IMG/VR virus record: IMGVR_UViG_3300042893_000241
Coordinates: 1-64,000 of that record
Length of the DNA stretch: 64,000 bases
Reading direction: 5' to 3' (one strand)
Source: a virus
This document shows positions 1-64,000 of this stretch, one piece after another. Position 1 is the stretch's first letter; each line of letters begins with the position of its first letter. Below the pieces are notes generated by a model, which worked only from the letters and a program-made list of their open reading frames with translations, did no database searches and was not told where the DNA came from. A program made the translations under genes and the position numbers.

Positions 1-1764
1 AGTATTTGATGCGCCACTGATTGTTTTATTTGTTAAGGTATTGGTAGAAGATATAGTTGGAACAACCACACCCTCAACAGCAAGAACACCCGCAGATGAA
101 CGTGTTAAAGTAGTATCAGTAGCGTGTCCTAATTCAATACTACCAACACCTAATGCAGTGGAAGTGGAAGCAGTAATACCGCTAACTGGTAGACCAGTAG
201 CATTTGTTAATGTACCAGAAGATGGAGTGCCAAGCGCACCACCCGAATAGAGAACTGTACCACCAGCACCGAAAGCAACTGATGAAGAATCCGTACCAGT
301 AAATGTTAACGTGTTTGACGCTGTTAATGTTTTACCATCAGCGATTGTTAACGTGGAACTAGTTGCTGGTGCAGTAATCGCAACCTTGTTGACAGATGTA
401 GCAGTCGCCACGCCAAGAGTCGGTGTAACAAGTGTTGGACTTGTGGCAAAAACAGCAGCACCACTACCCGTTTCATCAGTTAAGGCTGCTAGTAGTTGAG
501 CAGAAGTGAATGATCCTAGTACCGCTGCGTTGCCTACCGATGTGATATGCCCCGTTAAGTTTGCGTTAGTTGTTACATTACCCGCAGTTAATCCAGATGC
601 TGTGCCCGTTACATTGGTCATTACACCAGAAGCAGGAGTGCCTAATGCTGGTGTCGTTAGTGTTGGACTTGTTAGAGTCTTGTTAGTTAGAGTCTGGGTT
701 GATGTGGTACCAACAACTGGAATGTAGTTAGTTCCGTCTACTGTAAATTCCCAAACATCGGAAGTTTCATTCCATTGAAGAGCAACGTTAGTGGAAGTAC
801 CACGTTCGACTTCAATACCAGCATTTTGTGATGGAGTTCCCGCTTCATTACTATTTAAAGTAATGATGTTATCAGCAAGATTGATTGTTTCGGTGTTTAC
901 TGTGGTCGTAGTTCCGGAAACAGTTAGATTACCACTAACAGTTAAATCATTGAATGTAACGTTAGATCCAGTTCCAACTGCCTGGCCAATAGCAACTGCA
1001 CCGTCAGTGATAGTAACACCAGTTCCAGCGCTGAAGTGAGCGCGAACATCTGACGCACTTGGACCAGTATATGTGATCACACCAGTTGTGCTGTTATATG
1101 CTAGTGATCCATCACCACCACTATCTGTTACAGATACAGCACCACGCGCAAGAGCATCTGTATACTGTGTGATTGTTGTTGCGATAGCACCATCAGTGAT
1201 AGTAACACCGGTTCCGGCGCTAAAGTGGGCGCGAACATCGGTAGCAGATGGCCCCGTATAAGTTATTACACCCGTAGTGGAATTGTATGCTAATGAACCA
1301 TCACCACCACTATCTGTTACCGATACAGAACCTCTTGCAAGAGTATCGGTGTATTGTGTGATTGTGCTTGAAATTGCACCCGAGGTAATAGAAATACCAG
1401 TGCTTGCACTAAAGTGGGCGCGAACATCTGTTGCGCTTGGACCAGTGTAAGTAATTGCACCCGTTGTGCTATTATATGCAAGTGAACCATCACCACCGGA
1501 ATCTGTTACCGATACTGCCGCTCTTGCTCTAGTATCAGTGAAATACAGATTTGTAGCACCTTCTGTAATCTCGTCGCTGTTATCTTTAGTCTGAATTGCT
1601 GAAGTAACAAATGCTTCTGTTGCCAGAGGTTTACCACCTGCGGTAGTACCATCATGAACAACTACTGTATCTTTTGTTGTGTCGACCGTGACTTCACCAA
1701 CAGCACCTGTGAAGGTATTATGCTGGGTAGTAGTCCCTCTTCTAAGTTGTAAAATCGTTGCCAT
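1..1764 (-). CDS. Tail fibre protein with Mtd-like N-terminal domain (C-terminus off window)
   Basis: The minus-strand frame opens at ATG 1764 behind a GGAG-type ribosome binding site and stays open to base 1, so only about 588 N-terminal codons are visible. The first 48 residues ([18 protein letters not shown]..., ending [14 protein letters not shown]) match the short N-terminal domain of the Bordetella phage tropism determinant Mtd, which attaches receptor-binding proteins to the virion. Three 63-residue repeats ([18 protein letters not shown]...) follow, then [17 protein letters not shown] and a NAGIEVERG segment typical of T4-like marine phage fibres. The rest is Thr/Ser/Gly-rich low-complexity beta sequence. 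It sits at the end of a minus-strand fibre operon (4917 to 1). The receptor-binding tip is not in the window. The role as a fibre is inferred from composition and context. Confidence 0.8.
975..1545 (-). repeat. Three 189-bp direct repeats inside a tail fibre gene
   Basis: The marker GCGCGAACATC on the plus strand recurs at 1040, 1229 and 1418, an exact spacing of 189 bp. The surrounding text is nearly identical in the three copies. This equals 63 codons, so the repeat is in frame and adds a fibre-shaft unit. Copy number could vary by recombination without breaking the frame. Confidence 0.85.
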
Positions 1765-1787
1765 TTGTATCTCCTAGTCCACCCTTT

Positions 1788-1994
1788 TTAGGTAGTATAT
1801 GTTCCACCATCAAGAATGGCACCGTCTTTTATGTTTGCTAGAGTAGTTTTTAACAACTCATGTCCACCAGCAGTTGATCCGTCATGCACTCTTATAGAAT
1901 TGTTTGTAGTGTCTACGGTGATTTCTGCTTCTGCACCAGTAAAGGTATTGTGTTGAGTTGAAGTACCTCTTCTCAGTTTAACTCGTGCAGCCAT
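1788..1994 (-). CDS. Short Mtd_N-like adaptor protein ending in DGGTY
   Basis: This 68-residue protein begins [20 protein letters not shown] and continues to VHDGSTAGGHELL, a close copy of the first 50 residues of the fibre encoded next door (1-1764). After that domain it has only a short tail, KDGAILDGGTYTT. It looks like a virion-attachment domain with no shaft or receptor-binding part. The start overlaps the stop of the upstream gene (TGATG at 1992-1996), which indicates translational coupling. It may be a minor appendage subunit, a capping protein or a remnant of a fibre duplication. The sequence relation is seen directly; the role is inferred. Confidence 0.75.
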   Translation of the reverse strand: MAARVKLRRGTSTQHNTFTGAEAEITVDTTNNSIRVHDGSTAGGHELLKTTLANIKDGAILDGGTYTT

Positions 1995-2344
1995 CAGATA
2001 CTCCCGTAATCAATTGAGTTATACGCAAAAACATTATCGGTAATTAACCCGTAATCTAAATCTGCGTTTTGATTTAGGCGAACGACCGCGACACCTGGAG
2101 TGGTTGTGGTATCAACAGCGAAATCGCCGAAAACGGTGTCCGCGAATGAAATTGTTGCCACTCCCGTGTTCGCTCCACCATCATTAACTTCAACTCCACC
2201 GAGAGTAACAACAGTACCATCAGTTTTTTTCGAGAAAATTTTCTTGTCTGTTAAATTTACCGCAAGTTCGCCTATTGCCAGATCGGCACCAGTTGGGGCC
2301 GCGCCCCCGGTTTCATTTCTTTTGATTTGAACTACTGTTGCCAT
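1994..2344 (-). CDS. Small tail-fibre-like protein
   Basis: This 116-residue protein starts MATVVQIKRNETGGAAPTGADLAIGELAVNLTDKKIFSKKTDG. The same opening pattern (M-x-x-x-x-IKR, followed by GELA.N..D.KIF) is used by phage fibre and hyaluronidase-like adaptor domains, and it resembles the start of the 563-residue fibre at 2646-4337. It ends NSIDYGSI, which may be a divergent form of the DGGTY terminus of its neighbours. It lies in the fibre operon between a coiled-coil protein and the Mtd_N-like protein, whose start overlaps its stop by one base. It is probably a virion appendage component; the exact function is unknown. Confidence 0.7.
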   Translation of the reverse strand: MATVVQIKRNETGGAAPTGADLAIGELAVNLTDKKIFSKKTDGTVVTLGGVEVNDGGANTGVATISFADTVFGDFAVDTTTTPGVAVVRLNQNADLDYGLITDNVFAYNSIDYGSI

Positions 2345-2353
2345 TCATCAATC

Positions 2354-2590
2354 CTATCCGTCTTTTGTAAAGTTCGATTCTTCCCAGTCGGACTTAGCGG
2401 CTTTCTTTACAGGTGTAGCAGTTGCAAGATTTAATGCCTCTTCTAATTCCTGTACCTTGGCTGTCAATTCAGCCATCGTCTCGTTTGCTAAATTTAACTG
2501 GGTCTTTACCATGATATTATCAAGAGTAATTGTTTTAAGTTGTTCGGCCAGATTATTAATATACGAATTGATAAACTTAGTTTGATCCAT
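2354..2590 (-). CDS. Small coiled-coil protein in the fibre operon
   Basis: This 78-residue protein starts at ATG 2590 (MDQTKFINSYINNLAEQL...) with GGAGATACATA just upstream. A longer in-frame reading from 2638 has no ribosome binding site and crosses a hairpin, so it is not preferred. The middle is a heptad-like coiled coil (NLANETMAELTAKVQELEEALN) and the tail is charged (KSDWEESNFTKDG). Similar short coiled-coil proteins accompany fibre genes in marine T4-like phages. It could be a fibre chaperone or a linker; no domain is recognised. Confidence 0.7.
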   Translation of the reverse strand: MDQTKFINSYINNLAEQLKTITLDNIMVKTQLNLANETMAELTAKVQELEEALNLATATPVKKAAKSDWEESNFTKDG

Positions 2591-2609
2591 TATGTATCTC
2601 CACAGAGTT

Positions 2610-2630
2610 GGGGTGGGACAATCCCACCCC
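2610..2630 (-). terminator. Perfect 9-bp hairpin between fibre genes, possible attenuator
   Basis: GGGGTGGGA and TCCCACCCC form a perfect 9-bp stem around a 3-base loop. It lies 16 bases past the stop of the 563-residue fibre gene and 20 bases before the next start codon. There is no T-run after it on either strand, so it is not a standard intrinsic terminator. It may attenuate transcription, protect an RNA 3' end or be a processing site that sets fibre subunit ratios. Confidence 0.5.
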
Positions 2631-2645
2631 ATTCTCATCTATTTA

Positions 2646-4337
2646 TTAGTATGTTCCACCGTCGATATTACCGAACGAAGGAGCAGCACCTGAACCACCG
2701 GATAGAAGAACTTGGCCTGCAGTTCCAGCAGCCGTAACACCGAGTGCAGAAGTGCCGTTACCGAACATAACGCCGTTAGCAGTAAACGTTGCCGCACCAG
2801 TACCACCGTTTGGAACAGTGATTGCCGAAGCAAGCGAAGCAATAGTTCCGCCTTCGAGGTTAGCAACAAGAGTAGCAATGGTATAACCAGTTGCCGCTGT
2901 GTTAACAGTTGTTGTTGGAGCAGCTTGTGAGTCCTTGAAGAGTCTCCACTTACCGTCTGAAGCATCACGGAAGATACCTGAGTAAAGGTCTAGCGAACCG
3001 CTGGTATCATACATACCGAACAGACCGATGTCAACTGCGTCGGTTGCATTGTTGTCGTTACCAACGAATACGAGAGGATCGGTAACAGTTAGAGTTGTCG
3101 AGTTAACAGTAGTTGTTGTTCCCGAAACTGTTAGGTTTCCTGCAACAGTAACGTTAGCACCCGAAAGTGTAAGAGCAGTAGTTCCGTCAGATGCCTTAAT
3201 GTCATTTCCGCCGATCTTAAGATCGCCAGCAACAGTAACGTCAGCGCCGTCAAGTGTCAGAGCAGTAGCAGTAGATGACTTAATGTCATTACCAGTTACA
3301 GTAAGATCGCCAGCAATAGCAACGTTTGCAGCATCAAGCGTAATAGCAGTAGCAGAAGATGACTTAATGTCATTTCCAGTAACTGTCAGGTCGCCAGCAA
3401 CGGCAACATCTGCACCCGAAAGAGTGATAGAAGTTGTTCCGCCAGATGCCTTGATGTCGTTACCACCAACTGTTAGGTCACCAACAAGAACAACGTTGTC
3501 TGTAAGAGCAACAGTTACGCCAGCATCTTCAGAACCTGAACCTGTGATAGCAACTTGGTTTGCAGTTCCAGAAACAGTAGCAACATAGTTACCAGTTGTG
3601 TCAGTTCCAAGAGCAACCGAGTTAGCAGCAATCGAGGCAACACCGGATTCACTGATTGTAATATCGCCAGAAACGGCAGCATAGATGTAATCGCCAATAT
3701 CTTCAGCAGTAATCTTCTTGTTTGCAGTTGCCGAAGCATCATAAACAAGGAACTCGTCCGCATCAGCAAGTGATGTCAGAGCAGTAGCACCAGTAATATC
3801 AGCAACGATACCAACTGTATTGTCTGTAATGGTTGTCTTGATACCAGCAGTACCAGCAAAAGTCAGCGTTCCGCCTGTCGCGAACGAATCAGTATTAGGA
3901 ACTCCTTGGTTGTCGCTGATTGTGAATGATGACGAAGCAGGAGAAGCGAATGCGAGTTGACCTGAACCGTTTGTGGTAAGGATCTGACCATCTGTACCGT
4001 CTGCGGTTGGAAGGATCAGAGTAAGGTCAGCGGCAAGTGTATCAGCCGCCTTCAGAGTTACTTTGTTGGAACCATTATTTGTTCCTTCAGCAAAGGTTGC
4101 TTTGCCACCAACTGTTGCAGTTGCATCCACAAGACGGGCATCAACCTTGTCTGTGAAATACTTACCACCAACAGCATGAATTGCGGCAGTTCCGCCTTGC
4201 ACTGACTCGATGTATAGTTTCGCACCTACGCCGCTATTGCTGGCGTCCTGTGCATAGGCCATTTCGCCTTCTAGGAGATCAGTGGTTGCAGGAGCAGTTA
4301 CGCCTGAACTTCTTTTAATTTGAATAATTGTTGACAT
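2646..4337 (-). CDS. Tail fibre protein with 28-29-residue shaft repeats
   Basis: This 563-residue protein opens MSTIIQIKRSSGVTAPATTDLLEGEMAYAQD, an adaptor-type start shared with other fibre ORFs here. Residues around 285-400 contain four tandem 28-29-residue units of the form GDLTVTGNDIKSSxATALTLDGADVxVA, followed by [14 protein letters not shown], which is shared with the 1-1764 fibre. A LYSGIFRDASDGKWRLFKDS segment and a VPNGGTGAATF motif, common in phage fibres, come later. The protein ends FGNIDGGTY. The composition is Ala/Thr/Gly/Ser-rich with no cysteine. It is probably a structural fibre of the tail; the receptor and the oligomeric state cannot be read from the sequence. Confidence 0.85.
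   Translation of the reverse strand: MSTIIQIKRSSGVTAPATTDLLEGEMAYAQDASNSGVGAKLYIESVQGGTAAIHAVGGKYFTDKVDARLVDATATVGGKATFAEGTNNGSNKVTLKAADTLAADLTLILPTADGTDGQILTTNGSGQLAFASPASSSFTISDNQGVPNTDSFATGGTLTFAGTAGIKTTITDNTVGIVADITGATALTSLADADEFLVYDASATANKKITAEDIGDYIYAAVSGDITISESGVASIAANSVALGTDTTGNYVATVSGTANQVAITGSGSEDAGVTVALTDNVVLVGDLTVGGNDIKASGGTTSITLSGADVAVAGDLTVTGNDIKSSSATAITLDAANVAIAGDLTVTGNDIKSSTATALTLDGADVTVAGDLKIGGNDIKASDGTTALTLSGANVTVAGNLTVSGTTTTVNSTTLTVTDPLVFVGNDNNATDAVDIGLFGMYDTSGSLDLYSGIFRDASDGKWRLFKDSQAAPTTTVNTAATGYTIATLVANLEGGTIASLASAITVPNGGTGAATFTANGVMFGNGTSALGVTAAGTAGQVLLSGGSGAAPSFGNIDGGTY
3130..3490 (-). repeat. Four tandem 84-87-bp coding repeats in the fibre shaft
   Basis: The units encode GDLTV(T/G)GNDIK(S/A)S...LTL(D/S)GA(D/N)V(T/A)VA. 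Two are 28 and two are 29 codons long. They form a beta-rich shaft. The DNA copies are diverged but clearly aligned. Confidence 0.75.
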
Positions 4338-4372
4338 TTTAGACTATTCCTTTTTGGTTATTGTCTTTATTA

Positions 4373-4588
4373 TTAATACGTTCCGCCATCAATTGACGAA
4401 GGTGCAACGGTGGTGGAAGGATCTACTGCTTCCCATTTTAGTGTCTCTGAGTTATAAATCAATGTATATCCATCCTGTAATCCTGCTGCGTCAACATTCG
4501 CCAAAGTCTCCACCTTTTGTGAACCGCGGCCGCTAACTATACTCGTATTTATAGTTTTAGAATTTGGAACGGTTACTTTTATAGCCAT
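4373..4588 (-). CDS. Small virion-associated protein ending in DGGTY
   Basis: This 71-residue protein (MAIKVTVPNSKTINTSIVSG...) contains LQDGYTLIYNSETLKWEAVDP, a short motif that appears as a repeat in many phage fibre proteins, and ends SSIDGGTY. The same C-terminus closes the 563-residue fibre and, almost, the 68-residue Mtd_N-like protein. Its start overlaps the stop of the upstream gene as TAATG. It is probably a small appendage or fibre-tip protein, inferred from its operon and its shared terminus. Confidence 0.75.
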   Translation of the reverse strand: MAIKVTVPNSKTINTSIVSGRGSQKVETLANVDAAGLQDGYTLIYNSETLKWEAVDPSTTVAPSSIDGGTY

Positions 4589-4917
4589 TATTTTGTTACC
4601 TCTGGATTAACTACTACAATTCCTTCGAGAACTCTGATAGTTTCTTCATCACTCACCACTTCAATATCGTAAACATATCTTCCTGCTTTAATTTCGGAAG
4701 TTTCTTCTGCCGTCAAAGATATAGTTACTTCTCCATCTAAGGGAGAAGTAATAGCGGCGGTAAAATCTATTGCGGTGTTTGTATAAAAAGACTTGCGCAT
4801 CTGAGATGCGGCAGTATAATCAGAGAGATCCTTCGCATCTCCGTATTGATCACTGACTTCTATAGCAAAACTAAAGGTCGTTCCTTGATCAATATAAATA
4901 TTTTGAACCTGCGCCAT
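4588..4917 (-). CDS. Ig-like baseplate/fibre accessory protein (BppU N-domain-like)
   Basis: This 109-residue protein (MAQVQNIYIDQGTTFSFAIEVSDQYGDAKDLSDYTAASQMRKSF...) has the pattern of a compact Ig-like beta sandwich, with ITSPLDGEVTISLTAEET and AGRYVYDIEVVS...RVLEGIVVVNPEVT. Similar domains form the N-terminus of upper baseplate proteins in lactococcal phages and occur as separate small proteins in marine T4-like phages. It is the first gene of the leftmost minus operon, 28 bases downstream of a TATAAATA late promoter, as expected for a virion part. Confidence 0.65.
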   Translation of the reverse strand: MAQVQNIYIDQGTTFSFAIEVSDQYGDAKDLSDYTAASQMRKSFYTNTAIDFTAAITSPLDGEVTISLTAEETSEIKAGRYVYDIEVVSDEETIRVLEGIVVVNPEVTK

Positions 4918-4926
4918 AAGAACCCT

Positions 4927-4934
4927 TATAAATG
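4927..4934 (+). promoter_or_regulatory. T4-type late promoter variant TATAAATG for the glycosyltransferase operon
   Basis: TATAAATG differs from the late consensus at the last base only and lies 33 bases upstream of the ATG at 4967. It is arranged back-to-back with the minus-strand late promoter at 4945-4952, so the two transcripts would overlap at their 5' ends. Confidence 0.55.
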
Positions 4935-4944
4935 TATTTGAACT

Positions 4945-4952
4945 TATTTATA
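4945..4952 (-). promoter_or_regulatory. T4-type late promoter TATAAATA for the left fibre operon
   Basis: The minus strand reads TATAAATA, the exact T4 late -10 element recognised by gp55 with gp33. It lies 28 bases upstream of the first fibre-operon start codon (4917), in the 49-base gap between divergent genes. Confidence 0.75.
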
Positions 4953-4966
4953 ATTTTAGGTGAACT

Positions 4967-5644
4967 ATGAAAACGATATTGATGCTAAAATATGGCACAA
5001 AATATTCCAAAGAAGATGTAGATCGTATCATCGAAGCCACTGGTGGCAAGTATAATTACGCCTGTATAACCGACGATACTACCCTCGATCCCAGAGTTAA
5101 AATAATTCCATTACCAGAAGATGTTGACGGGACTTTCATTAAAATATGGATGTATGGTCTTGAAGACTTGGGTGATGTTCTTTACTTCGACCTTGATATT
5201 AGAATACAAAAAGATGTCGATAATTTATGGAATTATCTTGACGAACGCCCAACTATATGCTATACTTATTGGAAGGATATAAGTTGGGTAGATAAAAAAG
5301 CGAGTTCTTACAGCGAACAATACTTGAGTAATTATAATTCTAGTGCTGTCCTATGGCGCTCTGGTAGTTCAAAAGCCAAAGAGATTTGGGAACATTTTGA
5401 AAAGGACATGGACTATTATATGATTAAGTATTGGGGCGACGATAGATTTTTATGGCATGAGAAGTTTGATTTTAAGTGGTTTCCAAAAGGCGAGTTTTAT
5501 TCTTTTCTCTATGGTGCAGACTACTACGACCCAGAGAAGAGAATTGTAGACAGATACCGACCAGAGTATACAGTATGTTTACTCAATGGTTTAGATTATT
5601 TTCCAGGATATGATAAAAAATATGATGAACTTTCTAACAATTAA
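4967..5644 (+). CDS. GT-A-like glycosyltransferase, paralog 1 of 4
   Basis: This 225-residue protein starts MKTILMLKYGTKYSKEDVDRI behind an AGGTGA ribosome binding site. LYFDLDIRIQKDV near residue 75 supplies a DxD motif (D75, D77), the metal and nucleotide-sugar binding signature of GT-A enzymes. The order of blocks K(W/Y)GxKY, C(Y/I)T(D/E), DLDxxIQ, YNSS..LW and a late WxYS(W/Y)NxG-like block (here FYSFLYG) is shared with the next three genes, so the four are paralogs. It is the shortest and most divergent copy. The acceptor is unknown; virion proteins such as fibres are plausible because the operon carries a late-type promoter and lies between fibre genes. Confidence 0.7.
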   Translation: MKTILMLKYGTKYSKEDVDRIIEATGGKYNYACITDDTTLDPRVKIIPLPEDVDGTFIKIWMYGLEDLGDVLYFDLDIRIQKDVDNLWNYLDERPTICYTYWKDISWVDKKASSYSEQYLSNYNSSAVLWRSGSSKAKEIWEHFEKDMDYYMIKYWGDDRFLWHEKFDFKWFPKGEFYSFLYGADYYDPEKRIVDRYRPEYTVCLLNGLDYFPGYDKKYDELSNN

Positions 5645-6392
5645 ATGGGGTGACAAATATTCTGAAAAGTATGTGAACAATCTTTACAAAATGGTAAAGA
5701 AGCACTACACTAAAGATTTCAGATTTATTTGTTATACCGATGATGTAAAAAAGATTAATAAGAATATTGAAGTCGTTCCTATTCCAGATGACGATCTCCT
5801 GCATCCTAAATATTATTACGGTAAAGAAGAATACTGTTTCGATAGGGCAAAATTTCTAGTCTTCAATTCAGAAGAATGGATAGACTGTGAATATGAAGAT
5901 CGATTCTGTTACTTAGATTTGGATGTGGTAATTCAAAATAACATTGATGAAATAGATGATCTGGCCAAGAAGCCTAGAATTGCACATAGTTTATGGCAAC
6001 CAGATGGTCAACTGGACGAAAGATTCTTCATTGAAACTCGGGGCACATACTACAATTCCAGTATGATGTTGTGGTCATACGGCCAGTGCCAGCATATATA
6101 TTATGACGTTTGGGAAGAAAGCGAAATCATTTTCAAAACTTTCTTTAAGGGAACAGACAACTACCATTTCTGGAGACAAAGAGACTTCTGGAAAAACATT
6201 CCAGATCATTGGTTATATTCTTGGAATAGAGGAAGATATCATCCCGGCGACACAGATCGTTTCAAGTTTAGGGATGATGCTAAAATCTGCCTGTTCAATA
6301 CAGATAACGTACCTCATCCCTCTACGAAAGATCACGTAGAATTGGCAGAGTGTAAGGATAAAAATATTATTAGATTGTGGAACGCAAAATGA
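5622..6392 (+). CDS. GT-A-like glycosyltransferase, paralog 2 of 4
   Basis: This 256-residue protein starts at about 5622 (MMNFLTIKWGDKYSEKYVNNLY), chosen because the paralogs begin just before the K-W-G-x-K-Y block. An in-frame ATG at 5610 would sit one base from the AGGA. It overlaps the end of paralog 1 by 23 bases. Motifs are ICYTDD near 37, CYLDLDVVIQNNID with the DxD at D99/D101, YNSSMMLW, and WLYSWNRGRYHPGD. The last block is typical of the marine-phage family of small GT-A-like transferases. Its stop overlaps the next start as ATGA (6389-6392), indicating coupling. The sugar donor and acceptor are not predictable. Confidence 0.7.
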   Translation: MMNFLTIKWGDKYSEKYVNNLYKMVKKHYTKDFRFICYTDDVKKINKNIEVVPIPDDDLLHPKYYYGKEEYCFDRAKFLVFNSEEWIDCEYEDRFCYLDLDVVIQNNIDEIDDLAKKPRIAHSLWQPDGQLDERFFIETRGTYYNSSMMLWSYGQCQHIYYDVWEESEIIFKTFFKGTDNYHFWRQRDFWKNIPDHWLYSWNRGRYHPGDTDRFKFRDDAKICLFNTDNVPHPSTKDHVELAECKDKNIIRLWNAK

Positions 6393-7213
6393 AAATACGA
6401 GTAAATTACGTTTGTTGTAAATGGGGCACCAAATACGATGCTGAGTTTGTCAATCGTCTTTATAGGATGGCAAAGAAGCATACTCCAGATAATTTTGAGT
6501 TCCATTTCTATTGCTATACCGATAATAGCGAAGGATTTGACGAAGAGATTAAAGTCATCGACTTTCCAGACATTCCCGACATTCATCCCAAATACTGGTT
6601 CGGTTCAGAGGATTTCAAATACGGTATGGCACGTTGTTGGGACAGGCCAAAGACGTTCATCTTCAATACACACAACTTCGCAGACGATAAACCCACTGGA
6701 AGATTTGTCTTTTTCGACCTTGATGTTATCATACAAAATGATTTGTCGCCAATCATCACTTATGACCTAGAGAATCCCACCAAGTTGCGTTCATGGTGGC
6801 AAGACCCTCGCCCCATGAAGTCTCGTAACTTTAAGTTGTCACATGGTGCATATACTAATGGTAGTTGCATGGTGTGGTCAGATGATCAGACCGAATGTAT
6901 TTGGCAGGATGTCCTAGAACATCAAGAGCGTATTTGGTTTACCTTTACAGACGGCACAGATAATTATCACAGTTGGCGATGGGGCGACTTTAGTAATACT
7001 CCTCTATGGAAACATTTTCCTAATACCTTTGCATACTCATACAATAGAGGTCGAGACTGGCAAGAAGGTGATTTAGAAGTCGCTAAATATAGAAAAGACT
7101 GCATTCTTTGTGTATTCAACGTGGACTTATTGCCGTTTCAAGACAATCACAGAGGTAAAGTAAAACAAGAAACGCTCGTTGATCCAGACTTATTAGAACA
7201 TTGGAATATTTAA
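6389..7213 (+). CDS. GT-A-like glycosyltransferase, paralog 3 of 4
   Basis: This 274-residue protein starts at ATG 6389 (MKIRVNYVCCKWGTKYDAEFVNRLY), fixed by the ATGA overlap with the previous gene. It is the longest paralog. FYCYTDNSEGF matches the CYTDD block, VFFDLDVIIQNDLS gives the DxD, YTNGSCMVW replaces YNSS..LW, and FAYSYNRGRDWQEGD gives the C-terminal block. Its stop overlaps the next start as TAATG at 7211-7215. It is most similar to paralog 2 (shared IHPKYWFGSE/LHPKYYYGKE and YHSWRWGDF/YHFWRQRDF segments), which suggests a recent local duplication. Confidence 0.7.
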   Translation: MKIRVNYVCCKWGTKYDAEFVNRLYRMAKKHTPDNFEFHFYCYTDNSEGFDEEIKVIDFPDIPDIHPKYWFGSEDFKYGMARCWDRPKTFIFNTHNFADDKPTGRFVFFDLDVIIQNDLSPIITYDLENPTKLRSWWQDPRPMKSRNFKLSHGAYTNGSCMVWSDDQTECIWQDVLEHQERIWFTFTDGTDNYHSWRWGDFSNTPLWKHFPNTFAYSYNRGRDWQEGDLEVAKYRKDCILCVFNVDLLPFQDNHRGKVKQETLVDPDLLEHWNI

Positions 7214-7896
7214 TGATTGATATCTACACAGTGAAATGGGGATACAAATATGGTCCTGAGTATGTCAATAAATTGTTCGAGCAGTGTAAGGAGCATATTA
7301 CGGGTGAGTTTGAATTTCACTGCATAACGGAACATGAAGTGGGATTGAACCCAGAAATAATCATTGTTCCTTTGCCTACAGACAACTATTATGAGAAGTG
7401 GTGGAACAAGTTATATTTGTTTGATCGACATTTTATTCGTAAACAGGGTGAGAAATTATTCTTTGATTTGGATATTGACATTCAACAAAACATCGATTGT
7501 ATCGTTGAACATGATCCAGAAGATAAACTTACTTTCATTCGAACTCATTGGCACAACCTAAACAAAATGAAAATCGATACTAAAGATATTCCTCATAAGT
7601 ATACAGACTTGAATTCAAGTGTGTTAAGATGGAATGACAAATTAGATGTTGATAAAATCACCAAGTTCGTTAGAGATTACCCTGACCAGATGTTTTATTA
7701 TTATCGGGGTCTCGATAACATGTTCGGTCATCAAAGAGAACGTCTTTTAAAAATAGACTATTTTCCAGACGGCTGGGTATACAGTTATAATTATGGGTAT
7801 ATGTGGCCTGCCGATACTAGAGAACAAGTTCTCAGAGAACAGCCACTAATTTGTTTGTATGATTCAATGGAAAGACCACAAGATGCTAAACTATAA
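7213..7896 (+). CDS. GT-A-like glycosyltransferase, paralog 4 of 4
   Basis: This 227-residue protein starts at ATG 7213 (MIDIYTVKWGYKYGPEYVNKLFEQCKEH), set by the TAATG overlap. LFFDLDIDIQQNID carries the DxD, LNSSVLRW is the middle block, and WVYSYNYGYMWPADT is the late block. It is closer in length to paralog 1 than to 2 and 3. All four share the same gene order and frame coupling, so they are probably made together. They could build a multi-sugar glycan stepwise or each act on a different acceptor. Confidence 0.7.
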   Translation: MIDIYTVKWGYKYGPEYVNKLFEQCKEHITGEFEFHCITEHEVGLNPEIIIVPLPTDNYYEKWWNKLYLFDRHFIRKQGEKLFFDLDIDIQQNIDCIVEHDPEDKLTFIRTHWHNLNKMKIDTKDIPHKYTDLNSSVLRWNDKLDVDKITKFVRDYPDQMFYYYRGLDNMFGHQRERLLKIDYFPDGWVYSYNYGYMWPADTREQVLREQPLICLYDSMERPQDAKL

Positions 7897-8539
7897 TTTT
7901 TTGAATAATTACCGTAATTGGGGTGAAGGTCTAGAAAAGATCAGCCATGAAATGCCATGGAAGCATGAAGATTTTCGTAAGTCTTTAAATCCTAATACGA
8001 TGGATGCCGCCATTTGGTTAGTTGAAGAACTGAAAAAACATGTTGACTTTACCAAAAAACTTGATATAACAATTCTAAACTCTTGGCTAGGATTTCCTCT
8101 TGTTCCACTGCTATGCGAAAATCTAAGTGTAAAGAAGTTGAACCTAATTGATATTGATAAAGATGCCTTAGAACTATCTAAGGTTTTCAATAAGTATTAT
8201 ACAGAAAAAGATATCGAACTCAGCCACCTTAATTGGGATGTACCCTTTGCATACCACGATATCAATTCGCTAAACACAGATGTGGTAATTTCACTTGGTT
8301 GTGAAACCATGTACCCTTTGAAGAATATGACTACTGCAAATTCAGATTGTATTTTTGCGTGTCAATCATCTAATGTGTTTCGCGAAATGTATGGCATCAA
8401 TTGTGTTCCGACCCTTGAAGATCACATAGAAAATGTCGGGGTTAAAGACGTTCTGTATAGCGGAAACATTAATCAGTTTTATTGGTCTTGGGATGGTAAA
8501 GTAGACTTTGATAGATTTATGGTCATAGGAAGGAAGTAA
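7883..8539 (+). CDS. SAM-dependent methyltransferase-like protein
   Basis: This 218-residue protein is counted from ATG 7883 (MLNYNFLNNYRNWGEGLEKI); ATG 7859 is an alternative. It overlaps paralog 4 by 14 bases. The centre LDITILNSWLGFPLVPLLCENL followed by KKLNLIDIDKDALELSKVFN looks like Rossmann motifs I and II of a class I methyltransferase, although the glycine-rich loop is degenerate (NSWLGFP). Similar proteins in marine T4-like phages are annotated as methyltransferase-like. It could decorate a sugar added by the upstream glycosyltransferases. Activity is uncertain. Confidence 0.55.
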   Translation: MLNYNFLNNYRNWGEGLEKISHEMPWKHEDFRKSLNPNTMDAAIWLVEELKKHVDFTKKLDITILNSWLGFPLVPLLCENLSVKKLNLIDIDKDALELSKVFNKYYTEKDIELSHLNWDVPFAYHDINSLNTDVVISLGCETMYPLKNMTTANSDCIFACQSSNVFREMYGINCVPTLEDHIENVGVKDVLYSGNINQFYWSWDGKVDFDRFMVIGRK

Positions 8540-8540
8540 T

Positions 8541-9266
8541 ATGGGAAGAGCGAGAGTTGTTGCACCTCCACCCGAGGATTATATACCAGAACCTTTAGTA
8601 TCACTACCACCTCCTCCTGAAGAAATAGTTGTTGAAGAGTGGACCAATGGAAACTTCCAAGAAGAAATTATTGAAGTTGAGATTGATGAACCTTCTCAAG
8701 AAGAACTTGATAGAGAAAAAATCGCTCAAGAAAAACATGAAGAATTACAGAGACAAAAACTTGCAGTAGAAGAAGAAACAAAAGTGGCAGCAGAAACAGT
8801 TGCTAAAGCAAAAGAGATTTTAGAAAACCCTCCTGTGAAAATTGAGACAGTAACAGAAACAGTTATAGAAACCGTTCATGTAACAGATCCAAAATTACTA
8901 GAAGAGTTGCAAGCAATTAAAGACGAAAATGAAAAACTTACCAGAGAAAAAGAAGTGGCAGAAAAGGCAAGGGAAGATCAGATTGTAAAAGCGCGACAAC
9001 AGGCAACTGACAGACAAGTCACTCAGTTGAATATGGTTGAGGCAAGAAAACCTACTTTACTTAGTAAAGTAAAAGATTTCTTTCGACGCAGAAGAATCAA
9101 ACTTGCTACCGTTTCTCAGGCGAACTACGAACAGGCAATTATCTACCAAGCATCGGTTGCCGTTCCAAAGATGCTAGACGAAATTGAAAAGATGCACGAA
9201 AGTTTGACTATTCTAGAAGAACTTCTAGCGAAAAACAAAGAACGTCAAAAGATTAAAGTTCGGTGA
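8541..9266 (+). CDS. Long coiled-coil protein with proline-rich N-terminus
   Basis: This 241-residue protein starts one base after the previous stop, with AAGGAAG upstream. Residues 1-40 are rich in Pro and acidic residues (VAPPPEDY, SLPPPPEEIVVEE). Residues 50-165 are Glu/Lys/Gln-rich coiled coil, followed by a basic patch (KDFFRRRRIK near 180) and a second helical segment to the end. No enzyme motif is visible. Its 3' end overlaps the convergent oxygenase gene by 14 bases. It is last in the glycosyltransferase operon and could be a scaffold or virion protein; the function is unknown. Confidence 0.65.
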   Translation: MGRARVVAPPPEDYIPEPLVSLPPPPEEIVVEEWTNGNFQEEIIEVEIDEPSQEELDREKIAQEKHEELQRQKLAVEEETKVAAETVAKAKEILENPPVKIETVTETVIETVHVTDPKLLEELQAIKDENEKLTREKEVAEKAREDQIVKARQQATDRQVTQLNMVEARKPTLLSKVKDFFRRRRIKLATVSQANYEQAIIYQASVAVPKMLDEIEKMHESLTILEELLAKNKERQKIKVR

Positions 9267-9900
9267 AATCTACACCCGTAATATCTTCAACCATTGATTT
9301 CCAGAGGTCCTCATGGGGAACGACATAACCGAGAGTGAGGCGCTTGCTTCGGCTCCCAGCACAGTGATAGAAGACCTTATCAGTCTCACTACGCCTACCG
9401 AAGTAACCGACCTTGACAGACCAACCCTTGGGGTCCCAAAGAGTGACCATTTCTTTTGTTATTGGATCTAGATACCTAAAGTAGCCGCCATTCTCTTCTG
9501 TATTATAAGAAAGAAGAATGTTGTAGCCGCTTGCATTCCAGTTTGTGTGCCAGCCCATAAATCCATTTTCTGGATAATAAACATGAACCGCATTGTTTTT
9601 GGCACCTAGAAACGAAATTAATTCACGATTGAGTTTCTGTTGCTTCTCGCGGTGAGTGGTCGGGACAGAATCTACCATTCCGATATCACAACAGAAAGCG
9701 GTTTCTGGATACCCCTCATGTTCACCATCTTTACCGACTAACTCATTCATATACTTTTCAGAAGTGCCAGTGTCGATATCAAATCCTCGACGCCTATCTG
9801 GCTCTCTCAATTTGTCGTGGTCTGTTTGTGAGAAGAACCACTCCGCATAAGGAGTAAGAATTTCCAGAAGTTCTGGATTAATATTTTTAGAAACCTTCAT
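9253..9900 (-). CDS. 2OG-Fe(II) oxygenase-like protein
   Basis: This 215-residue protein starts at ATG 9900, which overlaps the stop of the upstream glycosyltransferase as TAATG; a longer reading from 9996 has no such support. VYYPENGFMGWHTNWNASGYNILLSY (H118) and FYHCAGSRSKRLTLGYVV (H179, Arg near 187) match the double-stranded beta-helix pattern of 2-oxoglutarate/Fe(II) oxygenases widespread in marine T4-like phages. The usual HxD appears as H-T-N. Such enzymes hydroxylate protein or nucleic-acid targets. The position next to a glycosyltransferase and fibre genes suggests a virion protein or sugar target, but this is inference. Confidence 0.65.
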   Translation of the reverse strand: MKVSKNINPELLEILTPYAEWFFSQTDHDKLREPDRRRGFDIDTGTSEKYMNELVGKDGEHEGYPETAFCCDIGMVDSVPTTHREKQQKLNRELISFLGAKNNAVHVYYPENGFMGWHTNWNASGYNILLSYNTEENGGYFRYLDPITKEMVTLWDPKGWSVKVGYFGRRSETDKVFYHCAGSRSKRLTLGYVVPHEDLWKSMVEDITGVDFTEL

Positions 9901-10598
9901 TATTTGTCCAATACGGATGACGGCAACGTGTAGTGATAGATGACAATCTCTTGTCCTTGCAATTCTTCTTGTTTGTACCCGATGACAAAATTCCACCTTG
10001 CATCTGGATCAGGAAATCTTCCTGTTTTTACACCCATATCCCCGTATGTCAATAAGCGCCACATTGTAAATGTGTCCCACTGTAGTGCTTCTTTTGGATA
10101 GTGTTGTCTATCATAACTAGGTTCATTCTGCTTACAATATTCGCCCCACCAAGCGCCCATCAATTTCAGTGTTTGTGAATTATTGCGGTAGACGAATAGA
10201 CCGCAATGCTCGGTCATTTCTTCTGTATCAGATAGCTTTGTTAGGGCTGCATTATATGGACGATTTGCTGTAAAAATCACATCTATATCATCTGGAATCT
10301 GATCAAAGATTTTTAGAATATCGTCGTGTTGAACTTCTGTATCACAGTCCATATAAACTGTCAAGTCATATGGAGTTTTATCTAGCGCCCAGAGTTTGGC
10401 TCTCTTGTGATATGGAACACCATCTGTAATAATGTTCTCGAAGATTTCTTCATCACCTGGTTCTATCCATTCTGCATGAGTGAATAAAGTAATCTTTGCT
10501 TCTGGCCAATAGTCTAGAAGTGATAGTGCAGAGTTTTTCGCGGCTCTATAGTAACCTCTACGAAGCGATGCTACATAAACGAATCCGTTATTCTGCAT
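9900..10598 (-). CDS. GT-A-like glycosyltransferase
   Basis: This 232-residue protein starts MQNNGFVYVASLRRGYYRAAKNSALSLLDYWPEAKITLFTH, a nucleotide-binding beta-alpha start. LTVYMDCDTEVQHDDI near residue 92 contains a D-C-D (DxD) motif. HCGLFVYRNNSQTLKLMGAWW and a final IYHYTLPSS complete a GT-A-like layout. It is not a close copy of the four plus-strand enzymes. It overlaps the genes on both sides (11 bases at its start, TAATG at its stop) in the operon running from the repeat-rich fibre at 11100-12530. Modification of that fibre is a reasonable hypothesis. Confidence 0.65.
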   Translation of the reverse strand: MQNNGFVYVASLRRGYYRAAKNSALSLLDYWPEAKITLFTHAEWIEPGDEEIFENIITDGVPYHKRAKLWALDKTPYDLTVYMDCDTEVQHDDILKIFDQIPDDIDVIFTANRPYNAALTKLSDTEEMTEHCGLFVYRNNSQTLKLMGAWWGEYCKQNEPSYDRQHYPKEALQWDTFTMWRLLTYGDMGVKTGRFPDPDARWNFVIGYKQEELQGQEIVIYHYTLPSSVLDK

Positions 10599-11055
10599 TC
10601 TTTTCTTCTTCCATGATCAGCATGGTAGCATATGCCATAACTTCAAGCGCAGACTTCGATCTACGTATCTTAGTTTTCATTACCTTGTTAGTTGAATTTT
10701 TGATGGTAAGAACTTCGAAGGCTTCTAACTTAGCTTCGAAAAGAGTCTCATCTTTACGGCGCTGTAGATCGACCTTCGATCTTTCCATGCGCTGGCGAAC
10801 TTCTTCGGTGCGGCGCTCTTCGCGAAGTCGAGTATTTTCATCAATATCTTCTTCAGTAAACTTTTCCATAATAGCAATATAGTCTGGATTGCCACCTTCA
10901 CCCGACACAGATGCTGGCAGTCTCTTACCATCTGGATAGATGATAATTACCATTACTTGCTGTAGTTCTTTATTTAGCCAAAAGGGTTCTTCGTAGTCTT
11001 TTGTTTCGGCAATGATGGCCGAATCCAATACGATGGCGTCTTCATTCACAATCAT
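10588..11055 (-). CDS. Helical protein downstream of a fibre gene, possible fibre chaperone
   Basis: This 155-residue protein (MIVNEDAIVLDSAIIAETKDYEEPFWLNKELQQVMVIIIYPDGKRLPASV...) has a short N-terminal beta-like part and a long charged helix (EENTRLREE.. to KSALEVMAYATMLIMEEE). A small protein encoded directly after a fibre often aids fibre folding, and that is the best contextual guess. No family is recognised. The start has a GGAG ribosome binding site just after the 44-base gap that follows the repeat-rich fibre. Confidence 0.6.
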   Translation of the reverse strand: MIVNEDAIVLDSAIIAETKDYEEPFWLNKELQQVMVIIIYPDGKRLPASVSGEGGNPDYIAIMEKFTEEDIDENTRLREERRTEEVRQRMERSKVDLQRRKDETLFEAKLEAFEVLTIKNSTNKVMKTKIRRSKSALEVMAYATMLIMEEEKNAE

Positions 11056-11099
11056 TCAACTCTCCATAAAAAGAAATAATATAAAGTATATAGTATAGT

Positions 11100-12530
11100 T
11101 TAAGCGGTACGAATCCAAAGAGATACTGTTGATACTGTATCTTTAGTTGCTTGAATTGTATCGCCCGCATATGTACCAGAATATGTTCCAGAATAGGTTC
11201 TAGAGCCAGAATACCCACCCGAATATGTTCTTGAACCGGCAAATGAGTTTGCATATGTGCCAGAATAAGTTCTGGAGCCAGAATAACTGGCGGAGTAAGT
11301 TCTAGAACCAGCAAATGAACCGGCAAAATTTGTTGGTTCCGATACATATCCTGCATTCGAATATGTTCTGGTACCAGCAAATGTTCCGGTAAAATTGGTT
11401 GATGCTGATACATAGCTGGTTGAGTATGTGCGCGAACCAGCGAATGTACCACCAATAAAACCACCGTAATATAGAATATAGCTGGCAGAATATGTTCTAG
11501 AACCTGCAAAGGGTCTAGTCCCCGCGAAGTTGGTTGCATAAGATCCAGAATATGTTCTAGAACCTGCAAACGTTCTAGTACCAGAGAAGTTAGTCACATA
11601 AGATCCAGAAAATGCTCTAGACCCAGCATATGTTGTGCTGTAAGTTCTGCCTCCGGCAAAGGTATTTGTATATCCCGCCGGGGTATATGTTCTAGTTCCA
11701 GCATATGCTGCATTAGAATATGTTCTGGTACCACTATAGGCGCCGGTATAGTTTTCAGACGCGACTTGTTCACGAGTATCAGAAGCTGAACCCATGCTAA
11801 CCCAAGTACCAGGAGATGGCGATGATGCTTGGATCTTATATGTACCAATACTGGTGCTGATAATACGATTTCTGAAATAAGGAATCATTTCCTGAATTTC
11901 AGTATCGGTCATTTGCTTTACGTTATTGCCACTATATGTTTTCAGTGGACGAAGATCGGCATTCGGTGATGTTGTAGCCGCAGTCTTCTGCCAAATATAA
12001 TAAGTTGTGTTACCACCATTTGCAACATCGGTGATGGTGTAACGTGAGGTCCATGTACCGCCACTTGGCGCCGAGCCAGCAAGACGATACTGTCCCGCAG
12101 TATACTCTGATTCAGTAACCATTGCTGTGACCGCTTGGTCAATAATATCATTGCGGATCTGAGCGTCTGTCATTTGCTGAATTGCAGTGTCATATTGCAA
12201 AGGACGGTTTGTGATTGTACCAGCATCCTCAGCAGTAATTTGCTTTGCATAATACGTTACGGTGGCTATAGCACCAGTAGCTGGGTGAGTACCAGTCGCT
12301 TCTGTTCTATCCGTATCAGCAAAAGTGCCGATTGCGGTACCAGAAAGTGCGTTTGCTGTATCAATATTAAGGTCAGCCGTATTAGAACCATTGCTTGCCG
12401 CGCCAGCAAATCCTACTGTGATTTTATTTGCAATATAATTTTTGACTTCCGTATTTGACATGGTCTGCAAACCCTGAAAGTTTGCAGAAGTAATCGGTGT
12501 AGCAGATGCTTTGAGCTTTAACGGGTTCAT
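11100..12530 (-). CDS. Fibre-like structural protein with about 14 G-S/T-R-T-Y/F repeats
   Basis: This 476-residue protein has an N-terminal half with two T-(D/N)-x-(E/Q)-(I/V) segments (TMSNTEVKNYIANKI, QMTDAQIRNDIIDQ, QMTDTEIQEMIPYF), which look like repeated small domains. From about residue 265 to 455 it is a low-complexity array of units such as FAGSRTYSG, YSGTRTYSN and FAGTRPFAG, following [FY]-[AS]-G-[STG]-R-[TAP]-[FY]. Such regular aromatic/arginine spacing suggests a stacked beta structure. The C-terminus is a short unique segment (DTVSTVSLWIRTA). It lies between other structural genes and upstream of a glycosyltransferase. Its role as a fibre or spike is inferred. Confidence 0.75.
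   Translation of the reverse strand: MNPLKLKASATPITSANFQGLQTMSNTEVKNYIANKITVGFAGAASNGSNTADLNIDTANALSGTAIGTFADTDRTEATGTHPATGAIATVTYYAKQITAEDAGTITNRPLQYDTAIQQMTDAQIRNDIIDQAVTAMVTESEYTAGQYRLAGSAPSGGTWTSRYTITDVANGGNTTYYIWQKTAATTSPNADLRPLKTYSGNNVKQMTDTEIQEMIPYFRNRIISTSIGTYKIQASSPSPGTWVSMGSASDTREQVASENYTGAYSGTRTYSNAAYAGTRTYTPAGYTNTFAGGRTYSTTYAGSRAFSGSYVTNFSGTRTFAGSRTYSGSYATNFAGTRPFAGSRTYSASYILYYGGFIGGTFAGSRTYSTSYVSASTNFTGTFAGTRTYSNAGYVSEPTNFAGSFAGSRTYSASYSGSRTYSGTYANSFAGSRTYSGGYSGSRTYSGTYSGTYAGDTIQATKDTVSTVSLWIRTA
11165..11735 (-). repeat. Coding array of short aromatic-Arg-Gly repeats
   Basis: About 14 degenerate units with the consensus [FY][AS]G[ST]RT[YF]S, each 24-39 bases from the next. The arrangement is regular enough that other frames also look repetitive. 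Codon-level divergence (several Ser, Gly and Arg codons) shows selection on the protein rather than a recent DNA expansion. Confidence 0.8.
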
Positions 12531-12541
12531 TTTTTATAGCC

Positions 12542-13024
12542 TTAATTTAGTCTAGTGCCGCTCGAATCAAATACCAACAGAGGTGTAAGTGAATACCAAT
12601 CTGTAGCATCCTTAGCAACAAAAGTGGCAGATGATCCAGCAGCCACCGTTACAGCAACGTTAACCGTTCCGCCGTTAATCTTGTCTGATACGTTTGGATA
12701 AACTAGTAGATTTGTTGCAGTAGTATTAACAAGTGTATAGGTCAACGAGGCTTCGGCTGTTGGAAGTTTGACACCTGCTCCAGAACCCACTGTAGTGATA
12801 ATATTATAAACATCCGAAAGTTCTGTTGCTCCAGACTGGTTTGTTCCTGCCGCAGAAACAGTAGCCGAGATGGAAGGCTTTAGATCGCCCGTTAGAGTAA
12901 GATTACCAAACGTGGGATTAGACCCGGATTCATACTTGTCAGTATTCAGATTGTTGAAGTTATTATCAACTTCGGTATTTGTAAGTGGCGACCCCTTTAC
13001 GGATCTAAGTGTAATTGTGGCCAT
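12542..13024 (-). CDS. Small virion protein of the fibre region
   Basis: This 160-residue protein (MATITLRSVKGSPLTNTEVDNNFNNLNTDKYESGSNPTF) starts with the LTNTEVDxNFxNL motif that opens many tail-fibre and appendage proteins of marine T4-like phages. It continues as a beta-rich domain (GSGAGVKLPTAEASLTYTLVNTTATNLLVYPNVSDKINGG) resembling C-terminal beta-prism parts of phage fibres. It has no repeats. It is flanked by the repeat fibre and a coiled-coil protein. A structural role is likely; the exact position in the virion is unknown. Confidence 0.7.
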   Translation of the reverse strand: MATITLRSVKGSPLTNTEVDNNFNNLNTDKYESGSNPTFGNLTLTGDLKPSISATVSAAGTNQSGATELSDVYNIITTVGSGAGVKLPTAEASLTYTLVNTTATNLLVYPNVSDKINGGTVNVAVTVAAGSSATFVAKDATDWYSLTPLLVFDSSGTRLN

Positions 13025-13026
13025 AT

Positions 13027-13260
13027 CTATCTACCTTGGTTCTGTAATATTTGCTGCAACAACAATTTGATATCTAGCATCTCTTGTTTCACACTATTTA
13101 TATCATTTTCAAATTGTCGAAGCTGATTTGTTTGTTCTCGAACTTTGTTTTTTCTAGCTTTGTATGCTGATAATCCAGCAACATCGGTAGAAATAATGGC
13201 TTTTGAATGGCCATCTCTAACATATTTAGTTGTGTCGTCCAGATGATATCTTTGTCCCAT
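13027..13260 (-). CDS. Small C-terminal coiled-coil protein
   Basis: This 77-residue protein (MGQRYHLDDTTKYVRDGHSKAIISTDVAGLSAYKARKNK...) has a basic N-terminal part and a clear heptad helix (REQTNQLRQFENDINSVKQEMLDIKLLLQQILQN). It starts one base after the stop of the giant virion protein. Small proteins of this shape are conserved beside the DUF4815 gene in T4-like marine phages. It may be a trimerisation or assembly factor; the function is unknown. Confidence 0.7.
   Translation of the reverse strand: MGQRYHLDDTTKYVRDGHSKAIISTDVAGLSAYKARKNKVREQTNQLRQFENDINSVKQEMLDIKLLLQQILQNQGR
13095..13102 (-). promoter_or_regulatory. Possible late promoter TATAAATA
   Basis: An exact TATAAATA lies on the minus strand, 71 bases upstream of the start at 13024 and inside the preceding small gene. 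Several such octamers are expected by chance in an AT-rich window, so position alone supports it. Confidence 0.4.
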
Positions 13261-13261
13261 G

Positions 13262-16200
13262 TTATACCTGTAGAGCTATTGCACGAAGTTCACGACATTT
13301 TGGAACAACACTGGTTTGATTTGAAAGAAGAACTACTTTAACTGCGAAAGTTTTGTAGCCCGTGTAAGTTACGCCGTCAGTGGTATATTCCAATACGCCA
13401 TCACCATTCAATTCGGTCGATGGAATATCATATGTATACTCAATGAAACTGGATGAAGTAACAGTCGGCGGAGTAGTTGTTAATTCGATCCAATCTTTTT
13501 CTTCAAACGGTGCTGGATCACTTTGATGTAGGAATCTGCCATATACCTTTACATCTGTTCCATTTGGAACATACTGACTTAGATATACTCTAAGGTCTTC
13601 TGCTTCCTGCCCGTCATCTAGAACAACTTGACGAGAAACATACTTAGACCTTGCTTCACCGATACCAATATCTTCGTCTGTTGCATCATTGTTAACATCA
13701 TTTGCGATTGCAATCATAGAACATTTTCTAAGGTCGATAACAGGTGAAACCGTAGAAGTCTGTGATGACATGCCCAGTTGAATTTTAAACGACTTATCTC
13801 CGTCGAGATCGTTTTGCTCATTTGAATATGAACGAATAGCCGCATCGATAGTCAACTCTGTGGTTTTATCTGGCACAAAATTCTCATACGATGTCGATGC
13901 TTCTGTTTCGGAACCAGTATTTGCCGTGGCAGAATACGAAAAAATAAGTTGACATGGAGTATGATCCATATATGCAAGATTTGCACCCAATGCATTCAAC
14001 ACTTTATCCTCAAGTTCTGCTATTAGAGCATGAGAAGTGCCGTTGCCTACTCGGTCATTGACAGTGAAGTTCCCGCTCTCAACATAAATCTTAGCAACGT
14101 TGTATAGAGTATCGTAAGTATGAGCAAAGCCGGAATTGAGAGTAACACCGATATTTACATTCGATCCACCAGTCATAGTCAAAGTTGGATTGCTGGTATA
14201 TCCAGCGCCGGGATTTGTCACTGCTACATTAGTCACTGCACCGCCGGTAACAGTAACTGCAACCGTAGCATTGGTTGTTGCACCACCGCCCGAAAGTGTG
14301 CGGGCAACAACTGTTGTAACTGTGTATGTTAGACCGGTTAGCGTGCCAGCAGTAGTTACGATTGCGTCACCAGATTGAGTTGTCAGCGTGAATCCAGTAA
14401 CAGCACCAACCGAACCTGTAACAGCAGAAACCTTATAGACAGTTCCTGTCGCATAACCAGATATTGTAGCAGTACCACCCAGAGTACCAGTGATAGTTAC
14501 AAGATCGCCAACAACAAGTTTTGAAGCACCGCAAGTAAACTGGCCTGCAGTTCCAGAAACAGCAACAGTTGCGACAAGGGCACTACCATAACCAGTGCCT
14601 GCGTTGATTATATTAAACGAGAATCCATGAATTTTATCACCCGGAGAAAATTGAGAACTTGAGAAGGAATGAAATTTTGCGTAATCGATATCATGTGTAT
14701 TCAGTGCGACCGTACCAGTTGTGCCGATTGCAAAGTTTGCTCTCTGTAAACTAAACTTAATATCTTCTGCCTGATATGCGGTCCAAGTTCTGTTGTTCGC
14801 GGATGTAAATAGAACACCGACATTAGGCTGCTCTGAAATACGAGTTGTTGTGTTAAGTTGGTTTTCACCCAATTCAGAAACCCAAATTTCATAGTTGGGA
14901 TCATTACCCGCTGGCAGAAGAACAAAGCAATACTCGGTATTGTTTTGTAAGAATACGGGAGATGGGAAAGTAAACTTAGTTGACGTAGCACCATTTTCGG
15001 CATCGATGTTTACCTGACCAGGGGATAGTGTTACTTCACCGAAAGGAATTACTCTATCACCCGGATAACCATTTACCACTTCTCGTAGTTGCAGGGTAAT
15101 AGGATTTGTGGTAGATTTTTTCTTAAAGTAGGTATCTATTGAAGTCACATAACATCCAAACGGCACCTCAGAAACCATAAACGTCTGTGCGATTGGATCG
15201 GGAGCTCCGAACCTAAAATCAAACATTGATAAGTCGAAGTCAAACATTGGTAGATCTGGCACAACGGGTGGTTCAGGTTGAACAACTGGCGGTGCCGGCG
15301 GTAGCGGAGCAGGATCTGGAGCAGTTACAGTAACATTAGTTACCTCAGTGACGTTATTGGTAACGTTGGTCACAGATGTATTATTGATATTTTGTGTAAC
15401 CTGAGTGACTTCGGTAACATTTGTGGTATTATTGATTGTAGTAAATGTATTATTTACCACTGTTGTTTGAACAACACCAACCGCTCTTTCACCTAGTCGA
15501 TTTGTTGTCGTATTGCTATCGGAAACCGATCTACTATCCGACAGATTTGAGGTTGCCAGATTAGCAACTCTTGTAGAAATAACAGTATCTTGAACGCTTT
15601 GTGATAAACCATTCGCAGAGAATGTCATCGAGGCAGCGGTAGTAATAAACTTGGGTCTGTTTTTAGAATCATCGGTAAGTCTGAATAGCTTTTCTCCGAC
15701 GCGGAAAGTACCAGCAGGAATTCTGAATTGACCAAAGCATTCACCAGACGCATTTGTGATCAGTGGGTCGCCATAATCACCAGTTGCTAGTGATGTATTT
15801 TGAACAGAATTTGTTGCGCCGCTAACAACACCAGATAACGGACGACAATGAGCCTCAACAGTGGCACCGTCAAAGAATGGATATACACGAGTAAGCGGCT
15901 TCATTCTCGTTGCTTTAAACGTCACAATAATAGAACGCATAAACGGAATGATAGAAGTATTTGTTACTCTAGGACCAATTCGTTGAGTTTGTGTTTCCGG
16001 CGTTACAGTAAGTTGAACGCCCTGACGAGTTTGTCTTTGTTCTGTTGTCGTTGTTACGATAGCAATATCTTCTTGGAATAGAGTATCGCCTCGTATGGCA
16101 GTGTTACCCGCTGCCGTTTGTGTGTTTGTAGTAACTCTACCCGTTCCGGTATCTTGCCAATCTTCCCACTGAGTGCCCCATGCATCAGCAAGAGTTTCCC

Positions 16201-19200
16201 AAGCATCATAGTTACCATCAAAATTAGCAGAAATATCAGGAAGAACAGAAGTGTCTGTCCAGTTATCAACAGGAGGATCGAGGTCTATTTCACCGATATA
16301 TGTGAACAGAAGTTCACCGGTGCAATTACGGAACTTAGATGCTTGTAACTGACTCATCATCGTAAATTCGGTATACGGTAGTGTCAGTAGATCGCCTGTT
16401 TTTGTAATATTAGACGAGTTTGCAGAATCATACTGTAGGTCCACATTTTCCATGAAGAAGAATGGACGCATTTCTTTTGCGTTTGGATCGATAGCAATAT
16501 GGTATTCATTACTTAGAACATTACCGACATTATGTCCGGTGAATGCATCTACAAGAATACCGTTCTTAAAGCGATCTAGGCCGTTGGTATCAGTAATACT
16601 CAAATCACTAGCAGATTTTTCTAGTAAATTTAGCGAAGTGTAGTATTCCAGTCGATTTAGTCGCTGTTCTAGCTGACCAATATCGCGCATTGTATAACGA
16701 CGATTATCAATTGCCTTATACTTAATTCCATAATCCGGTCTACCCACAGATTTAGCAACGTTGGGTGCCAGAGAAGGATACGGAGGAATGTCTATAACCG
16801 CGATAGATAAAGAATTCTCCGGTTCTACTGGTTCAAGTGGACTTAAAGAAGATACACCATATACAGAGGAAAATACACCCTCGTCGTCCATAACAATTCT
16901 ATCTTTACGTCCCAGATAATACTCAATGTCTGTAGTAAATTGTTCTGTCGGGAAAGGTGTTATAATAGCTGCGCCAGTAGGACCACTAGGTGAAGAACCT
17001 ACTGCAGGATTAACTGTCGCTGAGCCAGGGCTTGTCGTGAATGTAATAGTATCATCCCAGCGAGGACGAAAATCTAGTGTGTCGCGAAGATCATATGTGA
17101 CCCCGGAAGTTGTAGAGGTATAAATTGGAATTTGTTCTGTGCGAATTTTGCCCGCTGGTGTAGTTTCGTCATCTACAGGATATGAATCAACGGTGTAGAA
17201 GTTGTATACAGTAGATGGAGAACCGCCATGAGTAAAATAGTCAAACGTGACAACCAACTTTTTATCTGTTAGCGTAAGACTTGCACCTGGTTTTTTAACA
17301 ATTCTGGCGTTTGCATAGAAGCCGTCTCGCTGACCATTATCGAAGTTAAACAATGAAGTTACATCTGTTCCGCTTGCCTGAATATCTGCCGCGGCATCAT
17401 CGAAATCACCGATCTTGACCGTGCGAAGTTTGTAACCATCAGACGCGCCTAAATTATATGTACCTGTGGTGTTGCCACTATCTTCGGTATCTAGAACAAC
17501 TACGGCGCTTTCTTTAAGTTCTTTAGTTACTTTATTTGCGCCAGCAACTTGTACCTTACAGTGAACGCGAATGTTTGTGGCCGCGCTGATTGCTCCAGGG
17601 AAAGTTATTGTAATCTGTGTTCCAGTATTAGTTACAGTTACACTAGCAGTAGATTGTAGATTTAATACTGAACCAATTTCATATGCCACACTATTAATAG
17701 TGCAAGCGGCCTTGGTAGTAATTAAGATATTATCTAGAATTTCTGTGTTAGTCAGTGTTCCAACAGTAAACGGAAAACTCTCAGGTGAACTTACCGAGAA
17801 TGTAATAGTGTTGCTGCCATCAATAGTGTCATCAAATTGTTTGCTATAGACAAAACTATTGTCAACAGAAACAGGATTTGTAGTCTTCAATGCTCTAGCA
17901 GGAAACTTGAAAAGAAGACTGTTAAATTTGCTTTCGTAAATATAAGCCTTACTATCGACGAGAACAACATCCGCATGACCATCGGCAGTGGTATCATAGT
18001 AAACGCCCTTAACATCTTCAAAGTTAAATGAAGATGTCATTTGAATGTCGTAGAGATACATGCGGAATTGCGTATTATATGCGCCAGGTGTACCAGTCTC
18101 GTGAACGATGTGGCGAACTCTAGCTGTACCGATTTGCGATCCTGGTGCCGCCGTGGCAGATTGTGCGCCACCTGTTGGAGAACCAGAAGTACCAATAGCA
18201 TTTGCGGCAGTGCCGCGAAGAGATACGGTATCACCCGCTGCAATATCCCAGTTACCGCAGAAGTTGTCAACTAGAATATAGCTACCAAATGCAGTAGAGA
18301 TAGGAACTTCATTTACAACCTTTGTTGTATTACCTTTCGGAACAACTACATATTCTGTTTGTCTAGTTTCGTATGCATAACCGCGAACATATGCTTTACC
18401 TGCTTCGATACCAATTGCTAAAAGTGTCTCGTCACCACCGGCTGCGGGGGTTGTCGCATTATATGGTATTAGACCACCATTGGTTCCGGTGTCGAGATGT
18501 TCCTTGATTAAAATAGGAAACGCTTTTACAGTATAGTTGCCCGATTCATCGAAAGTGCGTTTTGCAAGATTGCGACCAAGGTCGGCATAAATGCGGTCTT
18601 CGCTCATAACATTTTGTAACTGACCAGCAACAACTGTTATATACTCAGAGAACTCGTCGCCTGGCGTGGCATCAAGCGCATATTTAACCAGAGATGCGGT
18701 CGTTACATATCTGTCGGCACCTGGCGCGGCATAGTTGAATGTACCTTGTGCGGGATCCAAAAGATCGGGGTCAGTTTCATGTGTGACGATACTTTCTACA
18801 ATCTCAAAACCAATTCTAAAATAGGGGTATGCATTATATTTTAGTAGTTCGAGAGTAGTTTTAGTAAAAGGAAGAAACTTACCATCTAGAAAAATAATAC
18901 CATCATCTAGAGTTACAAATGACCCTCTACCATAATAATAGTTGCCTTCTTCAAAAGTATCATCTACTACAAAAGTATCGGTAACTTGATCGCCAGTTTC
19001 AGATTCTATTACGCGAATTGTTTCACCGGGAGAAAAGTGAACTGCGTCCGTGGATCCATCACCCGTAAGATATCTTAAATAAAGTGTATTAAGATCGGGT
19101 GAGTCCTCCTCCGAACCGCCGCTCACATAAATAATTTCTGCTTGTATCGAAGATGTTAAGCCAATTACTTTAGCACCTACATAATCCTCAATATCTTGAA

Positions 19201-19465
19201 TCAAAAATCCAGAAGCATCTTCATCTAGAACTTTAATGAAGTCCCGTGCGGTGTCTAGTTTGAACTCACACCCGGTAACTACAGACCCATTTTTAAAAAC
19301 ATGGTTGCCGAATTTTCCAACCTGATCCTGAAGAATAGATTGAAGTTGTGTTAATTCTCTTGCCTGAACAGCATAACCCGGCTTGAACAGAATTCTATTG
19401 TAATTGTTTGCAATCGCATCCGCAGCATCATCATAATACGGGGATACATTTAAGTCCAAGGCCAT
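13262..19465 (-). CDS. Giant DUF4815-type virion/baseplate protein
   Basis: This 2067-residue protein opens MALDLNVSPYYDDAADAIANNYNRILFKPGYAVQARELTQLQSILQDQVGKFG..., the signature of the DUF4815 family found in virions of cyanophages and other marine myoviruses. Residues of roughly 1335-1415 are an Asn/Thr/Val-rich stretch (NNTTNVTEVTQVTQ...) followed by a proline-rich linker (APDPAPLPPAPP). After it comes an IAQTFMV domain that recurs in these proteins. A late Gly/Thr-rich insert contains the NPGAGYTSNPTLTMTGG module. It is probably a large peripheral baseplate or long fibre protein. The start has a modest ribosome binding site, 14 bases after gp8. Confidence 0.8.
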   Translation of the reverse strand: MALDLNVSPYYDDAADAIANNYNRILFKPGYAVQARELTQLQSILQDQVGKFGNHVFKNGSVVTGCEFKLDTARDFIKVLDEDASGFLIQDIEDYVGAKVIGLTSSIQAEIIYVSGGSEEDSPDLNTLYLRYLTGDGSTDAVHFSPGETIRVIESETGDQVTDTFVVDDTFEEGNYYYGRGSFVTLDDGIIFLDGKFLPFTKTTLELLKYNAYPYFRIGFEIVESIVTHETDPDLLDPAQGTFNYAAPGADRYVTTASLVKYALDATPGDEFSEYITVVAGQLQNVMSEDRIYADLGRNLAKRTFDESGNYTVKAFPILIKEHLDTGTNGGLIPYNATTPAAGGDETLLAIGIEAGKAYVRGYAYETRQTEYVVVPKGNTTKVVNEVPISTAFGSYILVDNFCGNWDIAAGDTVSLRGTAANAIGTSGSPTGGAQSATAAPGSQIGTARVRHIVHETGTPGAYNTQFRMYLYDIQMTSSFNFEDVKGVYYDTTADGHADVVLVDSKAYIYESKFNSLLFKFPARALKTTNPVSVDNSFVYSKQFDDTIDGSNTITFSVSSPESFPFTVGTLTNTEILDNILITTKAACTINSVAYEIGSVLNLQSTASVTVTNTGTQITITFPGAISAATNIRVHCKVQVAGANKVTKELKESAVVVLDTEDSGNTTGTYNLGASDGYKLRTVKIGDFDDAAADIQASGTDVTSLFNFDNGQRDGFYANARIVKKPGASLTLTDKKLVVTFDYFTHGGSPSTVYNFYTVDSYPVDDETTPAGKIRTEQIPIYTSTTSGVTYDLRDTLDFRPRWDDTITFTTSPGSATVNPAVGSSPSGPTGAAIITPFPTEQFTTDIEYYLGRKDRIVMDDEGVFSSVYGVSSLSPLEPVEPENSLSIAVIDIPPYPSLAPNVAKSVGRPDYGIKYKAIDNRRYTMRDIGQLEQRLNRLEYYTSLNLLEKSASDLSITDTNGLDRFKNGILVDAFTGHNVGNVLSNEYHIAIDPNAKEMRPFFFMENVDLQYDSANSSNITKTGDLLTLPYTEFTMMSQLQASKFRNCTGELLFTYIGEIDLDPPVDNWTDTSVLPDISANFDGNYDAWETLADAWGTQWEDWQDTGTGRVTTNTQTAAGNTAIRGDTLFQEDIAIVTTTTEQRQTRQGVQLTVTPETQTQRIGPRVTNTSIIPFMRSIIVTFKATRMKPLTRVYPFFDGATVEAHCRPLSGVVSGATNSVQNTSLATGDYGDPLITNASGECFGQFRIPAGTFRVGEKLFRLTDDSKNRPKFITTAASMTFSANGLSQSVQDTVISTRVANLATSNLSDSRSVSDSNTTTNRLGERAVGVVQTTVVNNTFTTINNTTNVTEVTQVTQNINNTSVTNVTNNVTEVTNVTVTAPDPAPLPPAPPVVQPEPPVVPDLPMFDFDLSMFDFRFGAPDPIAQTFMVSEVPFGCYVTSIDTYFKKKSTTNPITLQLREVVNGYPGDRVIPFGEVTLSPGQVNIDAENGATSTKFTFPSPVFLQNNTEYCFVLLPAGNDPNYEIWVSELGENQLNTTTRISEQPNVGVLFTSANNRTWTAYQAEDIKFSLQRANFAIGTTGTVALNTHDIDYAKFHSFSSSQFSPGDKIHGFSFNIINAGTGYGSALVATVAVSGTAGQFTCGASKLVVGDLVTITGTLGGTATISGYATGTVYKVSAVTGSVGAVTGFTLTTQSGDAIVTTAGTLTGLTYTVTTVVARTLSGGGATTNATVAVTVTGGAVTNVAVTNPGAGYTSNPTLTMTGGSNVNIGVTLNSGFAHTYDTLYNVAKIYVESGNFTVNDRVGNGTSHALIAELEDKVLNALGANLAYMDHTPCQLIFSYSATANTGSETEASTSYENFVPDKTTELTIDAAIRSYSNEQNDLDGDKSFKIQLGMSSQTSTVSPVIDLRKCSMIAIANDVNNDATDEDIGIGEARSKYVSRQVVLDDGQEAEDLRVYLSQYVPNGTDVKVYGRFLHQSDPAPFEEKDWIELTTTPPTVTSSSFIEYTYDIPSTELNGDGVLEYTTDGVTYTGYKTFAVKVVLLSNQTSVVPKCRELRAIALQV

Positions 19466-19479
19466 GTGTAACTTCTCTC

Positions 19480-21039
19480 TTAAAAGTTAATAACTGTTCT
19501 AATCTTTTCTACTTGATCTGCTTGTCTATTAATGGGAAGGCGATTTTCTATATAAAGAATTTCACCTGTAGTATTAATAACATCCGGACTAGTTAGACTA
19601 TTTATAGTCAATCCAGTAACGCTGGTTCTATTATTTGTCAAAACAGAATCTACTGTGATAACTGAAATCACGGGAAGAAGATATACTTCATCTGTAGCTT
19701 CTTTAATCTGAGCAACAATAAATCTTCCGCCACCGTCTGTCGAAATGGAATCATCGTTTGAATAAACGGTGGTATCATCAACTGTAATTACATAACAGGT
19801 AGTGCCAGTGTCTGCCATAAAATTAGCCAGTTCATCGTCCAATGGATTTTTAACTATACCAAGTTGACGATAATCGTTATTGTAAAAATAATCAGTTGTG
19901 TCATTTGTCAAATTGACTGAAAGACAAACTGTTTTGGCATAAAGTTCTTTAACAGGATTTGCGCCATGTCCATAATATGGGGAAACAGTTGCAGTGGCGG
20001 TAGCACCAGAGCCAAAGCCTAGAATATTATTAAATGATATCTCTGCAAAGGTATATCCTGTACCCGGGTTAGTAACATCAACACGTTCAATTCTACCCAA
20101 TTCATCTACAAATGCCACTGCTTCCGCGCCAGATCCGTCACCGGATATGGTAACAAGAACGTCTCCTGAAGAATAATTCTGTCCAATTTGCAGTAAATTA
20201 ATTCTATCTACAGTGCCTGGAACTGCGGCGGCTTCAATACTTTCTTGAACCAGAGATACTGGAATACTACCTAGAGATACTTCTGCGGTAGCACCAGCAC
20301 CCGTTTCATTATCTACAATTTCAATATATGCAAATGAATAACCATAACCCTGATTGGTGATGGTGATATCTGTAATTTCATCGTCGGTAACTACAGCCAC
20401 AGCCGTAGCTCCTACCCCGTCACCCTGGATAAGAACTGTTGGCAAATCTTCTGAATCGTATCCTGTTCCTCCAGAAGTTACGGTGATATCATCAATTTCA
20501 CCGTTGATATCGTATAACGGAACACCTACTCCTGCCATCTTACGAACTGGAATAAAATCTGGAGTAAGAAACTTCAATTGATCTGATGCTTCGACTCTAA
20601 ACATGTATTTCCACACATATCCATCTGGAAGTATGAATGCATTGGTAACATCTGTGCTGTTAGGTTTATTAAAACTGGGCGTGCCACCGTTATTATTTAA
20701 ACATTTGTATACGCGCATATCATCTGTCAGGACATAGAAGTCCTCGGTTGACAAATCATCTACATCATCGTAATGATCATAAATGGTACCAGCTACCCAA
20801 TCGATACGACGAATCATCATAACAGCATCCGAAGCTTGGACACGCTTAACAAACATCATATTCCTATGTGTTTGGCTATTATAAGACTCGGTATCGAGTG
20901 GGGTTTCTGGTGTGCCGACAACTGGCCATTCTGTGGTTTTACCCACAAAGAAATAAAAGAAGTCGTTCTCGTTAACTACGTCACGATAGAAACTTCTTGC
21001 TAGTTCATTTCTAGCCAATGTTCTTAGCAATAGAGCCAC
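19480..21039 (-). CDS. 8: Baseplate wedge protein gp8, with inserted beta modules
   Basis: This 519-residue protein is longer than T4 gp8 (334). The N-terminal region (ARSFYRDVVNENDFFYFFVGKTTEWP..., then DGYVWKYMFRVEASDQLKF) and the C-terminus GEILYIENRLPINRQADQVEKIRTV align with T4 gp8 (GEMIYMENRPPI...DQTEEI). About residues 185-345 carry an insertion of four beta modules with GTGYD, GYGYS and PGTGYT turns. In T4, gp8 is a dimeric part of the wedge that links gp7 and gp6 to gp10. The insertion may add contacts to other baseplate proteins that have the same module. Confidence 0.85.
   Translation of the reverse strand: MALLLRTLARNELARSFYRDVVNENDFFYFFVGKTTEWPVVGTPETPLDTESYNSQTHRNMMFVKRVQASDAVMMIRRIDWVAGTIYDHYDDVDDLSTEDFYVLTDDMRVYKCLNNNGGTPSFNKPNSTDVTNAFILPDGYVWKYMFRVEASDQLKFLTPDFIPVRKMAGVGVPLYDINGEIDDITVTSGGTGYDSEDLPTVLIQGDGVGATAVAVVTDDEITDITITNQGYGYSFAYIEIVDNETGAGATAEVSLGSIPVSLVQESIEAAAVPGTVDRINLLQIGQNYSSGDVLVTISGDGSGAEAVAFVDELGRIERVDVTNPGTGYTFAEISFNNILGFGSGATATATVSPYYGHGANPVKELYAKTVCLSVNLTNDTTDYFYNNDYRQLGIVKNPLDDELANFMADTGTTCYVITVDDTTVYSNDDSISTDGGGRFIVAQIKEATDEVYLLPVISVITVDSVLTNNRTSVTGLTINSLTSPDVINTTGEILYIENRLPINRQADQVEKIRTVINF
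19599..19606 (-). promoter_or_regulatory. Possible late promoter TATAAATA
   Basis: An exact late-promoter octamer on the minus strand, inside the end of gp8 and 134 bases upstream of the giant protein start at 19465. The distance is long, so support is modest. Confidence 0.35.
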
Positions 21040-21052
21040 AGTTTATTACCTA

Positions 21053-21496
21053 TTATTCTACAGTGACCGTCCAAGTGATTGTCATCGAGTCACCTGCAGC
21101 CTTGTTGATAACTGCAAACTCGGTACGGCAAAGCATTGTGCCCGCCGAAGAAGCGTTGAAAATACCTGCTTCTGTAACAGCACCCGTGCCGGTACCAGCT
21201 GGGAATGTAGCAACATATTCTACGGAGTTGCTTGTAACTGTTGTAGAAAATAGCGTGACACGACCCAGTTGTGTTTGTAGGGCTGTATCACCTGCGGCTG
21301 GATCGTTTGTACCCGAGCCGATTGCCATGTGAGTCATTGCTGTTTCAGTGGCGTCCTTCATGCGTGATGCGATGTAGTCTAGGCCCGCGTCAACAACGAG
21401 GTTGGTTACATTAAGTTCTTGCTTAAGGTTGCCTGCATTGTCATTGACAACGATAGATAGCTTACCTGTAGCTGAAAGGAAATCCTTATTTCTCAT
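21053..21496 (-). CDS. Small phage structural protein between gp7 and gp8
   Basis: This 147-residue protein (MRNKDFLSATGKLSIVVNDNAGNLKQELNVTNLVVDAGLDYIASRM...) resembles a widespread group of phage proteins with LVVxxGLxxIASRL followed by MTHMAIGSG near residue 55 and VTEAGIFNA near 107. Members are found beside tail-fibre and baseplate genes and are thought to be beta-sandwich virion parts. It has its own ribosome binding site and a possible late promoter upstream. The precise role is unknown. Confidence 0.7.
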   Translation of the reverse strand: MRNKDFLSATGKLSIVVNDNAGNLKQELNVTNLVVDAGLDYIASRMKDATETAMTHMAIGSGTNDPAAGDTALQTQLGRVTLFSTTVTSNSVEYVATFPAGTGTGAVTEAGIFNASSAGTMLCRTEFAVINKAAGDSMTITWTVTVE

Positions 21497-21519
21497 GAGT
21501 ATTATACCTTCTTCTTGTG

Positions 21520-24500
21520 TTAAATCGAATTGTTACTTCCAACGTAATCGCCTGCTTCATAAGCGCCGGAAGTGTAATCGTATGACCAGTAGTCTTGTGT
21601 ATTTATATTGCCAATTTCGCTTACTGTGGAAGTTTCTACTAGATTTTTACTGATACTAGAGTGTGTGTCTTCCATAATATGTAGCGTGGATTGAGCAGCC
21701 TTACCCGGCTCAACGACTTCAATATTTTCATTGACGCCGTTTGGTAAACCATCGCTAGACGCCTTATTTACCGAAAGCGAATTACTGTCCGAGATAAAAA
21801 TACCATCGGTTACTGTTTTAGTAAATGAAGTTTCCACAACATCCGTGATAATAGGATCATCGTCTGGAACTCTAAACACAGGAGTAATTGAGTCAATGGT
21901 TTCAGTTACAGTCACCGTCTCATTGATTAACTTGGTGATTACCATATATGGTATACTATCACCCGAGGCCACCGTTTCTGTTAGTCCTTTAGCCACTCGA
22001 ATGGATGCAGTATCAATAGCAGATAGAATAATATCCGCATCTGTGATATAATCTTCGGCAAAATAATCGCCAAGAATATATGGTGCGGCGGTGTCAATGG
22101 TTTTATCAACATATTTGTAGAAGTGAGATGTAGAACTGTCTGACATACCCATAGTGGATTCACTAACGGTTCTCATGAAGCCGAAATAGATATCTTCCGA
22201 GGTAAGTGGAATATCAAGTAGTGTTTTACCGACATCAATAGCATCGATACTATCACTTGTTACCGGAACATCAGTTACTCCTTTGCCCACATCGTTGATA
22301 ACTAGCTCTGTGAACCCATTGCTTATGTCGGATAGAGACTTACCAACATGTGATGCATGTTCTTCAGTAGTAAGATATGTATCATTAAGCGTCTTCCTAA
22401 AGTCTACTGCAATATCATAACTTACACCAAGAATTTCTACTGCTCGAACAATTTCAACTGGGAATTCATAGAAGTGAATTGGTTGACGAACAACTTCAAA
22501 CGAAGCCCCAAGCTCTAGGGTGCTACCTAGTAATAGTTCACTGAATATGGCCATGCCGGCAGGGTGAACTGTGTTTTTCACCATTGTCATCCAGTTAACA
22601 GATGGCACCTTTGAGCGAAGAACATACGAATAATTCTGGTAATAGTAATTGTCTTGGAGTTTATTAACATCCGACAACATACCTTGACGATTCTGGAATC
22701 CTTCTTGTATCGAAGTTATTGCTCCTGTGGAGAAGCGAAGGACACAATTTGATCCAGATGGCGATGTTATCGTAGCTGTAAATGTCTGTGCTTCAAATCC
22801 ACTACCACTTGAGAAGATTCTTACCTTTGTAGGTCTTCCTTGAGCATTGACGCTATCAATAATAACACTGGCTCTATTATCTACACCGAACTGGACGTAA
22901 TCACCCGCGAAATAATTTAGAGCCGTATCTGGGAAACTGAATACATATTGCCCAGTTGATCCGCTTTCGGAAATTGAGTATACTTCACCCTGTAAGAAGC
23001 CGTAATTTGGGGTGCCAGAAATACTAACAATGTCTACGGTATCTGTAATGCTACGAGTAAGATAACCATACTTATCTGTTAACTCATCAATATAAACAAA
23101 CGACCTTATGGTATCGGTGCTAAAGGATACGATAGTGGATTCTTCTGCGTATCCAGTACCTCCGGTTAACATCGAAACATATTCAATACCACCGGTAGCA
23201 TTTAGATACGCTTGCGCTGTTGCTCCAGTAGCCCCGATGTCGGAAATAAATGTGATTGCGGGAATTGCATTATAGCCACTACCGGGTGCATCCATGGCAT
23301 CGATGAAACGTTGTTCGTCGCCAGTACCTGCAGAGGTAAAATTGATAAAGTATTCTTTAGAAAGCACATGAAAATTACCGACACCCACATTGGTAAGATC
23401 CAATTCATTATATGAACTAATAGCTACATAATCGCTGGCAAAATAAGTATCATCTAAACAATATCTTGGATCACTATCGATTAAAGATTCCGCGAGTTTG
23501 ATTGTATTGTTATTAATTTTAATAACATAATACACACCGGAATCATCCAGCCCTCCGATTTCGGTAGAATCTGCCTTATATACAACCAGATCGCCAGTAT
23601 TATAACCATGTGCCGCTATCGTTATGGTATTAGTAGAAATGTTTACATTGGCACTTTTAAAAAAAGTTCTTGTAGGAACTTGTTGCAACGCAATTTTGTC
23701 ACGATACAATCGAAAATATCTACTGTCAATTACTTTAACAAAATATTGTCTATATGGAATTAATCCGCCAATTGCCGTGCCTTCCATAGGATCATAGATA
23801 ACACAATCGCCAGTTGTAAACCCATGGTCCGGAATTAAAAATCTGGCATATATGTCAAAGTTTTCAGCCGGATCGAAGTCTCTAGAAGAAACTGCCGGGT
23901 CACCTGTTATTGCCTTGATTTCGCCATCGACAACAAGGGGTCTGGCATTTGCGCCTGCACCCGGGAGAATGATAACATCATTTTCTTGTTGCTTAACATA
24001 AAGTTCATATGTTGGAACAGTAGAGTATGCTAGTCTCGTTACTTCATCAACTATAATATTGTATGTCTCAAACGTAGAAACACTACCAATATCAATGTGC
24101 GAGTAAATCTTGGCCCTTTTACCCTTTAAATCAAACGGGTCTAATGAGATAGTATCATCTGTTGTGATACGCATCTTTTCGCGATTTACCCATATACCAT
24201 CAGATGGCTTTAAAACATAAGTTGATGGATAGATAATATCAACATGTTCGTTGAAGAAGGTTCTAAAAATGAATAGAATACTTTCTTCTGACCCCTTTGC
24301 TTCATAAAACTCTCTAATGAATTTTATAAGGCGACGATCCGTAATAAGTGAATCTTTAGGAAACATCTGTAGATATTGTTCACGGAACGAAGGAATAAAG
24401 GCATCAAGTGTATTATTGATATCCGAAAATGAGCTGGCATTCAATAGGACATTATTCACCTCTCCATCCTGATCTAGAAACTCATAGTATTTTTCTAGAA

Positions 24501-24588
24501 AAAGGACGAATTGTGGGAATTCTGCTTTAATATAATCTGGAACTTGATTTGTAATCAAATATGCCAGAGAATTTTTGAAATCCGACAT
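21520..24588 (-). CDS. 7: Baseplate wedge protein, gp7-like
   Basis: This 1022-residue protein aligns with the C-terminal part of T4 gp7. FIREFYEAKGSEESILFIFRTFFNEHVDI near residue 95 resembles FFESRSYDFYSTKGIEASYKFLF, and KVPSVNWMTMVKNTVHPAGM near 660 resembles LPSSRWKSDVIRFVHPVGF. The N-terminus NSLAYLITNQVPDYIKAEFPQFVLFLEKYYEFLDQDG is typical of marine T4-like relatives. The T4 N-terminal domains are absent. The last 350 residues instead hold degenerate repeats with DS-(V/I)-x-V-xKxLxE(T/S) spacing. GSGY/GTGY modules occur near residues 432 and 465. In T4, gp7 is the backbone of the wedge. Confidence 0.8.
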   Translation of the reverse strand: MSDFKNSLAYLITNQVPDYIKAEFPQFVLFLEKYYEFLDQDGEVNNVLLNASSFSDINNTLDAFIPSFREQYLQMFPKDSLITDRRLIKFIREFYEAKGSEESILFIFRTFFNEHVDIIYPSTYVLKPSDGIWVNREKMRITTDDTISLDPFDLKGKRAKIYSHIDIGSVSTFETYNIIVDEVTRLAYSTVPTYELYVKQQENDVIILPGAGANARPLVVDGEIKAITGDPAVSSRDFDPAENFDIYARFLIPDHGFTTGDCVIYDPMEGTAIGGLIPYRQYFVKVIDSRYFRLYRDKIALQQVPTRTFFKSANVNISTNTITIAAHGYNTGDLVVYKADSTEIGGLDDSGVYYVIKINNNTIKLAESLIDSDPRYCLDDTYFASDYVAISSYNELDLTNVGVGNFHVLSKEYFINFTSAGTGDEQRFIDAMDAPGSGYNAIPAITFISDIGATGATAQAYLNATGGIEYVSMLTGGTGYAEESTIVSFSTDTIRSFVYIDELTDKYGYLTRSITDTVDIVSISGTPNYGFLQGEVYSISESGSTGQYVFSFPDTALNYFAGDYVQFGVDNRASVIIDSVNAQGRPTKVRIFSSGSGFEAQTFTATITSPSGSNCVLRFSTGAITSIQEGFQNRQGMLSDVNKLQDNYYYQNYSYVLRSKVPSVNWMTMVKNTVHPAGMAIFSELLLGSTLELGASFEVVRQPIHFYEFPVEIVRAVEILGVSYDIAVDFRKTLNDTYLTTEEHASHVGKSLSDISNGFTELVINDVGKGVTDVPVTSDSIDAIDVGKTLLDIPLTSEDIYFGFMRTVSESTMGMSDSSTSHFYKYVDKTIDTAAPYILGDYFAEDYITDADIILSAIDTASIRVAKGLTETVASGDSIPYMVITKLINETVTVTETIDSITPVFRVPDDDPIITDVVETSFTKTVTDGIFISDSNSLSVNKASSDGLPNGVNENIEVVEPGKAAQSTLHIMEDTHSSISKNLVETSTVSEIGNINTQDYWSYDYTSGAYEAGDYVGSNNSI
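21600..21607 (-). promoter_or_regulatory. Possible late promoter TATAAATA
   Basis: An exact octamer on the minus strand near the end of the gp7-like gene, 104 bases upstream of the start at 21496. It is plausible for the gp8 to fibre segment. Confidence 0.4.
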
Positions 24589-24591
24589 GTA

Positions 24592-26457
24592 TTAAGTTCC
24601 GATAATATTAATTGTTGTACCTGAGATATAATTTCCAGCACCAGAAATAGTAGAAGTATCTTGTGCTAAAACTAAATTCTTATTTGCATACGGGGTGACC
24701 GCATACGTATAGGAAATATCCTCATTTACTGGTGCCATAATGATGTCCGGTGATGAACCTTGTGGCTTAATATAAATTCTAAGATAAAGATCCGTACCAG
24801 AAATAGTATTAATATACAAACTAGGTATCAAGATTTTACCTGTTTGATACTCTATTGTTCCTACGGCAGTTGATATCAGGACATTAGTATCATCATACAA
24901 ATCTAATACACCCGGCAGCGAATCATCTTCGGTATAACTGTCTCGAAGATAACATGTTACTTGCTTGCCCGATGGTAATATCGTGGTAAAAAGGTTTGAT
25001 CTTACACTATTGGGCGCGATTGTAGTATTATATGCAAATGAAATTCTATTATTTTCGCCCGTGAATGGCTGATATGCTCTATGTAGATTCATTTCTATAT
25101 TGGTGGCATAGATAGAAGTTGAAACAGAATTTAATAATTCTAACAATTCTGAATAGTAAAAGTTCTTTTTTACTTTAGAAGTTGTATTTACAAAATAACT
25201 CGCCAAGTATTCAGACATAGTATTCTGAATAACAGACGCCGACACGGATGTATTATTTTTTAAATATCTGGCTGTTATATTAAAACTAACATACAGATAT
25301 GAGGGGTCCACAAATACTGGCTGAATTCCAACGACACCTCTAGGCTTTAGAATGTCCCGTGCAATAGATGTCTTATCGGATTCCGTGATAACACTATTTG
25401 GCAGAGGCTCAATTGAAACGAAAACTTTACCGTAAATAGGAGGGTCATTATCTTCTCCTCCCCAAACAGTTATCGAATTGATGTTGGCGTATTGACTCTC
25501 GATCAGTGCTGTATAGTCCTCAGCGGTTACGGCTCTATTCTTTGTAGCATTGAATTTAGGTGCAATGAAGCGAATTGAATCAGTTGATTGGGCTTCTGCA
25601 CCGCCAAATGCAGCGGCGGCCGAAACAGAAATTATTTCTCCTGTTCCAAGAATTACAGATTTTGCGGATAATCCTGTGACAGAGTTTGCGCCTATCCCAC
25701 CACTTACAATATAGTCTATAGTAACAATATTACCGACTGTTAATTTTTTACCCAAAACGTTATCACCAAAACGAACTTCAATTAATCCATTTGCATTTTC
25801 TTCCACAAAGAATGCTCTTGAAGTTTCCGTGAGTGAAACGATGTTCTGATTTTGAACGAATGTTTGAAGGTCTAATTCAGATGAAGATGTTTGGACTCTA
25901 CATACTATTGTAGAAGTGTCCACATTTCTATTTAAAAGTTCGAACGGACCAGACACAGTATCTGCCGTAACGGTAAAGAAGTTATTGGTTCTTACACCTT
26001 CGATTAGAGTTACAACGAAAGTAAAAGTTCCGTCTGCTTTTGTTGCAGTAATATCGTCTTCAGGATAAAATGTATACGTAACACCATCTGAACCAACTCC
26101 CTTAAACCCTAGGTTTTTACTTAGAGTTGCCGTGCTGGATGTATACGATGTCGGAGGAGTTATTTCAATTGTGGCCTCAACTCTAGCGGAACGAATTGAG
26201 CGAGGATTATATCCAAGAGACTTAGAAATCGAAACGACAGACGATCTTTTTACCGCACTGTCTATGAACATTTCATTTGCGAGAAGGTGGGCAAGCGTTG
26301 CGTTATAGTGAGTATTATACGCAAGTAGGTCAATTAAAACCGATAGACCAGATCCATCAAAGTTGTAGTCCGCAAACTCAGTTTGACTTTGTAGATATGT
26401 CTTTAGATTTTCTCTAATGCCAAAGAAATCTAGTTCGGTAACATTTAATTGAGCCAT
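24592..26457 (-). CDS. 6: Baseplate wedge protein gp6
   Basis: This 621-residue protein is near the T4 length of 660. It starts MAQLNVTELDFFGIRENLKTYLQSQTEFADYNFDGSGLSVLIDLLAYNTHYNA, the strongly conserved gp6/J-type opening. PKFNATKNRAVTAEDYTALIESQYANINSITVWGGEDNDPP near residue 300 is the conserved core shared with phage P2 gpJ and other contractile baseplates. gp6 forms the continuous ring that joins the wedges and drives sheath contraction. It begins one base after the gp25 stop, as in T4-like genomes where gp25 and gp6 are adjacent. Confidence 0.92.
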   Translation of the reverse strand: MAQLNVTELDFFGIRENLKTYLQSQTEFADYNFDGSGLSVLIDLLAYNTHYNATLAHLLANEMFIDSAVKRSSVVSISKSLGYNPRSIRSARVEATIEITPPTSYTSSTATLSKNLGFKGVGSDGVTYTFYPEDDITATKADGTFTFVVTLIEGVRTNNFFTVTADTVSGPFELLNRNVDTSTIVCRVQTSSSELDLQTFVQNQNIVSLTETSRAFFVEENANGLIEVRFGDNVLGKKLTVGNIVTIDYIVSGGIGANSVTGLSAKSVILGTGEIISVSAAAAFGGAEAQSTDSIRFIAPKFNATKNRAVTAEDYTALIESQYANINSITVWGGEDNDPPIYGKVFVSIEPLPNSVITESDKTSIARDILKPRGVVGIQPVFVDPSYLYVSFNITARYLKNNTSVSASVIQNTMSEYLASYFVNTTSKVKKNFYYSELLELLNSVSTSIYATNIEMNLHRAYQPFTGENNRISFAYNTTIAPNSVRSNLFTTILPSGKQVTCYLRDSYTEDDSLPGVLDLYDDTNVLISTAVGTIEYQTGKILIPSLYINTISGTDLYLRIYIKPQGSSPDIIMAPVNEDISYTYAVTPYANKNLVLAQDTSTISGAGNYISGTTINIIGT

Positions 26458-26458
26458 A

Positions 26459-26857
26459 TTATCTGCTTCTTCTTAGAATAGTTGAAAAGTTAAAAGGACC
26501 TTCGATACCAAAGACATAAAAAGTAATGTTTACCGTAAAAGCATTTGCATCATATTCAGGAATAACCTCTATGTCTTGCGCTCTAACTCTTGGCTCATAT
26601 TTGTTAATCAATATTTCAAGTTCTAGTTGTAATCTATTGGCCGTAATAACATCGATATTTTCAAACAATAATGCATATATGGGAGACCCTAATTTAGGTT
26701 GAAAAGGTCGCTCATAAAATCTAGTAAGCACTAGAGTTTTAAGAGATTGTTTAACTGCATTGACATCATATTTCTTCGCAACATCACCCGTTACAGGATT
26801 AGCTGCAAACGAAAGATCGAAGTCCGAGTATATTCTGTTTACTTGTTTAATAGCCAT
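26459..26857 (-). CDS. 25: Baseplate wedge protein gp25
   Basis: This 132-residue protein (MAIKQVNRIYSDFDLSFAANPVTGDVAKKYDVNAVKQSLKTLVLTRFYERPFQPKLG...) is the standard size for gp25. INKYEPRV near residue 88 is the EPR motif conserved in gp25 and type VI TssE. The protein initiates sheath assembly and belongs to the wedge core bundle. No Shine-Dalgarno sequence lies upstream. The 20-base gap before it is filled by a TATAAATA element whose predicted transcript would start at about the start codon. Confidence 0.92.
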   Translation of the reverse strand: MAIKQVNRIYSDFDLSFAANPVTGDVAKKYDVNAVKQSLKTLVLTRFYERPFQPKLGSPIYALLFENIDVITANRLQLELEILINKYEPRVRAQDIEVIPEYDANAFTVNITFYVFGIEGPFNFSTILRRSR

Positions 26858-26862
26858 AAGTA

Positions 26863-26870
26863 TATTTATA
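26863..26870 (-). promoter_or_regulatory. Late promoter TATAAATA touching the gp25 start
   Basis: An exact late -10 octamer fills most of the gap before gp25; the start codon is 5 bases after it. A transcript initiated from it would be leaderless or nearly so. Confidence 0.5.
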
Positions 26871-26877
26871 CATTAAA

Positions 26878-27762
26878 TTAGCCTCTGAGACCAGGCATTT
26901 GATCAAATTGTCCTTTAGTTTTATACGGTGCGTCCCTGTAGAAACTTTGTGCCCAACCCCTAACTGCTAATGTTGAGGGTTGTCTTAATCCAATATGAAT
27001 CCATGGAGCCTTGGATGGGTCACTACCCTTTCTGGGCGCCGGCGCCCATTCGTAAAGAAGTTGGTCATAAGGAATTTTTAATCCTGCAATAATATTTGCA
27101 ACCTCACGGTGTCTACCCCCTACATATCCACAACTTGCGAACTGCATATCAATACCCCAGCCAACATTATGGGCTGAGCCATTTGATTTTGAGCGTAGAG
27201 TTGATGTAATCACAAACCCGTTGCCGAAACGCGCTCTAATAGGATCAATACAAAGAACAAAAAGATCGCGCAAGTTTTGGACTATTTGATATGCTGTCCA
27301 TCTTCTTTCAGCAGCAGTTTTTCCGCCCATAGGAATACTAGCTGCGCCGCCTAGGGCTGGGTTCAAGACATCTCGTAAAGTATAGTAGTGTGATAGCCTA
27401 ATGTCCTTTGCCATTGCATTGTAGTTACCAGATGAAGGAATTATTGGTAGCTTATTTCCTTTAAAATCTGTATCGGTCTTTCTAAGTCCCGCGGCGGGCG
27501 GCACTGGAGTTCCTGGTTCAGTAGATGTAGGTGCTCCACCTTCGTCACCCATAAAACTGGGACTGCCGTCGCTGTTCGCTTCCGCACAACCAGGATCCTC
27601 ATTTGCAGGTTCATTTGTACCCGGCGCTTGAGTAGTTTCTGTCGGTTGCGCGGCGGGTGCGGCTGCCGGAGCAGTAGGGGCGCCGCCGGCTGGAGGCGCC
27701 GTCGTAGTTGCTGGCGTATTAGAGTTTGCTACGGGTGGATTTGTTGGTGATGTTTCTGCCAT
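26878..27762 (-). CDS. Tail-associated M15-type peptidase (D-Ala-D-Ala carboxypeptidase/endolysin fold)
   Basis: This 294-residue protein has a low-complexity Pro/Ala/Thr/Asn N-terminus (residues 1-90, PAGGAPTAPAAAPAAQ) and then a compact domain. VITSTLRSKSNGSAHNVGWGIDMQF near residue 190 supplies the SxHxxGxGxD zinc motif, and APWIHIGL near 253 supplies the second histidine, matching peptidase M15/VanY-like enzymes that cut peptidoglycan cross-bridges. It is encoded between the spike and gp25, so it is probably part of the tail tip, used during penetration. The flexible N-terminus may anchor it to the hub. Confidence 0.75.
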   Translation of the reverse strand: MAETSPTNPPVANSNTPATTTAPPAGGAPTAPAAAPAAQPTETTQAPGTNEPANEDPGCAEANSDGSPSFMGDEGGAPTSTEPGTPVPPAAGLRKTDTDFKGNKLPIIPSSGNYNAMAKDIRLSHYYTLRDVLNPALGGAASIPMGGKTAAERRWTAYQIVQNLRDLFVLCIDPIRARFGNGFVITSTLRSKSNGSAHNVGWGIDMQFASCGYVGGRHREVANIIAGLKIPYDQLLYEWAPAPRKGSDPSKAPWIHIGLRQPSTLAVRGWAQSFYRDAPYKTKGQFDQMPGLRG

Positions 27763-27771
27763 ATATTCCTC

Positions 27772-30700
27772 TTATGCCAACGATGTATAGGGGTTTAATG
27801 CCGTATCGTCGTTGATTGTCGCTTGTTCGTTGAAGGAGATGCCACCCGCTGAATTTAGAAGCTGACTACTACCACCTGCGCCCGCCGAAGTAAGGCCATC
27901 TGAACCACCGATAATAGGTGATGCTGAGACAGATACTGGTTTTTCAATAGGAATTGGATTTGCAAGTGTTGCAATCTTAGCGCCAGTTGCTTCGCTTGCT
28001 GGATCAGCCGAGTTGGCATTACCGGCGGTGACCGCCGATCCTGGTTCAGTAACAGAAGCAGATGTAGGACCAGATATCGGAAGATCGTGAGTGCTTCCAC
28101 CATTAGTACCAGTATCAGTTCCAGTTGCTCGAAGATTTGTGCTACCAGCATTCAGTGTGGAGACATTTGCAGTTGTGACATCAAGAGTTGGTGTATCAAT
28201 AGGTGAAGACGCAACAAGAGGTGCCTTAAGATTGATATTTCCTGTACCTTCAACGTTGACGGCTGCGCCAGACTTGACGTTGGTTGCTGCCGCAGAGTTG
28301 ACATTCACGGCATTACCAGACTTGACATTAACTGAATCCGCTGCTTGTGCGTTTATTACATTTGCGGACTTGATATTTGTAGAAGCAATGGATTCTGTAT
28401 TAACAGAACCAGCAGACTTGATGTTTGTATTGCCAAGAGATTCGATGTTTGTATGTGTACCAGACTTACTATCGATAGTTACTGCGGCTTTGCTCAAGAT
28501 TGAACCATCTGTGTCTTGGTTGATATTGCCAATAGATGTATGATAAGAAACTCCAGATACCTTAACGTGATAATCGCCCTTAGATGTTACTTTATAACCG
28601 CTTGCGGTAAGGTTATGAGTGCCATCAATTGTCGAATTGAAGTTGCCTGCACCATGTATTTGCATGTCGCCTTTATTATCGTGCGAGAATACACCATCGT
28701 TTCTAATGAAGATGCCGCCACCTACAGATAGTCCAAAGTGACCAGCAACGTTTAAGTTGAAGTCATTATGAACGTCCATGTTGACTTTACCGTTCATAGT
28801 AAGATTTGCATCACCCATAATCATAACATTACATTCACCTGCAACGTGAACATTGGCGCGGCCCTCAATTAAAATATATCCGTTATTATCGATAATTGTA
28901 TAGTTATCACCAACAACGCGAGTTACTTGTGTTCCGTCAGGACCGATTTCATTAAATGAGCCTGATTTATGAGCGGTGTGAATACGTTCGGCACCGGGGG
29001 TATCGTCGATTTCTTGAACGTGACCGGATTCGGATGCAGTAACCTTGTTGAAAGGATACTGAGCGGCATACGCGGTCTTAGGTTGCGACCAAGATCCACC
29101 GTTTCTACCCGCTTTTGGAATGTCTCTTTTACGAAGAGCATTTTTGGCTGCAGGTGATGCACCAGAACTTAAACTCTCTTGATTTGCACCCTGTGACGTT
29201 GGGTTATTTTGAATATGAGGTGAATTTATACCCACCGCAAGAGGATTAGTATCTGGTTTACCACCGAGAGACTTCTTCGGATATTGGCCTCTTGGATCGC
29301 CGAACCCGTTTTGGGTATCGTTTGTAACGGGAATATTGGCAGCATCGGGCGGAGCTTGCGTCAATGACTGCGCGGTATCTGCCGCGGCTGGATGTTCTAC
29401 GCTATCTGCTTGTAGCGGATTTGTATTCGGAGGAGCTGTTGCGATAGGCGGAGCAACTCTCGTGACTTCTTTTTGTGAAGACGCAAATCCTTTTTGATCT
29501 TCTACAATTGTAGTTGTTACTACAGAACCATCGCCATATTTTTCGGTGACAACAGTTGTCGTTGAACCGTCTGTATTTGATTTACTTGGTCCTTGTGCCG
29601 CAACTGGAGTATTATTACTAAAAGTTTTCTTGACTTTCTCAAGATTTGTAGTATACTCACCCGCGATTCCAGACTTAGCACTTATAAGGTCGTTTGATAG
29701 CGCAGTATCTGGCCCAAGAGGAGCATTATTAGTATCTCTAACCCATTTATTATAGTTGAAGATGATGTCTTTTTGTTCTCTCTTTAGAGAAGTAATAACA
29801 TCAAGCCATGCTTCTGCGGTAGGAAGATCCCACTTAGCTGTTGATGTATCGCCCGCGGAAACCTCTTGCGTCAATTCAACAATGTCTCGCATCGTGGATT
29901 CAATTTCGCGAGTTAATTGGGCGTCAATACTTTCCTGCCATTCAGGTCTGTTGAGAGATATAATGTATTTTGTTCTATCTGGTTGATAGTTTATTGGTTT
30001 TAATCCATCGACCTGTATTGCGTAGTTACCCCCAAACGGAATAACTGTGGCAATTATTGGAATCTCTCTGAGTGGCAGCGCCCCACTATTTTGAGGATAA
30101 AGAGCATTTCCAAGATTTTGTTCAAACGTTTTAGGAGTTTTCGGAGTATAGTTATTGATACGTTCTTGCTTAATTGCACCGTCAATAGCAGAAATCAGTG
30201 TCAAATACTGAGGAGTTTTAGTATCGGTCTTATCAATTAAGTTTACAGACGCAATGGGTGTTCCCTTGGTAGATAGTGTAACAACACCATTAGATGCTGT
30301 CCATTGATATGAAACTTCGACTGAGCCATATGTAGACTTCATTGGATTAGGGTCGACAGGTGGCGAAGAAGCCTGCGTTGGTCCTCCTACCGCGGCCGCA
30401 ATTTGCGTGGACGGTAGCGTAGGAACTGCGTCTGCGGACGCCGCACCTGTTTGAGGAGTTGGAGGAACAGAAGCGGGCGATACCGGCAAGAACGACGAAA
30501 CAATTTCACCTTCTGCTGGCTTTTCGGTAGTGGTAGGCGAAGAACTGCCTAGCATTCCTGAAACATTTGATGCTGCATTCGACAACGCACTTGTAACGTT
30601 GCCCGTGGCAGAGTTGAGTGCTCCTTGTGCGTTACCAGCTATACCCGAAACTGCGCCAGTTGCCGCTGATATAGCGCCCGTAACATTTGATACCGCAGAA

Positions 30701-32985
30701 GCGCCAAGGGCGGCGGCTGCGGCAGATGGATCGCTTGCACCGGCTGTTATCGCGGTGAGATTATTAGCAAGAGCAAGACCAGACACTGCGGTCGAACTGG
30801 AATTGAGTATGTCACTTGCGGCCGCAGATGCTTGTTTCTTCAATGATTCCATCGATGCAGAACCTGCACTACTAATCAGAGAAGTCAGTTCTGGTTTACT
30901 TACACCGATTGCACTAATAGAGGCTGCTTTTGCTTGCTCGAACTTATCAAGCAATCCAGGTTTAGCACCTGTTTGTTCTATTAGCGTTGTATTGAGTGCT
31001 GGAATAGCTGCACCCACATTCCCCATCTTATTAGTTTCGGATGCGATCAGATCAGAAATTTTTGCGGGGTCAGTGACGCCATCGATTGCCGCACGAAGAA
31101 GTGCCGTTGCACCCGGAGGACACATACCTCGACGATTTAATTCATTGATTACCGCAGTCTGTGAATCGTTGGCTAGACCAAAACCGGACTTTAGAGATTC
31201 ACCAATAAAACTTAACGATGCTGGATCAACTTTGCCGCTTGCACCAGCTGCACCGAGTGCAGCACCTACTGCTTCTGTGGCAGTATTTTCAACATCGGCT
31301 GCCAGCGAAGTAATCTGTTTTGCAAGCGATGTATTAGATACCTTGCTTACCGCAGAGGTTATACTATTTTTAGACGCAAGACTACTAATAGATGGAACTT
31401 TGCTGGTAACTCCGCTAACTTTAGATGAAATGCCCGATATAGATTTCAGTGCTGAAGTAGTATTTGCTGGCAATATACTTGACGCTGCGGCCAAAGCATC
31501 TTTAGCCTTATTGATTTCACTGAGTTTATCTTTGATTGTTGATGCTGCTATTCCCAGTCCAGCATCTAGTATGCCACCAATATCAGCAGGAATAATTCCA
31601 TTTTTAACTAGTCCAGAAATGACTCCGTTTATATTTTTACCAGATAGAACATCAGCCAGATCTTTAGCAGTTTCTATTAGAGCCTTGGTACTGATTTCTG
31701 TTGTTGGTGCTCTTACGCCGGATTTTAGTAGGGGCTTATCGCTATTAGTTTCTTTTGGTTTTTCAGCTACCGCGTTATATCCAATATCGTACCAATACTT
31801 AGAATTGATGCCATCTGAATTGGATTTGATAACACCTTGGGCAAAACTAATAGCATCATCTAATTTTCCACAAAGGGCGACGGAAAGTAAGCCCGCTACA
31901 GTTTCTTTAGAAGTGTCTACGTTTACAATCTTTGCATTACTTAAATCTACGTATGCCTTCTTTAAATAATAATATGCTGCTTTATCTTGCATTTCTTCCG
32001 ATGTCACGAAAGAAATCATGCTTCTTACGGCAGCCTCATGATTTAGAGGAATAGGATTGTATAAGAAGAAATACTGGATATTATTGCCGGCTTCTCTCTT
32101 GTAAGGCGCGAAGTCATAATCACCAGCAGTATCTTGAACTGCCTCTGCGTATGACTTAACTCTTTCGGCGGCACCAGGGCGACTGCCATTAATCTGAATA
32201 CAATCTTCTGCCCATTCTTGTATTTCTGGTTTTAGAAAATCAATATCAATAAGTTGTGATATCGTCATTCTATATGCGCCGTATTCACCGCGATTGTGAA
32301 CCTTACGCCATATGTTTCTCTTACCACCGACAACATATTTTCTAGAAATTGCTTGTTGACATGCAGTAAGAACTTTTACACAGTCCTCTTTTGTCAGTTT
32401 ACCTGGCGAACCGATATCTGGTAATTTTGCGGCAGTAGTTTGATATCCAGAACTTACCTTAGAAGTTTCAATCGTAGTAGGAACAGCCTTTAATACTTCA
32501 GTTGCTGCTTTAGAAACATTGAGAGGAACATCTGCAATCTTTAATGCGCCGGTTATCACGCCGGAAATATTTCCATTTGATGCCGCAGTAAGAATGCTTA
32601 ACCCATTTGATAATAATTTGCTAGTAGTTTTATCGATAACTCCACTCTTAGTAAGAGTTGCCAGTAACTTATTGGCATTAGAAACTGTATTTCCCGGTAG
32701 AGATGACGAAGAGACATTAATCTGTTTAGTTAAACTATTTGCACCTGTCTTTGAGAGCAAACCTACTGCCGCCAATCCACTAGTTACCGCAGATAAACTC
32801 GGAGTTTTTCCTTGTTCGATTGTGTTTGCTAGAGACAACCCAGACTTAACTGCCTTGGCTTGATCTCGTGACAAAACGCCAGCTGAAGACAGTGCATTTA
32901 CCGTTGATGATAAATCAGGAAGTTTACCAGTTTTGACAGACTTGACTGCCGATGTAATTAGACTGGTTGCTTGTAATAATGACAT
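27772..32985 (-). CDS. Giant tail spike/hub protein with gp5-type C-terminal beta-helix
   Basis: This 1737-residue protein has repeated Ala/Ser/Ile-rich helical segments over residues 1-870, an EDCVKVLTACQQAISRKYV...NRGEYGAYRM domain near 200-270 and a Pro-rich stretch near 830-870. From about residue 1290 it matches the gp5/VgrG needle: TPGAERIHTAHKSGSFNEIG, then VxGxxxxx-type beta-helix strands (VHVAGECNVMIMGDANLTM) and short NVKSGNAVNV repeats to about 1640. T4 gp5 carries OB-fold, lysozyme and needle in one chain. Here the needle is on this protein and the OB-fold plus hydrolase is the next gene upstream (32998-34026). Confidence 0.8.
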   Translation of the reverse strand: MSLLQATSLITSAVKSVKTGKLPDLSSTVNALSSAGVLSRDQAKAVKSGLSLANTIEQGKTPSLSAVTSGLAAVGLLSKTGANSLTKQINVSSSSLPGNTVSNANKLLATLTKSGVIDKTTSKLLSNGLSILTAASNGNISGVITGALKIADVPLNVSKAATEVLKAVPTTIETSKVSSGYQTTAAKLPDIGSPGKLTKEDCVKVLTACQQAISRKYVVGGKRNIWRKVHNRGEYGAYRMTISQLIDIDFLKPEIQEWAEDCIQINGSRPGAAERVKSYAEAVQDTAGDYDFAPYKREAGNNIQYFFLYNPIPLNHEAAVRSMISFVTSEEMQDKAAYYYLKKAYVDLSNAKIVNVDTSKETVAGLLSVALCGKLDDAISFAQGVIKSNSDGINSKYWYDIGYNAVAEKPKETNSDKPLLKSGVRAPTTEISTKALIETAKDLADVLSGKNINGVISGLVKNGIIPADIGGILDAGLGIAASTIKDKLSEINKAKDALAAASSILPANTTSALKSISGISSKVSGVTSKVPSISSLASKNSITSAVSKVSNTSLAKQITSLAADVENTATEAVGAALGAAGASGKVDPASLSFIGESLKSGFGLANDSQTAVINELNRRGMCPPGATALLRAAIDGVTDPAKISDLIASETNKMGNVGAAIPALNTTLIEQTGAKPGLLDKFEQAKAASISAIGVSKPELTSLISSAGSASMESLKKQASAAASDILNSSSTAVSGLALANNLTAITAGASDPSAAAAALGASAVSNVTGAISAATGAVSGIAGNAQGALNSATGNVTSALSNAASNVSGMLGSSSPTTTEKPAEGEIVSSFLPVSPASVPPTPQTGAASADAVPTLPSTQIAAAVGGPTQASSPPVDPNPMKSTYGSVEVSYQWTASNGVVTLSTKGTPIASVNLIDKTDTKTPQYLTLISAIDGAIKQERINNYTPKTPKTFEQNLGNALYPQNSGALPLREIPIIATVIPFGGNYAIQVDGLKPINYQPDRTKYIISLNRPEWQESIDAQLTREIESTMRDIVELTQEVSAGDTSTAKWDLPTAEAWLDVITSLKREQKDIIFNYNKWVRDTNNAPLGPDTALSNDLISAKSGIAGEYTTNLEKVKKTFSNNTPVAAQGPSKSNTDGSTTTVVTEKYGDGSVVTTTIVEDQKGFASSQKEVTRVAPPIATAPPNTNPLQADSVEHPAAADTAQSLTQAPPDAANIPVTNDTQNGFGDPRGQYPKKSLGGKPDTNPLAVGINSPHIQNNPTSQGANQESLSSGASPAAKNALRKRDIPKAGRNGGSWSQPKTAYAAQYPFNKVTASESGHVQEIDDTPGAERIHTAHKSGSFNEIGPDGTQVTRVVGDNYTIIDNNGYILIEGRANVHVAGECNVMIMGDANLTMNGKVNMDVHNDFNLNVAGHFGLSVGGGIFIRNDGVFSHDNKGDMQIHGAGNFNSTIDGTHNLTASGYKVTSKGDYHVKVSGVSYHTSIGNINQDTDGSILSKAAVTIDSKSGTHTNIESLGNTNIKSAGSVNTESIASTNIKSANVINAQAADSVNVKSGNAVNVNSAAATNVKSGAAVNVEGTGNINLKAPLVASSPIDTPTLDVTTANVSTLNAGSTNLRATGTDTGTNGGSTHDLPISGPTSASVTEPGSAVTAGNANSADPASEATGAKIATLANPIPIEKPVSVSASPIIGGSDGLTSAGAGGSSQLLNSAGGISFNEQATINDDTALNPYTSLA

Positions 32986-32997
32986 TAAATGCTCCGA

Positions 32998-34026
32998 TTA
33001 TGCTTTAGCAGACAACATTGCTGGTGTATATTTTTTAGAGAATTTATCAACTTTGGCGAAATTTTCTCTACCAAAGGCAGAACCGGTGCTAAAGTTGTCT
33101 CTGCCTCCAGTTGCATCAGTAATGATTTTGTTTGCTTCACTCTGACTTCTCGCCGTTTTTCTGCCTCGAACCACTCCTCCACCCAAGCCTCGATATTGAT
33201 AGAAGGCAAAAAACGCCTTAACCGCCACATCTTGATCAGTAATCAACAAATCTGGATTAGCTATGATATCAACGCCGATAATTTGTTTAATCGCGGCATA
33301 GTTTGCTCTACCCGTCAACTGATTTAGACCCTTGCCTCTGTAATTCCATCCGTCGGTTCCGCCTTTATTACCATTTACGGTAGCATAGATGAAGTTGGCC
33401 AGACCCTGTGGATTATTGGCATATTTAACTGCCTGATCTGCTCTTTTCGGCCACACTTGTCTAATTCTTGCTGCGGAATAACCCATTTGTTCTGCCTTAG
33501 GTTTAAGACCACATTCTTTTTCTGCAAGTGCGACAAATGCGATACTCATATAGTCATCATAACCAAGACTTTTTGCTGTTTGGAAAATCTTTTGGGCCAT
33601 TCCTTTGGCACTACCGGATACTTGAATATCTTGTGCGCCGTCTGGTGCACCTGCTGGATCAGAAGCACTGTTGCCACCTGCTGGTGCGCATGGATCACCT
33701 GCCGGACCGCCAGGTACCGCACCGACCGTGCCAAAAAACATGGGGTGCTGGCCGTCTGAGCCATCTGCAAAGAAACCTACGACCCACGTTCCGGTCACTA
33801 CGCCGTTCGCCGAGCCGCCGACCCCAGATATTGAGGGATTATTTGCGGGCATAATTGGGACAGCCCACGGCAAATCTTCTGTCGGTAGTAGCTCCGTGCT
33901 ATCTATGTGATAACCCATGATACGAACACGGCATCTTCCGATGCGTAAAGGATCGTCGCGATCTTCGACCACGCCGAACCACCAGTAAAACTGACCAACA
34001 TTATTAGTTGTTCTATTATCCATCAT
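32998..34026 (-). CDS. Baseplate hub protein: gp5-like OB fold fused to a GH19 peptidoglycan hydrolase
   Basis: This 342-residue protein has residues 1-100 (FYWWFGVVEDRDDPLRIGRCRVRIMGYH..., WAVPIMPANNP, GTWVVGFFADGSDGQHPMFFGTV) matching the OB domain of T4 gp5 and of VgrG-type hubs. After a Gly/Pro/Ala linker, residues 140-320 resemble glycoside hydrolase family 19. AFVALAEKECGL gives the likely catalytic Glu region, and WNYRGKGLNQLTGRANY near 225 is the family signature. T4 uses a GH24-type lysozyme here, so the enzyme domain has been exchanged. No beta-helix follows; it is encoded separately just downstream. Confidence 0.82.
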   Translation of the reverse strand: MMDNRTTNNVGQFYWWFGVVEDRDDPLRIGRCRVRIMGYHIDSTELLPTEDLPWAVPIMPANNPSISGVGGSANGVVTGTWVVGFFADGSDGQHPMFFGTVGAVPGGPAGDPCAPAGGNSASDPAGAPDGAQDIQVSGSAKGMAQKIFQTAKSLGYDDYMSIAFVALAEKECGLKPKAEQMGYSAARIRQVWPKRADQAVKYANNPQGLANFIYATVNGNKGGTDGWNYRGKGLNQLTGRANYAAIKQIIGVDIIANPDLLITDQDVAVKAFFAFYQYRGLGGGVVRGRKTARSQSEANKIITDATGGRDNFSTGSAFGRENFAKVDKFSKKYTPAMLSAKA

Positions 34027-34051
34027 AGTATAAGTAACTCCATTAATCTAT

Positions 34052-35665
34052 TTATTTGCTTGGAGCCGGGGTTGGAGCCGGTGAAGGAGGATTAGTTGTT
34101 GCTGGCGCGGCGGCAGGAGCAGCCGATGCTTCTTCGGCTACAAGTTCTTTCAAATAAGAATCCTTAGCAATTTCGCAAATCATATTATGTCTCAATTTTG
34201 TAATTTGATGATGTATCGCAGTTATCATATAATATCCACTTATCCATATATCTCTAACACTGTCCTCATCCGTTTCACCATTTCTACCAGACCCCACGGA
34301 AGGATAATCAAAATCTACGATTGTACCAACTTCCATGTCTGTTCTACCTGGAATAGTAATTTTCATTTTCATAGTAGAAATGTCAGAAAACAGACTGTTT
34401 CTTTGCTGAACATATTTCTCAGGATGAAGATTCATCAATTCAGGATCCGAGCTATCTAGAACACCAGGATGTATAGACTCAATAAAAACTTTACTGTCGG
34501 ATGAGCGAATGACTGTAGCCGGAAAAATTGAATTATATTTCTTGCTTTCATCCAGAACTAGACCCGTTTGACCGGGCGCAGATTTATAACTACCTAAATG
34601 AGGATATTTCTGAAACTCAAACCCGTGATCGTATGACGTTGCCACATATTCTTTCTTGACTACATCTAATGTGAAAAGAGAGCTTGCAAAATGCCCCAAG
34701 TCTTGACCTTTAAGAACATCAACGTTTGATAGAAACTCTAGATTTTCAACGTGAGAATACGCCAAACGAATTGCATTTTCTCCTAGTTGTTCTGCCTCAT
34801 ATTTCTTACGATACTTCAACTTCGACATAATAAAGCCAACTGACATCTGCGATCTAATTAGATCGTTTATAGAACACATGTAAAAACCTTTGGTCGTCTC
34901 ATAAAATAGAAAAGTCGGAGCATCGGTAACATTTGTTCCCAATGCTCGTTTTGATAGATAACCCATTATTTGAAATGGTGTCCACATAGGAGGTAATAAT
35001 GAAACCTTAGAAGTATGTGGAGTATCGCCGATAGTAAAGTCAGATTTGGGAGCAGTTGCCGCTGTGTTTTTATCGTTCAAGTATCTAGGAATATCCTTGA
35101 ACGAATCCTCAAAAACTTTGGCTGCTATTTCATCTGTTGTACCTTCATACTTCTGGCACAAATATGAAATATTATCTACCATACCTTCCATCGAAATGAA
35201 GTGCAGAGAATACAATTGTTCTTTGTCTTCATTCGACAAAAATCTATTCTTGATAGCATATACAGCAAATGATTTTTGTATTTTATTTGTTGGGTCGTAG
35301 GGCGCCTGAGCTAACTGAGGAGTAGAAATATCCAGAGTTAATATTTCGTCGCCTATCAAAGGAACCTTTTCTATCAAGTTTTGTGTGTCACGGATAATCA
35401 CATTTCCATGTAAACAAGGAGAAAACATATCTTCATAGATATTGATTTCGACCACGAAGTCTCTAATATCAATAATGCCGCCGTTAGTAACTAGCAACAC
35501 CTCGTTGTAAATAACATCACCCGCTTTTTGTAGAATTGCAGGATTCAGATCAGCAAAGGCCGACTCATCGAAGTCTTCTTCATTTGAAAAGAGATCCCCA
35601 TCGCCTTCATATTCAGGATCTCCCTTGGGCTTAGATGCACCCAAAAAACTAAGAAAGTCTACCAT
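34052..35665 (-). CDS. 27: Baseplate hub protein, gp27-like
   Basis: This 537-residue protein lies between gp53 and the gp5-like hub. The N-terminus is acidic (DPEYEGDGDLFSNEEDFDESAF). Residues 45-180 (VEINIYEDMFSPCLHGNVIIRDTQNLIEKVPLIGDEILTLDI..., LYSLHFISMEGMVDNISYLCQKYEGT) follow the hub fold of gp27-type and gpD-type proteins in marine T4-like phages. The C-terminus is a low-complexity Ala/Pro/Thr tail (SAAPAAAPATTNPPSP). gp27 trimers form the base of the tail tube and hold gp5. The identity rests on family pattern and gene order. Confidence 0.7.
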   Translation of the reverse strand: MVDFLSFLGASKPKGDPEYEGDGDLFSNEEDFDESAFADLNPAILQKAGDVIYNEVLLVTNGGIIDIRDFVVEINIYEDMFSPCLHGNVIIRDTQNLIEKVPLIGDEILTLDISTPQLAQAPYDPTNKIQKSFAVYAIKNRFLSNEDKEQLYSLHFISMEGMVDNISYLCQKYEGTTDEIAAKVFEDSFKDIPRYLNDKNTAATAPKSDFTIGDTPHTSKVSLLPPMWTPFQIMGYLSKRALGTNVTDAPTFLFYETTKGFYMCSINDLIRSQMSVGFIMSKLKYRKKYEAEQLGENAIRLAYSHVENLEFLSNVDVLKGQDLGHFASSLFTLDVVKKEYVATSYDHGFEFQKYPHLGSYKSAPGQTGLVLDESKKYNSIFPATVIRSSDSKVFIESIHPGVLDSSDPELMNLHPEKYVQQRNSLFSDISTMKMKITIPGRTDMEVGTIVDFDYPSVGSGRNGETDEDSVRDIWISGYYMITAIHHQITKLRHNMICEIAKDSYLKELVAEEASAAPAAAPATTNPPSPAPTPAPSK

Positions 35666-35669
35666 TATA

Positions 35670-36164
35670 TTACCTTGAAATCAATGTCTGGAATTTAGTT
35701 ACGAATGAGTTAAGATACTTAGGTTCTAAAATCTTGACTTCTCTCTTAGCATCATTCAGTATTTCTTCATATTCGATATTCGTAACTGCGATTTTATTTT
35801 CAGTATAACTAGATTGTACCGTGATGCCCTCATCGTTTTCATAGTGATGAACATCGTATAATTCTTCCAGACCGCCATATTTTAGTTTGCTATATTCAAT
35901 CAAATCTGCACCCGACTTCGGCCATTCTTCTCTAATGTCAACGATGTTATTTAAAATCATAATAACCCAGTGATATGTGGGTGAACCATAATATAAATCG
36001 CTGACTTGCTCGACTGTATATCCTTCAGGAATAGTTACGGTCTCTAGTTCCGAATAGTGTGTCGCAAACGTATTTGTATAAACTCGTCTGAAAATATCTG
36101 TGACATACTTGTATTCATTTCCAATTTTAAGTATATCCGATGGAAAGTTGCTAAAATATGACAT
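35670..36164 (-). CDS. 53: Baseplate wedge protein gp53
   Basis: This 164-residue protein (MSYFSNFPSDILKIGNEYKYVTDIFRRVY...) contains the LysM-like gp53 core VEQVSDLYYGSPTYHWVIMILNNIVDIREEWP near residues 50-85. T4 gp53 is 196 residues and clamps neighbouring wedges together. It begins two bases after the tube cap gene and is followed by the gp27-like hub. In T4, gp53 also neighbours gp4 and gp5, and the same neighbourhood is kept here (gp4 at 37429). Confidence 0.9.
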   Translation of the reverse strand: MSYFSNFPSDILKIGNEYKYVTDIFRRVYTNTFATHYSELETVTIPEGYTVEQVSDLYYGSPTYHWVIMILNNIVDIREEWPKSGADLIEYSKLKYGGLEELYDVHHYENDEGITVQSSYTENKIAVTNIEYEEILNDAKREVKILEPKYLNSFVTKFQTLISR

Positions 36165-36166
36165 AA

Positions 36167-37366
36167 TTAATATCCCAGCTTTGAGCGTTTGTTTGTAAGA
36201 GTTTCGAGTTCGGTAAATTCGAGTCTAATGGTGGCTTCTGTTGGCATACCGTTAGTTCCTTGAAAAGTGGTGAACCCATCTGCGCCATAATCGATATTCA
36301 TTCCTGTGAGGGCACAATTTGATATTCTTCTGACCCAGGTGTTTTCTGCGCCAGACTTATGATAGATTACAATTAAAAACTCTGACGGATAAATTAAAAA
36401 TACGCCAGCATTACTAGGTTCTGGATGCATATGTTCAAGAAATGTCCCAATAATACCACCGACGCCACCCCTGGCCTCCGATTTACCAAAAACTGTTAAA
36501 CCTTCTTCATATGTTCTGGGTGCAAATTTATATTCAAAACCAAATTTTCTGAATCCCATATTTTTAAACAACTGCTCTTTATACGGGTTCTCTACTGTTT
36601 TTGATGTAGCTTCTTTTAAGTTTGTAACCTGATTTCCGCCAATTGCACCTGCAAGACTTGCTAATTTTCTGGCTGCTAATGCACCAACATCGGTACCGAC
36701 ATCTCCTAGTGAGGCTTCTCCACTAAAGTTACCCGTTGCCGCGGCGCCGACAAAACCTCCTATATCAGCAACATCATAGTTTGCCGAATAACCGTAGCTA
36801 AGTTTATCTTGAATGCCTAAAACGATTGCTTTAGATCCCATAATCAATCTTCTTGCGCCTATACCATTAAGAGCCGCACCAGCTGCCACCCCGGCAGCTA
36901 TACCCAGTGCTGCCACCGTGCCGGCTGTTCCAGCCGCACCAGATTTAAAGAAGTTTGATAACCCACCTTTAGCGCCCATAATACTCTTCAATCCTGCAAG
37001 ACCAGCAGTACCTAATGTTTCGGCAGCAAGTTTTCCACCTAGTGCGGCACCAGCGGCTGTTGCATGTTCTGCATCGACTCTTTGTTGGCCTGAAGTTTCA
37101 AAAATAGTAGCTCTACCAGAGTCCCTCAATGCATTTGCTGCGGTGGTACCTTCTCTAACAAGAGGATAAAAAGCTATCCAATGTGTGTGTTCACTTTGGT
37201 CGTTAACAGTAGCTAAACTTTCCGGATATGTAAATGTCTTGGACGCTTTACTTCTTCCACTGAATGGATTGACCATACCCGAAGTGTCTCTATTAAATCT
37301 TCCTTCAGGAGAAGGAGAAGAAGCGGACTGCTTTGGGCTTGCCGGCTCTCTTTTTTGTTCTGCCAT
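36167..37366 (-). CDS. 48: Baseplate tail tube cap protein, gp48-like
   Basis: This 399-residue protein has a disordered N-terminus (MAEQKREPASPKQSASSPSPEG), then a hydrophobic Ala/Gly-rich stretch around residues 100-235 and a C-terminal tube-fold domain. The latter includes KFGFEYKFAPRTYEEG, AGVFLIYPSEFLIVIYH, ISNCALTGMNIDYGADGFTTF and MPTEATIRLEFTELETLTNKRS, which matches the end of T4 gp48 (IQSIRFDKTPNG ... FTLEITMREIITLNR). gp48 sits on gp54 or gp27 and caps the tube assembly. gp54 is the alternative. A TATAAATA promoter lies 35 bases upstream. Confidence 0.72.
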   Translation of the reverse strand: MAEQKREPASPKQSASSPSPEGRFNRDTSGMVNPFSGRSKASKTFTYPESLATVNDQSEHTHWIAFYPLVREGTTAANALRDSGRATIFETSGQQRVDAEHATAAGAALGGKLAAETLGTAGLAGLKSIMGAKGGLSNFFKSGAAGTAGTVAALGIAAGVAAGAALNGIGARRLIMGSKAIVLGIQDKLSYGYSANYDVADIGGFVGAAATGNFSGEASLGDVGTDVGALAARKLASLAGAIGGNQVTNLKEATSKTVENPYKEQLFKNMGFRKFGFEYKFAPRTYEEGLTVFGKSEARGGVGGIIGTFLEHMHPEPSNAGVFLIYPSEFLIVIYHKSGAENTWVRRISNCALTGMNIDYGADGFTTFQGTNGMPTEATIRLEFTELETLTNKRSKLGY

Positions 37367-37370
37367 TTCT

Positions 37371-37378
37371 AATAAATA
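37371..37378 (+). promoter_or_regulatory. Possible late promoter AATAAATA for the gp4 operon
   Basis: A one-mismatch late element on the plus strand, 51 bases upstream of the gp4 start, back-to-back with the exact minus-strand element at 37401. Confidence 0.3.
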
Positions 37379-37400
37379 TCCTATTGAGCTTGGTTTGGAC

Positions 37401-37408
37401 TATTTATA
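37401..37408 (-). promoter_or_regulatory. Late promoter TATAAATA for the baseplate operon
   Basis: An exact late octamer on the minus strand, in the 62-base gap between the divergent gp48-like and gp4 genes and 35 bases upstream of the gp48-like start. It is well placed to drive the whole baseplate operon. Confidence 0.75.
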
Positions 37409-37428
37409 TGACATACACAAAGGAGACT

Positions 37429-37863
37429 ATGAAAGGTCTCTACAAAATACAAAATCCTAAGAAGTATATTGGTGATCCTGGTAGAATTATATATCGTTCT
37501 AGCTGGGAGCTAAAGTTTATGAAATGGTGCGATAGTAATCCAAGTGTATTAGAATGGGGTTCAGAAGAACTGGCTATTCCTTATATTTCACCCAAAGATA
37601 ATAGAGTCCACCGATACTTTGTAGATTTTTATATGAAAGTCCAAGAGAGTAGCGGTAAAGTAAAAAAATACTTAATTGAAATAAAGCCTGCTAAATTTGT
37701 TCAGCAGCCGAAAATTCCTGCGAGAAAGACTAAACAATTTCTAAATGAAGTTATGACTTGGGGTGTAAATCAAGCCAAGTGGAAGTATGCAACTGAATTT
37801 TGCGAAGATAATGGTTGGGAATTTATGATATTAACTGAAAAAGAACTTGGAATTAAAGCATAA
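37429..37863 (+). CDS. 4: Head completion protein gp4 (TnsA-like nuclease fold)
   Basis: This 144-residue protein starts at ATG 37429 (MKGLYKIQNPKKYIGDP) behind AAGGAG; upstream in-frame ATGs lack a ribosome binding site. T4 gp4 has 150 residues. YRSSWELKFMKWCDSN, then HRYFVDFYMKV...KKYLIEIKPAKF (a D-x(n)-ExK pattern), are the PD-(D/E)XK-like core of the gp4/TnsA family. The protein acts in head completion and head-tail joining. It is next to gp53 in T4 and close to it here. It begins a plus-strand morphogenesis operon. Confidence 0.88.
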   Translation: MKGLYKIQNPKKYIGDPGRIIYRSSWELKFMKWCDSNPSVLEWGSEELAIPYISPKDNRVHRYFVDFYMKVQESSGKVKKYLIEIKPAKFVQQPKIPARKTKQFLNEVMTWGVNQAKWKYATEFCEDNGWEFMILTEKELGIKA

Positions 37864-37866
37864 ATA
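37859..37866 (+). promoter_or_regulatory. Possible late promoter CATAAATA
   Basis: A one-mismatch late element at the end of gp4, 21 bases upstream of the next start codon. The position is good and the sequence is imperfect. Confidence 0.3.
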
Positions 37867-37887
37867 TACACTAAGGAGATTTATACC

Positions 37888-38010
37888 ATGGCTAAAGCAA
37901 CAGGAAATACAAAGACAGTATTCGCACCTCGCCGCAAGGGAGTCAAACTAAGCACGATGAACAAGCATAAGCGCCGCAATTTTAAGAAGTATAGAGGTCA
38001 GGGCCGTTAA
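37888..38010 (+). CDS. Small highly basic phage protein
   Basis: This 40-residue protein (MAKATGNTKTVFAPRRKGVK..., ending KYRGQGR) has 14 Lys/Arg residues and a strong ribosome binding site (AAGGAGATTTATACC). Its stop overlaps the next start as TAATG, so it is surely translated. A protein of this type is conserved at this place in marine T4-like phages. It may bind DNA or RNA, or be a small virion protein; the function is unknown. Confidence 0.75.
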   Translation: MAKATGNTKTVFAPRRKGVKLSTMNKHKRRNFKKYRGQGR

Positions 38011-38588
38011 TGCCATCAAATAACGCCTTTCAGAAACTTCGTGCGCAAGTAGGAGATGGACAGAAGTCCATTGACTGGTATATGCGCAACGTTAAGAGCC
38101 TCGTGGGCGCAAGAGTTTCTGGAAACACAGTGATGCAATCTGATATCGGCAGTCTTACCAGCAAGGTAGAGATTGGTGCGATGTATATGTATTTCTATGA
38201 CCCGAAGTTTAAAAACGAACTACCGTTTTACGATACTTTTCCTTTAGTATTGCCGTTCGGTCCAGCTAAAGGAGGTTTCTATGGTATTAACGTTCACTAT
38301 TTGCCTTACCTGTTAAGAGCAAAAGTTTTGGGTGAATTGATGAACTTTGCGGATTCCAAGACGCTTACACCAACCAGCAAAATGCGCTTGTCATATAATC
38401 TTTTAAATAGTCTACAAACAGCCGCGGAAATTAAACCTTGCATCAAACATTATTTGACTACACATGTAAGGTCACAATTCATGAAAATTAATCCTGTTGA
38501 TTGGAAAGCAGCGATATTCTTACCAGTTGAAGCGTTTGTTGGTGCAACTAAAGAATCAGTTTTCAGAGACACTAGGAGCAAGATTTAA
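38010..38588 (+). CDS. Conserved T4-like morphogenesis protein, unknown function
   Basis: This 192-residue protein (MPSNNAFQKLRAQVGDGQKSIDWYMRNVKSL...) contains GAMYMYFYDPKFKNELPFYDTFPLVLPFGPAKGGFYGINVHYLPYLLR, a highly conserved block in marine T4-like phages. The aromatic-rich block suggests a compact beta domain. It is translationally coupled on both sides (TAATG at its start; its stop abuts the tube-like gene). The context points to tail or head-tail assembly. T4 gp2, gp3 and gp51 are possible counterparts, and none can be assigned from sequence. Confidence 0.7.
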   Translation: MPSNNAFQKLRAQVGDGQKSIDWYMRNVKSLVGARVSGNTVMQSDIGSLTSKVEIGAMYMYFYDPKFKNELPFYDTFPLVLPFGPAKGGFYGINVHYLPYLLRAKVLGELMNFADSKTLTPTSKMRLSYNLLNSLQTAAEIKPCIKHYLTTHVRSQFMKINPVDWKAAIFLPVEAFVGATKESVFRDTRSKI

Positions 38589-39184
38589 TGGAACAAGCAT
38601 ATAATAGCTTGGCAAATTTCCGCGCGGAGACGAGAAAAAGAGATTTTGCTCGTTCACATAGATTTGAAGTGCAAATAATTCCACCAGCAGAGTTGATGGG
38701 CGACGACGGTAAAAGAGTGCCAGGCGGACAAAGAATGGCCACACACTTAACATCTGCCGGTCGTTCAGCCAATCATCTGTCTCTATTTGTAGAAGATGCT
38801 ATGATTCCAGGAATACTCCTTGGAACTAGACCAGTTAGAATCAACAATTTAAATGAACAACGTGCCAGCGCAATTGATTTTGGTGGAGACTCAATTACCT
38901 TTACGTTTTTAGTTGATGCGACATGGGCAGCAAAAGACTTTTTCGGAGATTGGATGCGCGGAATTATCAATAAGAGAACCCGTGAAATTGCTTTCCCGAA
39001 CAAATATTATGGCGGCATGATAGTAACTGCCTTGAATAATAAAGATGAAGTCGTTGCCAAATGGGAAATAGAAGATGTATTTCCAAGATCGATTGCACCC
39101 ATTCAAATGTCTAATAGTAACACACAGCCTATTAGATTACCAGTGACATTTACATATAAAAGATGGTTTGTAATACCAGTTTAA
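38588..39184 (+). CDS. 54: Tail-tube-fold protein, gp54-like tube initiator
   Basis: This 198-residue protein has FRAETRKRDFARSHRFEVQIIPP at its N-terminus, like the DFARPNLFQVEI start of T4 gp19. It continues SITFTFLVDATWAAKDFFGDWMRGI, YYGGMIVTALNNKDEVVAKWEIEDVFPRSIAPIQMS and PIRLPVTFTYKRW, the strands of the tail tube fold. T4 gp54 and gp19 share this fold. The position beside gp26 and the tape measure favours the baseplate tube initiator gp54 over the main tube protein, which usually follows the sheath gene. Confidence 0.7.
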   Translation: MEQAYNSLANFRAETRKRDFARSHRFEVQIIPPAELMGDDGKRVPGGQRMATHLTSAGRSANHLSLFVEDAMIPGILLGTRPVRINNLNEQRASAIDFGGDSITFTFLVDATWAAKDFFGDWMRGIINKRTREIAFPNKYYGGMIVTALNNKDEVVAKWEIEDVFPRSIAPIQMSNSNTQPIRLPVTFTYKRWFVIPV

Positions 39185-39202
39185 TTAATGAAGGACTAAA
39201 TT

Positions 39203-39889
39203 ATGCCGTTGCCAACTATGACTACTCCGACTTTCAGAGTAAAGTTGCATTCTTTATCAAATGAAATTGAGTTTCGCCCCTTTCTCGTAAAAGAGGAAAA
39301 GATACTTATCTTGGCTCAAGAATCCAACGAGCCAAAAGAGATGATAAAGGCTATGCAAGATATTGTTACATCTTGCTCTAATGGAAATGTGCAGGGCAGA
39401 GACTTGCCGTTTTTTGATCTACAGTATGCATTTATTCAATTACGCTCCCAGTCTATTGGCAGTGTCACTGATTTCGTTTTGATTTGCGGTGAATGTGGAC
39501 ACAAGACTGAGACTACATTAGATTTGAATTCGTTGACAATCGATTTTCCCGAAAATCATACGAATAAGATAATGCTTTCAGATGCCGTTGGCGTGATTAT
39601 GAAATATCCAAAGGCAGAAATTTTAGTCGATGATGAAACTCCAGCATTCAATCTTGTCGTAGCGTGTATAGATAAAATCTTCGACCAAGACGAAATCTAC
39701 AACGCAGAGGATGAAGGTCCAGAAGAAGTAGAAAAGTTTATTAACAGTCTTTCGACACAGCAGTTTGAAAAGATAGTAGAATTTTTCCAGACTTCACCAA
39801 GACTTGAAAAGACAATTGATTATACATGTGTTAAATGTGAAACAGAAAATACGGTATTAATAGACGGTGTAGAAAATTTTTTCGAATAA
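39203..39889 (+). CDS. 26: Baseplate hub assembly protein gp26 (T4_baseplate family)
   Basis: This 228-residue protein (T4 gp26 has 208) starts MPLPTMTTPTFRVKLHSLSNEIEFRPFLVKEEKILILAQESN, the signature of the gp26 family. It has two CxxC pairs (CGEC near 96, CVKC near 211) that could bind zinc. A TTTTTTC heptamer precedes its stop codon, and the -1 frame is open into the next ORF. A fraction of ribosomes could therefore make a fusion of about 287 residues. This matches the G/GT tail-chaperone pattern, and the following gene looks like a tape measure. Confidence 0.85.
   Translation: MPLPTMTTPTFRVKLHSLSNEIEFRPFLVKEEKILILAQESNEPKEMIKAMQDIVTSCSNGNVQGRDLPFFDLQYAFIQLRSQSIGSVTDFVLICGECGHKTETTLDLNSLTIDFPENHTNKIMLSDAVGVIMKYPKAEILVDDETPAFNLVVACIDKIFDQDEIYNAEDEGPEEVEKFINSLSTQQFEKIVEFFQTSPRLEKTIDYTCVKCETENTVLIDGVENFFE
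39877..39883 (+). promoter_or_regulatory. Predicted -1 ribosomal frameshift site T_TTT_TTC
   Basis: In the gp26 frame the codons are AAT TTT TTC GAA TAA, which gives a canonical X_XXY_YYZ slippery heptamer with XXX and YYY both TTT, directly before GAA and the stop. After a -1 slip the reading is CGA ATA ACC ... and continues without a stop into the ATG at 39910 and on to 40065. No strong downstream stem was seen. Confidence 0.6.
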
Positions 39890-39909
39890 CCCTTTCTCAT
39901 GATAATTTG

Positions 39910-40065
39910 ATGAATCATTATAAGACAAACTTTATTTTAATGCAAGAACACAAATACAGTCTGTCAGAACTTGAAAATATGATGCCATGGGAAAGGGAAG
40001 TTTACATTGGATTGTTGATGACCCACTTGAAGAAAAAAGCAGAACAGAACCAACAGGATTATTAA
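39910..40065 (+). CDS. Small tail-assembly chaperone-like ORF in the -1 frame of gp26
   Basis: This 51-residue ORF from ATG 39910 (MNHYKTNFILMQEHKYSLSELENMMPWEREVYIGLLMTHL...) carries a SLSELENMMPWER.VYIGLL block familiar from small ORFs next to gp26 in marine T4-like phages. No Shine-Dalgarno sequence precedes the ATG. The preceding codons in the same frame (CGA to TTG) add R-I-T-L-S-H-D-N-L and join it to gp26 through the TTTTTTC site. It ends 3 bases before the tape-measure start. It is best read as the T part of a G/GT-like pair, though independent translation is possible. Confidence 0.7.
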   Translation: MNHYKTNFILMQEHKYSLSELENMMPWEREVYIGLLMTHLKKKAEQNQQDY

Positions 40066-40068
40066 GAA

Positions 40069-42438
40069 ATGGCCAGTAACTTACAAGGACTATCAGATAG
40101 ACTACAGACTGCCCCTAATAATGGGCCAGATCCTGTTGTCGACCGTCTGGATGAGGTTATAGGTCAAGCAAAAGACATCAAAAAATTATTGAGTTCGTCT
40201 GGTTCTGGCGTGGGGAAAGAAACTCAATTAGAAAAAATTAAGGAAACTACGAATCCTTTTTCAGTGACTACTGTGGATGGCGAAAAAGCTGCTAAGATTT
40301 TATCCGCTGCCACAGAAAACATAAGCAAAGACTTAGAACAGTATACCGACGAAGAACGTAAAATGCTGACCGAACTTGTCAAAGAAATTGGTAAGTTGAC
40401 AGAAAAGAATCTAGAAGGATTCAATAAAGGTATCAAAGAGGTGCTTGCTCTTGCTAAAAAGGGACAAGCCGTTGCACAGGCTTCAGGTAATACAGACGCC
40501 GCAACTAGATTTGCGAATGCCGGAAAGGCAGCTAAAGAGCAATATTTTCAAGCAAATGATATGGGTCTTAAAGGAAAAGAAGACACATTTAGAAATCGCT
40601 TGAAGCGTGCCGTTAGTGGCAAAGACACGACAACGGGTACTGCAATTCCAAAAGGATTTGTAAAAACTCAGCTTGAAGGTGCAAAAAGAGTCTTCACCGG
40701 AAAGCCCGGTGATATGAGATATGACCTGTTCACTTCTGATAAAAAGAAAAGAGCCGAAGCCAGAGATAGTATGGGATTGGCCCAAGAAGCGGAAAAATTA
40801 ACTGATCTGACTACAGAACAGAAGAAACTACTGGCCGATAGAGGAATAGCGCCTGCTTCTGAAAAAGATATATCATATCGTAGAGAGGGGAAACCAGTAT
40901 CAAAAGATACTATTAATGCCGAACTTCAAAAAGATTACGATGAGAAAAAGGGTGCATCGGTTATTCTACCAGATAAACCAACTACAGGAGCAGTAGCGGC
41001 TGGCATCGAATCTAATGTAGCACAACCTACAAGCGAACTACAAGAAGATGCGGCTGGAATGTCAGAGAGCCCGGTTGTAGATGCTATCCAAGAAAATACG
41101 AAAAAGCTAGACGAAATATCTGATACATTCAAAGAAGCAAATGAATTATTCTCTGCAATAAAAGATACGATAGAAAAGATTGCTCAATCGATTGAGAATT
41201 CTGGTGGCTCAGATGGACCAGGTGGCGGTGGACCCGTAATCGATATCGATTTACCTAGCCGTAGAAATCGCGGCGGAAATATTCCTAATGCTCCAGATGG
41301 TAGCAAGAAGTCTAGATCAGAAAGAGCTAGAAGTCAACCGAGAGATGCCAAGGGTAGATTTGTTAGAAAAACACCAGCAGTTTCTCCCGGTAGAACGCCT
41401 GGTAGGGGCAGAGGTATGCTTGGTGCATTAGCATTAGGCGCTGGTGCTCTCGGCGCGGGGGCATTGTTTGCGGGTAACGATAATGATGGCGGTGAAAACT
41501 TAGCCGGAAATAATGCCACAAATATTGCTGCCAACACTGCAATGGTGGCAGCCGATCTTGCTCCTATGTCCGGAGATACAGCAAAGCCTGTTACTAAAGC
41601 GGGTGAAAAGGCTGCTACTAAAGCGGGTGAAAAGGCTGCTACTAAAGCGGGAGAAAAGACTGCTACTAAAGCGGGTGAAAAGGCTGCTACTAAAGCTGGT
41701 CAAAAGGGTGCAGTTAAAGCCGGAGAAAAAGTTGCGTCTAAGGGTGTAGCTAAAGTTGGCGCGAAAGCAGTTGGCAAATCGCTATTGAAGAAAATCCCAG
41801 GTGTTGGTCTTGTTGCTGGTGGTGTATTTGCTGCCCAACGAGCTATGGCTGGTGACTGGACAGGCGCAGGCCTAGAATTAGCATCGGGTGCAGCGGGAAC
41901 TATTCCTGGTGTTGGAACAGCCGCTTCTGTCGGCTTAGATGCTGCACTGGCTGCTAGAGATATGGGCGCCTTGGGTGGCACACCAGAAACACGTGCCGCA
42001 GAAGCCGCACAAAGTGGCCAAGCACCAAAGGCGGCAACACAACCAAAACAAACAGCTAAAGTCCAGGGTAAGCCAGGCGGCGGCATATTCAGCAAAGCAG
42101 CTGGATTTATGAAAAGAAATCCACTAATGACTGCGGTTGGTTTAGGTGGAGTCGGCCTTGCCGCTGTTGGTGCAAAGAAGGCTTACGATTACATGAGCGG
42201 TGGCGGAGAAGAAGCTAAAGTCCAGTCAGGACAAAATCCTGATAGCGGCATCTTAGAAAAGGGGTCGGAACAGGCTAAAGACCAAATGAAAGTCAATGTT
42301 CCGCCTCCAACAATCATCAATCAAGGTGGTGGCGGGGGCGGCGCATCGCAAAGCTCCCCGGTACCAAATACTAAAACTTATGTTAGAGATGATGAGAGCA
42401 GTTGGATGAGATTTGCTCTAAAACGAGCAATGGCATAA
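40069..42438 (+). CDS. Probable tail tape measure protein (gp29-like role)
   Basis: This 789-residue protein has a long charged helical N-terminal half (ISKDLEQYTDEERKMLTELVKEIGKL...), an Arg/Ser-rich linker near residue 410, a hydrophobic Gly/Ala/Leu segment near 450-465, and an array of KAGEKAAT units near 509-555. A second Gly/Ala hydrophobic part (GVGLVAGGVFAAQRAM, AGTIPGVGTAASVGLDAALAA) spans 580-640. This mix, together with its place directly after a gp26/G-GT-like pair, fits a tape measure, which sets tail length and is ejected through the tube. It ends at a bidirectional terminator. There is no clear sequence match to T4 gp29, so this rests on context. Confidence 0.6.
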   Translation: MASNLQGLSDRLQTAPNNGPDPVVDRLDEVIGQAKDIKKLLSSSGSGVGKETQLEKIKETTNPFSVTTVDGEKAAKILSAATENISKDLEQYTDEERKMLTELVKEIGKLTEKNLEGFNKGIKEVLALAKKGQAVAQASGNTDAATRFANAGKAAKEQYFQANDMGLKGKEDTFRNRLKRAVSGKDTTTGTAIPKGFVKTQLEGAKRVFTGKPGDMRYDLFTSDKKKRAEARDSMGLAQEAEKLTDLTTEQKKLLADRGIAPASEKDISYRREGKPVSKDTINAELQKDYDEKKGASVILPDKPTTGAVAAGIESNVAQPTSELQEDAAGMSESPVVDAIQENTKKLDEISDTFKEANELFSAIKDTIEKIAQSIENSGGSDGPGGGGPVIDIDLPSRRNRGGNIPNAPDGSKKSRSERARSQPRDAKGRFVRKTPAVSPGRTPGRGRGMLGALALGAGALGAGALFAGNDNDGGENLAGNNATNIAANTAMVAADLAPMSGDTAKPVTKAGEKAATKAGEKAATKAGEKTATKAGEKAATKAGQKGAVKAGEKVASKGVAKVGAKAVGKSLLKKIPGVGLVAGGVFAAQRAMAGDWTGAGLELASGAAGTIPGVGTAASVGLDAALAARDMGALGGTPETRAAEAAQSGQAPKAATQPKQTAKVQGKPGGGIFSKAAGFMKRNPLMTAVGLGGVGLAAVGAKKAYDYMSGGGEEAKVQSGQNPDSGILEKGSEQAKDQMKVNVPPPTIINQGGGGGGASQSSPVPNTKTYVRDDESSWMRFALKRAMA
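41593..41736 (+). repeat. 24-bp tandem repeats (KAGEKAAT) in the tape-measure gene
   Basis: Four near-identical 24-bp units occupy 41593-41688, and two degenerate ones follow to 41736. Units 1 and 2 are identical in sequence. Each unit encodes T-K-A-G-E-K-A-A. The array is in frame, so slippage would change protein length by 8 residues per unit. Confidence 0.9.
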
Positions 42439-42439
42439 A

Positions 42440-42464
42440 AAAGGGGCGCTTAGAGCGCCCCTTT
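42440..42464. terminator. Bidirectional intrinsic terminator
   Basis: AAAGGGGCGCT and AGCGCCCCTTT form an 11-bp stem with a 3-base loop, flanked by A-run and T-rich sequence on the two sides. It lies between the convergent stops of the tape-measure gene (42438) and gp32 (42470) and serves both strands. Confidence 0.9.
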
Positions 42465-42469
42465 CTCTT

Positions 42470-43387
42470 TTAGTCGTCCGCAAGACTTGCGAAGTAACTC
42501 ATATTATCATCACTCTTTTCATCATTCCAAGGTGGAGTTTCTTCGGTTGCCTTAGCAGCCGTCTTCATCTTGGTTTCAACGAAGAGTTCATCCTCTGCAT
42601 CAAGCGGATTTACCTTCTCTGCGGTAGGCACACGAGTACCACTACCAAGAACAGTATTCAGCTTGGTCTTGAGTTCATCATAAGACTTGAAGTTTGAGGG
42701 ATCAAGAAAAGCGGCAAGTGAATGCGTCTGCTTCCAGATTGCTTCTAGCTTATCCTCATTTTCATCAAGTGGCGTATTACCATCAAATTCTGACTTATCG
42801 TAGTTACGATAGCCTTCTACCTGACGAATACGGAGCTTGAAGTTGGCACCTTCCCAAAGATCAAACGGATTAACCGGCTTCTCATCTTCAAAAGTAGGCT
42901 GCATTACGTCCTTGATCTTGTCGAAAATCTTCTTACCATACTTATAGAGAAAGACTTTACCTTCGTTCTCAGGGTTCGATGGGTCCTTAACAACAAGAAC
43001 GTTAGAGATATAAGACAAGCGGCGCTTCTGCTTACGAGCGATTTCCTTATTGGCTTCGATACCCGAATTCCAGAGTTCTGAATTGAGTTCACCAAGAGGA
43101 TCTGGCTTGTTAATAGTGGTCAACGAGTTTTCGATGTACCACTTTCCGGTCGGACCTTGAAAGCCGTGATCATACACGCGAACCCAGGGAAGTTCTTCGC
43201 CTGGAGGAGCAGGAAGAAAACGAAGAACAGCCTGGCCATTGCCAGCCTTATCTACTGAAGGCTTCCATAAGCGATCATCATCGCCGCGCTTTTCGTTTGT
43301 GGGATTTGCAATCTTTTCGACTTCTTTCATAAGTGAGTCGAAGTTGCCACGGTTCTTACGGAGTTCCGAGAGAGAATTAAAAGACAT
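42470..43387 (-). CDS. 32: Single-stranded DNA-binding protein gp32
   Basis: This 305-residue protein (T4: 301) has the LAST-like N-terminus (SLSELRKNRGNFDSLMKEVEK). The OB core shows WKPSVDKAGNGQAVLRFLP, YDHGFQGPTGKWYIEN, RRLSYISNVLVVKDPSNPENEGKVFLYKYGKKIFDKI and PFDLWEGANFKLRIRQVEGYRNYDKSEFD. It ends in an acidic tail (WNDEKSDDNMSYFASLADD). The Cys residues that hold zinc in T4 gp32 are replaced (NSLTTINKPDPLGELNSELW has none). gp32 coats ssDNA and organises the replisome. It ends at the terminator at 42440. Four AACGCAA copies upstream may be an autoregulatory site. Confidence 0.95.
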   Translation of the reverse strand: MSFNSLSELRKNRGNFDSLMKEVEKIANPTNEKRGDDDRLWKPSVDKAGNGQAVLRFLPAPPGEELPWVRVYDHGFQGPTGKWYIENSLTTINKPDPLGELNSELWNSGIEANKEIARKQKRRLSYISNVLVVKDPSNPENEGKVFLYKYGKKIFDKIKDVMQPTFEDEKPVNPFDLWEGANFKLRIRQVEGYRNYDKSEFDGNTPLDENEDKLEAIWKQTHSLAAFLDPSNFKSYDELKTKLNTVLGSGTRVPTAEKVNPLDAEDELFVETKMKTAAKATEETPPWNDEKSDDNMSYFASLADD

Positions 43388-43403
43388 ATTTGTATTCCTT
43401 ACT

Positions 43404-43442
43404 TTGCGTTATATTGCGTTGTATTGCGTTAATATTTGCGTT
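43404..43442 (-). promoter_or_regulatory. Four AACGCAA repeats upstream of gp32, candidate translational operator
   Basis: On the minus strand AACGCAA occurs four times in 39 bases (plus-strand TTGCGTT at 43404, 43414, 43424 and 43436; spacing 10, 10 and 12). The last copy ends 17 bases before the gp32 start codon, just before its AAGGA. T4 gp32 represses its own translation by binding repeated unstructured motifs in this same leader position. Confidence 0.6.
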
Positions 43443-43596
43443 GTGTATCATAATCATCATAGTCATCGAAATCTTCTTCTTGACTACCAGAGTATTTATA
43501 CAGGTTTTTGCGGTGCTTACTGGATTTGTCCACACCTTTACGAACTTCTTTGACACGAGGTTCGTAATCGAAGTCTCTACGCTTAGAATGACTCAT
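43429..43596 (-). CDS. Small charged phage protein between gp59 and gp32
   Basis: This 55-residue protein (MSHSKRRDFDYEPRVKEVRKGVDKSSKHRK..., ending in an acidic Asp/Tyr stretch and TQRKY) starts directly after the gp59 stop. The basic N-terminal half and acidic C-terminal tail are striking. The opening motif KRRDFDYEPRV and GVDKSxKHRKNLY are familiar in T4-like phages. The 3' end of the gene overlaps two of the four AACGCAA repeats. The function is unknown. Confidence 0.7.
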   Translation of the reverse strand: MSHSKRRDFDYEPRVKEVRKGVDKSSKHRKNLYKYSGSQEEDFDDYDDYDTQRKY

Positions 43597-44187
43597 TTAA
43601 CAGACCACTTGGCCTTTCTCCTTGATCCATAGTTGAGAGAATTTGTCTTTATCAAACTTGACAAAGACGCGGTACTTTGTTATCAAACGAGATACATCTT
43701 TCCATATAAAATCATTTGCTAACACAGTATTATTACTATACACGAAATTAAACAATTTGTCAAGAATAATTAGGGTTTCAAGACTAATTTTTTTACCAAG
43801 GTATAGTTTTAATGCTAAGGGATGTTGGCCATCACTAATCAATGGATCAACATTTGCTTTTTCAGCCTCTAACATAAGTGTAGAAATATCTTGGGTGAAC
43901 AGATATGTCAACTTCTCTTTTCTAGCCTTCCAGTCCCGATATACGTTATCACTTTCGGCATCAAATAAACCATTATGTCCATTGACAAAGTTAGCAACGA
44001 AATAATCTACCATCTCAGTAAAGATAAATCGTTTCGCCAACTTGCGAAACAATAGAACATCCTTACGTTTAAGAAATGTTTCTCTCTTACACCTGACACC
44101 CGATTTCGTTTTTGTGATATCGTAATCATCAGAAGTAAAATGAAGTTTGAGTGACATGTAGACACGATAAACTTCGAAAGAGTCCAT
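43597..44187 (-). CDS. 59: Helicase loader gp59
   Basis: This 196-residue protein (T4: 217) shows FEVYRVYMSLKLHFTSDDYDITKTKSGVRCKRETFLKRKDVLLFRKLAKRF at residues 4-54, matching the T4 opening YKLYLMIKQHMNGKYDVIKYNW...YQKRRDKYFFQKLSEKY. LISFETFILLD in T4 corresponds to KISLETLIILDKLFNF here. gp59 loads the gp41 helicase onto gp32-coated forks. The order gp32, gp59, gp33 is the T4 order. Its start overlaps the gp33 stop as TAATG. Confidence 0.88.
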   Translation of the reverse strand: MDSFEVYRVYMSLKLHFTSDDYDITKTKSGVRCKRETFLKRKDVLLFRKLAKRFIFTEMVDYFVANFVNGHNGLFDAESDNVYRDWKARKEKLTYLFTQDISTLMLEAEKANVDPLISDGQHPLALKLYLGKKISLETLIILDKLFNFVYSNNTVLANDFIWKDVSRLITKYRVFVKFDKDKFSQLWIKEKGQVVC

Positions 44188-44462
44188 TAGAAGGGTAGCT
44201 TTCCATCCTTGCGCTTCAACATATTTAGTTCTTCTGCTTCCGCACGAATCTTTTCCTTAAGTGAAGTTGTCAATAGAACCGATGCCGATTCCATTTCAAT
44301 ATCATTCTTCACGCAATAATCAACTAGCAAGTCCATACACGGTAGACCTGTTGTCGATGCTTGCTTCTCAATAAATTGAGAAAACTCAGTAGAAGTTCTA
44401 AACTTCTTCGTAATCAGAAATTCGTTGCTGACTTCATCTACCACTTGAAAATCCTCGACCAT
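44187..44462 (-). CDS. 33: Late transcription coactivator gp33
   Basis: This 91-residue protein starts at ATG 44462 (MVEDFQVVDEVSNEFLITKKFRT...); a GTG at 44477 would add five residues. T4 gp33 has 112. The FSQFIEKQA...YCVKNDIEMESASVLLTTSLKEKIRAEAEELNMLKRK...KLPF helical pattern and position beside gp59 identify it. gp33 bridges RNA polymerase, gp55 and the sliding clamp at late promoters, consistent with the TATAAATA elements in this window. Its start lies inside the 3' end of the methyltransferase-like gene. Confidence 0.8.
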   Translation of the reverse strand: MVEDFQVVDEVSNEFLITKKFRTSTEFSQFIEKQASTTGLPCMDLLVDYCVKNDIEMESASVLLTTSLKEKIRAEAEELNMLKRKDGKLPF

Positions 44463-44979
44463 AAAATTGTGTTCCACTCATTTCATTTTTATCAAAAAGA
44501 TACCAACAAGCATTGTCCTTGCCAGTAAACTTACTATCTTCAATCCACTTTACTCTACCTATGGCCACAACCTTACTACAATATTGTAGATAGGGTATTG
44601 CTTGTTTAGTATGCATCCAATCAGCATCAAAGAGAAGCCATGTAGGACGAATACTAGCAAACCTATCAATCAATGGATGAAGTATCCATCGCGACCAAGG
44701 CGGATTAGTTATAATATAGCTGGTATTTGCGGGAATGTCAACAGTTAATGCATCATATTTTTCAATAGACGGGTCTTTAGGATCAATATCAGAAACCAAA
44801 GTAGCTACTGCATTACTATCTGTTAAGGTGTCTATATGCCTACAGAGTCTACCGTCGCCGGCACAAGGCTCAGCGAAGGTAAACTCCGAGGGAAGAAAGG
44901 GTAAGAGAGGCTTTACTGCATCCAACGGAGTCGGATAGAAGTCGTTCTTACGATGTTCAAAGTTACTTCTCTTACCCAT
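44434..44979 (-). CDS. DNA adenine-methyltransferase-like protein
   Basis: This 181-residue protein has FAEPCAGDGRLCRHID near residue 35, matching SAM-binding motif I, and SYIITNPPWSRWIL near 92, matching the NPPW catalytic motif IV of N6-adenine or N4-cytosine methyltransferases. It has no obvious target-recognition domain and is smaller than Dam enzymes. Many phage proteins of this size are annotated as DNA or SAM-dependent methyltransferases. It may protect phage DNA or be a minimal enzyme. It is cotranscribed with gp33, gp59 and gp32. Confidence 0.7.
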   Translation of the reverse strand: MGKRSNFEHRKNDFYPTPLDAVKPLLPFLPSEFTFAEPCAGDGRLCRHIDTLTDSNAVATLVSDIDPKDPSIEKYDALTVDIPANTSYIITNPPWSRWILHPLIDRFASIRPTWLLFDADWMHTKQAIPYLQYCSKVVAIGRVKWIEDSKFTGKDNACWYLFDKNEMSGTQFYGRGFSSGR

Positions 44980-44982
44980 TCT

Positions 44983-45588
44983 TTATCCTGCATAAAATAT
45001 ATGATCACCAATTTTAGCTACTCTACGAAGATTCCAACCTGGACTTACATAGTCGGCATGATAGAATAGAACATTTTTTCCTAATACGCCATGATTAGCC
45101 CCAGCGAACAATACCTTCTCAGCAACTTTCTTTGACTCAGCATATTGTTGCGCACTGCGGACACTCTTCTTTCCTTCGCATACCCATGAGAACTGACACA
45201 CACGTTTTGTTCTCTGGTATACAACGGAGCATACGGATTTAGGAAACTTGGGGCTATTTACCCGATTGATAGTGACAGCAGCAACGGCCAATTTGCCTTG
45301 AGTAGACTGGTTACCAGCCTCATAATAGATATTGTCTGCGAGACACTTCAATTCTCTGTTATTTGCCAGACGAATATTTTGTGTCTGGATTCTTTGTTGT
45401 GTTACTTTACGTTGTTGTTCTTGGGCATCTTCTTTGATGTCCTGAATTACTTCTCCGACGCCGAGGGAATATTCCCTTGCTTCTCTTTCGATGGCAGTTT
45501 CAGCATATGAATTAATTCCATATAAACTATAACTTAATAGTGTAATAATCGAAAGAAACTTGAAAAACTTCTTATTAAAGGAAGTCAT
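44983..45588 (-). CDS. Secreted SleB/cell wall hydrolase family protein (probable endolysin)
   Basis: This 201-residue protein has an N-terminal signal-like segment (FFKFLSIITLLSYSLYGINSYA, with a likely cut before ETAIE) and then a Gln/Arg helix. The Hydrolase_2/SleB catalytic core follows: LADNIYYEAGNQSTQGKLAVAAVTINRV near 85-110, CSVVYQ, and CQFSWVCEGK near 130. The Glu in YYEA is the likely catalytic residue. Export by the host Sec system would make it a signal- or SAR-type endolysin. A third hydrolase would thus join the tail GH19 and M15 enzymes. It heads the operon that includes gp32. Confidence 0.8.
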   Translation of the reverse strand: MTSFNKKFFKFLSIITLLSYSLYGINSYAETAIEREAREYSLGVGEVIQDIKEDAQEQQRKVTQQRIQTQNIRLANNRELKCLADNIYYEAGNQSTQGKLAVAAVTINRVNSPKFPKSVCSVVYQRTKRVCQFSWVCEGKKSVRSAQQYAESKKVAEKVLFAGANHGVLGKNVLFYHADYVSPGWNLRRVAKIGDHIFYAG

Positions 45589-45605
45589 CTTATTTCCATT
45601 TTTTT

Positions 45606-45611
45606 GTTATA
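45606..45611 (-). promoter_or_regulatory. Possible -10 element TATAAC upstream of SleB
   Basis: TATAAC on the minus strand lies 18 bases upstream of the SleB start and downstream of the tmRNA terminator, where a new promoter is needed. No convincing -35 was found. Confidence 0.3.
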
Positions 45612-45658
45612 CTTGAGAGGGTATTAACCAGTGACTCCCCACACTGATTGTCCGAAGA

Positions 45659-45705
45659 CAAAAAATAACCCACTGTGCTTGCTGGTGTCAGGTCGCACAA
45701 TGGGT
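45659..45705 (-). terminator. Intrinsic terminator of the tmRNA transcript
   Basis: On the minus strand ACCCATTGTGC pairs with GCACAGTGGGT (11 positions, one wobble) around a 16-base loop, followed by TTATTTTTT. It lies after the tmRNA coding piece and before the SleB gene. Confidence 0.85.
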
Positions 45706-45943
45706 CATACAACTATTTAGCATCCGTAGATTCTTACATCACTCATTTCATCGTATAAACCAAACAGGTGATAGTTTTATTCTGTTTCGAGGGAAAACTA
45801 TCAAAAACCCAATGAGATTATGCGGCTAGCGCATATCCTGCAAAGGCAACGTTATCGTTTGCATTTACGTTTAGTGGCACTTTGCCAAGCAATCAGTCTC
45901 GAACCGCCCTATTACACGAAAATCGAATTCCAAGGTCACCCCC
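45668..45943 (-). ncRNA. ssrA: Two-piece tmRNA, coding RNA piece
   Basis: The predicted 5' end at 45943 reads GGGGGTG, which pairs with CACCTCC of the acceptor piece (seven positions, one G-U). Then TTGGAATTCGA matches the D-loop-like tmRNA consensus GGAUUCGA. The resume codon GCA at 45862 opens the tag ANDNVAFAGYALAA, followed by TAA at 45818, an unmistakable proteolysis tag with the hydrophobic ALAA end. Pseudoknot-like stems follow (GATAGTTTT/AAAACTATC) before the terminator. tmRNA with SmpB rescues stalled ribosomes and tags their products for proteases. The exact 3' end is estimated. Confidence 0.92.
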
Positions 45944-46066
45944 ATCAACAAGAAACTCATCTAGGCAAGTACCGCAGCAAAAATCATCTTCTATTATACG
46001 CGCTCTTAAATCTTCTAGGTTAGTATACTGAGAGTCACGTATGTCACGACAACTGCAAATTACCAT
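45893..46066 (-). CDS. Bfd-like [2Fe-2S] ferredoxin encoded inside the tmRNA spacer
   Basis: This 57-residue ORF from ATG 46066 starts MVICSCRDIRDSQYTNLEDL. It has an AAGAGGA ribosome binding site that begins directly after the CCA of the tmRNA acceptor piece. C4-x-C6 and C31-x-x-C34 match the four cluster ligands of bacterioferritin-associated ferredoxin (C4, C6, C38, C41 in E. coli) with a shorter middle. Codons 1-41 lie in the spacer between the two tmRNA pieces. Codon 42 begins exactly at the GGGGGTG 5' end of the coding piece, and the ORF stops inside it. Full tmRNA processing would therefore destroy this message. Bfd proteins release iron from ferritin or serve as electron or cluster carriers. 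Confidence 0.75.
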   Translation of the reverse strand: MVICSCRDIRDSQYTNLEDLRARIIEDDFCCGTCLDEFLVDGGDLGIRFSCNRAVRD

Positions 46067-46076
46067 AATTTCCTCT

Positions 46077-46140
46077 TGGTGGAGGTGCGGGGAGTCGAAC
46101 CCCGGTCTTTCCGCCTTTATTGTTGATTGTCAACAACTGA
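46077..46140 (-). ncRNA. ssrA: Two-piece tmRNA, acceptor RNA piece
   Basis: On the minus strand CGGGG-TTCGACT-CCCCG is a perfect T-arm (46104-46088), followed by CACCTCC, discriminator A and an encoded CCA at 46079-46077. There is no matching 5' acceptor strand or anticodon arm upstream, which excludes an ordinary tRNA. The partner strand GGGGGTG lies 134 bases downstream at 45943, the circularly permuted order found in alphaproteobacteria. A 7-bp hairpin (TTGTTGA/TCAACAA, 46136-46120) occurs near the predicted 5' end. Confidence 0.92.
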
Positions 46141-46145
46141 TAATC

Positions 46146-46176
46146 TATTTATACACTAGTTTGCTTTGGAAGTCAA
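46146..46176 (-). promoter_or_regulatory. tmRNA promoter: sigma70-type with overlapping late element
   Basis: The minus strand shows TTGACT, a 17-base spacer and TATAAA. The -10 also forms an exact TATAAATA late octamer (46153-46146). The locus could thus be transcribed by host RNA polymerase early and by the phage-modified enzyme late. The predicted start is near 46140. Confidence 0.75.
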
Positions 46177-46192
46177 CAGTTTTTTATATTCT

Positions 46193-46759
46193 TCACGCCG
46201 CAGCATCGATTACAAATGACCAGAATGATGTGCCAGGGTAGAACGTAGCAGGTTTACCGAGTTGTTGCTCTAGTCGTTTTACGTTCTCAACTACGTCTGG
46301 CCAACCGGGTGGCCACACGACTTCTGGCCAGCCCTCCACATAGTCATGGCCGCACAGTAGACCACCACTTTTTAGATTTCTCAGTCCATATTGAATGATA
46401 TGCCAGTCATTTGGATTAGTGTGTGCGGCATCGACAAAGAATATATCTGCAGGGTTGTTTACATATTCCGAGTATTTAAAATACGGACAGGCAGCGCGGA
46501 TGCTATGAATATTTGGTATATCCTTAGTGTTCTTGTGGAACTCACCATGGAAATCTGTGTCTGTCTGCGGGGCATAAAATGTGTCTACACAATATACATT
46601 TACAGAGGGATGGCAGGACTTTGCCCATGTATATGCGCTACGTCCGTAGAGACTGCCGATCTCCATGATGACTCCATTCTCTGGAACCTCATTCGCCCAT
46701 TTCTCGATTTGATGAAGTTCTTGCTCGGTCATCCAACCGGGAATTTCTAAATTAACCAT
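46193..46759 (-). CDS. Class I SAM-dependent methyltransferase (Methyltransf_24-like)
   Basis: This 188-residue protein has VIMEIGSLYGRSAYTWAKS near residue 30 (motif I, E-I-G-S-x-x-G), VYCVDTFYAP near 55, PADIFFVDAAHTNPNDWHIIQYGL near 100 and LKSGGLLCGHDY near 130. This is the pattern of small-molecule or sugar methyltransferases such as those of antibiotic and polysaccharide pathways. Its stop lies 17 bases upstream of the tmRNA -35 element. The substrate is unknown. Like the radical SAM set, it uses SAM and is next to the Fe-S carrier gene. Confidence 0.75.
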   Translation of the reverse strand: MVNLEIPGWMTEQELHQIEKWANEVPENGVIMEIGSLYGRSAYTWAKSCHPSVNVYCVDTFYAPQTDTDFHGEFHKNTKDIPNIHSIRAACPYFKYSEYVNNPADIFFVDAAHTNPNDWHIIQYGLRNLKSGGLLCGHDYVEGWPEVVWPPGWPDVVENVKRLEQQLGKPATFYPGTSFWSFVIDAAA

Positions 46760-46768
46760 TATATTATC

Positions 46769-47113
46769 CTATAGATTAAAATTGATACTCTCTCCGCAGC
46801 CGCAGCTACTAGAAGCAAGCGGTGCTTGTATTTCAATGACGCTACCAATAATATCAACTTTTTTATTAACGGTGCTACCTATAAGATATAGTTCCGACGG
46901 TCTATCCAGCCAGAACGTCCAATCATCATACTCTTGTGGAAAGTCATCTTCTACGAGTTCGTCAGCACTCTTTACCAAATCCCACTTGTAACTGAACCCG
47001 GCACATCCACCTCCTGCGAGAGATAGTCGAACACCTAGTGCGTTATTTGAAACTGAGACATTACGAAAATGCTCAAGTGCGGATTCCGTAAACTGTATGC
47101 GGTCTTTTATCAT
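46769..47113 (-). CDS. A-type Fe-S carrier protein (IscA/SufA/ErpA family)
   Basis: This 114-residue protein starts at ATG 47113 (MIKDRIQFTESALEHFRNVS). GGGCAGFSYKWDL gives C37, and SSSCGCGE gives C104 and C106. These are the three conserved cysteines of A-type carriers, which hold and deliver Fe-S clusters. Length and spacing are normal. A related carrier is frequent in marine T4-like phages. Here it may help to mature the eight radical SAM enzymes and the Bfd-like ferredoxin. The start lies 5 bases after the upstream stop and lacks a clear ribosome binding site. Confidence 0.85.
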   Translation of the reverse strand: MIKDRIQFTESALEHFRNVSVSNNALGVRLSLAGGGCAGFSYKWDLVKSADELVEDDFPQEYDDWTFWLDRPSELYLIGSTVNKKVDIIGSVIEIQAPLASSSCGCGESINFNL

Positions 47114-47117
47114 CAAA

Positions 47118-47786
47118 CTATTTATTACGACTCGCTTCGAATAAATCACGAGTTTCGATAAGTTTTTTGGCCCAGTTGTCGCGCTTTTCTACAAACACCT
47201 GAGGCTCATCGCCATCTACAGCAATCAAGATAACAAGAAAGGGAACAGGAATACCAGTTCGTTCTTCATACATGATTGCATATGCAGCGGTCTGCATAAA
47301 GTAGGAACTGATATATTCCTTCTTCTTGGGCCGATTAGAAGTCTTAAAGTCGATTACGGCGCGAATACCATTGTATTCTCCGATACAGTCAACGCGACCA
47401 GCCATACGCAGGAAGTCGCTGTATAATGCCAGCTCTTGGCAGTGAATGTTATCGATAGGTTCAAGAATTGACTTAAACTTAGTAAACATTTCCTTGTCGA
47501 GCAAGGACGCTCTCACGCTATCAAAATCGACTTCTTCATTCTTTAAATATGCTTCGGTAAGTGTGTGTATTTTAGTACCGCGAGTAGAAGCCTGCTTAGA
47601 AATGCGGTCGGCTTCTTCTTCACCAACGCGCTCACGCCACTTGTTGATGCCATCTTTATTCAGAACACCGAGAACAGTGGTAGCAGAGGGATATCCAACA
47701 CCCGAGGCATTGACATAAACTCTGCTACCATCTTCTCTTGTTTCATCTTGGGCGAAATCAGTATAATCATAGATCGTTTTAAACAT
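47118..47786 (-). CDS. PD-(D/E)XK family nuclease
   Basis: This 222-residue protein has TRGTKIHTLTEAYL near residue 70, a RecB/Cas4-type motif, and MAGRVDCIGEYNGIRAVIDFKTSNRPKK near 130-155. In the latter the D...DxK arrangement (GRVD, then IDFKTS) marks the nuclease site, and YFMQTAAYAIMYEERTG follows as the QxxxY motif. Such exonuclease-like proteins are common in marine T4-like phages and may act in recombination or host DNA degradation. It lies between PhoH and the Fe-S carrier. Confidence 0.8.
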   Translation of the reverse strand: MFKTIYDYTDFAQDETREDGSRVYVNASGVGYPSATTVLGVLNKDGINKWRERVGEEEADRISKQASTRGTKIHTLTEAYLKNEEVDFDSVRASLLDKEMFTKFKSILEPIDNIHCQELALYSDFLRMAGRVDCIGEYNGIRAVIDFKTSNRPKKKEYISSYFMQTAAYAIMYEERTGIPVPFLVILIAVDGDEPQVFVEKRDNWAKKLIETRDLFEASRNK

Positions 47787-47825
47787 ATACTCTTATAACA
47801 TGATTCGCATAGTTTGTCAAGTCTT

Positions 47826-48581
47826 TTATGCGTATCTCTCCTCATATTCTAATCTGGCCAGAATATATTCTTTAACCAATTTGGACCTTACTATATCATG
47901 AACAGAAAACTCTACAGTTTTGAACGAGGGCATTAGTTCGGCGATAGCGATGAACTTTTGAAGTCCAGACATATCGGTCTTTTTATATAGATCAGTCTGT
48001 CGGAAATCTCCGCAGAATATGATCTTTGAGTTTCTGCCAATTCTGGTCATAATTGAATTTAATTCCATATCCGTCATATTCTGACATTCATCAACGATGA
48101 CGATGGAATTATCTAGAGTGATACCACGAACAAATGAAGTGATCATAAAGTTCACTGACTTTTGTTCTTGCAATCGCTGAAATGGCTGGATATGATTAAA
48201 CAAATCCTCGCAGATTTCTACATAAGGTAACTGATAAACTTCTGTCTTTTCTTTTTCATCACCAGGTAGGTGACCAATTTCTCTTGATGGAACAGCAGAG
48301 CGGACTATTACTACTCGCTCAAATACTGTTTCTGGATCTAGTGCTTCTTCTAGTGCCTTAAAAAGCGCGATGTATGTTTTCCCTGTTCCTGCTACACCGT
48401 GAAGTAATATTGCTGCGGACTGTTGATTATAAAGTTCAAAAAATTGTCTCTGATTAAAGGTTTTTGGTTGAATATTTTTTAGGTCTTCGTATTTTACTTT
48501 GCATAGCTTACTCTTCTCTAGGGTTACGGGCGAGTCATTATTTGAGACAACTTGTAAGGCGTTTTGTTTTCTTCTTGACAT
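47826..48581 (-). CDS. phoH: PhoH-like ATPase
   Basis: This 251-residue protein starts at ATG 48581 (MSRRKQNALQVV) with AAAGGA upstream; a longer frame lacks a ribosome binding site. HGVAGTGKT at residues 61-69 is Walker A, and NSIVIVDECQNMT near 160 is Walker B. IVRSAVPSREIGHLPGDEKEK is the conserved PhoH block. PhoH-like ATPases are core genes of many marine phages. RNA helicase or RNase-linked activity is known for some relatives, and the phage role is unsettled. It lies just after the terminator that closes the radical SAM operon. Confidence 0.9.
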   Translation of the reverse strand: MSRRKQNALQVVSNNDSPVTLEKSKLCKVKYEDLKNIQPKTFNQRQFFELYNQQSAAILLHGVAGTGKTYIALFKALEEALDPETVFERVVIVRSAVPSREIGHLPGDEKEKTEVYQLPYVEICEDLFNHIQPFQRLQEQKSVNFMITSFVRGITLDNSIVIVDECQNMTDMELNSIMTRIGRNSKIIFCGDFRQTDLYKKTDMSGLQKFIAIAELMPSFKTVEFSVHDIVRSKLVKEYILARLEYEERYA

Positions 48582-48610
48582 AACAGTCCTTTGAGGTTTG
48601 AGGTTGATAC

Positions 48611-48642
48611 AAAAAAGGCGACACTGCAATAGCAGAGTCGCC
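48611..48642 (-). terminator. Intrinsic terminator closing the radical SAM operon
   Basis: On the minus strand GGCGAC pairs with GTCGCC, with an inner CTGC/GCAG stem, and TTTTTTG follows. It is a strong intrinsic terminator in the 126-base gap before PhoH. A second short stem (GTGCC/GGCAC) lies just upstream at 48644-48660. Confidence 0.9.
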
Positions 48643-48707
48643 TAGTGCCGAGGGAGGCACGATGGATTCGGGAAGAGAAATCGGTATAACTGTCTTCATG
48701 TAGTTAT

Positions 48708-49256
48708 TTATTGTGTATCATCTTTCCACCAGCAAGGAATTTCACGATTTTTCCATTTTGCCATAGTTTTTTTTGCGCCGATATAATAGTTACGATATGA
48801 TTGTAAGGAATCACCTTGTACCTTGTATTCATCTGGCATCGCAGGCGTCGGCTGTGTTAGATAACTTACCGGAATATTTTTGGGTGGCTTGCGAAGAAAA
48901 TAAACTAATCGGTCGGTCGCATGAATTTTACCATACCGATAAGTGTATTCTGCCAGTAGGGATTGGAATAGACATACAAGCCAGTTATAATTATTGTTAG
49001 ACTGGCGAACCCAGATAGCACTCGGATGATTGATATGTGTTGCTTTGTAGAGAACTGTTTCAAGGGTGTTGTCTTCCATACGCCAACGCTTGATTGAACG
49101 GCCATTCGCAGTTTTGTCTAGGTATTGTTCACCGTCGATTACGCGATGTGCAGTAGATAACAGTTGTGCATATTCTAAGATCATCTTAACGACATGCTTG
49201 TCATTATGATATTCAGCACATTTGGAAACGTCACGATCCAAATAAAAGATATTCAT
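48708..49256 (-). CDS. Conserved marine T4-like phage protein, unknown function
   Basis: This 182-residue protein (MNIFYLDRDVSKCAEYHNDKHVVKMILEYAQLLSTAHRVIDG...) has an N-terminus rich in conserved Cys/His (C13, H17, H21) and a NHPSAIWVRQSNNNYNWLVCLFQSLLAEY block typical of a family widespread in marine phages and annotated only as hypothetical. It is helical and probably cytoplasmic. It is the last gene of the long early operon and is followed by the terminator at 48611. Confidence 0.7.
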   Translation of the reverse strand: MNIFYLDRDVSKCAEYHNDKHVVKMILEYAQLLSTAHRVIDGEQYLDKTANGRSIKRWRMEDNTLETVLYKATHINHPSAIWVRQSNNNYNWLVCLFQSLLAEYTYRYGKIHATDRLVYFLRKPPKNIPVSYLTQPTPAMPDEYKVQGDSLQSYRNYYIGAKKTMAKWKNREIPCWWKDDTQ

Positions 49257-49262
49257 GATATA

Positions 49263-49532
49263 TTAACTTTCTTCGATAGATTCACGTATGCAGCGTATAT
49301 GCTCTTTTGCTACACTTGATATTATATCAGATTCCCTCGCAATGTCAAGACATTCTATAACTTCAATTGGGTCCATTTCTAATAAATCGTCCATCATGTT
49401 TCTTTCTGGTGTAACTCCGAAAGCATTGACGCAAAATAAAACAAGCTCCACATCGGCATCCGTATATAACGGTATGCGATAGCGTCTAGGTTCCTTACGA
49501 AATCTATCTGGAAACTGGAGGATGTTATTCAT
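49263..49532 (-). CDS. Small hypothetical protein
   Basis: This 89-residue protein (MNNILQFPDRFRKEPRRYRIPLYTDADVELVLFCVNAFGV...) is helical and acidic towards its end. No family is recognised. Spacing of 6 and 11 bases from its neighbours and a GGAG-like ribosome binding site support translation within the operon. Confidence 0.6.
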   Translation of the reverse strand: MNNILQFPDRFRKEPRRYRIPLYTDADVELVLFCVNAFGVTPERNMMDDLLEMDPIEVIECLDIARESDIISSVAKEHIRCIRESIEES

Positions 49533-49543
49533 GTTAATATTTA

Positions 49544-50977
49544 TTAGGAAAAGACTTTTACCATGTATTTCGCCTCGAAATCATCCGCGTCTTTGAAGTT
49601 ATTCACCATGGGCATACCCTTGATATTAAGACTAGTATTCAATAGCATTGGACAGCCGGTTTCTTCATACCACCTACTAAGAAGTTCATACAGTCCAGAG
49701 TGTTGCTCTTTTGTCACAGTTTGGACGCGACTTGTACCATCAGCATGGACAATAGCAGGAAACTGATCAGGATATTTACATCTTGAAGTATATTGCATAT
49801 AAGGGGAGTCTTCCCATGACATCTCAAAGTAGTCTCTCGCATGTTCTGCCAAAATAACTGGAGCGAATGGCCGAAATTTTTGACGCTTTTTAATGGCATT
49901 TACTTTATCCTTAATGTCATGTCCTCTTGGATCAGCTAGAAGGCTGCGATTACCTAATGCTCTAGGACCAAATTCAGCTTGACCATTTGCAACTCCTACT
50001 ATACTAGCCTTATGCAATTCTGTCAAGAGTTTTTCTACTGGATATTCTCCTCCCATATCTGCACCTAGATATGGACCCTTCCAGTTCAATTTTTGTCTGT
50101 TGTTAGCTGCAATCGCACCCAAAGAACTACCCGAATCTCCAGGATTAGGCATAATCCAGACATTATCAAAATACTTTCGTGCAATATGATTTGCACTACA
50201 GTTTAACGCACAACCACCCATAAGAACGAGATTATTTTGTCCGGGGTCTTTCATTTTTGCTCGTATCAGAAGTTTTTCGAATTCTTCTTCATAGACTTTT
50301 TGAGTTGCCGCAGCGACACTATAAATGTCCAGGTCTCCATCATCTGGCCTCCACCAGCGACATCCACGATGCAGGTTCTCAGATTTCCAAAGATTTTTTA
50401 CTTCATCATAATACTTTCCAGGATCACCATATGCTACCATTCCCATTAAGATATATTCGTCTTCATTGGGCTTTAACCCAATTCTATCTGTCATAGCAGA
50501 ATAGAACAGGCCCAAAGACTTGGGATAGTCCATAGACCATTTCTTTTTGAGTTTACTACCAGAACATTTCCAGATTGATGCAGTATCGAATTCCCCAATA
50601 GCATCAATAACAAGAGCGGTTGCATCATCATATGGCGAAGTGTAAAAGCCAGCAGCGGCATGTGACTCGTGGTGATAAGCAAACTCTACCGGAATATCTT
50701 TTAGACCAAAATGTTCAAGATACTGCCTGACACTAAATCGAATCAGTCCCTGACCGGCTAACAGTCTTCTCATTGCCCTAAGTTTAGGCTTTTCATACCA
50801 GTGAATTTTTTCTGGTTTGCCAAATTTCAAAGCAGCATGAATTAAATCATCATTTAAGTCTTTGTCGTTTTTGATACCAGAATATCTTTCTGCATGGGAA
50901 GCAAACAAAATTTCATTGCCAGAAACAACAGTCAAAGACGCATCGTGTGCGGCCGCAGATATACCCCATTCAATCAT
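49544..50977 (-). CDS. Carbamoyltransferase (TobZ/NodU family)
   Basis: This 477-residue protein starts WGISAAAHDASLTVVSGNEILFASHAERYSGIK, the N-terminal ASKHA-type domain of TobZ/NodU. EFAYHHESHAAAGFYTSPYDDATALVIDAIGE near 100 contains the conserved HHxSHAA. LVLMGGCALNCSANH near 245 and AEFGPRALGNRSLLADPR near 335 are the C-terminal YrdC-like/carbamoyl signature. The C-terminus is slightly short. These enzymes transfer a carbamoyl group from carbamoyl phosphate via carbamoyl-AMP to hydroxyls of sugars or antibiotics. In this operon the acceptor may be a product of the radical SAM enzymes. Confidence 0.88.
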   Translation of the reverse strand: MIEWGISAAAHDASLTVVSGNEILFASHAERYSGIKNDKDLNDDLIHAALKFGKPEKIHWYEKPKLRAMRRLLAGQGLIRFSVRQYLEHFGLKDIPVEFAYHHESHAAAGFYTSPYDDATALVIDAIGEFDTASIWKCSGSKLKKKWSMDYPKSLGLFYSAMTDRIGLKPNEDEYILMGMVAYGDPGKYYDEVKNLWKSENLHRGCRWWRPDDGDLDIYSVAAATQKVYEEEFEKLLIRAKMKDPGQNNLVLMGGCALNCSANHIARKYFDNVWIMPNPGDSGSSLGAIAANNRQKLNWKGPYLGADMGGEYPVEKLLTELHKASIVGVANGQAEFGPRALGNRSLLADPRGHDIKDKVNAIKKRQKFRPFAPVILAEHARDYFEMSWEDSPYMQYTSRCKYPDQFPAIVHADGTSRVQTVTKEQHSGLYELLSRWYEETGCPMLLNTSLNIKGMPMVNNFKDADDFEAKYMVKVFS

Positions 50978-50985
50978 AAAGAATC

Positions 50986-51861
50986 CTATTTTGGTTTTAT
51001 CAAATAATCATATATTTCGGTAGCAAACATTTTGTGGGCTTCGATGCCAGCATGTCCATAAGCACATCTTTCACCCTTATATTTATACATTGAGCCAACA
51101 GGTACAAAATTCAATCTATCAAATGTATCTTTATAAATCGTTTTTAGACGTTTAATTAAATCAATGTCTGTTTTTGTTTTTAAGAATTTTAAATTAGAAT
51201 GCTGACTAGATGGATCATCAGGATAAGGAATGTAGGGATGCGTTTCTATAAAAATATGTGGTATATTTTCTTGGTGTAAAGCAGTTTGTATTGACCGTAA
51301 AATAATCATATTGTTCAGGGCCACTTGATATTCGTTATTAATTTGTATCAGTGCATCATATAAGGTCTCTAGTTTATTTAATGTATGTCTATGAGACATA
51401 ATAAAGTTGTGTAAATTACCTTCTTCATCTATGATCATATCTCTTACAGGAGATGTCGCTCCTATAAATACCACATCTCCATCTTTGTAATAACCATTTG
51501 CTATATCCGACAGTATATTAAACAATATCTTTTTTTGAGAAGTGCCTGGTTCAGCAAAGTTCACATATTCCGTGGATAACATATCACTAAGATGTTTTGC
51601 GTATGAATATTGATTGCACAATTTCACATATCGGTCATTAGCTGATTCCGAACACCTTGGATCTAACATGGCATAAACTTTACTGTATAGTTGTGCGTTC
51701 CAGTTGCTGCGCCCATATCTCATTTTCAAAGTATTGACTTCTTTGAGCGACATATCGAATATATCCGCATCTGCCAATTCGGACCCAGCAGTATTGGAAC
51801 AGCCATAAAAAATTGTTCTTTTTATGTTGCATTCTTCAATATTATGGTATCGGATCGACAC
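50986..51861 (-). CDS. SGNH/GDSL-like hydrolase 1
   Basis: This 291-residue protein has IKRTIFYGCSNTAGSELAD near residue 15, the GxSxTxG block with the likely nucleophile Ser. YVNFAEPGTSQKKIL near 100 fits the Gly block, DVVFIGATSP near 129 the Asn-like block, and RCAYGHAGIEAHKMFATEIYDYL at the end the His block. It resembles the second SGNH-like protein at 52968 in layout. Esterases or O-acyl transferase partners of sugar pathways use this fold. It overlaps the neighbouring radical SAM gene by 20 bases. Confidence 0.65.
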   Translation of the reverse strand: MSIRYHNIEECNIKRTIFYGCSNTAGSELADADIFDMSLKEVNTLKMRYGRSNWNAQLYSKVYAMLDPRCSESANDRYVKLCNQYSYAKHLSDMLSTEYVNFAEPGTSQKKILFNILSDIANGYYKDGDVVFIGATSPVRDMIIDEEGNLHNFIMSHRHTLNKLETLYDALIQINNEYQVALNNMIILRSIQTALHQENIPHIFIETHPYIPYPDDPSSQHSNLKFLKTKTDIDLIKRLKTIYKDTFDRLNFVPVGSMYKYKGERCAYGHAGIEAHKMFATEIYDYLIKPK

Positions 51862-52975
51862 TTAGCTCATTCCACAAGTTATAAAATTTTATGTCTTTTT
51901 TAAGAAATTTTGTTTCTAATTCTTCAATCCAAGAATCTAATTGTATCGTTTCATCTCTAACATTTGTAACTTCATTGTCGTCAACATGAGATAGAAGACT
52001 TTCTCTGATATTTACCAATTGAATGATATCAGAAGAAAAGTAGGATTCATATTTGTCGATGCATATATCTAACTGATCTATTGCTAATTTTTTTATTTCA
52101 GGCGTAGCAGCAAAAATATTAAGTGAACGAGGAGAAGTCAATAGCTGAAATGTAATACCGTCATAATAGTCGCTGTAGTAAACATAATCACAGAATTCCA
52201 CTAAACTTAAAGCACTGGGCAAACAATAGGTTGCATGAATAGTAAGTTTACTATCACTAAAATTTCTAATATATTTTACATTTTCCTCAAATGCATTCCA
52301 TTTTGCACCATGTCTAATATATTCGAATTTGTCCTTAATAGTTTCAAAGCTAACTGCCCACTTAACTTTTTTTCCTAGAGTTAATAGCTTTTTAGCAACG
52401 TCATTGTTTTTAACATCTACCGCCATATTAGATAGGACATAGTAAAACTTGTCAGGTAAAATATCAATTAAATCCAAATTTTGCTTCTGTAGTAGAGGCT
52501 CACCCCCTAGAAGTTGCACACTAAAAACGTCATCTGCATTCTGTTTTATAAACTCAAGCAATTGAGCATCGGTATCTTTCGAGTTCTTTTCAAAATTGTC
52601 TTGGAGTATAGATGCCCACTTAGAACTAAATTGTGAGTTACAGTAAATACAACTTAGGTTACATGTGTTGTCCCATCTTAGATCCAGGGATGTCAATTGA
52701 AAATCTGTTGGTTCAGAGAAGTTTTTAGGATTAGTAATCTTTCGTTGTGATATACTTCCTCCTTTTTCTGCCAAATCACAATAAGAACAATAACTTTCTG
52801 GTTGGCCAAGTAGAATATTTTCACGAATTTTATTAGCCTTTTTCCCTAGTAACATCTCAGAAGGATTGTCTTTTTTTATGTTACCCAAAGGAAAAGAGCC
52901 AGCACAACAGAACTTAATATCTCCGTTGGTGTTGAGAAATAATCCAGTAAAAGGATATTCACAGAATTTATTCAT
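51842..52975 (-). CDS. Radical SAM protein 1 (N-terminal auxiliary-cluster type)
   Basis: This 377-residue protein has the CxxxCxxC cluster motif at C105, C109 and C112 (TCNLSCIYC). It is preceded by an N-terminal Cys domain (C5, C23, C24, C63, C66; FCEYPFTGLFLNTNGDIKFCC and YCSYCDLAEKGG) that resembles a SPASM/twitch auxiliary-cluster site placed before the core. LLGGEPLL near 155 is the SAM-binding GGE motif. Chemistry is probably radical formation with 5'-deoxyadenosine; the substrate is unknown. It overlaps the SGNH genes on both sides, so it is coupled to them. Confidence 0.85.
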   Translation of the reverse strand: MNKFCEYPFTGLFLNTNGDIKFCCAGSFPLGNIKKDNPSEMLLGKKANKIRENILLGQPESYCSYCDLAEKGGSISQRKITNPKNFSEPTDFQLTSLDLRWDNTCNLSCIYCNSQFSSKWASILQDNFEKNSKDTDAQLLEFIKQNADDVFSVQLLGGEPLLQKQNLDLIDILPDKFYYVLSNMAVDVKNNDVAKKLLTLGKKVKWAVSFETIKDKFEYIRHGAKWNAFEENVKYIRNFSDSKLTIHATYCLPSALSLVEFCDYVYYSDYYDGITFQLLTSPRSLNIFAATPEIKKLAIDQLDICIDKYESYFSSDIIQLVNIRESLLSHVDDNEVTNVRDETIQLDSWIEELETKFLKKDIKFYNLWNELSVDPIP

Positions 52976-53837
52976 TAATCAAATACTTATATAGTTCTTC
53001 TGCCATCACTTGGTGTTCAGAAATTTTAGGATGACCGAAACCACAATATTTTGGATGAGGCTCTAATGCATTCCAATTTCTACCATATTCATAACTCTTA
53101 AAATAATAATCAAGTTTCATGATGGAGGGCAAATCTTTACTTTTTTCTGCTATACGATACATATTTGATTGATAGAAAGTCGGATCTGAAATCCCTTTGA
53201 AAATATTATTGTAGTTAGTGGTGACATGAAAACTTTTTACTCTACCATTTGTTCGATGGTAGAGATTATCAATATATTGAATTTGCCAGTAGGCATCCCA
53301 GCATATTTGATATGTGTTTCCCACGGTAGCTACATAATCTTTGTGAAATTTCGGCGAGGGCCAATCCGCATGATATGACAATAACGGCTTCTTCGTTATT
53401 CCATTCTCATTTAACCAAAACCATCTATTAGCACTTGTTAATCCAAATAGAACTAAGTCTTTATCTCCGATTTTCCCAGTGGCCAGGTCTTCCTCATAGC
53501 AGTATATTGAATACTCCATGCCTGCTCCACCAAGCCCTCTGTTTATCCAAGGAACGCCAAACTTATCTGCCAGCCAACGCGGCCATGCCACTTCTTTGGT
53601 ACGGCGTATCTGTTCGCCCCAATCCCATCTGCCGTTCTCATCGAATAAAGTTTTATCGGAACAATACTTCGGATTATAATATTTTGTATTCCACTCAGGA
53701 CAGTATAATCCGCCCAAGTCAATTTTTGTTTTATCAACTTCGTATTCCGTTAACGCATCAACAAAAACATGATCTAGCGTTTCATCACCGGCAGTCATAC
53801 TACAACCATAAGCAATGATTCTATCGAATTCAATCAT
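52968..53837 (-). CDS. SGNH/GDSL-like hydrolase 2
   Basis: This 289-residue protein starts MIEFDRIIAYGCSMTAGDETLDHVF with GCSMTAG as block I. WINRGLGGAGMEYSIY near 95, LVLFGLTSANRWFW near 125 and CGFGHPKISEHQVMAEELYKYL at the end are Gly, Asn-like and His blocks. It has the same layout as hydrolase 1, although the middle is diverged. The two paralogs flank a radical SAM gene. They may act as esterases or acyltransferases on the product. Catalysis is inferred from the motifs only. Confidence 0.65.
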   Translation of the reverse strand: MIEFDRIIAYGCSMTAGDETLDHVFVDALTEYEVDKTKIDLGGLYCPEWNTKYYNPKYCSDKTLFDENGRWDWGEQIRRTKEVAWPRWLADKFGVPWINRGLGGAGMEYSIYCYEEDLATGKIGDKDLVLFGLTSANRWFWLNENGITKKPLLSYHADWPSPKFHKDYVATVGNTYQICWDAYWQIQYIDNLYHRTNGRVKSFHVTTNYNNIFKGISDPTFYQSNMYRIAEKSKDLPSIMKLDYYFKSYEYGRNWNALEPHPKYCGFGHPKISEHQVMAEELYKYLINE

Positions 53838-53937
53838 AAATGAACGGGTCCTGCTTTCGGATCTCAGCCAGTCTCTTTTTATACTTTTGCTTTAGAACAT
53901 ATGAATTATATAATCTTTGAATCCATTTAAACAACAT
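53830..53937 (-). CDS. 35-residue basic microprotein within the radical SAM operon
   Basis: The ORF starts at ATG 53937 (MLFKWIQRLYNSYVLKQKYK) and ends with KRLAEIRKQDPFIYD. It overlaps the upstream radical SAM gene by 11 bases and the downstream SGNH gene by 8 bases, so this otherwise empty 89-base gap is coding. It is Lys/Arg/Tyr-rich with an amphipathic helix and a DPFIY terminus that recalls small proteins near modification clusters in marine phages. It could be a peptide substrate, a partner of the radical SAM enzymes or an unrelated conserved protein. Confidence 0.6.
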   Translation of the reverse strand: MLFKWIQRLYNSYVLKQKYKKRLAEIRKQDPFIYD

Positions 53938-55099
53938 AAATTTCGTCCCTATTATTATTTTTACCACATGCTTCTGAGCAAACATAAAGTTTACCGTCAG
54001 AGCAGCTTTTCTTCTTCCATGTATCTTTCAGATTTTGATAGTAAAGACCATCGACAATTGTTTGAAAGTTGCTAGTATTTAGATTGATGGAGGAAGTTCT
54101 TGTTTGAGAATAATGCCATTTTTTAAATTGATATTCATCAATTCTATGATAGCTATTATTAATCGCACTATCAAACCAACAACATGGTAGTAAATCGCCA
54201 CTAGAATTGACATAAAATGTTTTCTTGTTATTAGAATTGCATTTAGGTTCGATTTCAGTATGCTCTAGTTCACTGGTATATTCTTTTGGACTTCTGAATA
54301 TCTTTTTAAAATCTTCATGTTCGTCTTCTATGCTCATAAAGATATCTCTTACATCAACAGCCGTTTTATCCATTCGCTCTACATCATAGTTTCTAAAAAC
54401 GATGTTTCTTTCGTTGTCATATTGAAAAGACACTCTATATTTTTCAGATGGTGCCTGAATTGCATATTCAAACTTACCGGTAGCATCATGAACTGGAATA
54501 CTACTAACACTCTCAAATCCTAGCGGTCGTTTCGCAATAAATTTTGCTCCAACACTCTCGGCCAAACTTTTAGCGTAATTAACCTGATGTTCATTGTGGG
54601 CAAATACTAAAAATTCCCAGACAATATTCGCACCAGTGGTAGTAGCGGCAATAAAATTATTAAATGCCGTATCCCATTTGACATTTCTACGATATATATG
54701 GTTGGTGTCTTCAAGCCCATCTATACTAAAGACGATATCTCCCTTGTATAATTCTGGATTGAATAACGCGCCCATTTTTTGCCAGAAATCTTCATTTCTA
54801 GTGCCACCGTTTGTGTGAAGTCTTATCGCTGATTTAGGCGACACTTCTCGAATATAGGAAACAATTTCGTGTAGATCCCTACACAATGAGGGATCACCAG
54901 AACTTCCGCATAAAATCCACACTTCAACTTTTTCACATACTTCCGGCGTGAACCAAGTTTTAAATTTTTCTAGACTAATCTGAGATAATTCAATCGTGCT
55001 TTTAGTTTTCCCACCCATCCAGTTACGTGTGCATCCGGGGCATGCCGCATTACAGTTATTGGTGAGTTCGATGTGTAACTCGTAAATATTAGGAATCAT
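53927..55099 (-). CDS. Radical SAM/SPASM-type protein 2
   Basis: This 390-residue protein has the core motif at C16, C20 and C23 (NNCNAACPGC), near the N-terminus. WILCGSSGDP near 65 sits where the GGEP motif is expected. A C-terminal auxiliary-cluster region (CNSNNKKTFYVNSSGDLLPCCWF and CSDGKLYVCSEACGK) is SPASM-like. FSIDGLEDTNHIYRRN near 125 and FAHNEHQVNYAKSLAESVGAKF near 170 are shared with protein 5 (57533-58783), its closest relative here. SPASM proteins often modify peptides or sugars. Confidence 0.88.
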   Translation of the reverse strand: MIPNIYELHIELTNNCNAACPGCTRNWMGGKTKSTIELSQISLEKFKTWFTPEVCEKVEVWILCGSSGDPSLCRDLHEIVSYIREVSPKSAIRLHTNGGTRNEDFWQKMGALFNPELYKGDIVFSIDGLEDTNHIYRRNVKWDTAFNNFIAATTTGANIVWEFLVFAHNEHQVNYAKSLAESVGAKFIAKRPLGFESVSSIPVHDATGKFEYAIQAPSEKYRVSFQYDNERNIVFRNYDVERMDKTAVDVRDIFMSIEDEHEDFKKIFRSPKEYTSELEHTEIEPKCNSNNKKTFYVNSSGDLLPCCWFDSAINNSYHRIDEYQFKKWHYSQTRTSSINLNTSNFQTIVDGLYYQNLKDTWKKKSCSDGKLYVCSEACGKNNNRDEIYVV

Positions 55100-56340
55100 C
55101 TATATGCTTCCAATTTTTTTGCCCAGTCTGGAAAGTATTCAGAAAACTTTTGATTTTTATACTTATCATGTTTTTCTGAAATAACATAGAAATTGCTGAA
55201 ATGTCTTTCCGAAGGCCTCTCTGACATTAAATGCGTAGTCACATTTCTTAGCGTATCAAAATTCCATTCATTAGCCTCTTTATATTCAGAAATATAAGAT
55301 GTGATTTTTTGGATTAGCTCTAGCTTAATTTCTCTGGGCAAATTGGTTATCTTATAATGATCTGGCTTGTATAACATGTTATACCATATACCAGAATTCA
55401 CTCCATATCTATTACGTATGAATCTATCAAACTCTGTGATGTGGTCAATATTAGCTATGCTTATAGTATAACAAAAACTAATCTTTATTGACGGATGTTT
55501 CCGACTTAACTCATGAAACTTGTCAATATTTGCAAGAACCACATCCCATTTTGCAGGATGTCTCATGTATTCAAATACCTGTTCTATTCCATCGATACTT
55601 AGTGCAATATCAGAGGTTTGAAACTGAGTGAAAACATCAATCTGTTTTTGACTAGGAAAAATTGTGCCATTTGTATTACAATGCAGGTACTGGGACTTAC
55701 TTACCCCAGCTTCAATACACTTATGTAACATTTTCCATGGCTTAGTAATTAATAACGGTTCACCGCCATAAAAGTCAATTCTTTTAGATTGTAGAATCCA
55801 TTGTTCAAATTCTTCCCACAATAATGGATTGTCATCCGAGTAACTTATTCTCGCGGGCTCGAAGCGGGCAAGAAATTTTCTTTTATCTGCATATTCTTTT
55901 AAATATACATCATATTCTTCTGTTTGCCAAGCACTACTGCTATTTGAGTTGCACGTTCTACACCTTAAATTGCATGTATTACCAAACTTCATGTCAATAT
56001 AGAACGGCGTTTCTGGGCCCATAACATCAGGATAATCCTGTTCATATTTTTCCCACAAATGTTGCTCTCTCAGGCGCTTACTAATTTTTCCTCCAGCATT
56101 TTCTTCTTCCCAACAAGCAATACAATTGGGATGCTGAATGCCAGCATCTAATGCTTCCAAAATTTCTCGTCTGTGATTGCTTTTCCAAAACTGACTAGGC
56201 TTATGCGTATTGAACCGCATCTCCTTGCCATCATCGTCTAATAATACGTCTCTTGCCATGCAGCATGTTTTAGCATTGCCCATAGTCTCGGTTGCAATTC
56301 CATATTTGGCAGTCAGACAAGTTAATTTTTTGGTAGACAT
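55096..56340 (-). CDS. Radical SAM protein 3 (N-terminal twitch-like type)
   Basis: This 414-residue protein has C123, C127 and C130 (TCNLRCRTC) as the core cluster. An N-terminal Cys set (C26, C27, C73, C76; CCMARDV and CIACWEEENAGG) forms a probable auxiliary site. DFYGGEPLLITKPWKML near 190 is the GGEP motif, and ALSIDGIEQVFEYMRHPAKWDVVL near 250 is a conserved block also seen in protein 4. It overlaps proteins 2 and 4 by 4 and 19 bases. Confidence 0.87.
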   Translation of the reverse strand: MSTKKLTCLTAKYGIATETMGNAKTCCMARDVLLDDDGKEMRFNTHKPSQFWKSNHRREILEALDAGIQHPNCIACWEEENAGGKISKRLREQHLWEKYEQDYPDVMGPETPFYIDMKFGNTCNLRCRTCNSNSSSAWQTEEYDVYLKEYADKRKFLARFEPARISYSDDNPLLWEEFEQWILQSKRIDFYGGEPLLITKPWKMLHKCIEAGVSKSQYLHCNTNGTIFPSQKQIDVFTQFQTSDIALSIDGIEQVFEYMRHPAKWDVVLANIDKFHELSRKHPSIKISFCYTISIANIDHITEFDRFIRNRYGVNSGIWYNMLYKPDHYKITNLPREIKLELIQKITSYISEYKEANEWNFDTLRNVTTHLMSERPSERHFSNFYVISEKHDKYKNQKFSEYFPDWAKKLEAYR

Positions 56341-57533
56341 TTTTCAGCCCAAGGATAGGTTTCAAACACATTCTGTTTTCTGATCTTATCAAGTAACTGT
56401 TGTTTCATAACAAAATTATTTTGAATAATAGGATTATGTAGATTATCGGTTCTGGATTCCAGGTATTTGATGATAAATTCTACTGCTTGTTTATTTAAAG
56501 CATTAGTATTTTTCTGAACCTCAAAATATTCCCGCAATTCGTTCAATCTAAGATTATAATTATCTTCGGGCATAACATCAGGCTGCAAAAAATCTGGACT
56601 ATTAACAGGAATAACGGAACAGTGAATTCCAACCGTATCAAAGAAACGAATCAAGTCTGCCATTGTATCCAAAGATAAGTTTTGTAATGTTGTGCTTATG
56701 GTAGCATGAATGTTTTGATGTTCTTGCATAATGGTTTTGTAAGTCAATAAGTTCTTTTCGATTTTTTTCCACCTACCAGGAAATCTAATATATTCAAACG
56801 TTGACTTATAACCATCAATACTAAGGCCGAGATGAACTTCTCTAAACTGTTTCCAGTAGTCGATAAATTCATACGGGTTGTTCATTCCGTTGGTATTATA
56901 GTGTAGCGCAATGTTTTTTGCCGCACCAGTCTCGCATAAAAATTGTAGTAGCTTAAGGTTTTCATCAATGATTAGCGGTTCACCGCCTATCAAATAAATT
57001 TGTTTGATAGTATGAATATGTTGTGACAATACCTCATTGATATCTACGGCATCAATCCACTTTGTATCCGACCAACTAGACTGATAATATTGTTTTGCTT
57101 CCGGGTGTTCATCTACTTCCTTACGAATCAGAGAACTACTGAACGGCCCACACATTCTGCATTTAAGATTGCACTTGGCATCCAAATCAAATTCAACTTT
57201 TACAATACCAATAGGCTCTGGACTTTTTTCAGCCACAATCCTATCATATTCTTTACGAAAGACTGAATTCGCATAATCTCTAAAACTCTTATTACCAGAG
57301 TCTTCGATATTCCAGCATCGTGAGCAAAGTTCTGGCTTATTCCCCTTTAACATTTCATCTCGCAGATACGACATGGTTTTTGTTTTCAGTAATGTATTCA
57401 CATCATAGTTTTCTTTGTCTTTGATGTTTTCTTGAACTTGTTTTGAGCCAATCGCATTGCAACAAGGCCTAAATTCCCCGTGTGAGCCAATGCTCAAATT
57501 CATCCAGGGATATACGCAAATAGTATCTGACAT
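56322..57533 (-). CDS. Radical SAM protein 4 (N-terminal twitch-like type)
   Basis: This 403-residue protein has C121, C125 and C128 (KCNLKCRMC) as the core. The N-terminus ICVYPWMNLSIGSHGEFRPCCNA and CSRCWNIEDSG (C6, C24, C25, C70, C73) is SPASM-like but lies before the core. YLIGGEPLIIDENLKLL near 180 and LSIDGYKSTFEYIRFPGRWKKI near 235 follow. It is closest to protein 3. The stop and next start share bases (19-base overlap). Confidence 0.87.
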   Translation of the reverse strand: MSDTICVYPWMNLSIGSHGEFRPCCNAIGSKQVQENIKDKENYDVNTLLKTKTMSYLRDEMLKGNKPELCSRCWNIEDSGNKSFRDYANSVFRKEYDRIVAEKSPEPIGIVKVEFDLDAKCNLKCRMCGPFSSSLIRKEVDEHPEAKQYYQSSWSDTKWIDAVDINEVLSQHIHTIKQIYLIGGEPLIIDENLKLLQFLCETGAAKNIALHYNTNGMNNPYEFIDYWKQFREVHLGLSIDGYKSTFEYIRFPGRWKKIEKNLLTYKTIMQEHQNIHATISTTLQNLSLDTMADLIRFFDTVGIHCSVIPVNSPDFLQPDVMPEDNYNLRLNELREYFEVQKNTNALNKQAVEFIIKYLESRTDNLHNPIIQNNFVMKQQLLDKIRKQNVFETYPWAEKCLPKN

Positions 57534-58783
57534 TATTGTACCTCGTTTACGTGATTTCTATTATTACCCAATTCACCCTGATCCAGTTTATTGAATTCTA
57601 AACCACAACAAGAACTGCATTGATGACTGCGCATCGAACTACCACGCTCGAAACTCATCGGTAGATATCTTTGAAAATATGCAGTATTAATAATTTCTTC
57701 TAAAGTATGCTTATGAAGATCCAGTGAGTCCATACCACCATTAAGTTCGATCATTTTAAGCGAGTTATCATTAGGATTTGACCATTGCGCACCAAATCTC
57801 CATGGTTCTCCGCCTAGAAAACAACAAGGGAAAACATGACCTGTGGCAGACAAGAACACTTCGTTGTTTTTCTGGTGTTCATTAATCTTTGCTCGACACA
57901 TAATACCCAAAGAGTTGTGTTTAATCTTAATTGTTTCGTTGGAGTCGGGATCATGATTTACTAAAAACTCTTCTGTGTTTTCAGGCATCAATCTACCAAA
58001 TTCTTCATTTGTGATATATTGTGGAATAAGATTCTTTATTGCTTTTGCAAAAACAACATCATTTTGATGCTTTAGTCTCTCTTCTTCCGGTTGCTTGATG
58101 TAGTATGAGGAACCATCTGGATTTCTAACTCTGTAGTACCCTCTTCCGGCTGCATCATATCCTTGCCATCTAGTTGTTCTTTTAATATTGAAAGTTCTAA
58201 AATTCAATTCTTTTGCGATGGCCTTGGCTTCGTCAATTTGATGCTCATTAAAATCAAACGCGATAAAGTCCCATTTAGCTATGCCGCCTGCGGCAGTAAA
58301 TGCTTTCATATTAGCATGAATTTTAGCAAAATTGGTATTTCTTCTGTATAGGTGATTTGTGTCCCATAAGCCATCAACAGAAAAAGTTACACCATCATCT
58401 CGTTGATTTTCTCCGTTGAGAATTTGACCTAGTTCTTTCCACCAACCTTCCGATCTAGCACTAGCATTTGTGTGCATTACTAATGAGAGATATGGGTTAT
58501 TTTCTCGCAAATACTTGAATATTGGCAAAGTATCTTTAGCAGTAATAGGATCTCCATAATTCCCACATGCATACACCCGTCTAAGTTGTGAAACAAACGG
58601 AATAGGAAACCATTCTTTGAATTGTTCTAGAGAAATATCTGTTAGATTTAGAAGAGGATTGATTTCTTTACCCTGATTGATATAACGAGGACACATAGGA
58701 CATCCTGCATTACATTTATTAGATAATTCAATGTGCATCGCAGTAATATTGCGCCACGATTTGTATAGTGGTTCAACTTGCAT
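57533..58783 (-). CDS. Radical SAM/SPASM-type protein 5
   Basis: This 416-residue protein has C24, C28 and C31 (NKCNAGCPMC) as the core motif, with GNYGDPITAKDTL near 72. FSVDGLWDTNHLYRRNTNF near 130 and FDFNEHQIDEAKAIAKELNF near 172 match protein 2. The C-terminal Cys groups (IMCRAKI, GHVFPCCFLGG, HQCSSCCGLEF) fit a SPASM domain. It is the paralog of protein 2 separated by proteins 3 and 4, so the operon contains alternating pairs. It shares one base with the next start. Confidence 0.88.
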   Translation of the reverse strand: MQVEPLYKSWRNITAMHIELSNKCNAGCPMCPRYINQGKEINPLLNLTDISLEQFKEWFPIPFVSQLRRVYACGNYGDPITAKDTLPIFKYLRENNPYLSLVMHTNASARSEGWWKELGQILNGENQRDDGVTFSVDGLWDTNHLYRRNTNFAKIHANMKAFTAAGGIAKWDFIAFDFNEHQIDEAKAIAKELNFRTFNIKRTTRWQGYDAAGRGYYRVRNPDGSSYYIKQPEEERLKHQNDVVFAKAIKNLIPQYITNEEFGRLMPENTEEFLVNHDPDSNETIKIKHNSLGIMCRAKINEHQKNNEVFLSATGHVFPCCFLGGEPWRFGAQWSNPNDNSLKMIELNGGMDSLDLHKHTLEEIINTAYFQRYLPMSFERGSSMRSHQCSSCCGLEFNKLDQGELGNNRNHVNEVQ

Positions 58784-60179
58784 TTTCAGTTAATTCCTTG
58801 CACATGTGGTAAAAATCCTTGTATTCAGGAAAAGTTTCTATTAGATTAAGCCCAGGAGAACGTTTGTCATATTCGGAAAAGAACTTATAGAAGTCCTTGC
58901 GACCGGTTTCGATTAATTCAGGAGTAATCCTAGGTCCACCAGTCACAAAGTAATTTCTTACTCGCTTTAGCTTTTCCCATTCATGTTCATTGAATCCAAA
59001 CTCCATTCCGTATGGAGTAATACGCTGCTTGATGAAATCAAGGTCCTCATCGATATATGATACCCATTCTGGCGGAAGAAGATTAATCATCCAATGTGGT
59101 GGTTCTTTTAGATACGGCGTATCAAATCCAATACGCTCTTTACCCCACTTATCGCGAAGTTCTAATATCTTTTCTAAGAATGGACGGAAAGAAGCAACAC
59201 ACAGAATGTTGTAGGTACACATAAAACTAATGTTTGCTTTTGGAACAATTCTTAGATATGTTTCTACGTTCTGCAAGAAAAGATCCTGATCCAGACCTCT
59301 GCGCATATATTCTGCCTTCGGTCCCCACGATTCTAGACTTGTGTAAAGTTTGAAATCCTTAATTTTCTTATTTTCGATCATCGACTTTACTGTTTCAGCA
59401 AACTTTGTCACTCGATTATTCGAAACGCCAAGATTACTATTCAAATTCAATTCAAGATGCTGAGTACCATCACCCTCTTCAATCAATTTAAACAACTTCA
59501 TTGTGTTTGAGTTGATAAGTGCTTCGCCGCCCGTCAGGCGAAGAACACGGAGATCCTTCTTTAGGTCAGGCCACCACTTCCAAAATGCCTCGATGTAGGG
59601 ATTGTATTCGTCATCTCTATACACCTTACTAGTTTCTAGATATTCAATCCCATACTGATTATAACTAATGTCATAATTACCATGCTTGCGGATTTCATCT
59701 TCCCATAGTGAAGATGCTTGTGGACAGCAATAACCACACTTAAAATTACAACCTGCACCAAAACTAACTTCAAGGAAGTAAGGATTGTAGTCTGCATCCC
59801 ATGCCGTATTCTTAATCATTTCAGTTTCAGCGGCGGCATCTATCCAATGACTTGCATTATGAAACATTCTATCGCTAAAATTTTCGCCAGGAAGATTTTC
59901 TACGTTCCAGCAGTAGTAACATTCTTCTGGACGTCCGCCCTCAAGCATAATTTTACGCTGTTCTTTCTTCCACTTCGTATTATGAAGTGCAGAAGGATTT
60001 TCAGCAATTTCTTCTAAAGGAATATGACGAGGGCGAGGATGATAACAACTGTGATTGTCGCCCATATGAAGATACAGAGTCTCGTGGCGCCATTTTTGCA
60101 GACAAAATCCATTACCCACTGTATTCAGTGTATCTCGGACTTTTTTTACCTTATTAATATATTCTAAATTATCACTCAT
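58773..60179 (-). CDS. Radical SAM protein 6 (SCYHPR-type)
   Basis: This 468-residue protein has C144, C148 and C151 (GCNFKCGYC) as the core. The N-terminal module FCLQKWRHETLYLHMGDNHSCYHPRPRHIPLEEI...CYYCWNVE (C26, C45, C87, C90) is shared with proteins 7 and 8 only. LRLTGGEALINSNTMKL near 212 is the GGE motif. AEYMRRGLDQDLF near 290 and a final RSPGLNLIETFPEYKDF are also shared. It overlaps protein 5 by 11 bases. The substrate is unknown. Confidence 0.88.
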   Translation of the reverse strand: MSDNLEYINKVKKVRDTLNTVGNGFCLQKWRHETLYLHMGDNHSCYHPRPRHIPLEEIAENPSALHNTKWKKEQRKIMLEGGRPEECYYCWNVENLPGENFSDRMFHNASHWIDAAAETEMIKNTAWDADYNPYFLEVSFGAGCNFKCGYCCPQASSLWEDEIRKHGNYDISYNQYGIEYLETSKVYRDDEYNPYIEAFWKWWPDLKKDLRVLRLTGGEALINSNTMKLFKLIEEGDGTQHLELNLNSNLGVSNNRVTKFAETVKSMIENKKIKDFKLYTSLESWGPKAEYMRRGLDQDLFLQNVETYLRIVPKANISFMCTYNILCVASFRPFLEKILELRDKWGKERIGFDTPYLKEPPHWMINLLPPEWVSYIDEDLDFIKQRITPYGMEFGFNEHEWEKLKRVRNYFVTGGPRITPELIETGRKDFYKFFSEYDKRSPGLNLIETFPEYKDFYHMCKELTENAS

Positions 60180-61608
60180 TAATCAGGCCTTCGCATTCTT
60201 CAATAAATTCTATCATTTCTGGAAATGTTTCTTTGAGGTTAGTCTTACGCCGCTTATCATGTTCTCTAAAATGCATAGTGAAGTTTTTCTTATGAAGAAT
60301 TTCTTCATCTTTAGGCATTGGTTCAACTGCCCAGTCATAAAGGCGCTTTACTTTGTCAATTTCATAATCTTTGAAACCCTTAAATCGATTTGATACGGTC
60401 TCTTTGTTTTGCTCCATAAATTCGATACTATTTAGCAAAGGCTGCAACATCTCTTTAGATGCCAACTTTAGACTCAGCCACTTAGGATCAGTAAGCATAG
60501 GAGTATCAAACCAAACCAACTGTCTATCCGTATTATACTCTTGACGCAATCTTAAAATATTTTGAAAGTATGTCATCCAATTCGGTAAACATAGAATGTT
60601 ACATGTCACAATAAAGGTTAGAGAATGCTTTTCACCTTCACTCAAAAATTGTGTGATGTTTTTATAAAGAACATCAAAATCCATACCTGTCCGAATATAC
60701 TCTGCCTGTTTTCCCCAACTATCGAGACTACAGAAGAGCATGAAGTGATCGATTGCATCCTGATCTGTGATTTCTTTCAAGTCATCCATAAACTTTTGCC
60801 ACTGTCCTTTTGGAGGGCAACAATTGCTAGTAATACTTAGCGTCAAATCTGGTTTTGGATTTTTCTTGACATGGTCAAAAATCTTAAAAGTATTCTTATC
60901 CATCAAAGGCTCGCCGCCTGTCATACGAAATGTCTTTAACTTGTCATATACAGTAGGAAACCACTCCCAGAATGCAACAAGATATGGATTTACAGGAGAA
61001 TTATCCGGCACCCAACCCTGTTCTTTCATCCAACCATCGTCATTATGAGTTCTATCGAAAAGCCGATATGGACCATGCTCTTTAATTTCTTTATGCCACT
61101 CTGTAGACAAATGAGGGGAACAATATGTGCATTTTAAATTGCAGGCCTGATTAAAGTTGACTTCCAAATATTTGGGGGCAGGATTTCCTTCAAACCCAAC
61201 TGCTAACGCTTCATCGATAATACCCGGCGAGTTAACATCAAAACTGCGATACGCTCTATCGCTCATATTACCAGTATCTTCGATATCCCAACAGAAAGAG
61301 CATTCCGACGGTCTTTCGCCTAGTAACATCTTCTTTCGCTGTTCTTTCTTGTATTTTGTGTTATGTAAAGCACCTGGATCTGCCGCAAGTTCCTCTAAAG
61401 GAACCTTATGGGTTCTAGGATGATAGCAACTATGAGTTCTGCCAGTAGGAATATGAATGCTGACATTAAACCACTTTGCAAGACAAAAGGAAGGACTTAC
61501 TTTGTTTAAGCCTTCCAGCATATCCTTAGTGTTGTCAAAGTAAACACTCTTGTATGCTCCATCTAGATCGGCAGTTACTTCATCACCGCGTTGATTTTCA
61601 TCGTTCAT
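60172..61608 (-). CDS. Radical SAM protein 7 (SCYHPR-type)
   Basis: This 478-residue protein has C156, C160 and C163 (ACNLKCTYC) as the core. The N-terminal module FCLAKWFNVSIHIPTGRTHSCYHPRTHKVPLEEL...CSFCWDIEDTG (C42, C61, C103, C106) precedes it, and FRMTGGEPLMDKNTFKI near 220 is the GGEP motif. AEYIRTGMDFDVLYKN and RRKTNLKETFPEMIEF match proteins 6 and 8. It overlaps protein 6 by 8 bases and protein 8 by 4 bases (ATGA). Confidence 0.88.
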   Translation of the reverse strand: MNDENQRGDEVTADLDGAYKSVYFDNTKDMLEGLNKVSPSFCLAKWFNVSIHIPTGRTHSCYHPRTHKVPLEELAADPGALHNTKYKKEQRKKMLLGERPSECSFCWDIEDTGNMSDRAYRSFDVNSPGIIDEALAVGFEGNPAPKYLEVNFNQACNLKCTYCSPHLSTEWHKEIKEHGPYRLFDRTHNDDGWMKEQGWVPDNSPVNPYLVAFWEWFPTVYDKLKTFRMTGGEPLMDKNTFKIFDHVKKNPKPDLTLSITSNCCPPKGQWQKFMDDLKEITDQDAIDHFMLFCSLDSWGKQAEYIRTGMDFDVLYKNITQFLSEGEKHSLTFIVTCNILCLPNWMTYFQNILRLRQEYNTDRQLVWFDTPMLTDPKWLSLKLASKEMLQPLLNSIEFMEQNKETVSNRFKGFKDYEIDKVKRLYDWAVEPMPKDEEILHKKNFTMHFREHDKRRKTNLKETFPEMIEFIEECEGLINE

Positions 61609-62942
61609 AGGGTATTACACCATTCTAAAAATTCTTTGAATTCTGGAAATACTTCCACTAGGTTGCTTTTGCTTCGTCTATCGTATTCTGGGAAAAACTT
61701 AGCAAAATCTCGTCTGGCATTTAGACGATACGTATCATCAATTGCATGTTCATCGTTATAAAAGTAATCTCGAATACGTAACATCTTTTGACGTTCTATA
61801 TCAGTAAACCATTCAGACTCCTGAATGAATTTCAAGTCAGAATCGATATACTTACCGAAATCTTTAGTTAGAATATTGATTGTCCAGTGTGGCGGTTCTT
61901 TAAGATGTGGAATATCAACAATAATTCTATCTTTGCCCCATTTTTTTCTAAGTTCCACAATATAATCTAAGAAGTCTCTGAAATACGGTACTACAAGATT
62001 ATTATACGTTACCATAAAGGACATGTAAGCAGTTGGGACCAATTCTAGAACGGTGTCAACATTCTTCTTAAACAACTCGTAGTCCAGACCACGCCGAATG
62101 TATTCAGCTTGTTTACCGGTGCATTCAATACTGGTAAAACAACGAAAATTCTTAATCTTATTGTTATCTATAAGTTCTCGAACAGTATTACTTACTTCAA
62201 CAACTTTTCGATTGGTTACACCGAGATTGGTATTAATCTGCAACATAAGGTCAGAATTACCCTCGTCACGCAACGTCTCTAACAGACGATATGTATTGGT
62301 GGTCATCAGAGGTTCACCACCAGTAATACGGAAAATCTTCAACTCTTTTTTTAGTTCTGGCCACCATTTCCAAAATGCTTCCACATAGGGATTATATTCT
62401 TTCTCAGAATATATTTTCTTTCCTCTAGTTCCATATGGACTGTCTGTTAGATCATAGTCACCAAATTCTTCAAGTTCTTGTTCCCACATAGAAGAAAAAG
62501 ATGCAGTGCAATATCCACACTTGAAATTACACGCATTACTAAAACTAATTTCCATGTTGTATGGATTTACGTTCTGATCCCATGGAGTATTGCGTAGAAG
62601 TTCGGTTTCTTCATTAAGATCAAAAATAGGATTAATTTTATCAATATTCTTCAATACGCGGTCGCTGACCTTACCAATCTTTTCAATATTCCAACAATAT
62701 GAACAACCAGGCGGTTTACCACCAGAAAGCATATACTTTCTAGTGAATTTCTCATAAAGTGTGTTGTGAAGAGCGGCTGGATCTTCCTCAATTTCTTCCA
62801 GCGGAATAATTCTAGGACTAGGATGATGGCAGCTATGCTTGTCACCCGAATGCAGATACAGCGCAAGCCATCTCCACTTCTGTGGACAAAATCCCTCGCC
62901 TACAGAATTTAGTGTGGTTAAAGCATCATCTATTTCACTCAT
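61605..62942 (-). CDS. Radical SAM protein 8 (SCYHPR-type)
   Basis: This 445-residue protein has C138, C142 and C145 (ACNFKCGYC) as the core. The N-terminal module is FCPQKWRWLALYLHSGDKHSCHHPSPRIIPLEEI...CSYCWNIEKIG (C19, C38, C80, C83), and FRITGGEPLMTTNTYRL near 200 is the GGEP motif. It is closer to protein 6 than to protein 7. It is the first radical SAM gene after the promoter, and its start overlaps the upstream gene by 4 bases. Confidence 0.88.
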   Translation of the reverse strand: MSEIDDALTTLNSVGEGFCPQKWRWLALYLHSGDKHSCHHPSPRIIPLEEIEEDPAALHNTLYEKFTRKYMLSGGKPPGCSYCWNIEKIGKVSDRVLKNIDKINPIFDLNEETELLRNTPWDQNVNPYNMEISFSNACNFKCGYCTASFSSMWEQELEEFGDYDLTDSPYGTRGKKIYSEKEYNPYVEAFWKWWPELKKELKIFRITGGEPLMTTNTYRLLETLRDEGNSDLMLQINTNLGVTNRKVVEVSNTVRELIDNNKIKNFRCFTSIECTGKQAEYIRRGLDYELFKKNVDTVLELVPTAYMSFMVTYNNLVVPYFRDFLDYIVELRKKWGKDRIIVDIPHLKEPPHWTINILTKDFGKYIDSDLKFIQESEWFTDIERQKMLRIRDYFYNDEHAIDDTYRLNARRDFAKFFPEYDRRSKSNLVEVFPEFKEFLEWCNTL

Positions 62943-63337
62943 CTACGCATCCTTGAGATTTCTTCCATCTGATCTTGATTAATTACTGGTACTGCATTAG
63001 ATTTATGCATCGTGGCAATACCCCTGATCAGAGTACCAGTATATTCATTAGGCTTCTTAGCAAACGTCATACCACCGCTATCTACAGATTTATAACGTTC
63101 GCGATGATCGGATTTATACGCTGCTGGCATGGGAGTGCCACGCAGCTTAGGCTTATACTTACCTTGACGGTATTGCACATATTCGTCAAAGGTCTTAGTC
63201 GAAGAACCAAGACGTTTCATCTGCTTATTGTAGTCTACCCAGTCCTGAGCATACTTACCAGTGATTCCCTTATTTACAGTCTTTCTATTTTTGGTATTTG
63301 TTGTAGTATAAGCTGGGCCCAACAGATGCATTGACAT
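62939..63337 (-). CDS. Conserved phage protein leading the radical SAM operon
   Basis: This 132-residue protein starts at ATG 63337 (MSMHLLGPAYTTTNTKNRKT) with GAGGAGATTATT upstream; a 190-residue reading lacks this support. HLLGPAYTTTNTKNRK is a recurring start of small proteins in T4-like phages, and the rest is basic (YVQYRQGKYKPKLRGTPMPAAYKSDHRERY). The function is unknown. It is the first gene after the sigma70 promoter and is coupled to radical SAM protein 8. Confidence 0.7.
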   Translation of the reverse strand: MSMHLLGPAYTTTNTKNRKTVNKGITGKYAQDWVDYNKQMKRLGSSTKTFDEYVQYRQGKYKPKLRGTPMPAAYKSDHRERYKSVDSGGMTFAKKPNEYTGTLIRGIATMHKSNAVPVINQDQMEEISRMRR

Positions 63338-63358
63338 AATAATCTCCTCAAGACTTTT

Positions 63359-63387
63359 ACAATACAACATATAGCCAAGATTGTCAA
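63359..63387 (-). promoter_or_regulatory. Sigma70-type promoter of the radical SAM operon
   Basis: The minus strand reads TTGACA (63387-63382), a 17-base spacer and TATTGT (63364-63359), 22 bases upstream of the operon's first start codon. The consensus -35 and ideal spacing indicate transcription by host RNA polymerase, so the operon is probably early. Confidence 0.8.
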
Positions 63388-63401
63388 TAGAAAAATAATG
63401 G

Positions 63402-63430
63402 TTGACATTTGGTCGCGAATCGTCTATAAC
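63402..63430 (+). promoter_or_regulatory. Divergent sigma70-type early promoter
   Basis: The plus strand reads TTGACA (63402-63407), a 17-base spacer and TATAAC (63425-63430), 26 bases upstream of the small plus-strand ORF. It faces away from the radical SAM promoter across a 15-base gap. Confidence 0.8.
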
Positions 63431-63455
63431 TAGATTATAAGTTATGGAGATTGTG

Positions 63456-63647
63456 ATGATTCTTGAGATATCTAGAAGTGAAGAGACCCTGCTTAAAGAG
63501 TTGGGTGTCACATGGAACGGTTGGCAGTATGAACATGCCGAGTTTCTTGAAATTAATTTTGAACTAGAAGCGAATGGTATTCCTACCTATTCGTCTTTTG
63601 AAGAATATCTTGAAGGCCGTGTGGCATATAAAAGGAAGGTTGCATAA
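63456..63647 (+). CDS. Small acidic early protein
   Basis: This 63-residue protein starts at ATG 63456 (MILEISRSEETLLKELGVTW) with GGAG 6 bases upstream; ATG 63444 would lie before that site. It is acidic with one short helix at each end. No family is recognised. A consensus early promoter directly upstream supports expression. Confidence 0.6.
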   Translation: MILEISRSEETLLKELGVTWNGWQYEHAEFLEINFELEANGIPTYSSFEEYLEGRVAYKRKVA

Positions 63648-63784
63648 TGAACACCGAAGAACTAGAACAACACTTCCTTCAGATGGAGAAGGAACTATTC
63701 GAACAAGAAGTTACTTCGAAGTCGCCCGATACACGCCGTCCCAATCTTTCGGAGGCGATACCTGAAACTCTTCAATACGGCTAA
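63647..63784 (+). CDS. Small ORF coupled to the previous early gene
   Basis: This 45-residue ORF (MNTEELEQHFLQMEKELFEQ...) starts in a TAATG overlap with the previous stop, suggesting coupling. Its second half overlaps the convergent cyclase-like gene by 74 bases, so that part may be constrained by the other strand. It is acidic and helical, with no known function. Confidence 0.4.
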   Translation: MNTEELEQHFLQMEKELFEQEVTSKSPDTRRPNLSEAIPETLQYG

Positions 63785-64000
63785 TCATCGAGTCGTAATA
63801 ATCAGATAGTTCACCTTGCCAGCACTTCTTTAAGTCGCTGGCAAATTTTTTGGCTATTTCCCAGTTACCTTCACGATAAAATGTAAGAAACTTCTCATGC
63901 TGTTTCTCGCCTGGATGATCGAAGGTTTCCAAGATAGTGAAAATCTTAGCTGGCAGTGTCTTACCTTTAACTGCAATCAAATCAAGTTCGACTACTTGGT
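63711..64000 (-). CDS. Class III nucleotidyl cyclase, C-terminal fragment (gene runs off window)
   Basis: The minus frame is open from the right edge to the stop at 63711, giving 95 residues. The visible start VVELDLIAVKGKTLPAKIFTIL matches the last strand of class III adenylate/guanylate cyclase domains (V-K-G-K-x-x-P). The tail FYREGNWEIAKKF... and RIEEFQVSPPKDWDGVYRATSK is characteristic of the CHASE2-type cyclase family of proteobacteria (PPxDWDGVY). The catalytic Asp residues lie outside the window. cAMP or cGMP synthesis by a phage is plausible but not shown. Confidence 0.7.
   Translation of the reverse strand, partial: QVVELDLIAVKGKTLPAKIFTILETFDHPGEKQHEKFLTFYREGNWEIAKKFASDLKKCWQGELSDYYDSMISRIEEFQVSPPKDWDGVYRATSK

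Follow-up and report, generated by a model that had tools for sequence, protein, structure and literature searches.

Permuted tmRNAs with a non-coding intervening sequence are described in Alphaproteobacteria, Betaproteobacteria, Cyanobacteria and aquatic phages (RF04321; available portions of PMC11915505 and PMC9004378). In the accessible part of the latter source, 50 of 53 two-piece phage tmRNAs come from marine or aquatic phages (PMC9004378). The precursors are probably processed by RNase P and tRNase Z (available text of PMC3985003). Regarding the content of the intervening sequences, the accessible part of PMC11915505 mentions one intact tRNA gene and one repetitive element, and no protein gene. 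The same text reports homing-endonuclease genes in group I introns of tmRNA genes, in 36 of 883 intron forms. Two further cases concern translation: the E. coli arfA transcript is a non-stop message repressed by trans-translation (PMC10107115, in part), and a predicted 23-codon ORF in S. meliloti contains the tag, with a start codon that is irrelevant to tag translation (PMC10117765, in part).

Here we analyze the first 64,000 nucleotides (the window) of a 68.2-kb virus record, IMGVR_UViG_3300042893_000241. The tmRNA of the window has the acceptor piece, spacer and coding piece with tag of the permuted tmRNAs in RF04321, but its spacer is a protein gene. As in the homing-endonuclease introns, a protein gene lies within a segment that is removed from the tmRNA precursor. 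There, however, the segment is a self-splicing intron in the T-loop carrying a mobile endonuclease, while here it is the natural gap of the permuted form and the proteins are very small. Like arfA, the window ORF would become non-stop on RNA processing, so that tmRNA could limit it, but the stop codon that it would lose is part of the tmRNA. Permuted tmRNA, genes in excised introns and non-stop regulation are each already known. A recurrent slot for protein genes within a tmRNA spacer, where the ribosome site falls into the predicted closing stem, corresponds to no known kind that we found, and our literature search, with most subscription papers outside it, returned no description of a protein gene in this position.

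The permuted tmRNA of the window

The window encodes a permuted (two-piece) tmRNA on its minus strand (ARAGORN c45727-46172, tag ANDNVAFAGYALAA). The RNA scores 95.8 bits against the Rfam model RF04321 (tmRNA_permuted, cut-off 47) and covers model positions 1-213 of 213, with its pieces in permuted order. Read 5' to 3' on the minus strand, the locus consists of TATAAATA, the acceptor piece up to the CCA, the spacer, and the coding piece with the tag, which starts at 45943 with the sequence GGGGGTGA. The features, all on the minus strand, are as follows.

46146 to 46153: TATAAATA, T4-type late-promoter-like element just upstream of the tmRNA (from its conserved offset; putative promoter)
46077 to 46138: tmRNA acceptor piece, CCA end at 46077 (Rfam RF04321 alignment and sequence)
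45944 to 46076: tmRNA spacer (intervening sequence), 133 nt, occupied by the nested gene (sequence, Rfam)
46071 to 46076: ribosome binding site AGAGGA, beginning at the first base after the CCA (sequence)
46067 to 46074: 5' strand of the closing stem, AGGAAATT, including most of the ribosome site (predicted duplex)
45893 to 46066: nested ORF, 57 codons and stop, CxC-x24-CxxC with one extra Cys before the CxxC (ORF call, census, dN/dS)
45944 to 46066: 41-codon ORF core inside the spacer, its first 38 codons homologous to a free-standing 50-codon gene (homology, dN/dS)
45950 to 45957: 3' strand of the closing stem, AGTTTCTT, inside the last core codons (predicted duplex)
45893 to 45943: coding-piece stretch that supplies the last 16 codons of the ORF and its stop TGA (sequence)
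45818 to 45862: tag reading frame ANDNVAFAGYALAA and stop, within the coding piece (ARAGORN, Rfam)

The spacer opens with AGAGGAAATTATG; the ribosome site comes first and then the ATG at 46066. The original prediction placed the ribosome site immediately after the CCA and the end of the ORF core exactly at the first base of the coding piece. Both placements agree with the sequence: AGAGGA occupies 46076-46071 next to the CCA end at 46077, and the first 41 codons end at 45944, filling the remainder of the spacer exactly. The spacer had also been called unusually long, at 134 bases. It is indeed long for its tmRNA clade, where the other spacers measure 45-122 nt, but its length is 133 nt.

The promoter-like element TATAAATA lies 77 nt before the CCA end in 27 of 43 distinct upstream sequences of the window tmRNA clade. 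Among other permuted tmRNAs, 46 of 97 upstream sequences contain TATAAT, 29 of them at the offset of TATAAATA or one base less. TATAAAT is a T4-like late element (PMC9004378, in part). A sigma-70 scan of the region gave 3 matches against 2.0 expected, none at the TATAAATA site. Since the promoter-like element recurs at one offset, transcription of the precursor probably starts near the acceptor piece, which would make the nested ORF the first message.

The source of the window is apparently a T4-like phage, judging by eye from its gene content. TATAAATA occurs ten times on the minus strand of the window (46153, 51087, 43500, 37408, 26870, 21607, 19606, 13102, 4952 and 4553) and twice on the plus strand. 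Also on the minus strand, a 126-codon ORF two genes upstream of the nested cysteine-rich ORF (46769-47149) contains GGGCAGFSY...SCGCGESINF, a motif that we take to resemble that of A-type iron-sulfur carriers (IscA/HesB). Eight long minus-strand ORFs at 51842-62942 carry CxxxCxxC-type motifs that by eye resemble radical SAM enzymes, a surprising number for a phage.

A reading frame under selection in the spacer

The frame of the nested ORF passes the end of the spacer as GGG GGT GAC, enters the coding piece and reaches a TGA after 16 codons. A protein-based scan found relatives in the same spacer position at 17 further loci (L002-L018). To avoid ascertainment by the protein, we carried out a DNA-only census queried with coding-piece DNA alone. 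It found 93 stretches, 80 of them listed; 91 hits were examined and 89 spacers (41 distinct) could be delimited. The nested ORF is present in 15 of the 89 (6 distinct) and intact in all 15. The remaining 74 begin and end in complementary runs and look hairpin-like by eye. The locus L392, cut by the end of its stretch and left out of the 89, also reads the ORF. L218 shares the neighbours and tmRNA subtype of the ORF-bearing L010, yet its spacer is a 65-nt hairpin-like sequence.

Between spacer copies with more than 3 base differences, dN/dS is 0.06-0.20 (seven pairs; Fisher p 0.013 to 1.7e-5), while three pairs with only 2-3 differences are uninformative. In the pair L012-L015, for example, 10.5 changes are synonymous and 3.5 non-synonymous (p 1.7e-5). 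The ORF is more than a chance frame because all 15 census copies are intact, synonymous changes dominate and free-standing homologues exist. As judged by these comparisons, the nested ORF is shown to be a genuine phage gene under protein-level selection. The original prediction of a protein gene nested in the tmRNA spacer is thereby borne out. It had named stops or frameshifts in homologous copies, or a lack of protein-level selection, as findings that would count against it; none of the 15 copies carries a stop or frameshift, and the substitution ratios indicate purifying selection. In this respect the spacer of the window departs from the usual non-coding spacers of permuted tmRNAs.

The coding spacers described here come from metagenomic contigs. 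Using tblastn, we compared five proteins of four families (the core of the window family, termed G, its free-standing homologue, and families C, D and I described below) with named phages: four had no match, and the fifth gave two records with one weak match (E 0.7). Among five named phages, the three spacers that could be delimited (Marzo, Rb1 and RpAliso) are hairpin-like by eye. A ribosome site and ATG following CACCTCCACCA occurred in 0 stretches of 84,980 species genomes, a pattern that does not show absence in bacteria because it covers one exact acceptor end.

Homologues upstream of permuted tmRNAs

A profile scan with the nested protein yielded 24 loci, comprising 17 spacer copies and seven free-standing genes (L248-L254). 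The free-standing gene has 50 codons, is 63-66% identical to the nested ORF over the first 38 residues and immediately precedes a permuted tmRNA with a spacer of its own. Its C-terminal residues are not derived from tmRNA. Fifteen comparisons of free-standing with spacer copies gave dN values of 0.21-0.25, with saturated synonymous sites in 14 and a dS of 2.9 in the remaining one. Because the search relied on conserved peptide stretches, the copies it found are biased towards conserved residues, though not towards synonymous changes. The L248 gene stops immediately ahead of the tmRNA's TATAAATA, so that a move into the spacer would place it behind the promoter-like element.

Four spacer families have homologues immediately upstream of a permuted tmRNA: G in L248-L254, F in L313 and L317, A in L374, and K in L330 and L376. 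The latter two loci hold family B in their own spacers. Comparison of the spacer and upstream copies indicates purifying selection for A, F and K. The upstream A, K and F frames end some 25-40 bases inside the tmRNA start called by ARAGORN. The ATG of the upstream A (L374) and K (L330) frames lies 6-7 bases after a TATAAT, itself preceded by TTGACA or TTGACT. Because of this short distance, the two frames may open the transcript that includes the tmRNA, as messages with almost no leader. No clear start codon was found for the upstream F homologues.

Other small ORFs in permuted tmRNA spacers

By sequence comparison, 13 and tentatively 14 different small ORF families fill the spacers of permuted phage tmRNAs. 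The families and their loci are listed below, with protein length where given.

A: 22 aa; L112, L163, L126 and others
B: 26 aa; L330
C: 41 aa; L258, L262, L294
D: 47 aa; L342, L177, L256; relatives L086, L158, L125, L152, L194
E: L150, L169
F: L265
G: window
H: L111
I: L176
J (tentative): L290
K: L088
L: L093
M: L089, L323
N: L145

Prevalence was estimated from a sample collected by the 5' end of the coding piece alone, which gave, among the matches listed (at least 120), 122 loci, 102 of them permuted according to ARAGORN. An ORF with a strong ribosome site fills 5 of the 71 distinct spacers of at least 40 nt (A three times, C and H), while dinucleotide shuffles of the same spacers gave a mean of 0.54 and a maximum of 3 filled spacers in 500. 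This count leaves out L176, L258, L259, L260, L262 and L267, which derive from scans selecting the ribosome site; with up to six such loci included, it becomes 8 of 74 (shuffle mean 0.47, maximum 3 of 500). The strict test misses three more spacer ORFs of the sample: B and J, which have weak ribosome sites, and D, where two ORFs are present and the conserved one starts further in. Families A, B, C, D, H, J and M (L323, whose spacer is not delimited there) are represented in the unselected sample. E, F, I, K, L and N rest on scans selecting the bases after the CCA, which were left out of the prevalence estimate.

Among the loci collected here, no spacer family found another by tblastn at E<=0.05. 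Ten spacer-slot proteins were scanned and had neither a family in common nor a match to an endonuclease family. Purifying selection was found within families A, C, D and G. The synonymous excess is not significant for E (L150/L169) or for M (L089/L323), whose 3 differences are all non-synonymous. For B, H, I, J, L and N, the loci collected here include no diverged relative for such a comparison.

Some features of individual spacers were seen by eye. A, B, C, D, E and K resemble single membrane helices. The family D spacers (L177, L256 and L342; 188-192 nt) contain two overlapping ORFs, the first near the CCA and the second conserved and membrane-like; between L342 and L177, the first ORFs share 44% identity over 25 residues. 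The spacer ORF MKNRYTALCPTCFIRFQWIKDNGLSKHKCLS (L290, L293, L305, L322, L325) contains CPTC...HKC, resembling a small zinc ribbon, and has no family match at the cut-off. The non-coding spacers of L062, L390 and L446 hold apparent tRNA remnants inside the closing hairpin, consisting of GGTTCGAATCC followed by an acceptor-like stem.

The spacer boundary and the predicted closing stem

TGAT ends 50 of 66 non-coding spacers. A TGA at the boundary is therefore commonly present, and its use as a stop needs only the right frame. It is the stop in nine families (A, B, C, D, I, K, L, M and N), in D as the stop of the second of the two ORFs. In the other five (E, F, G, H and J) the frame reads GAT GGG GGT GAC or similar and ends at a stop within the coding piece. 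None of the 14 families uses the third frame across the boundary. If processing cuts at 45943/45944, the message of the window ORF would be left without a stop. Since the stop coincides with the boundary in nine of 14 families, a non-stop step would concern at most five.

The two ends of each spacer are predicted to pair. For 16 coding representatives of 12 families, the duplex formed by a spacer's own ends has a mean predicted energy of -8.4 kcal/mol, compared with -6.1 kcal/mol for exchanged ends (0 of 300 permutations). The values for 75 representatives without a strict ORF, a set that counts B and J with their weak ribosome sites as non-coding, are -13.8 and -6.0 kcal/mol (0 of 300 permutations). 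In coding spacers, the ribosome site falls into the 5' strand of the predicted stem, while the last codons form the 3' strand. The predicted closing stem of the coding phages corresponds to the hairpin occupying this slot in relatives without an ORF.

We calculated the accessibility of the ribosome site in 18 coding precursors from 13 families. Its mean unpaired probability is 0.05 in the full precursor and 0.15 in the excised spacer, compared with 0.52 in the nascent RNA, where the end of the spacer is missing, and 0.44 when the last bases of the spacer are shuffled. The full precursor differs from the nascent and from the shuffled RNA with paired Wilcoxon p 3.8e-6 each, a value that overstates independence because there are related precursors among the 18. 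The window itself is the weakest case for control by the stem (full 0.26, excised 0.41, nascent 0.64, shuffled 0.32). Its sister L007 has values of 0.26 (full), 0.39 (shuffled) and 0.31 (nascent).

We consider it fairly likely that the ORF is a genuine gene in the coding slot of a permuted tmRNA precursor and that its translation competes with maturation. Alternatively, the ORF could be translated while its place is passive, a tolerant stretch in a well-expressed phage transcript, with a stem and boundary stop that regulate nothing. Most spacers are variable and non-coding, which points to loosely constrained content; the stem is present also where there is no ORF, and no family is common to the ten proteins scanned. 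Folding of the tmRNA may be the sole function of the stem, and the ribosome site may lie inside it since both need the ends of the spacer. However, coding spacers keep their end pairing while also encoding protein, nine families place their stops at the boundary, and in 18 of 18 cases the nascent RNA is predicted to expose the ribosome site more than the full precursor does. We therefore regard a passive place as unlikely, though deserving of serious attention.

The nature of the nested protein

According to the original prediction, the nested protein is Bfd-like and the synthesis of a ferredoxin is coupled to tmRNA maturation. A Bfd-type [2Fe-2S] ferredoxin coupled in this way would perhaps be linked to iron release from bacterioferritin. 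The resemblance to Bfd (PF04324) consists of a CxC near the N-terminus and a later CGxC: the start M-x-[VI]-C-x-C and the C-G-x-C are as in E. coli Bfd. In a single hhalign comparison with Bfd, both cysteine pairs aligned together with an E-value of 0.0052, but the probability was 6.9%. The two pairs are 24 residues apart in the window protein, compared with 31-32 in the two Bfd sequences examined, and there is an extra Cys before the CxxC. Shuffled sequences with fixed cysteines reached the Bfd similarity score in 111, 167, 127 and 469 of 2000 cases, indicating a similarity near chance beyond the cysteines. Pfam Fer2_BFD was matched neither by the window protein (E<=10) nor by the free-standing homologue (E<=1), nor by any of 8 phage records at E<=10. 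Two AlphaFold2 models had mean pLDDT values of 53.6 and 53.5, too poor for fold comparison.

Membership in the Bfd family, examined with Pfam, NCBIfam, PHROGs, PDB sequences, profile comparison, shuffles and the two structure predictions, was not established, and we find a Bfd-type ferredoxin quite improbable. The proposed coupling of ferredoxin synthesis to maturation is too specific, since Bfd is unsupported and other phages carry unrelated proteins in this slot. The upstream copies of the gene, the wider set of spacer ORFs, the placement of the ribosome site in the predicted stem and the stop codon that maturation would remove all go beyond the original prediction.

No Pfam, PHROGs or NCBIfam model was matched by the window protein at its cut-off. 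Below the cut-offs, weak Pfam matches were TRASH_HVO_1752_C (E 0.015-0.13; 12.8-15.8 bits, cut-off 27) and DAN (E 0.075-0.13), and NCBIfam gave one weak match (E 0.046-0.071). A PDB profile search returned one unrelated match (E 0.47). Going by the cysteines only, our guess is that the nested gene probably encodes a small protein that binds metal or an Fe-S cluster.

Discussion

We infer the following order of events for a spacer whose translation competes with maturation. Transcription would start at or near the acceptor piece, from the putative promoter. As long as the 3' end of the spacer is still unmade, the ribosome site would be open and the ORF could be translated. Once the end of the spacer and the coding piece are made, the predicted stem would close and hide the ribosome site. 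The tRNA-like ends would then be cut, presumably by RNase P at the coding piece and by a 3' processing enzyme at the CCA, yielding the mature two-piece tmRNA and destroying the message. In the nine families with the stop at the boundary, the excised spacer would for that reason still be a complete mini-message. In the window family, where the stop lies inside the coding piece, maturation would produce a non-stop message with a complete last codon, naturally suited as a substrate for tagging by tmRNA. The build-up of tmRNA would then limit the window-family protein, much as E. coli arfA is limited.

It is also conceivable that the excised spacer rather than the precursor is the working message, with cutting releasing a mini-mRNA. 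The ribosome site lies only a few bases from the CCA and the stop is at the boundary in A, B, C, I, K, L, M and N, and in D through its second ORF. However, the predicted accessibility of the ribosome site is still low in the excised spacer (mean 0.15 over the 18), five families including that of the window have no stop in the spacer, and so short an RNA would probably be short-lived. We judge a role as the main message very unlikely. That the frame is an accident of conserved RNA from which no protein is made is hardly credible: its last 16 codons do lie in conserved tmRNA and a frame of some 40 codons may stay open by chance, but the excess of synonymous changes, the free-standing homologues without tmRNA overlap and the 15 of 15 intact copies already contradict it.

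Dual-function RNAs with an ORF include SgrS/SgrT and RNAIII/hld. As in these, a single RNA here would combine an RNA function with a small protein. In the permuted precursor, however, one use should preclude the other, given that the message is cut out on maturation.

A broader reading, which we put forward tentatively, is that the permuted tmRNAs of aquatic phages provide a general slot. Genes would move between the upstream position and the spacer, a scaffold stem that hides the ribosome site would make translation and maturation mutually exclusive, and feedback by tagging would be built in. If the slot reading is true, the stem would also be a scaffold that brings the two halves of the tmRNA together, and in families without a stop in the spacer, maturation would yield a tmRNA for which the message itself becomes a substrate.

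Apart from its tag, tmRNA is regarded as a non-coding RNA. If the spacer is a translated slot in many phages, small phage proteins are hidden inside RNA genes, where annotation is unlikely to call them. The excised gap could carry cargo, which would give a testable angle on the reason for permutation and on the use that phages make of tmRNA. Such a slot would, moreover, be a direct example of competition between a message and a functional RNA for a single transcript, possibly with a self-tagging loop.
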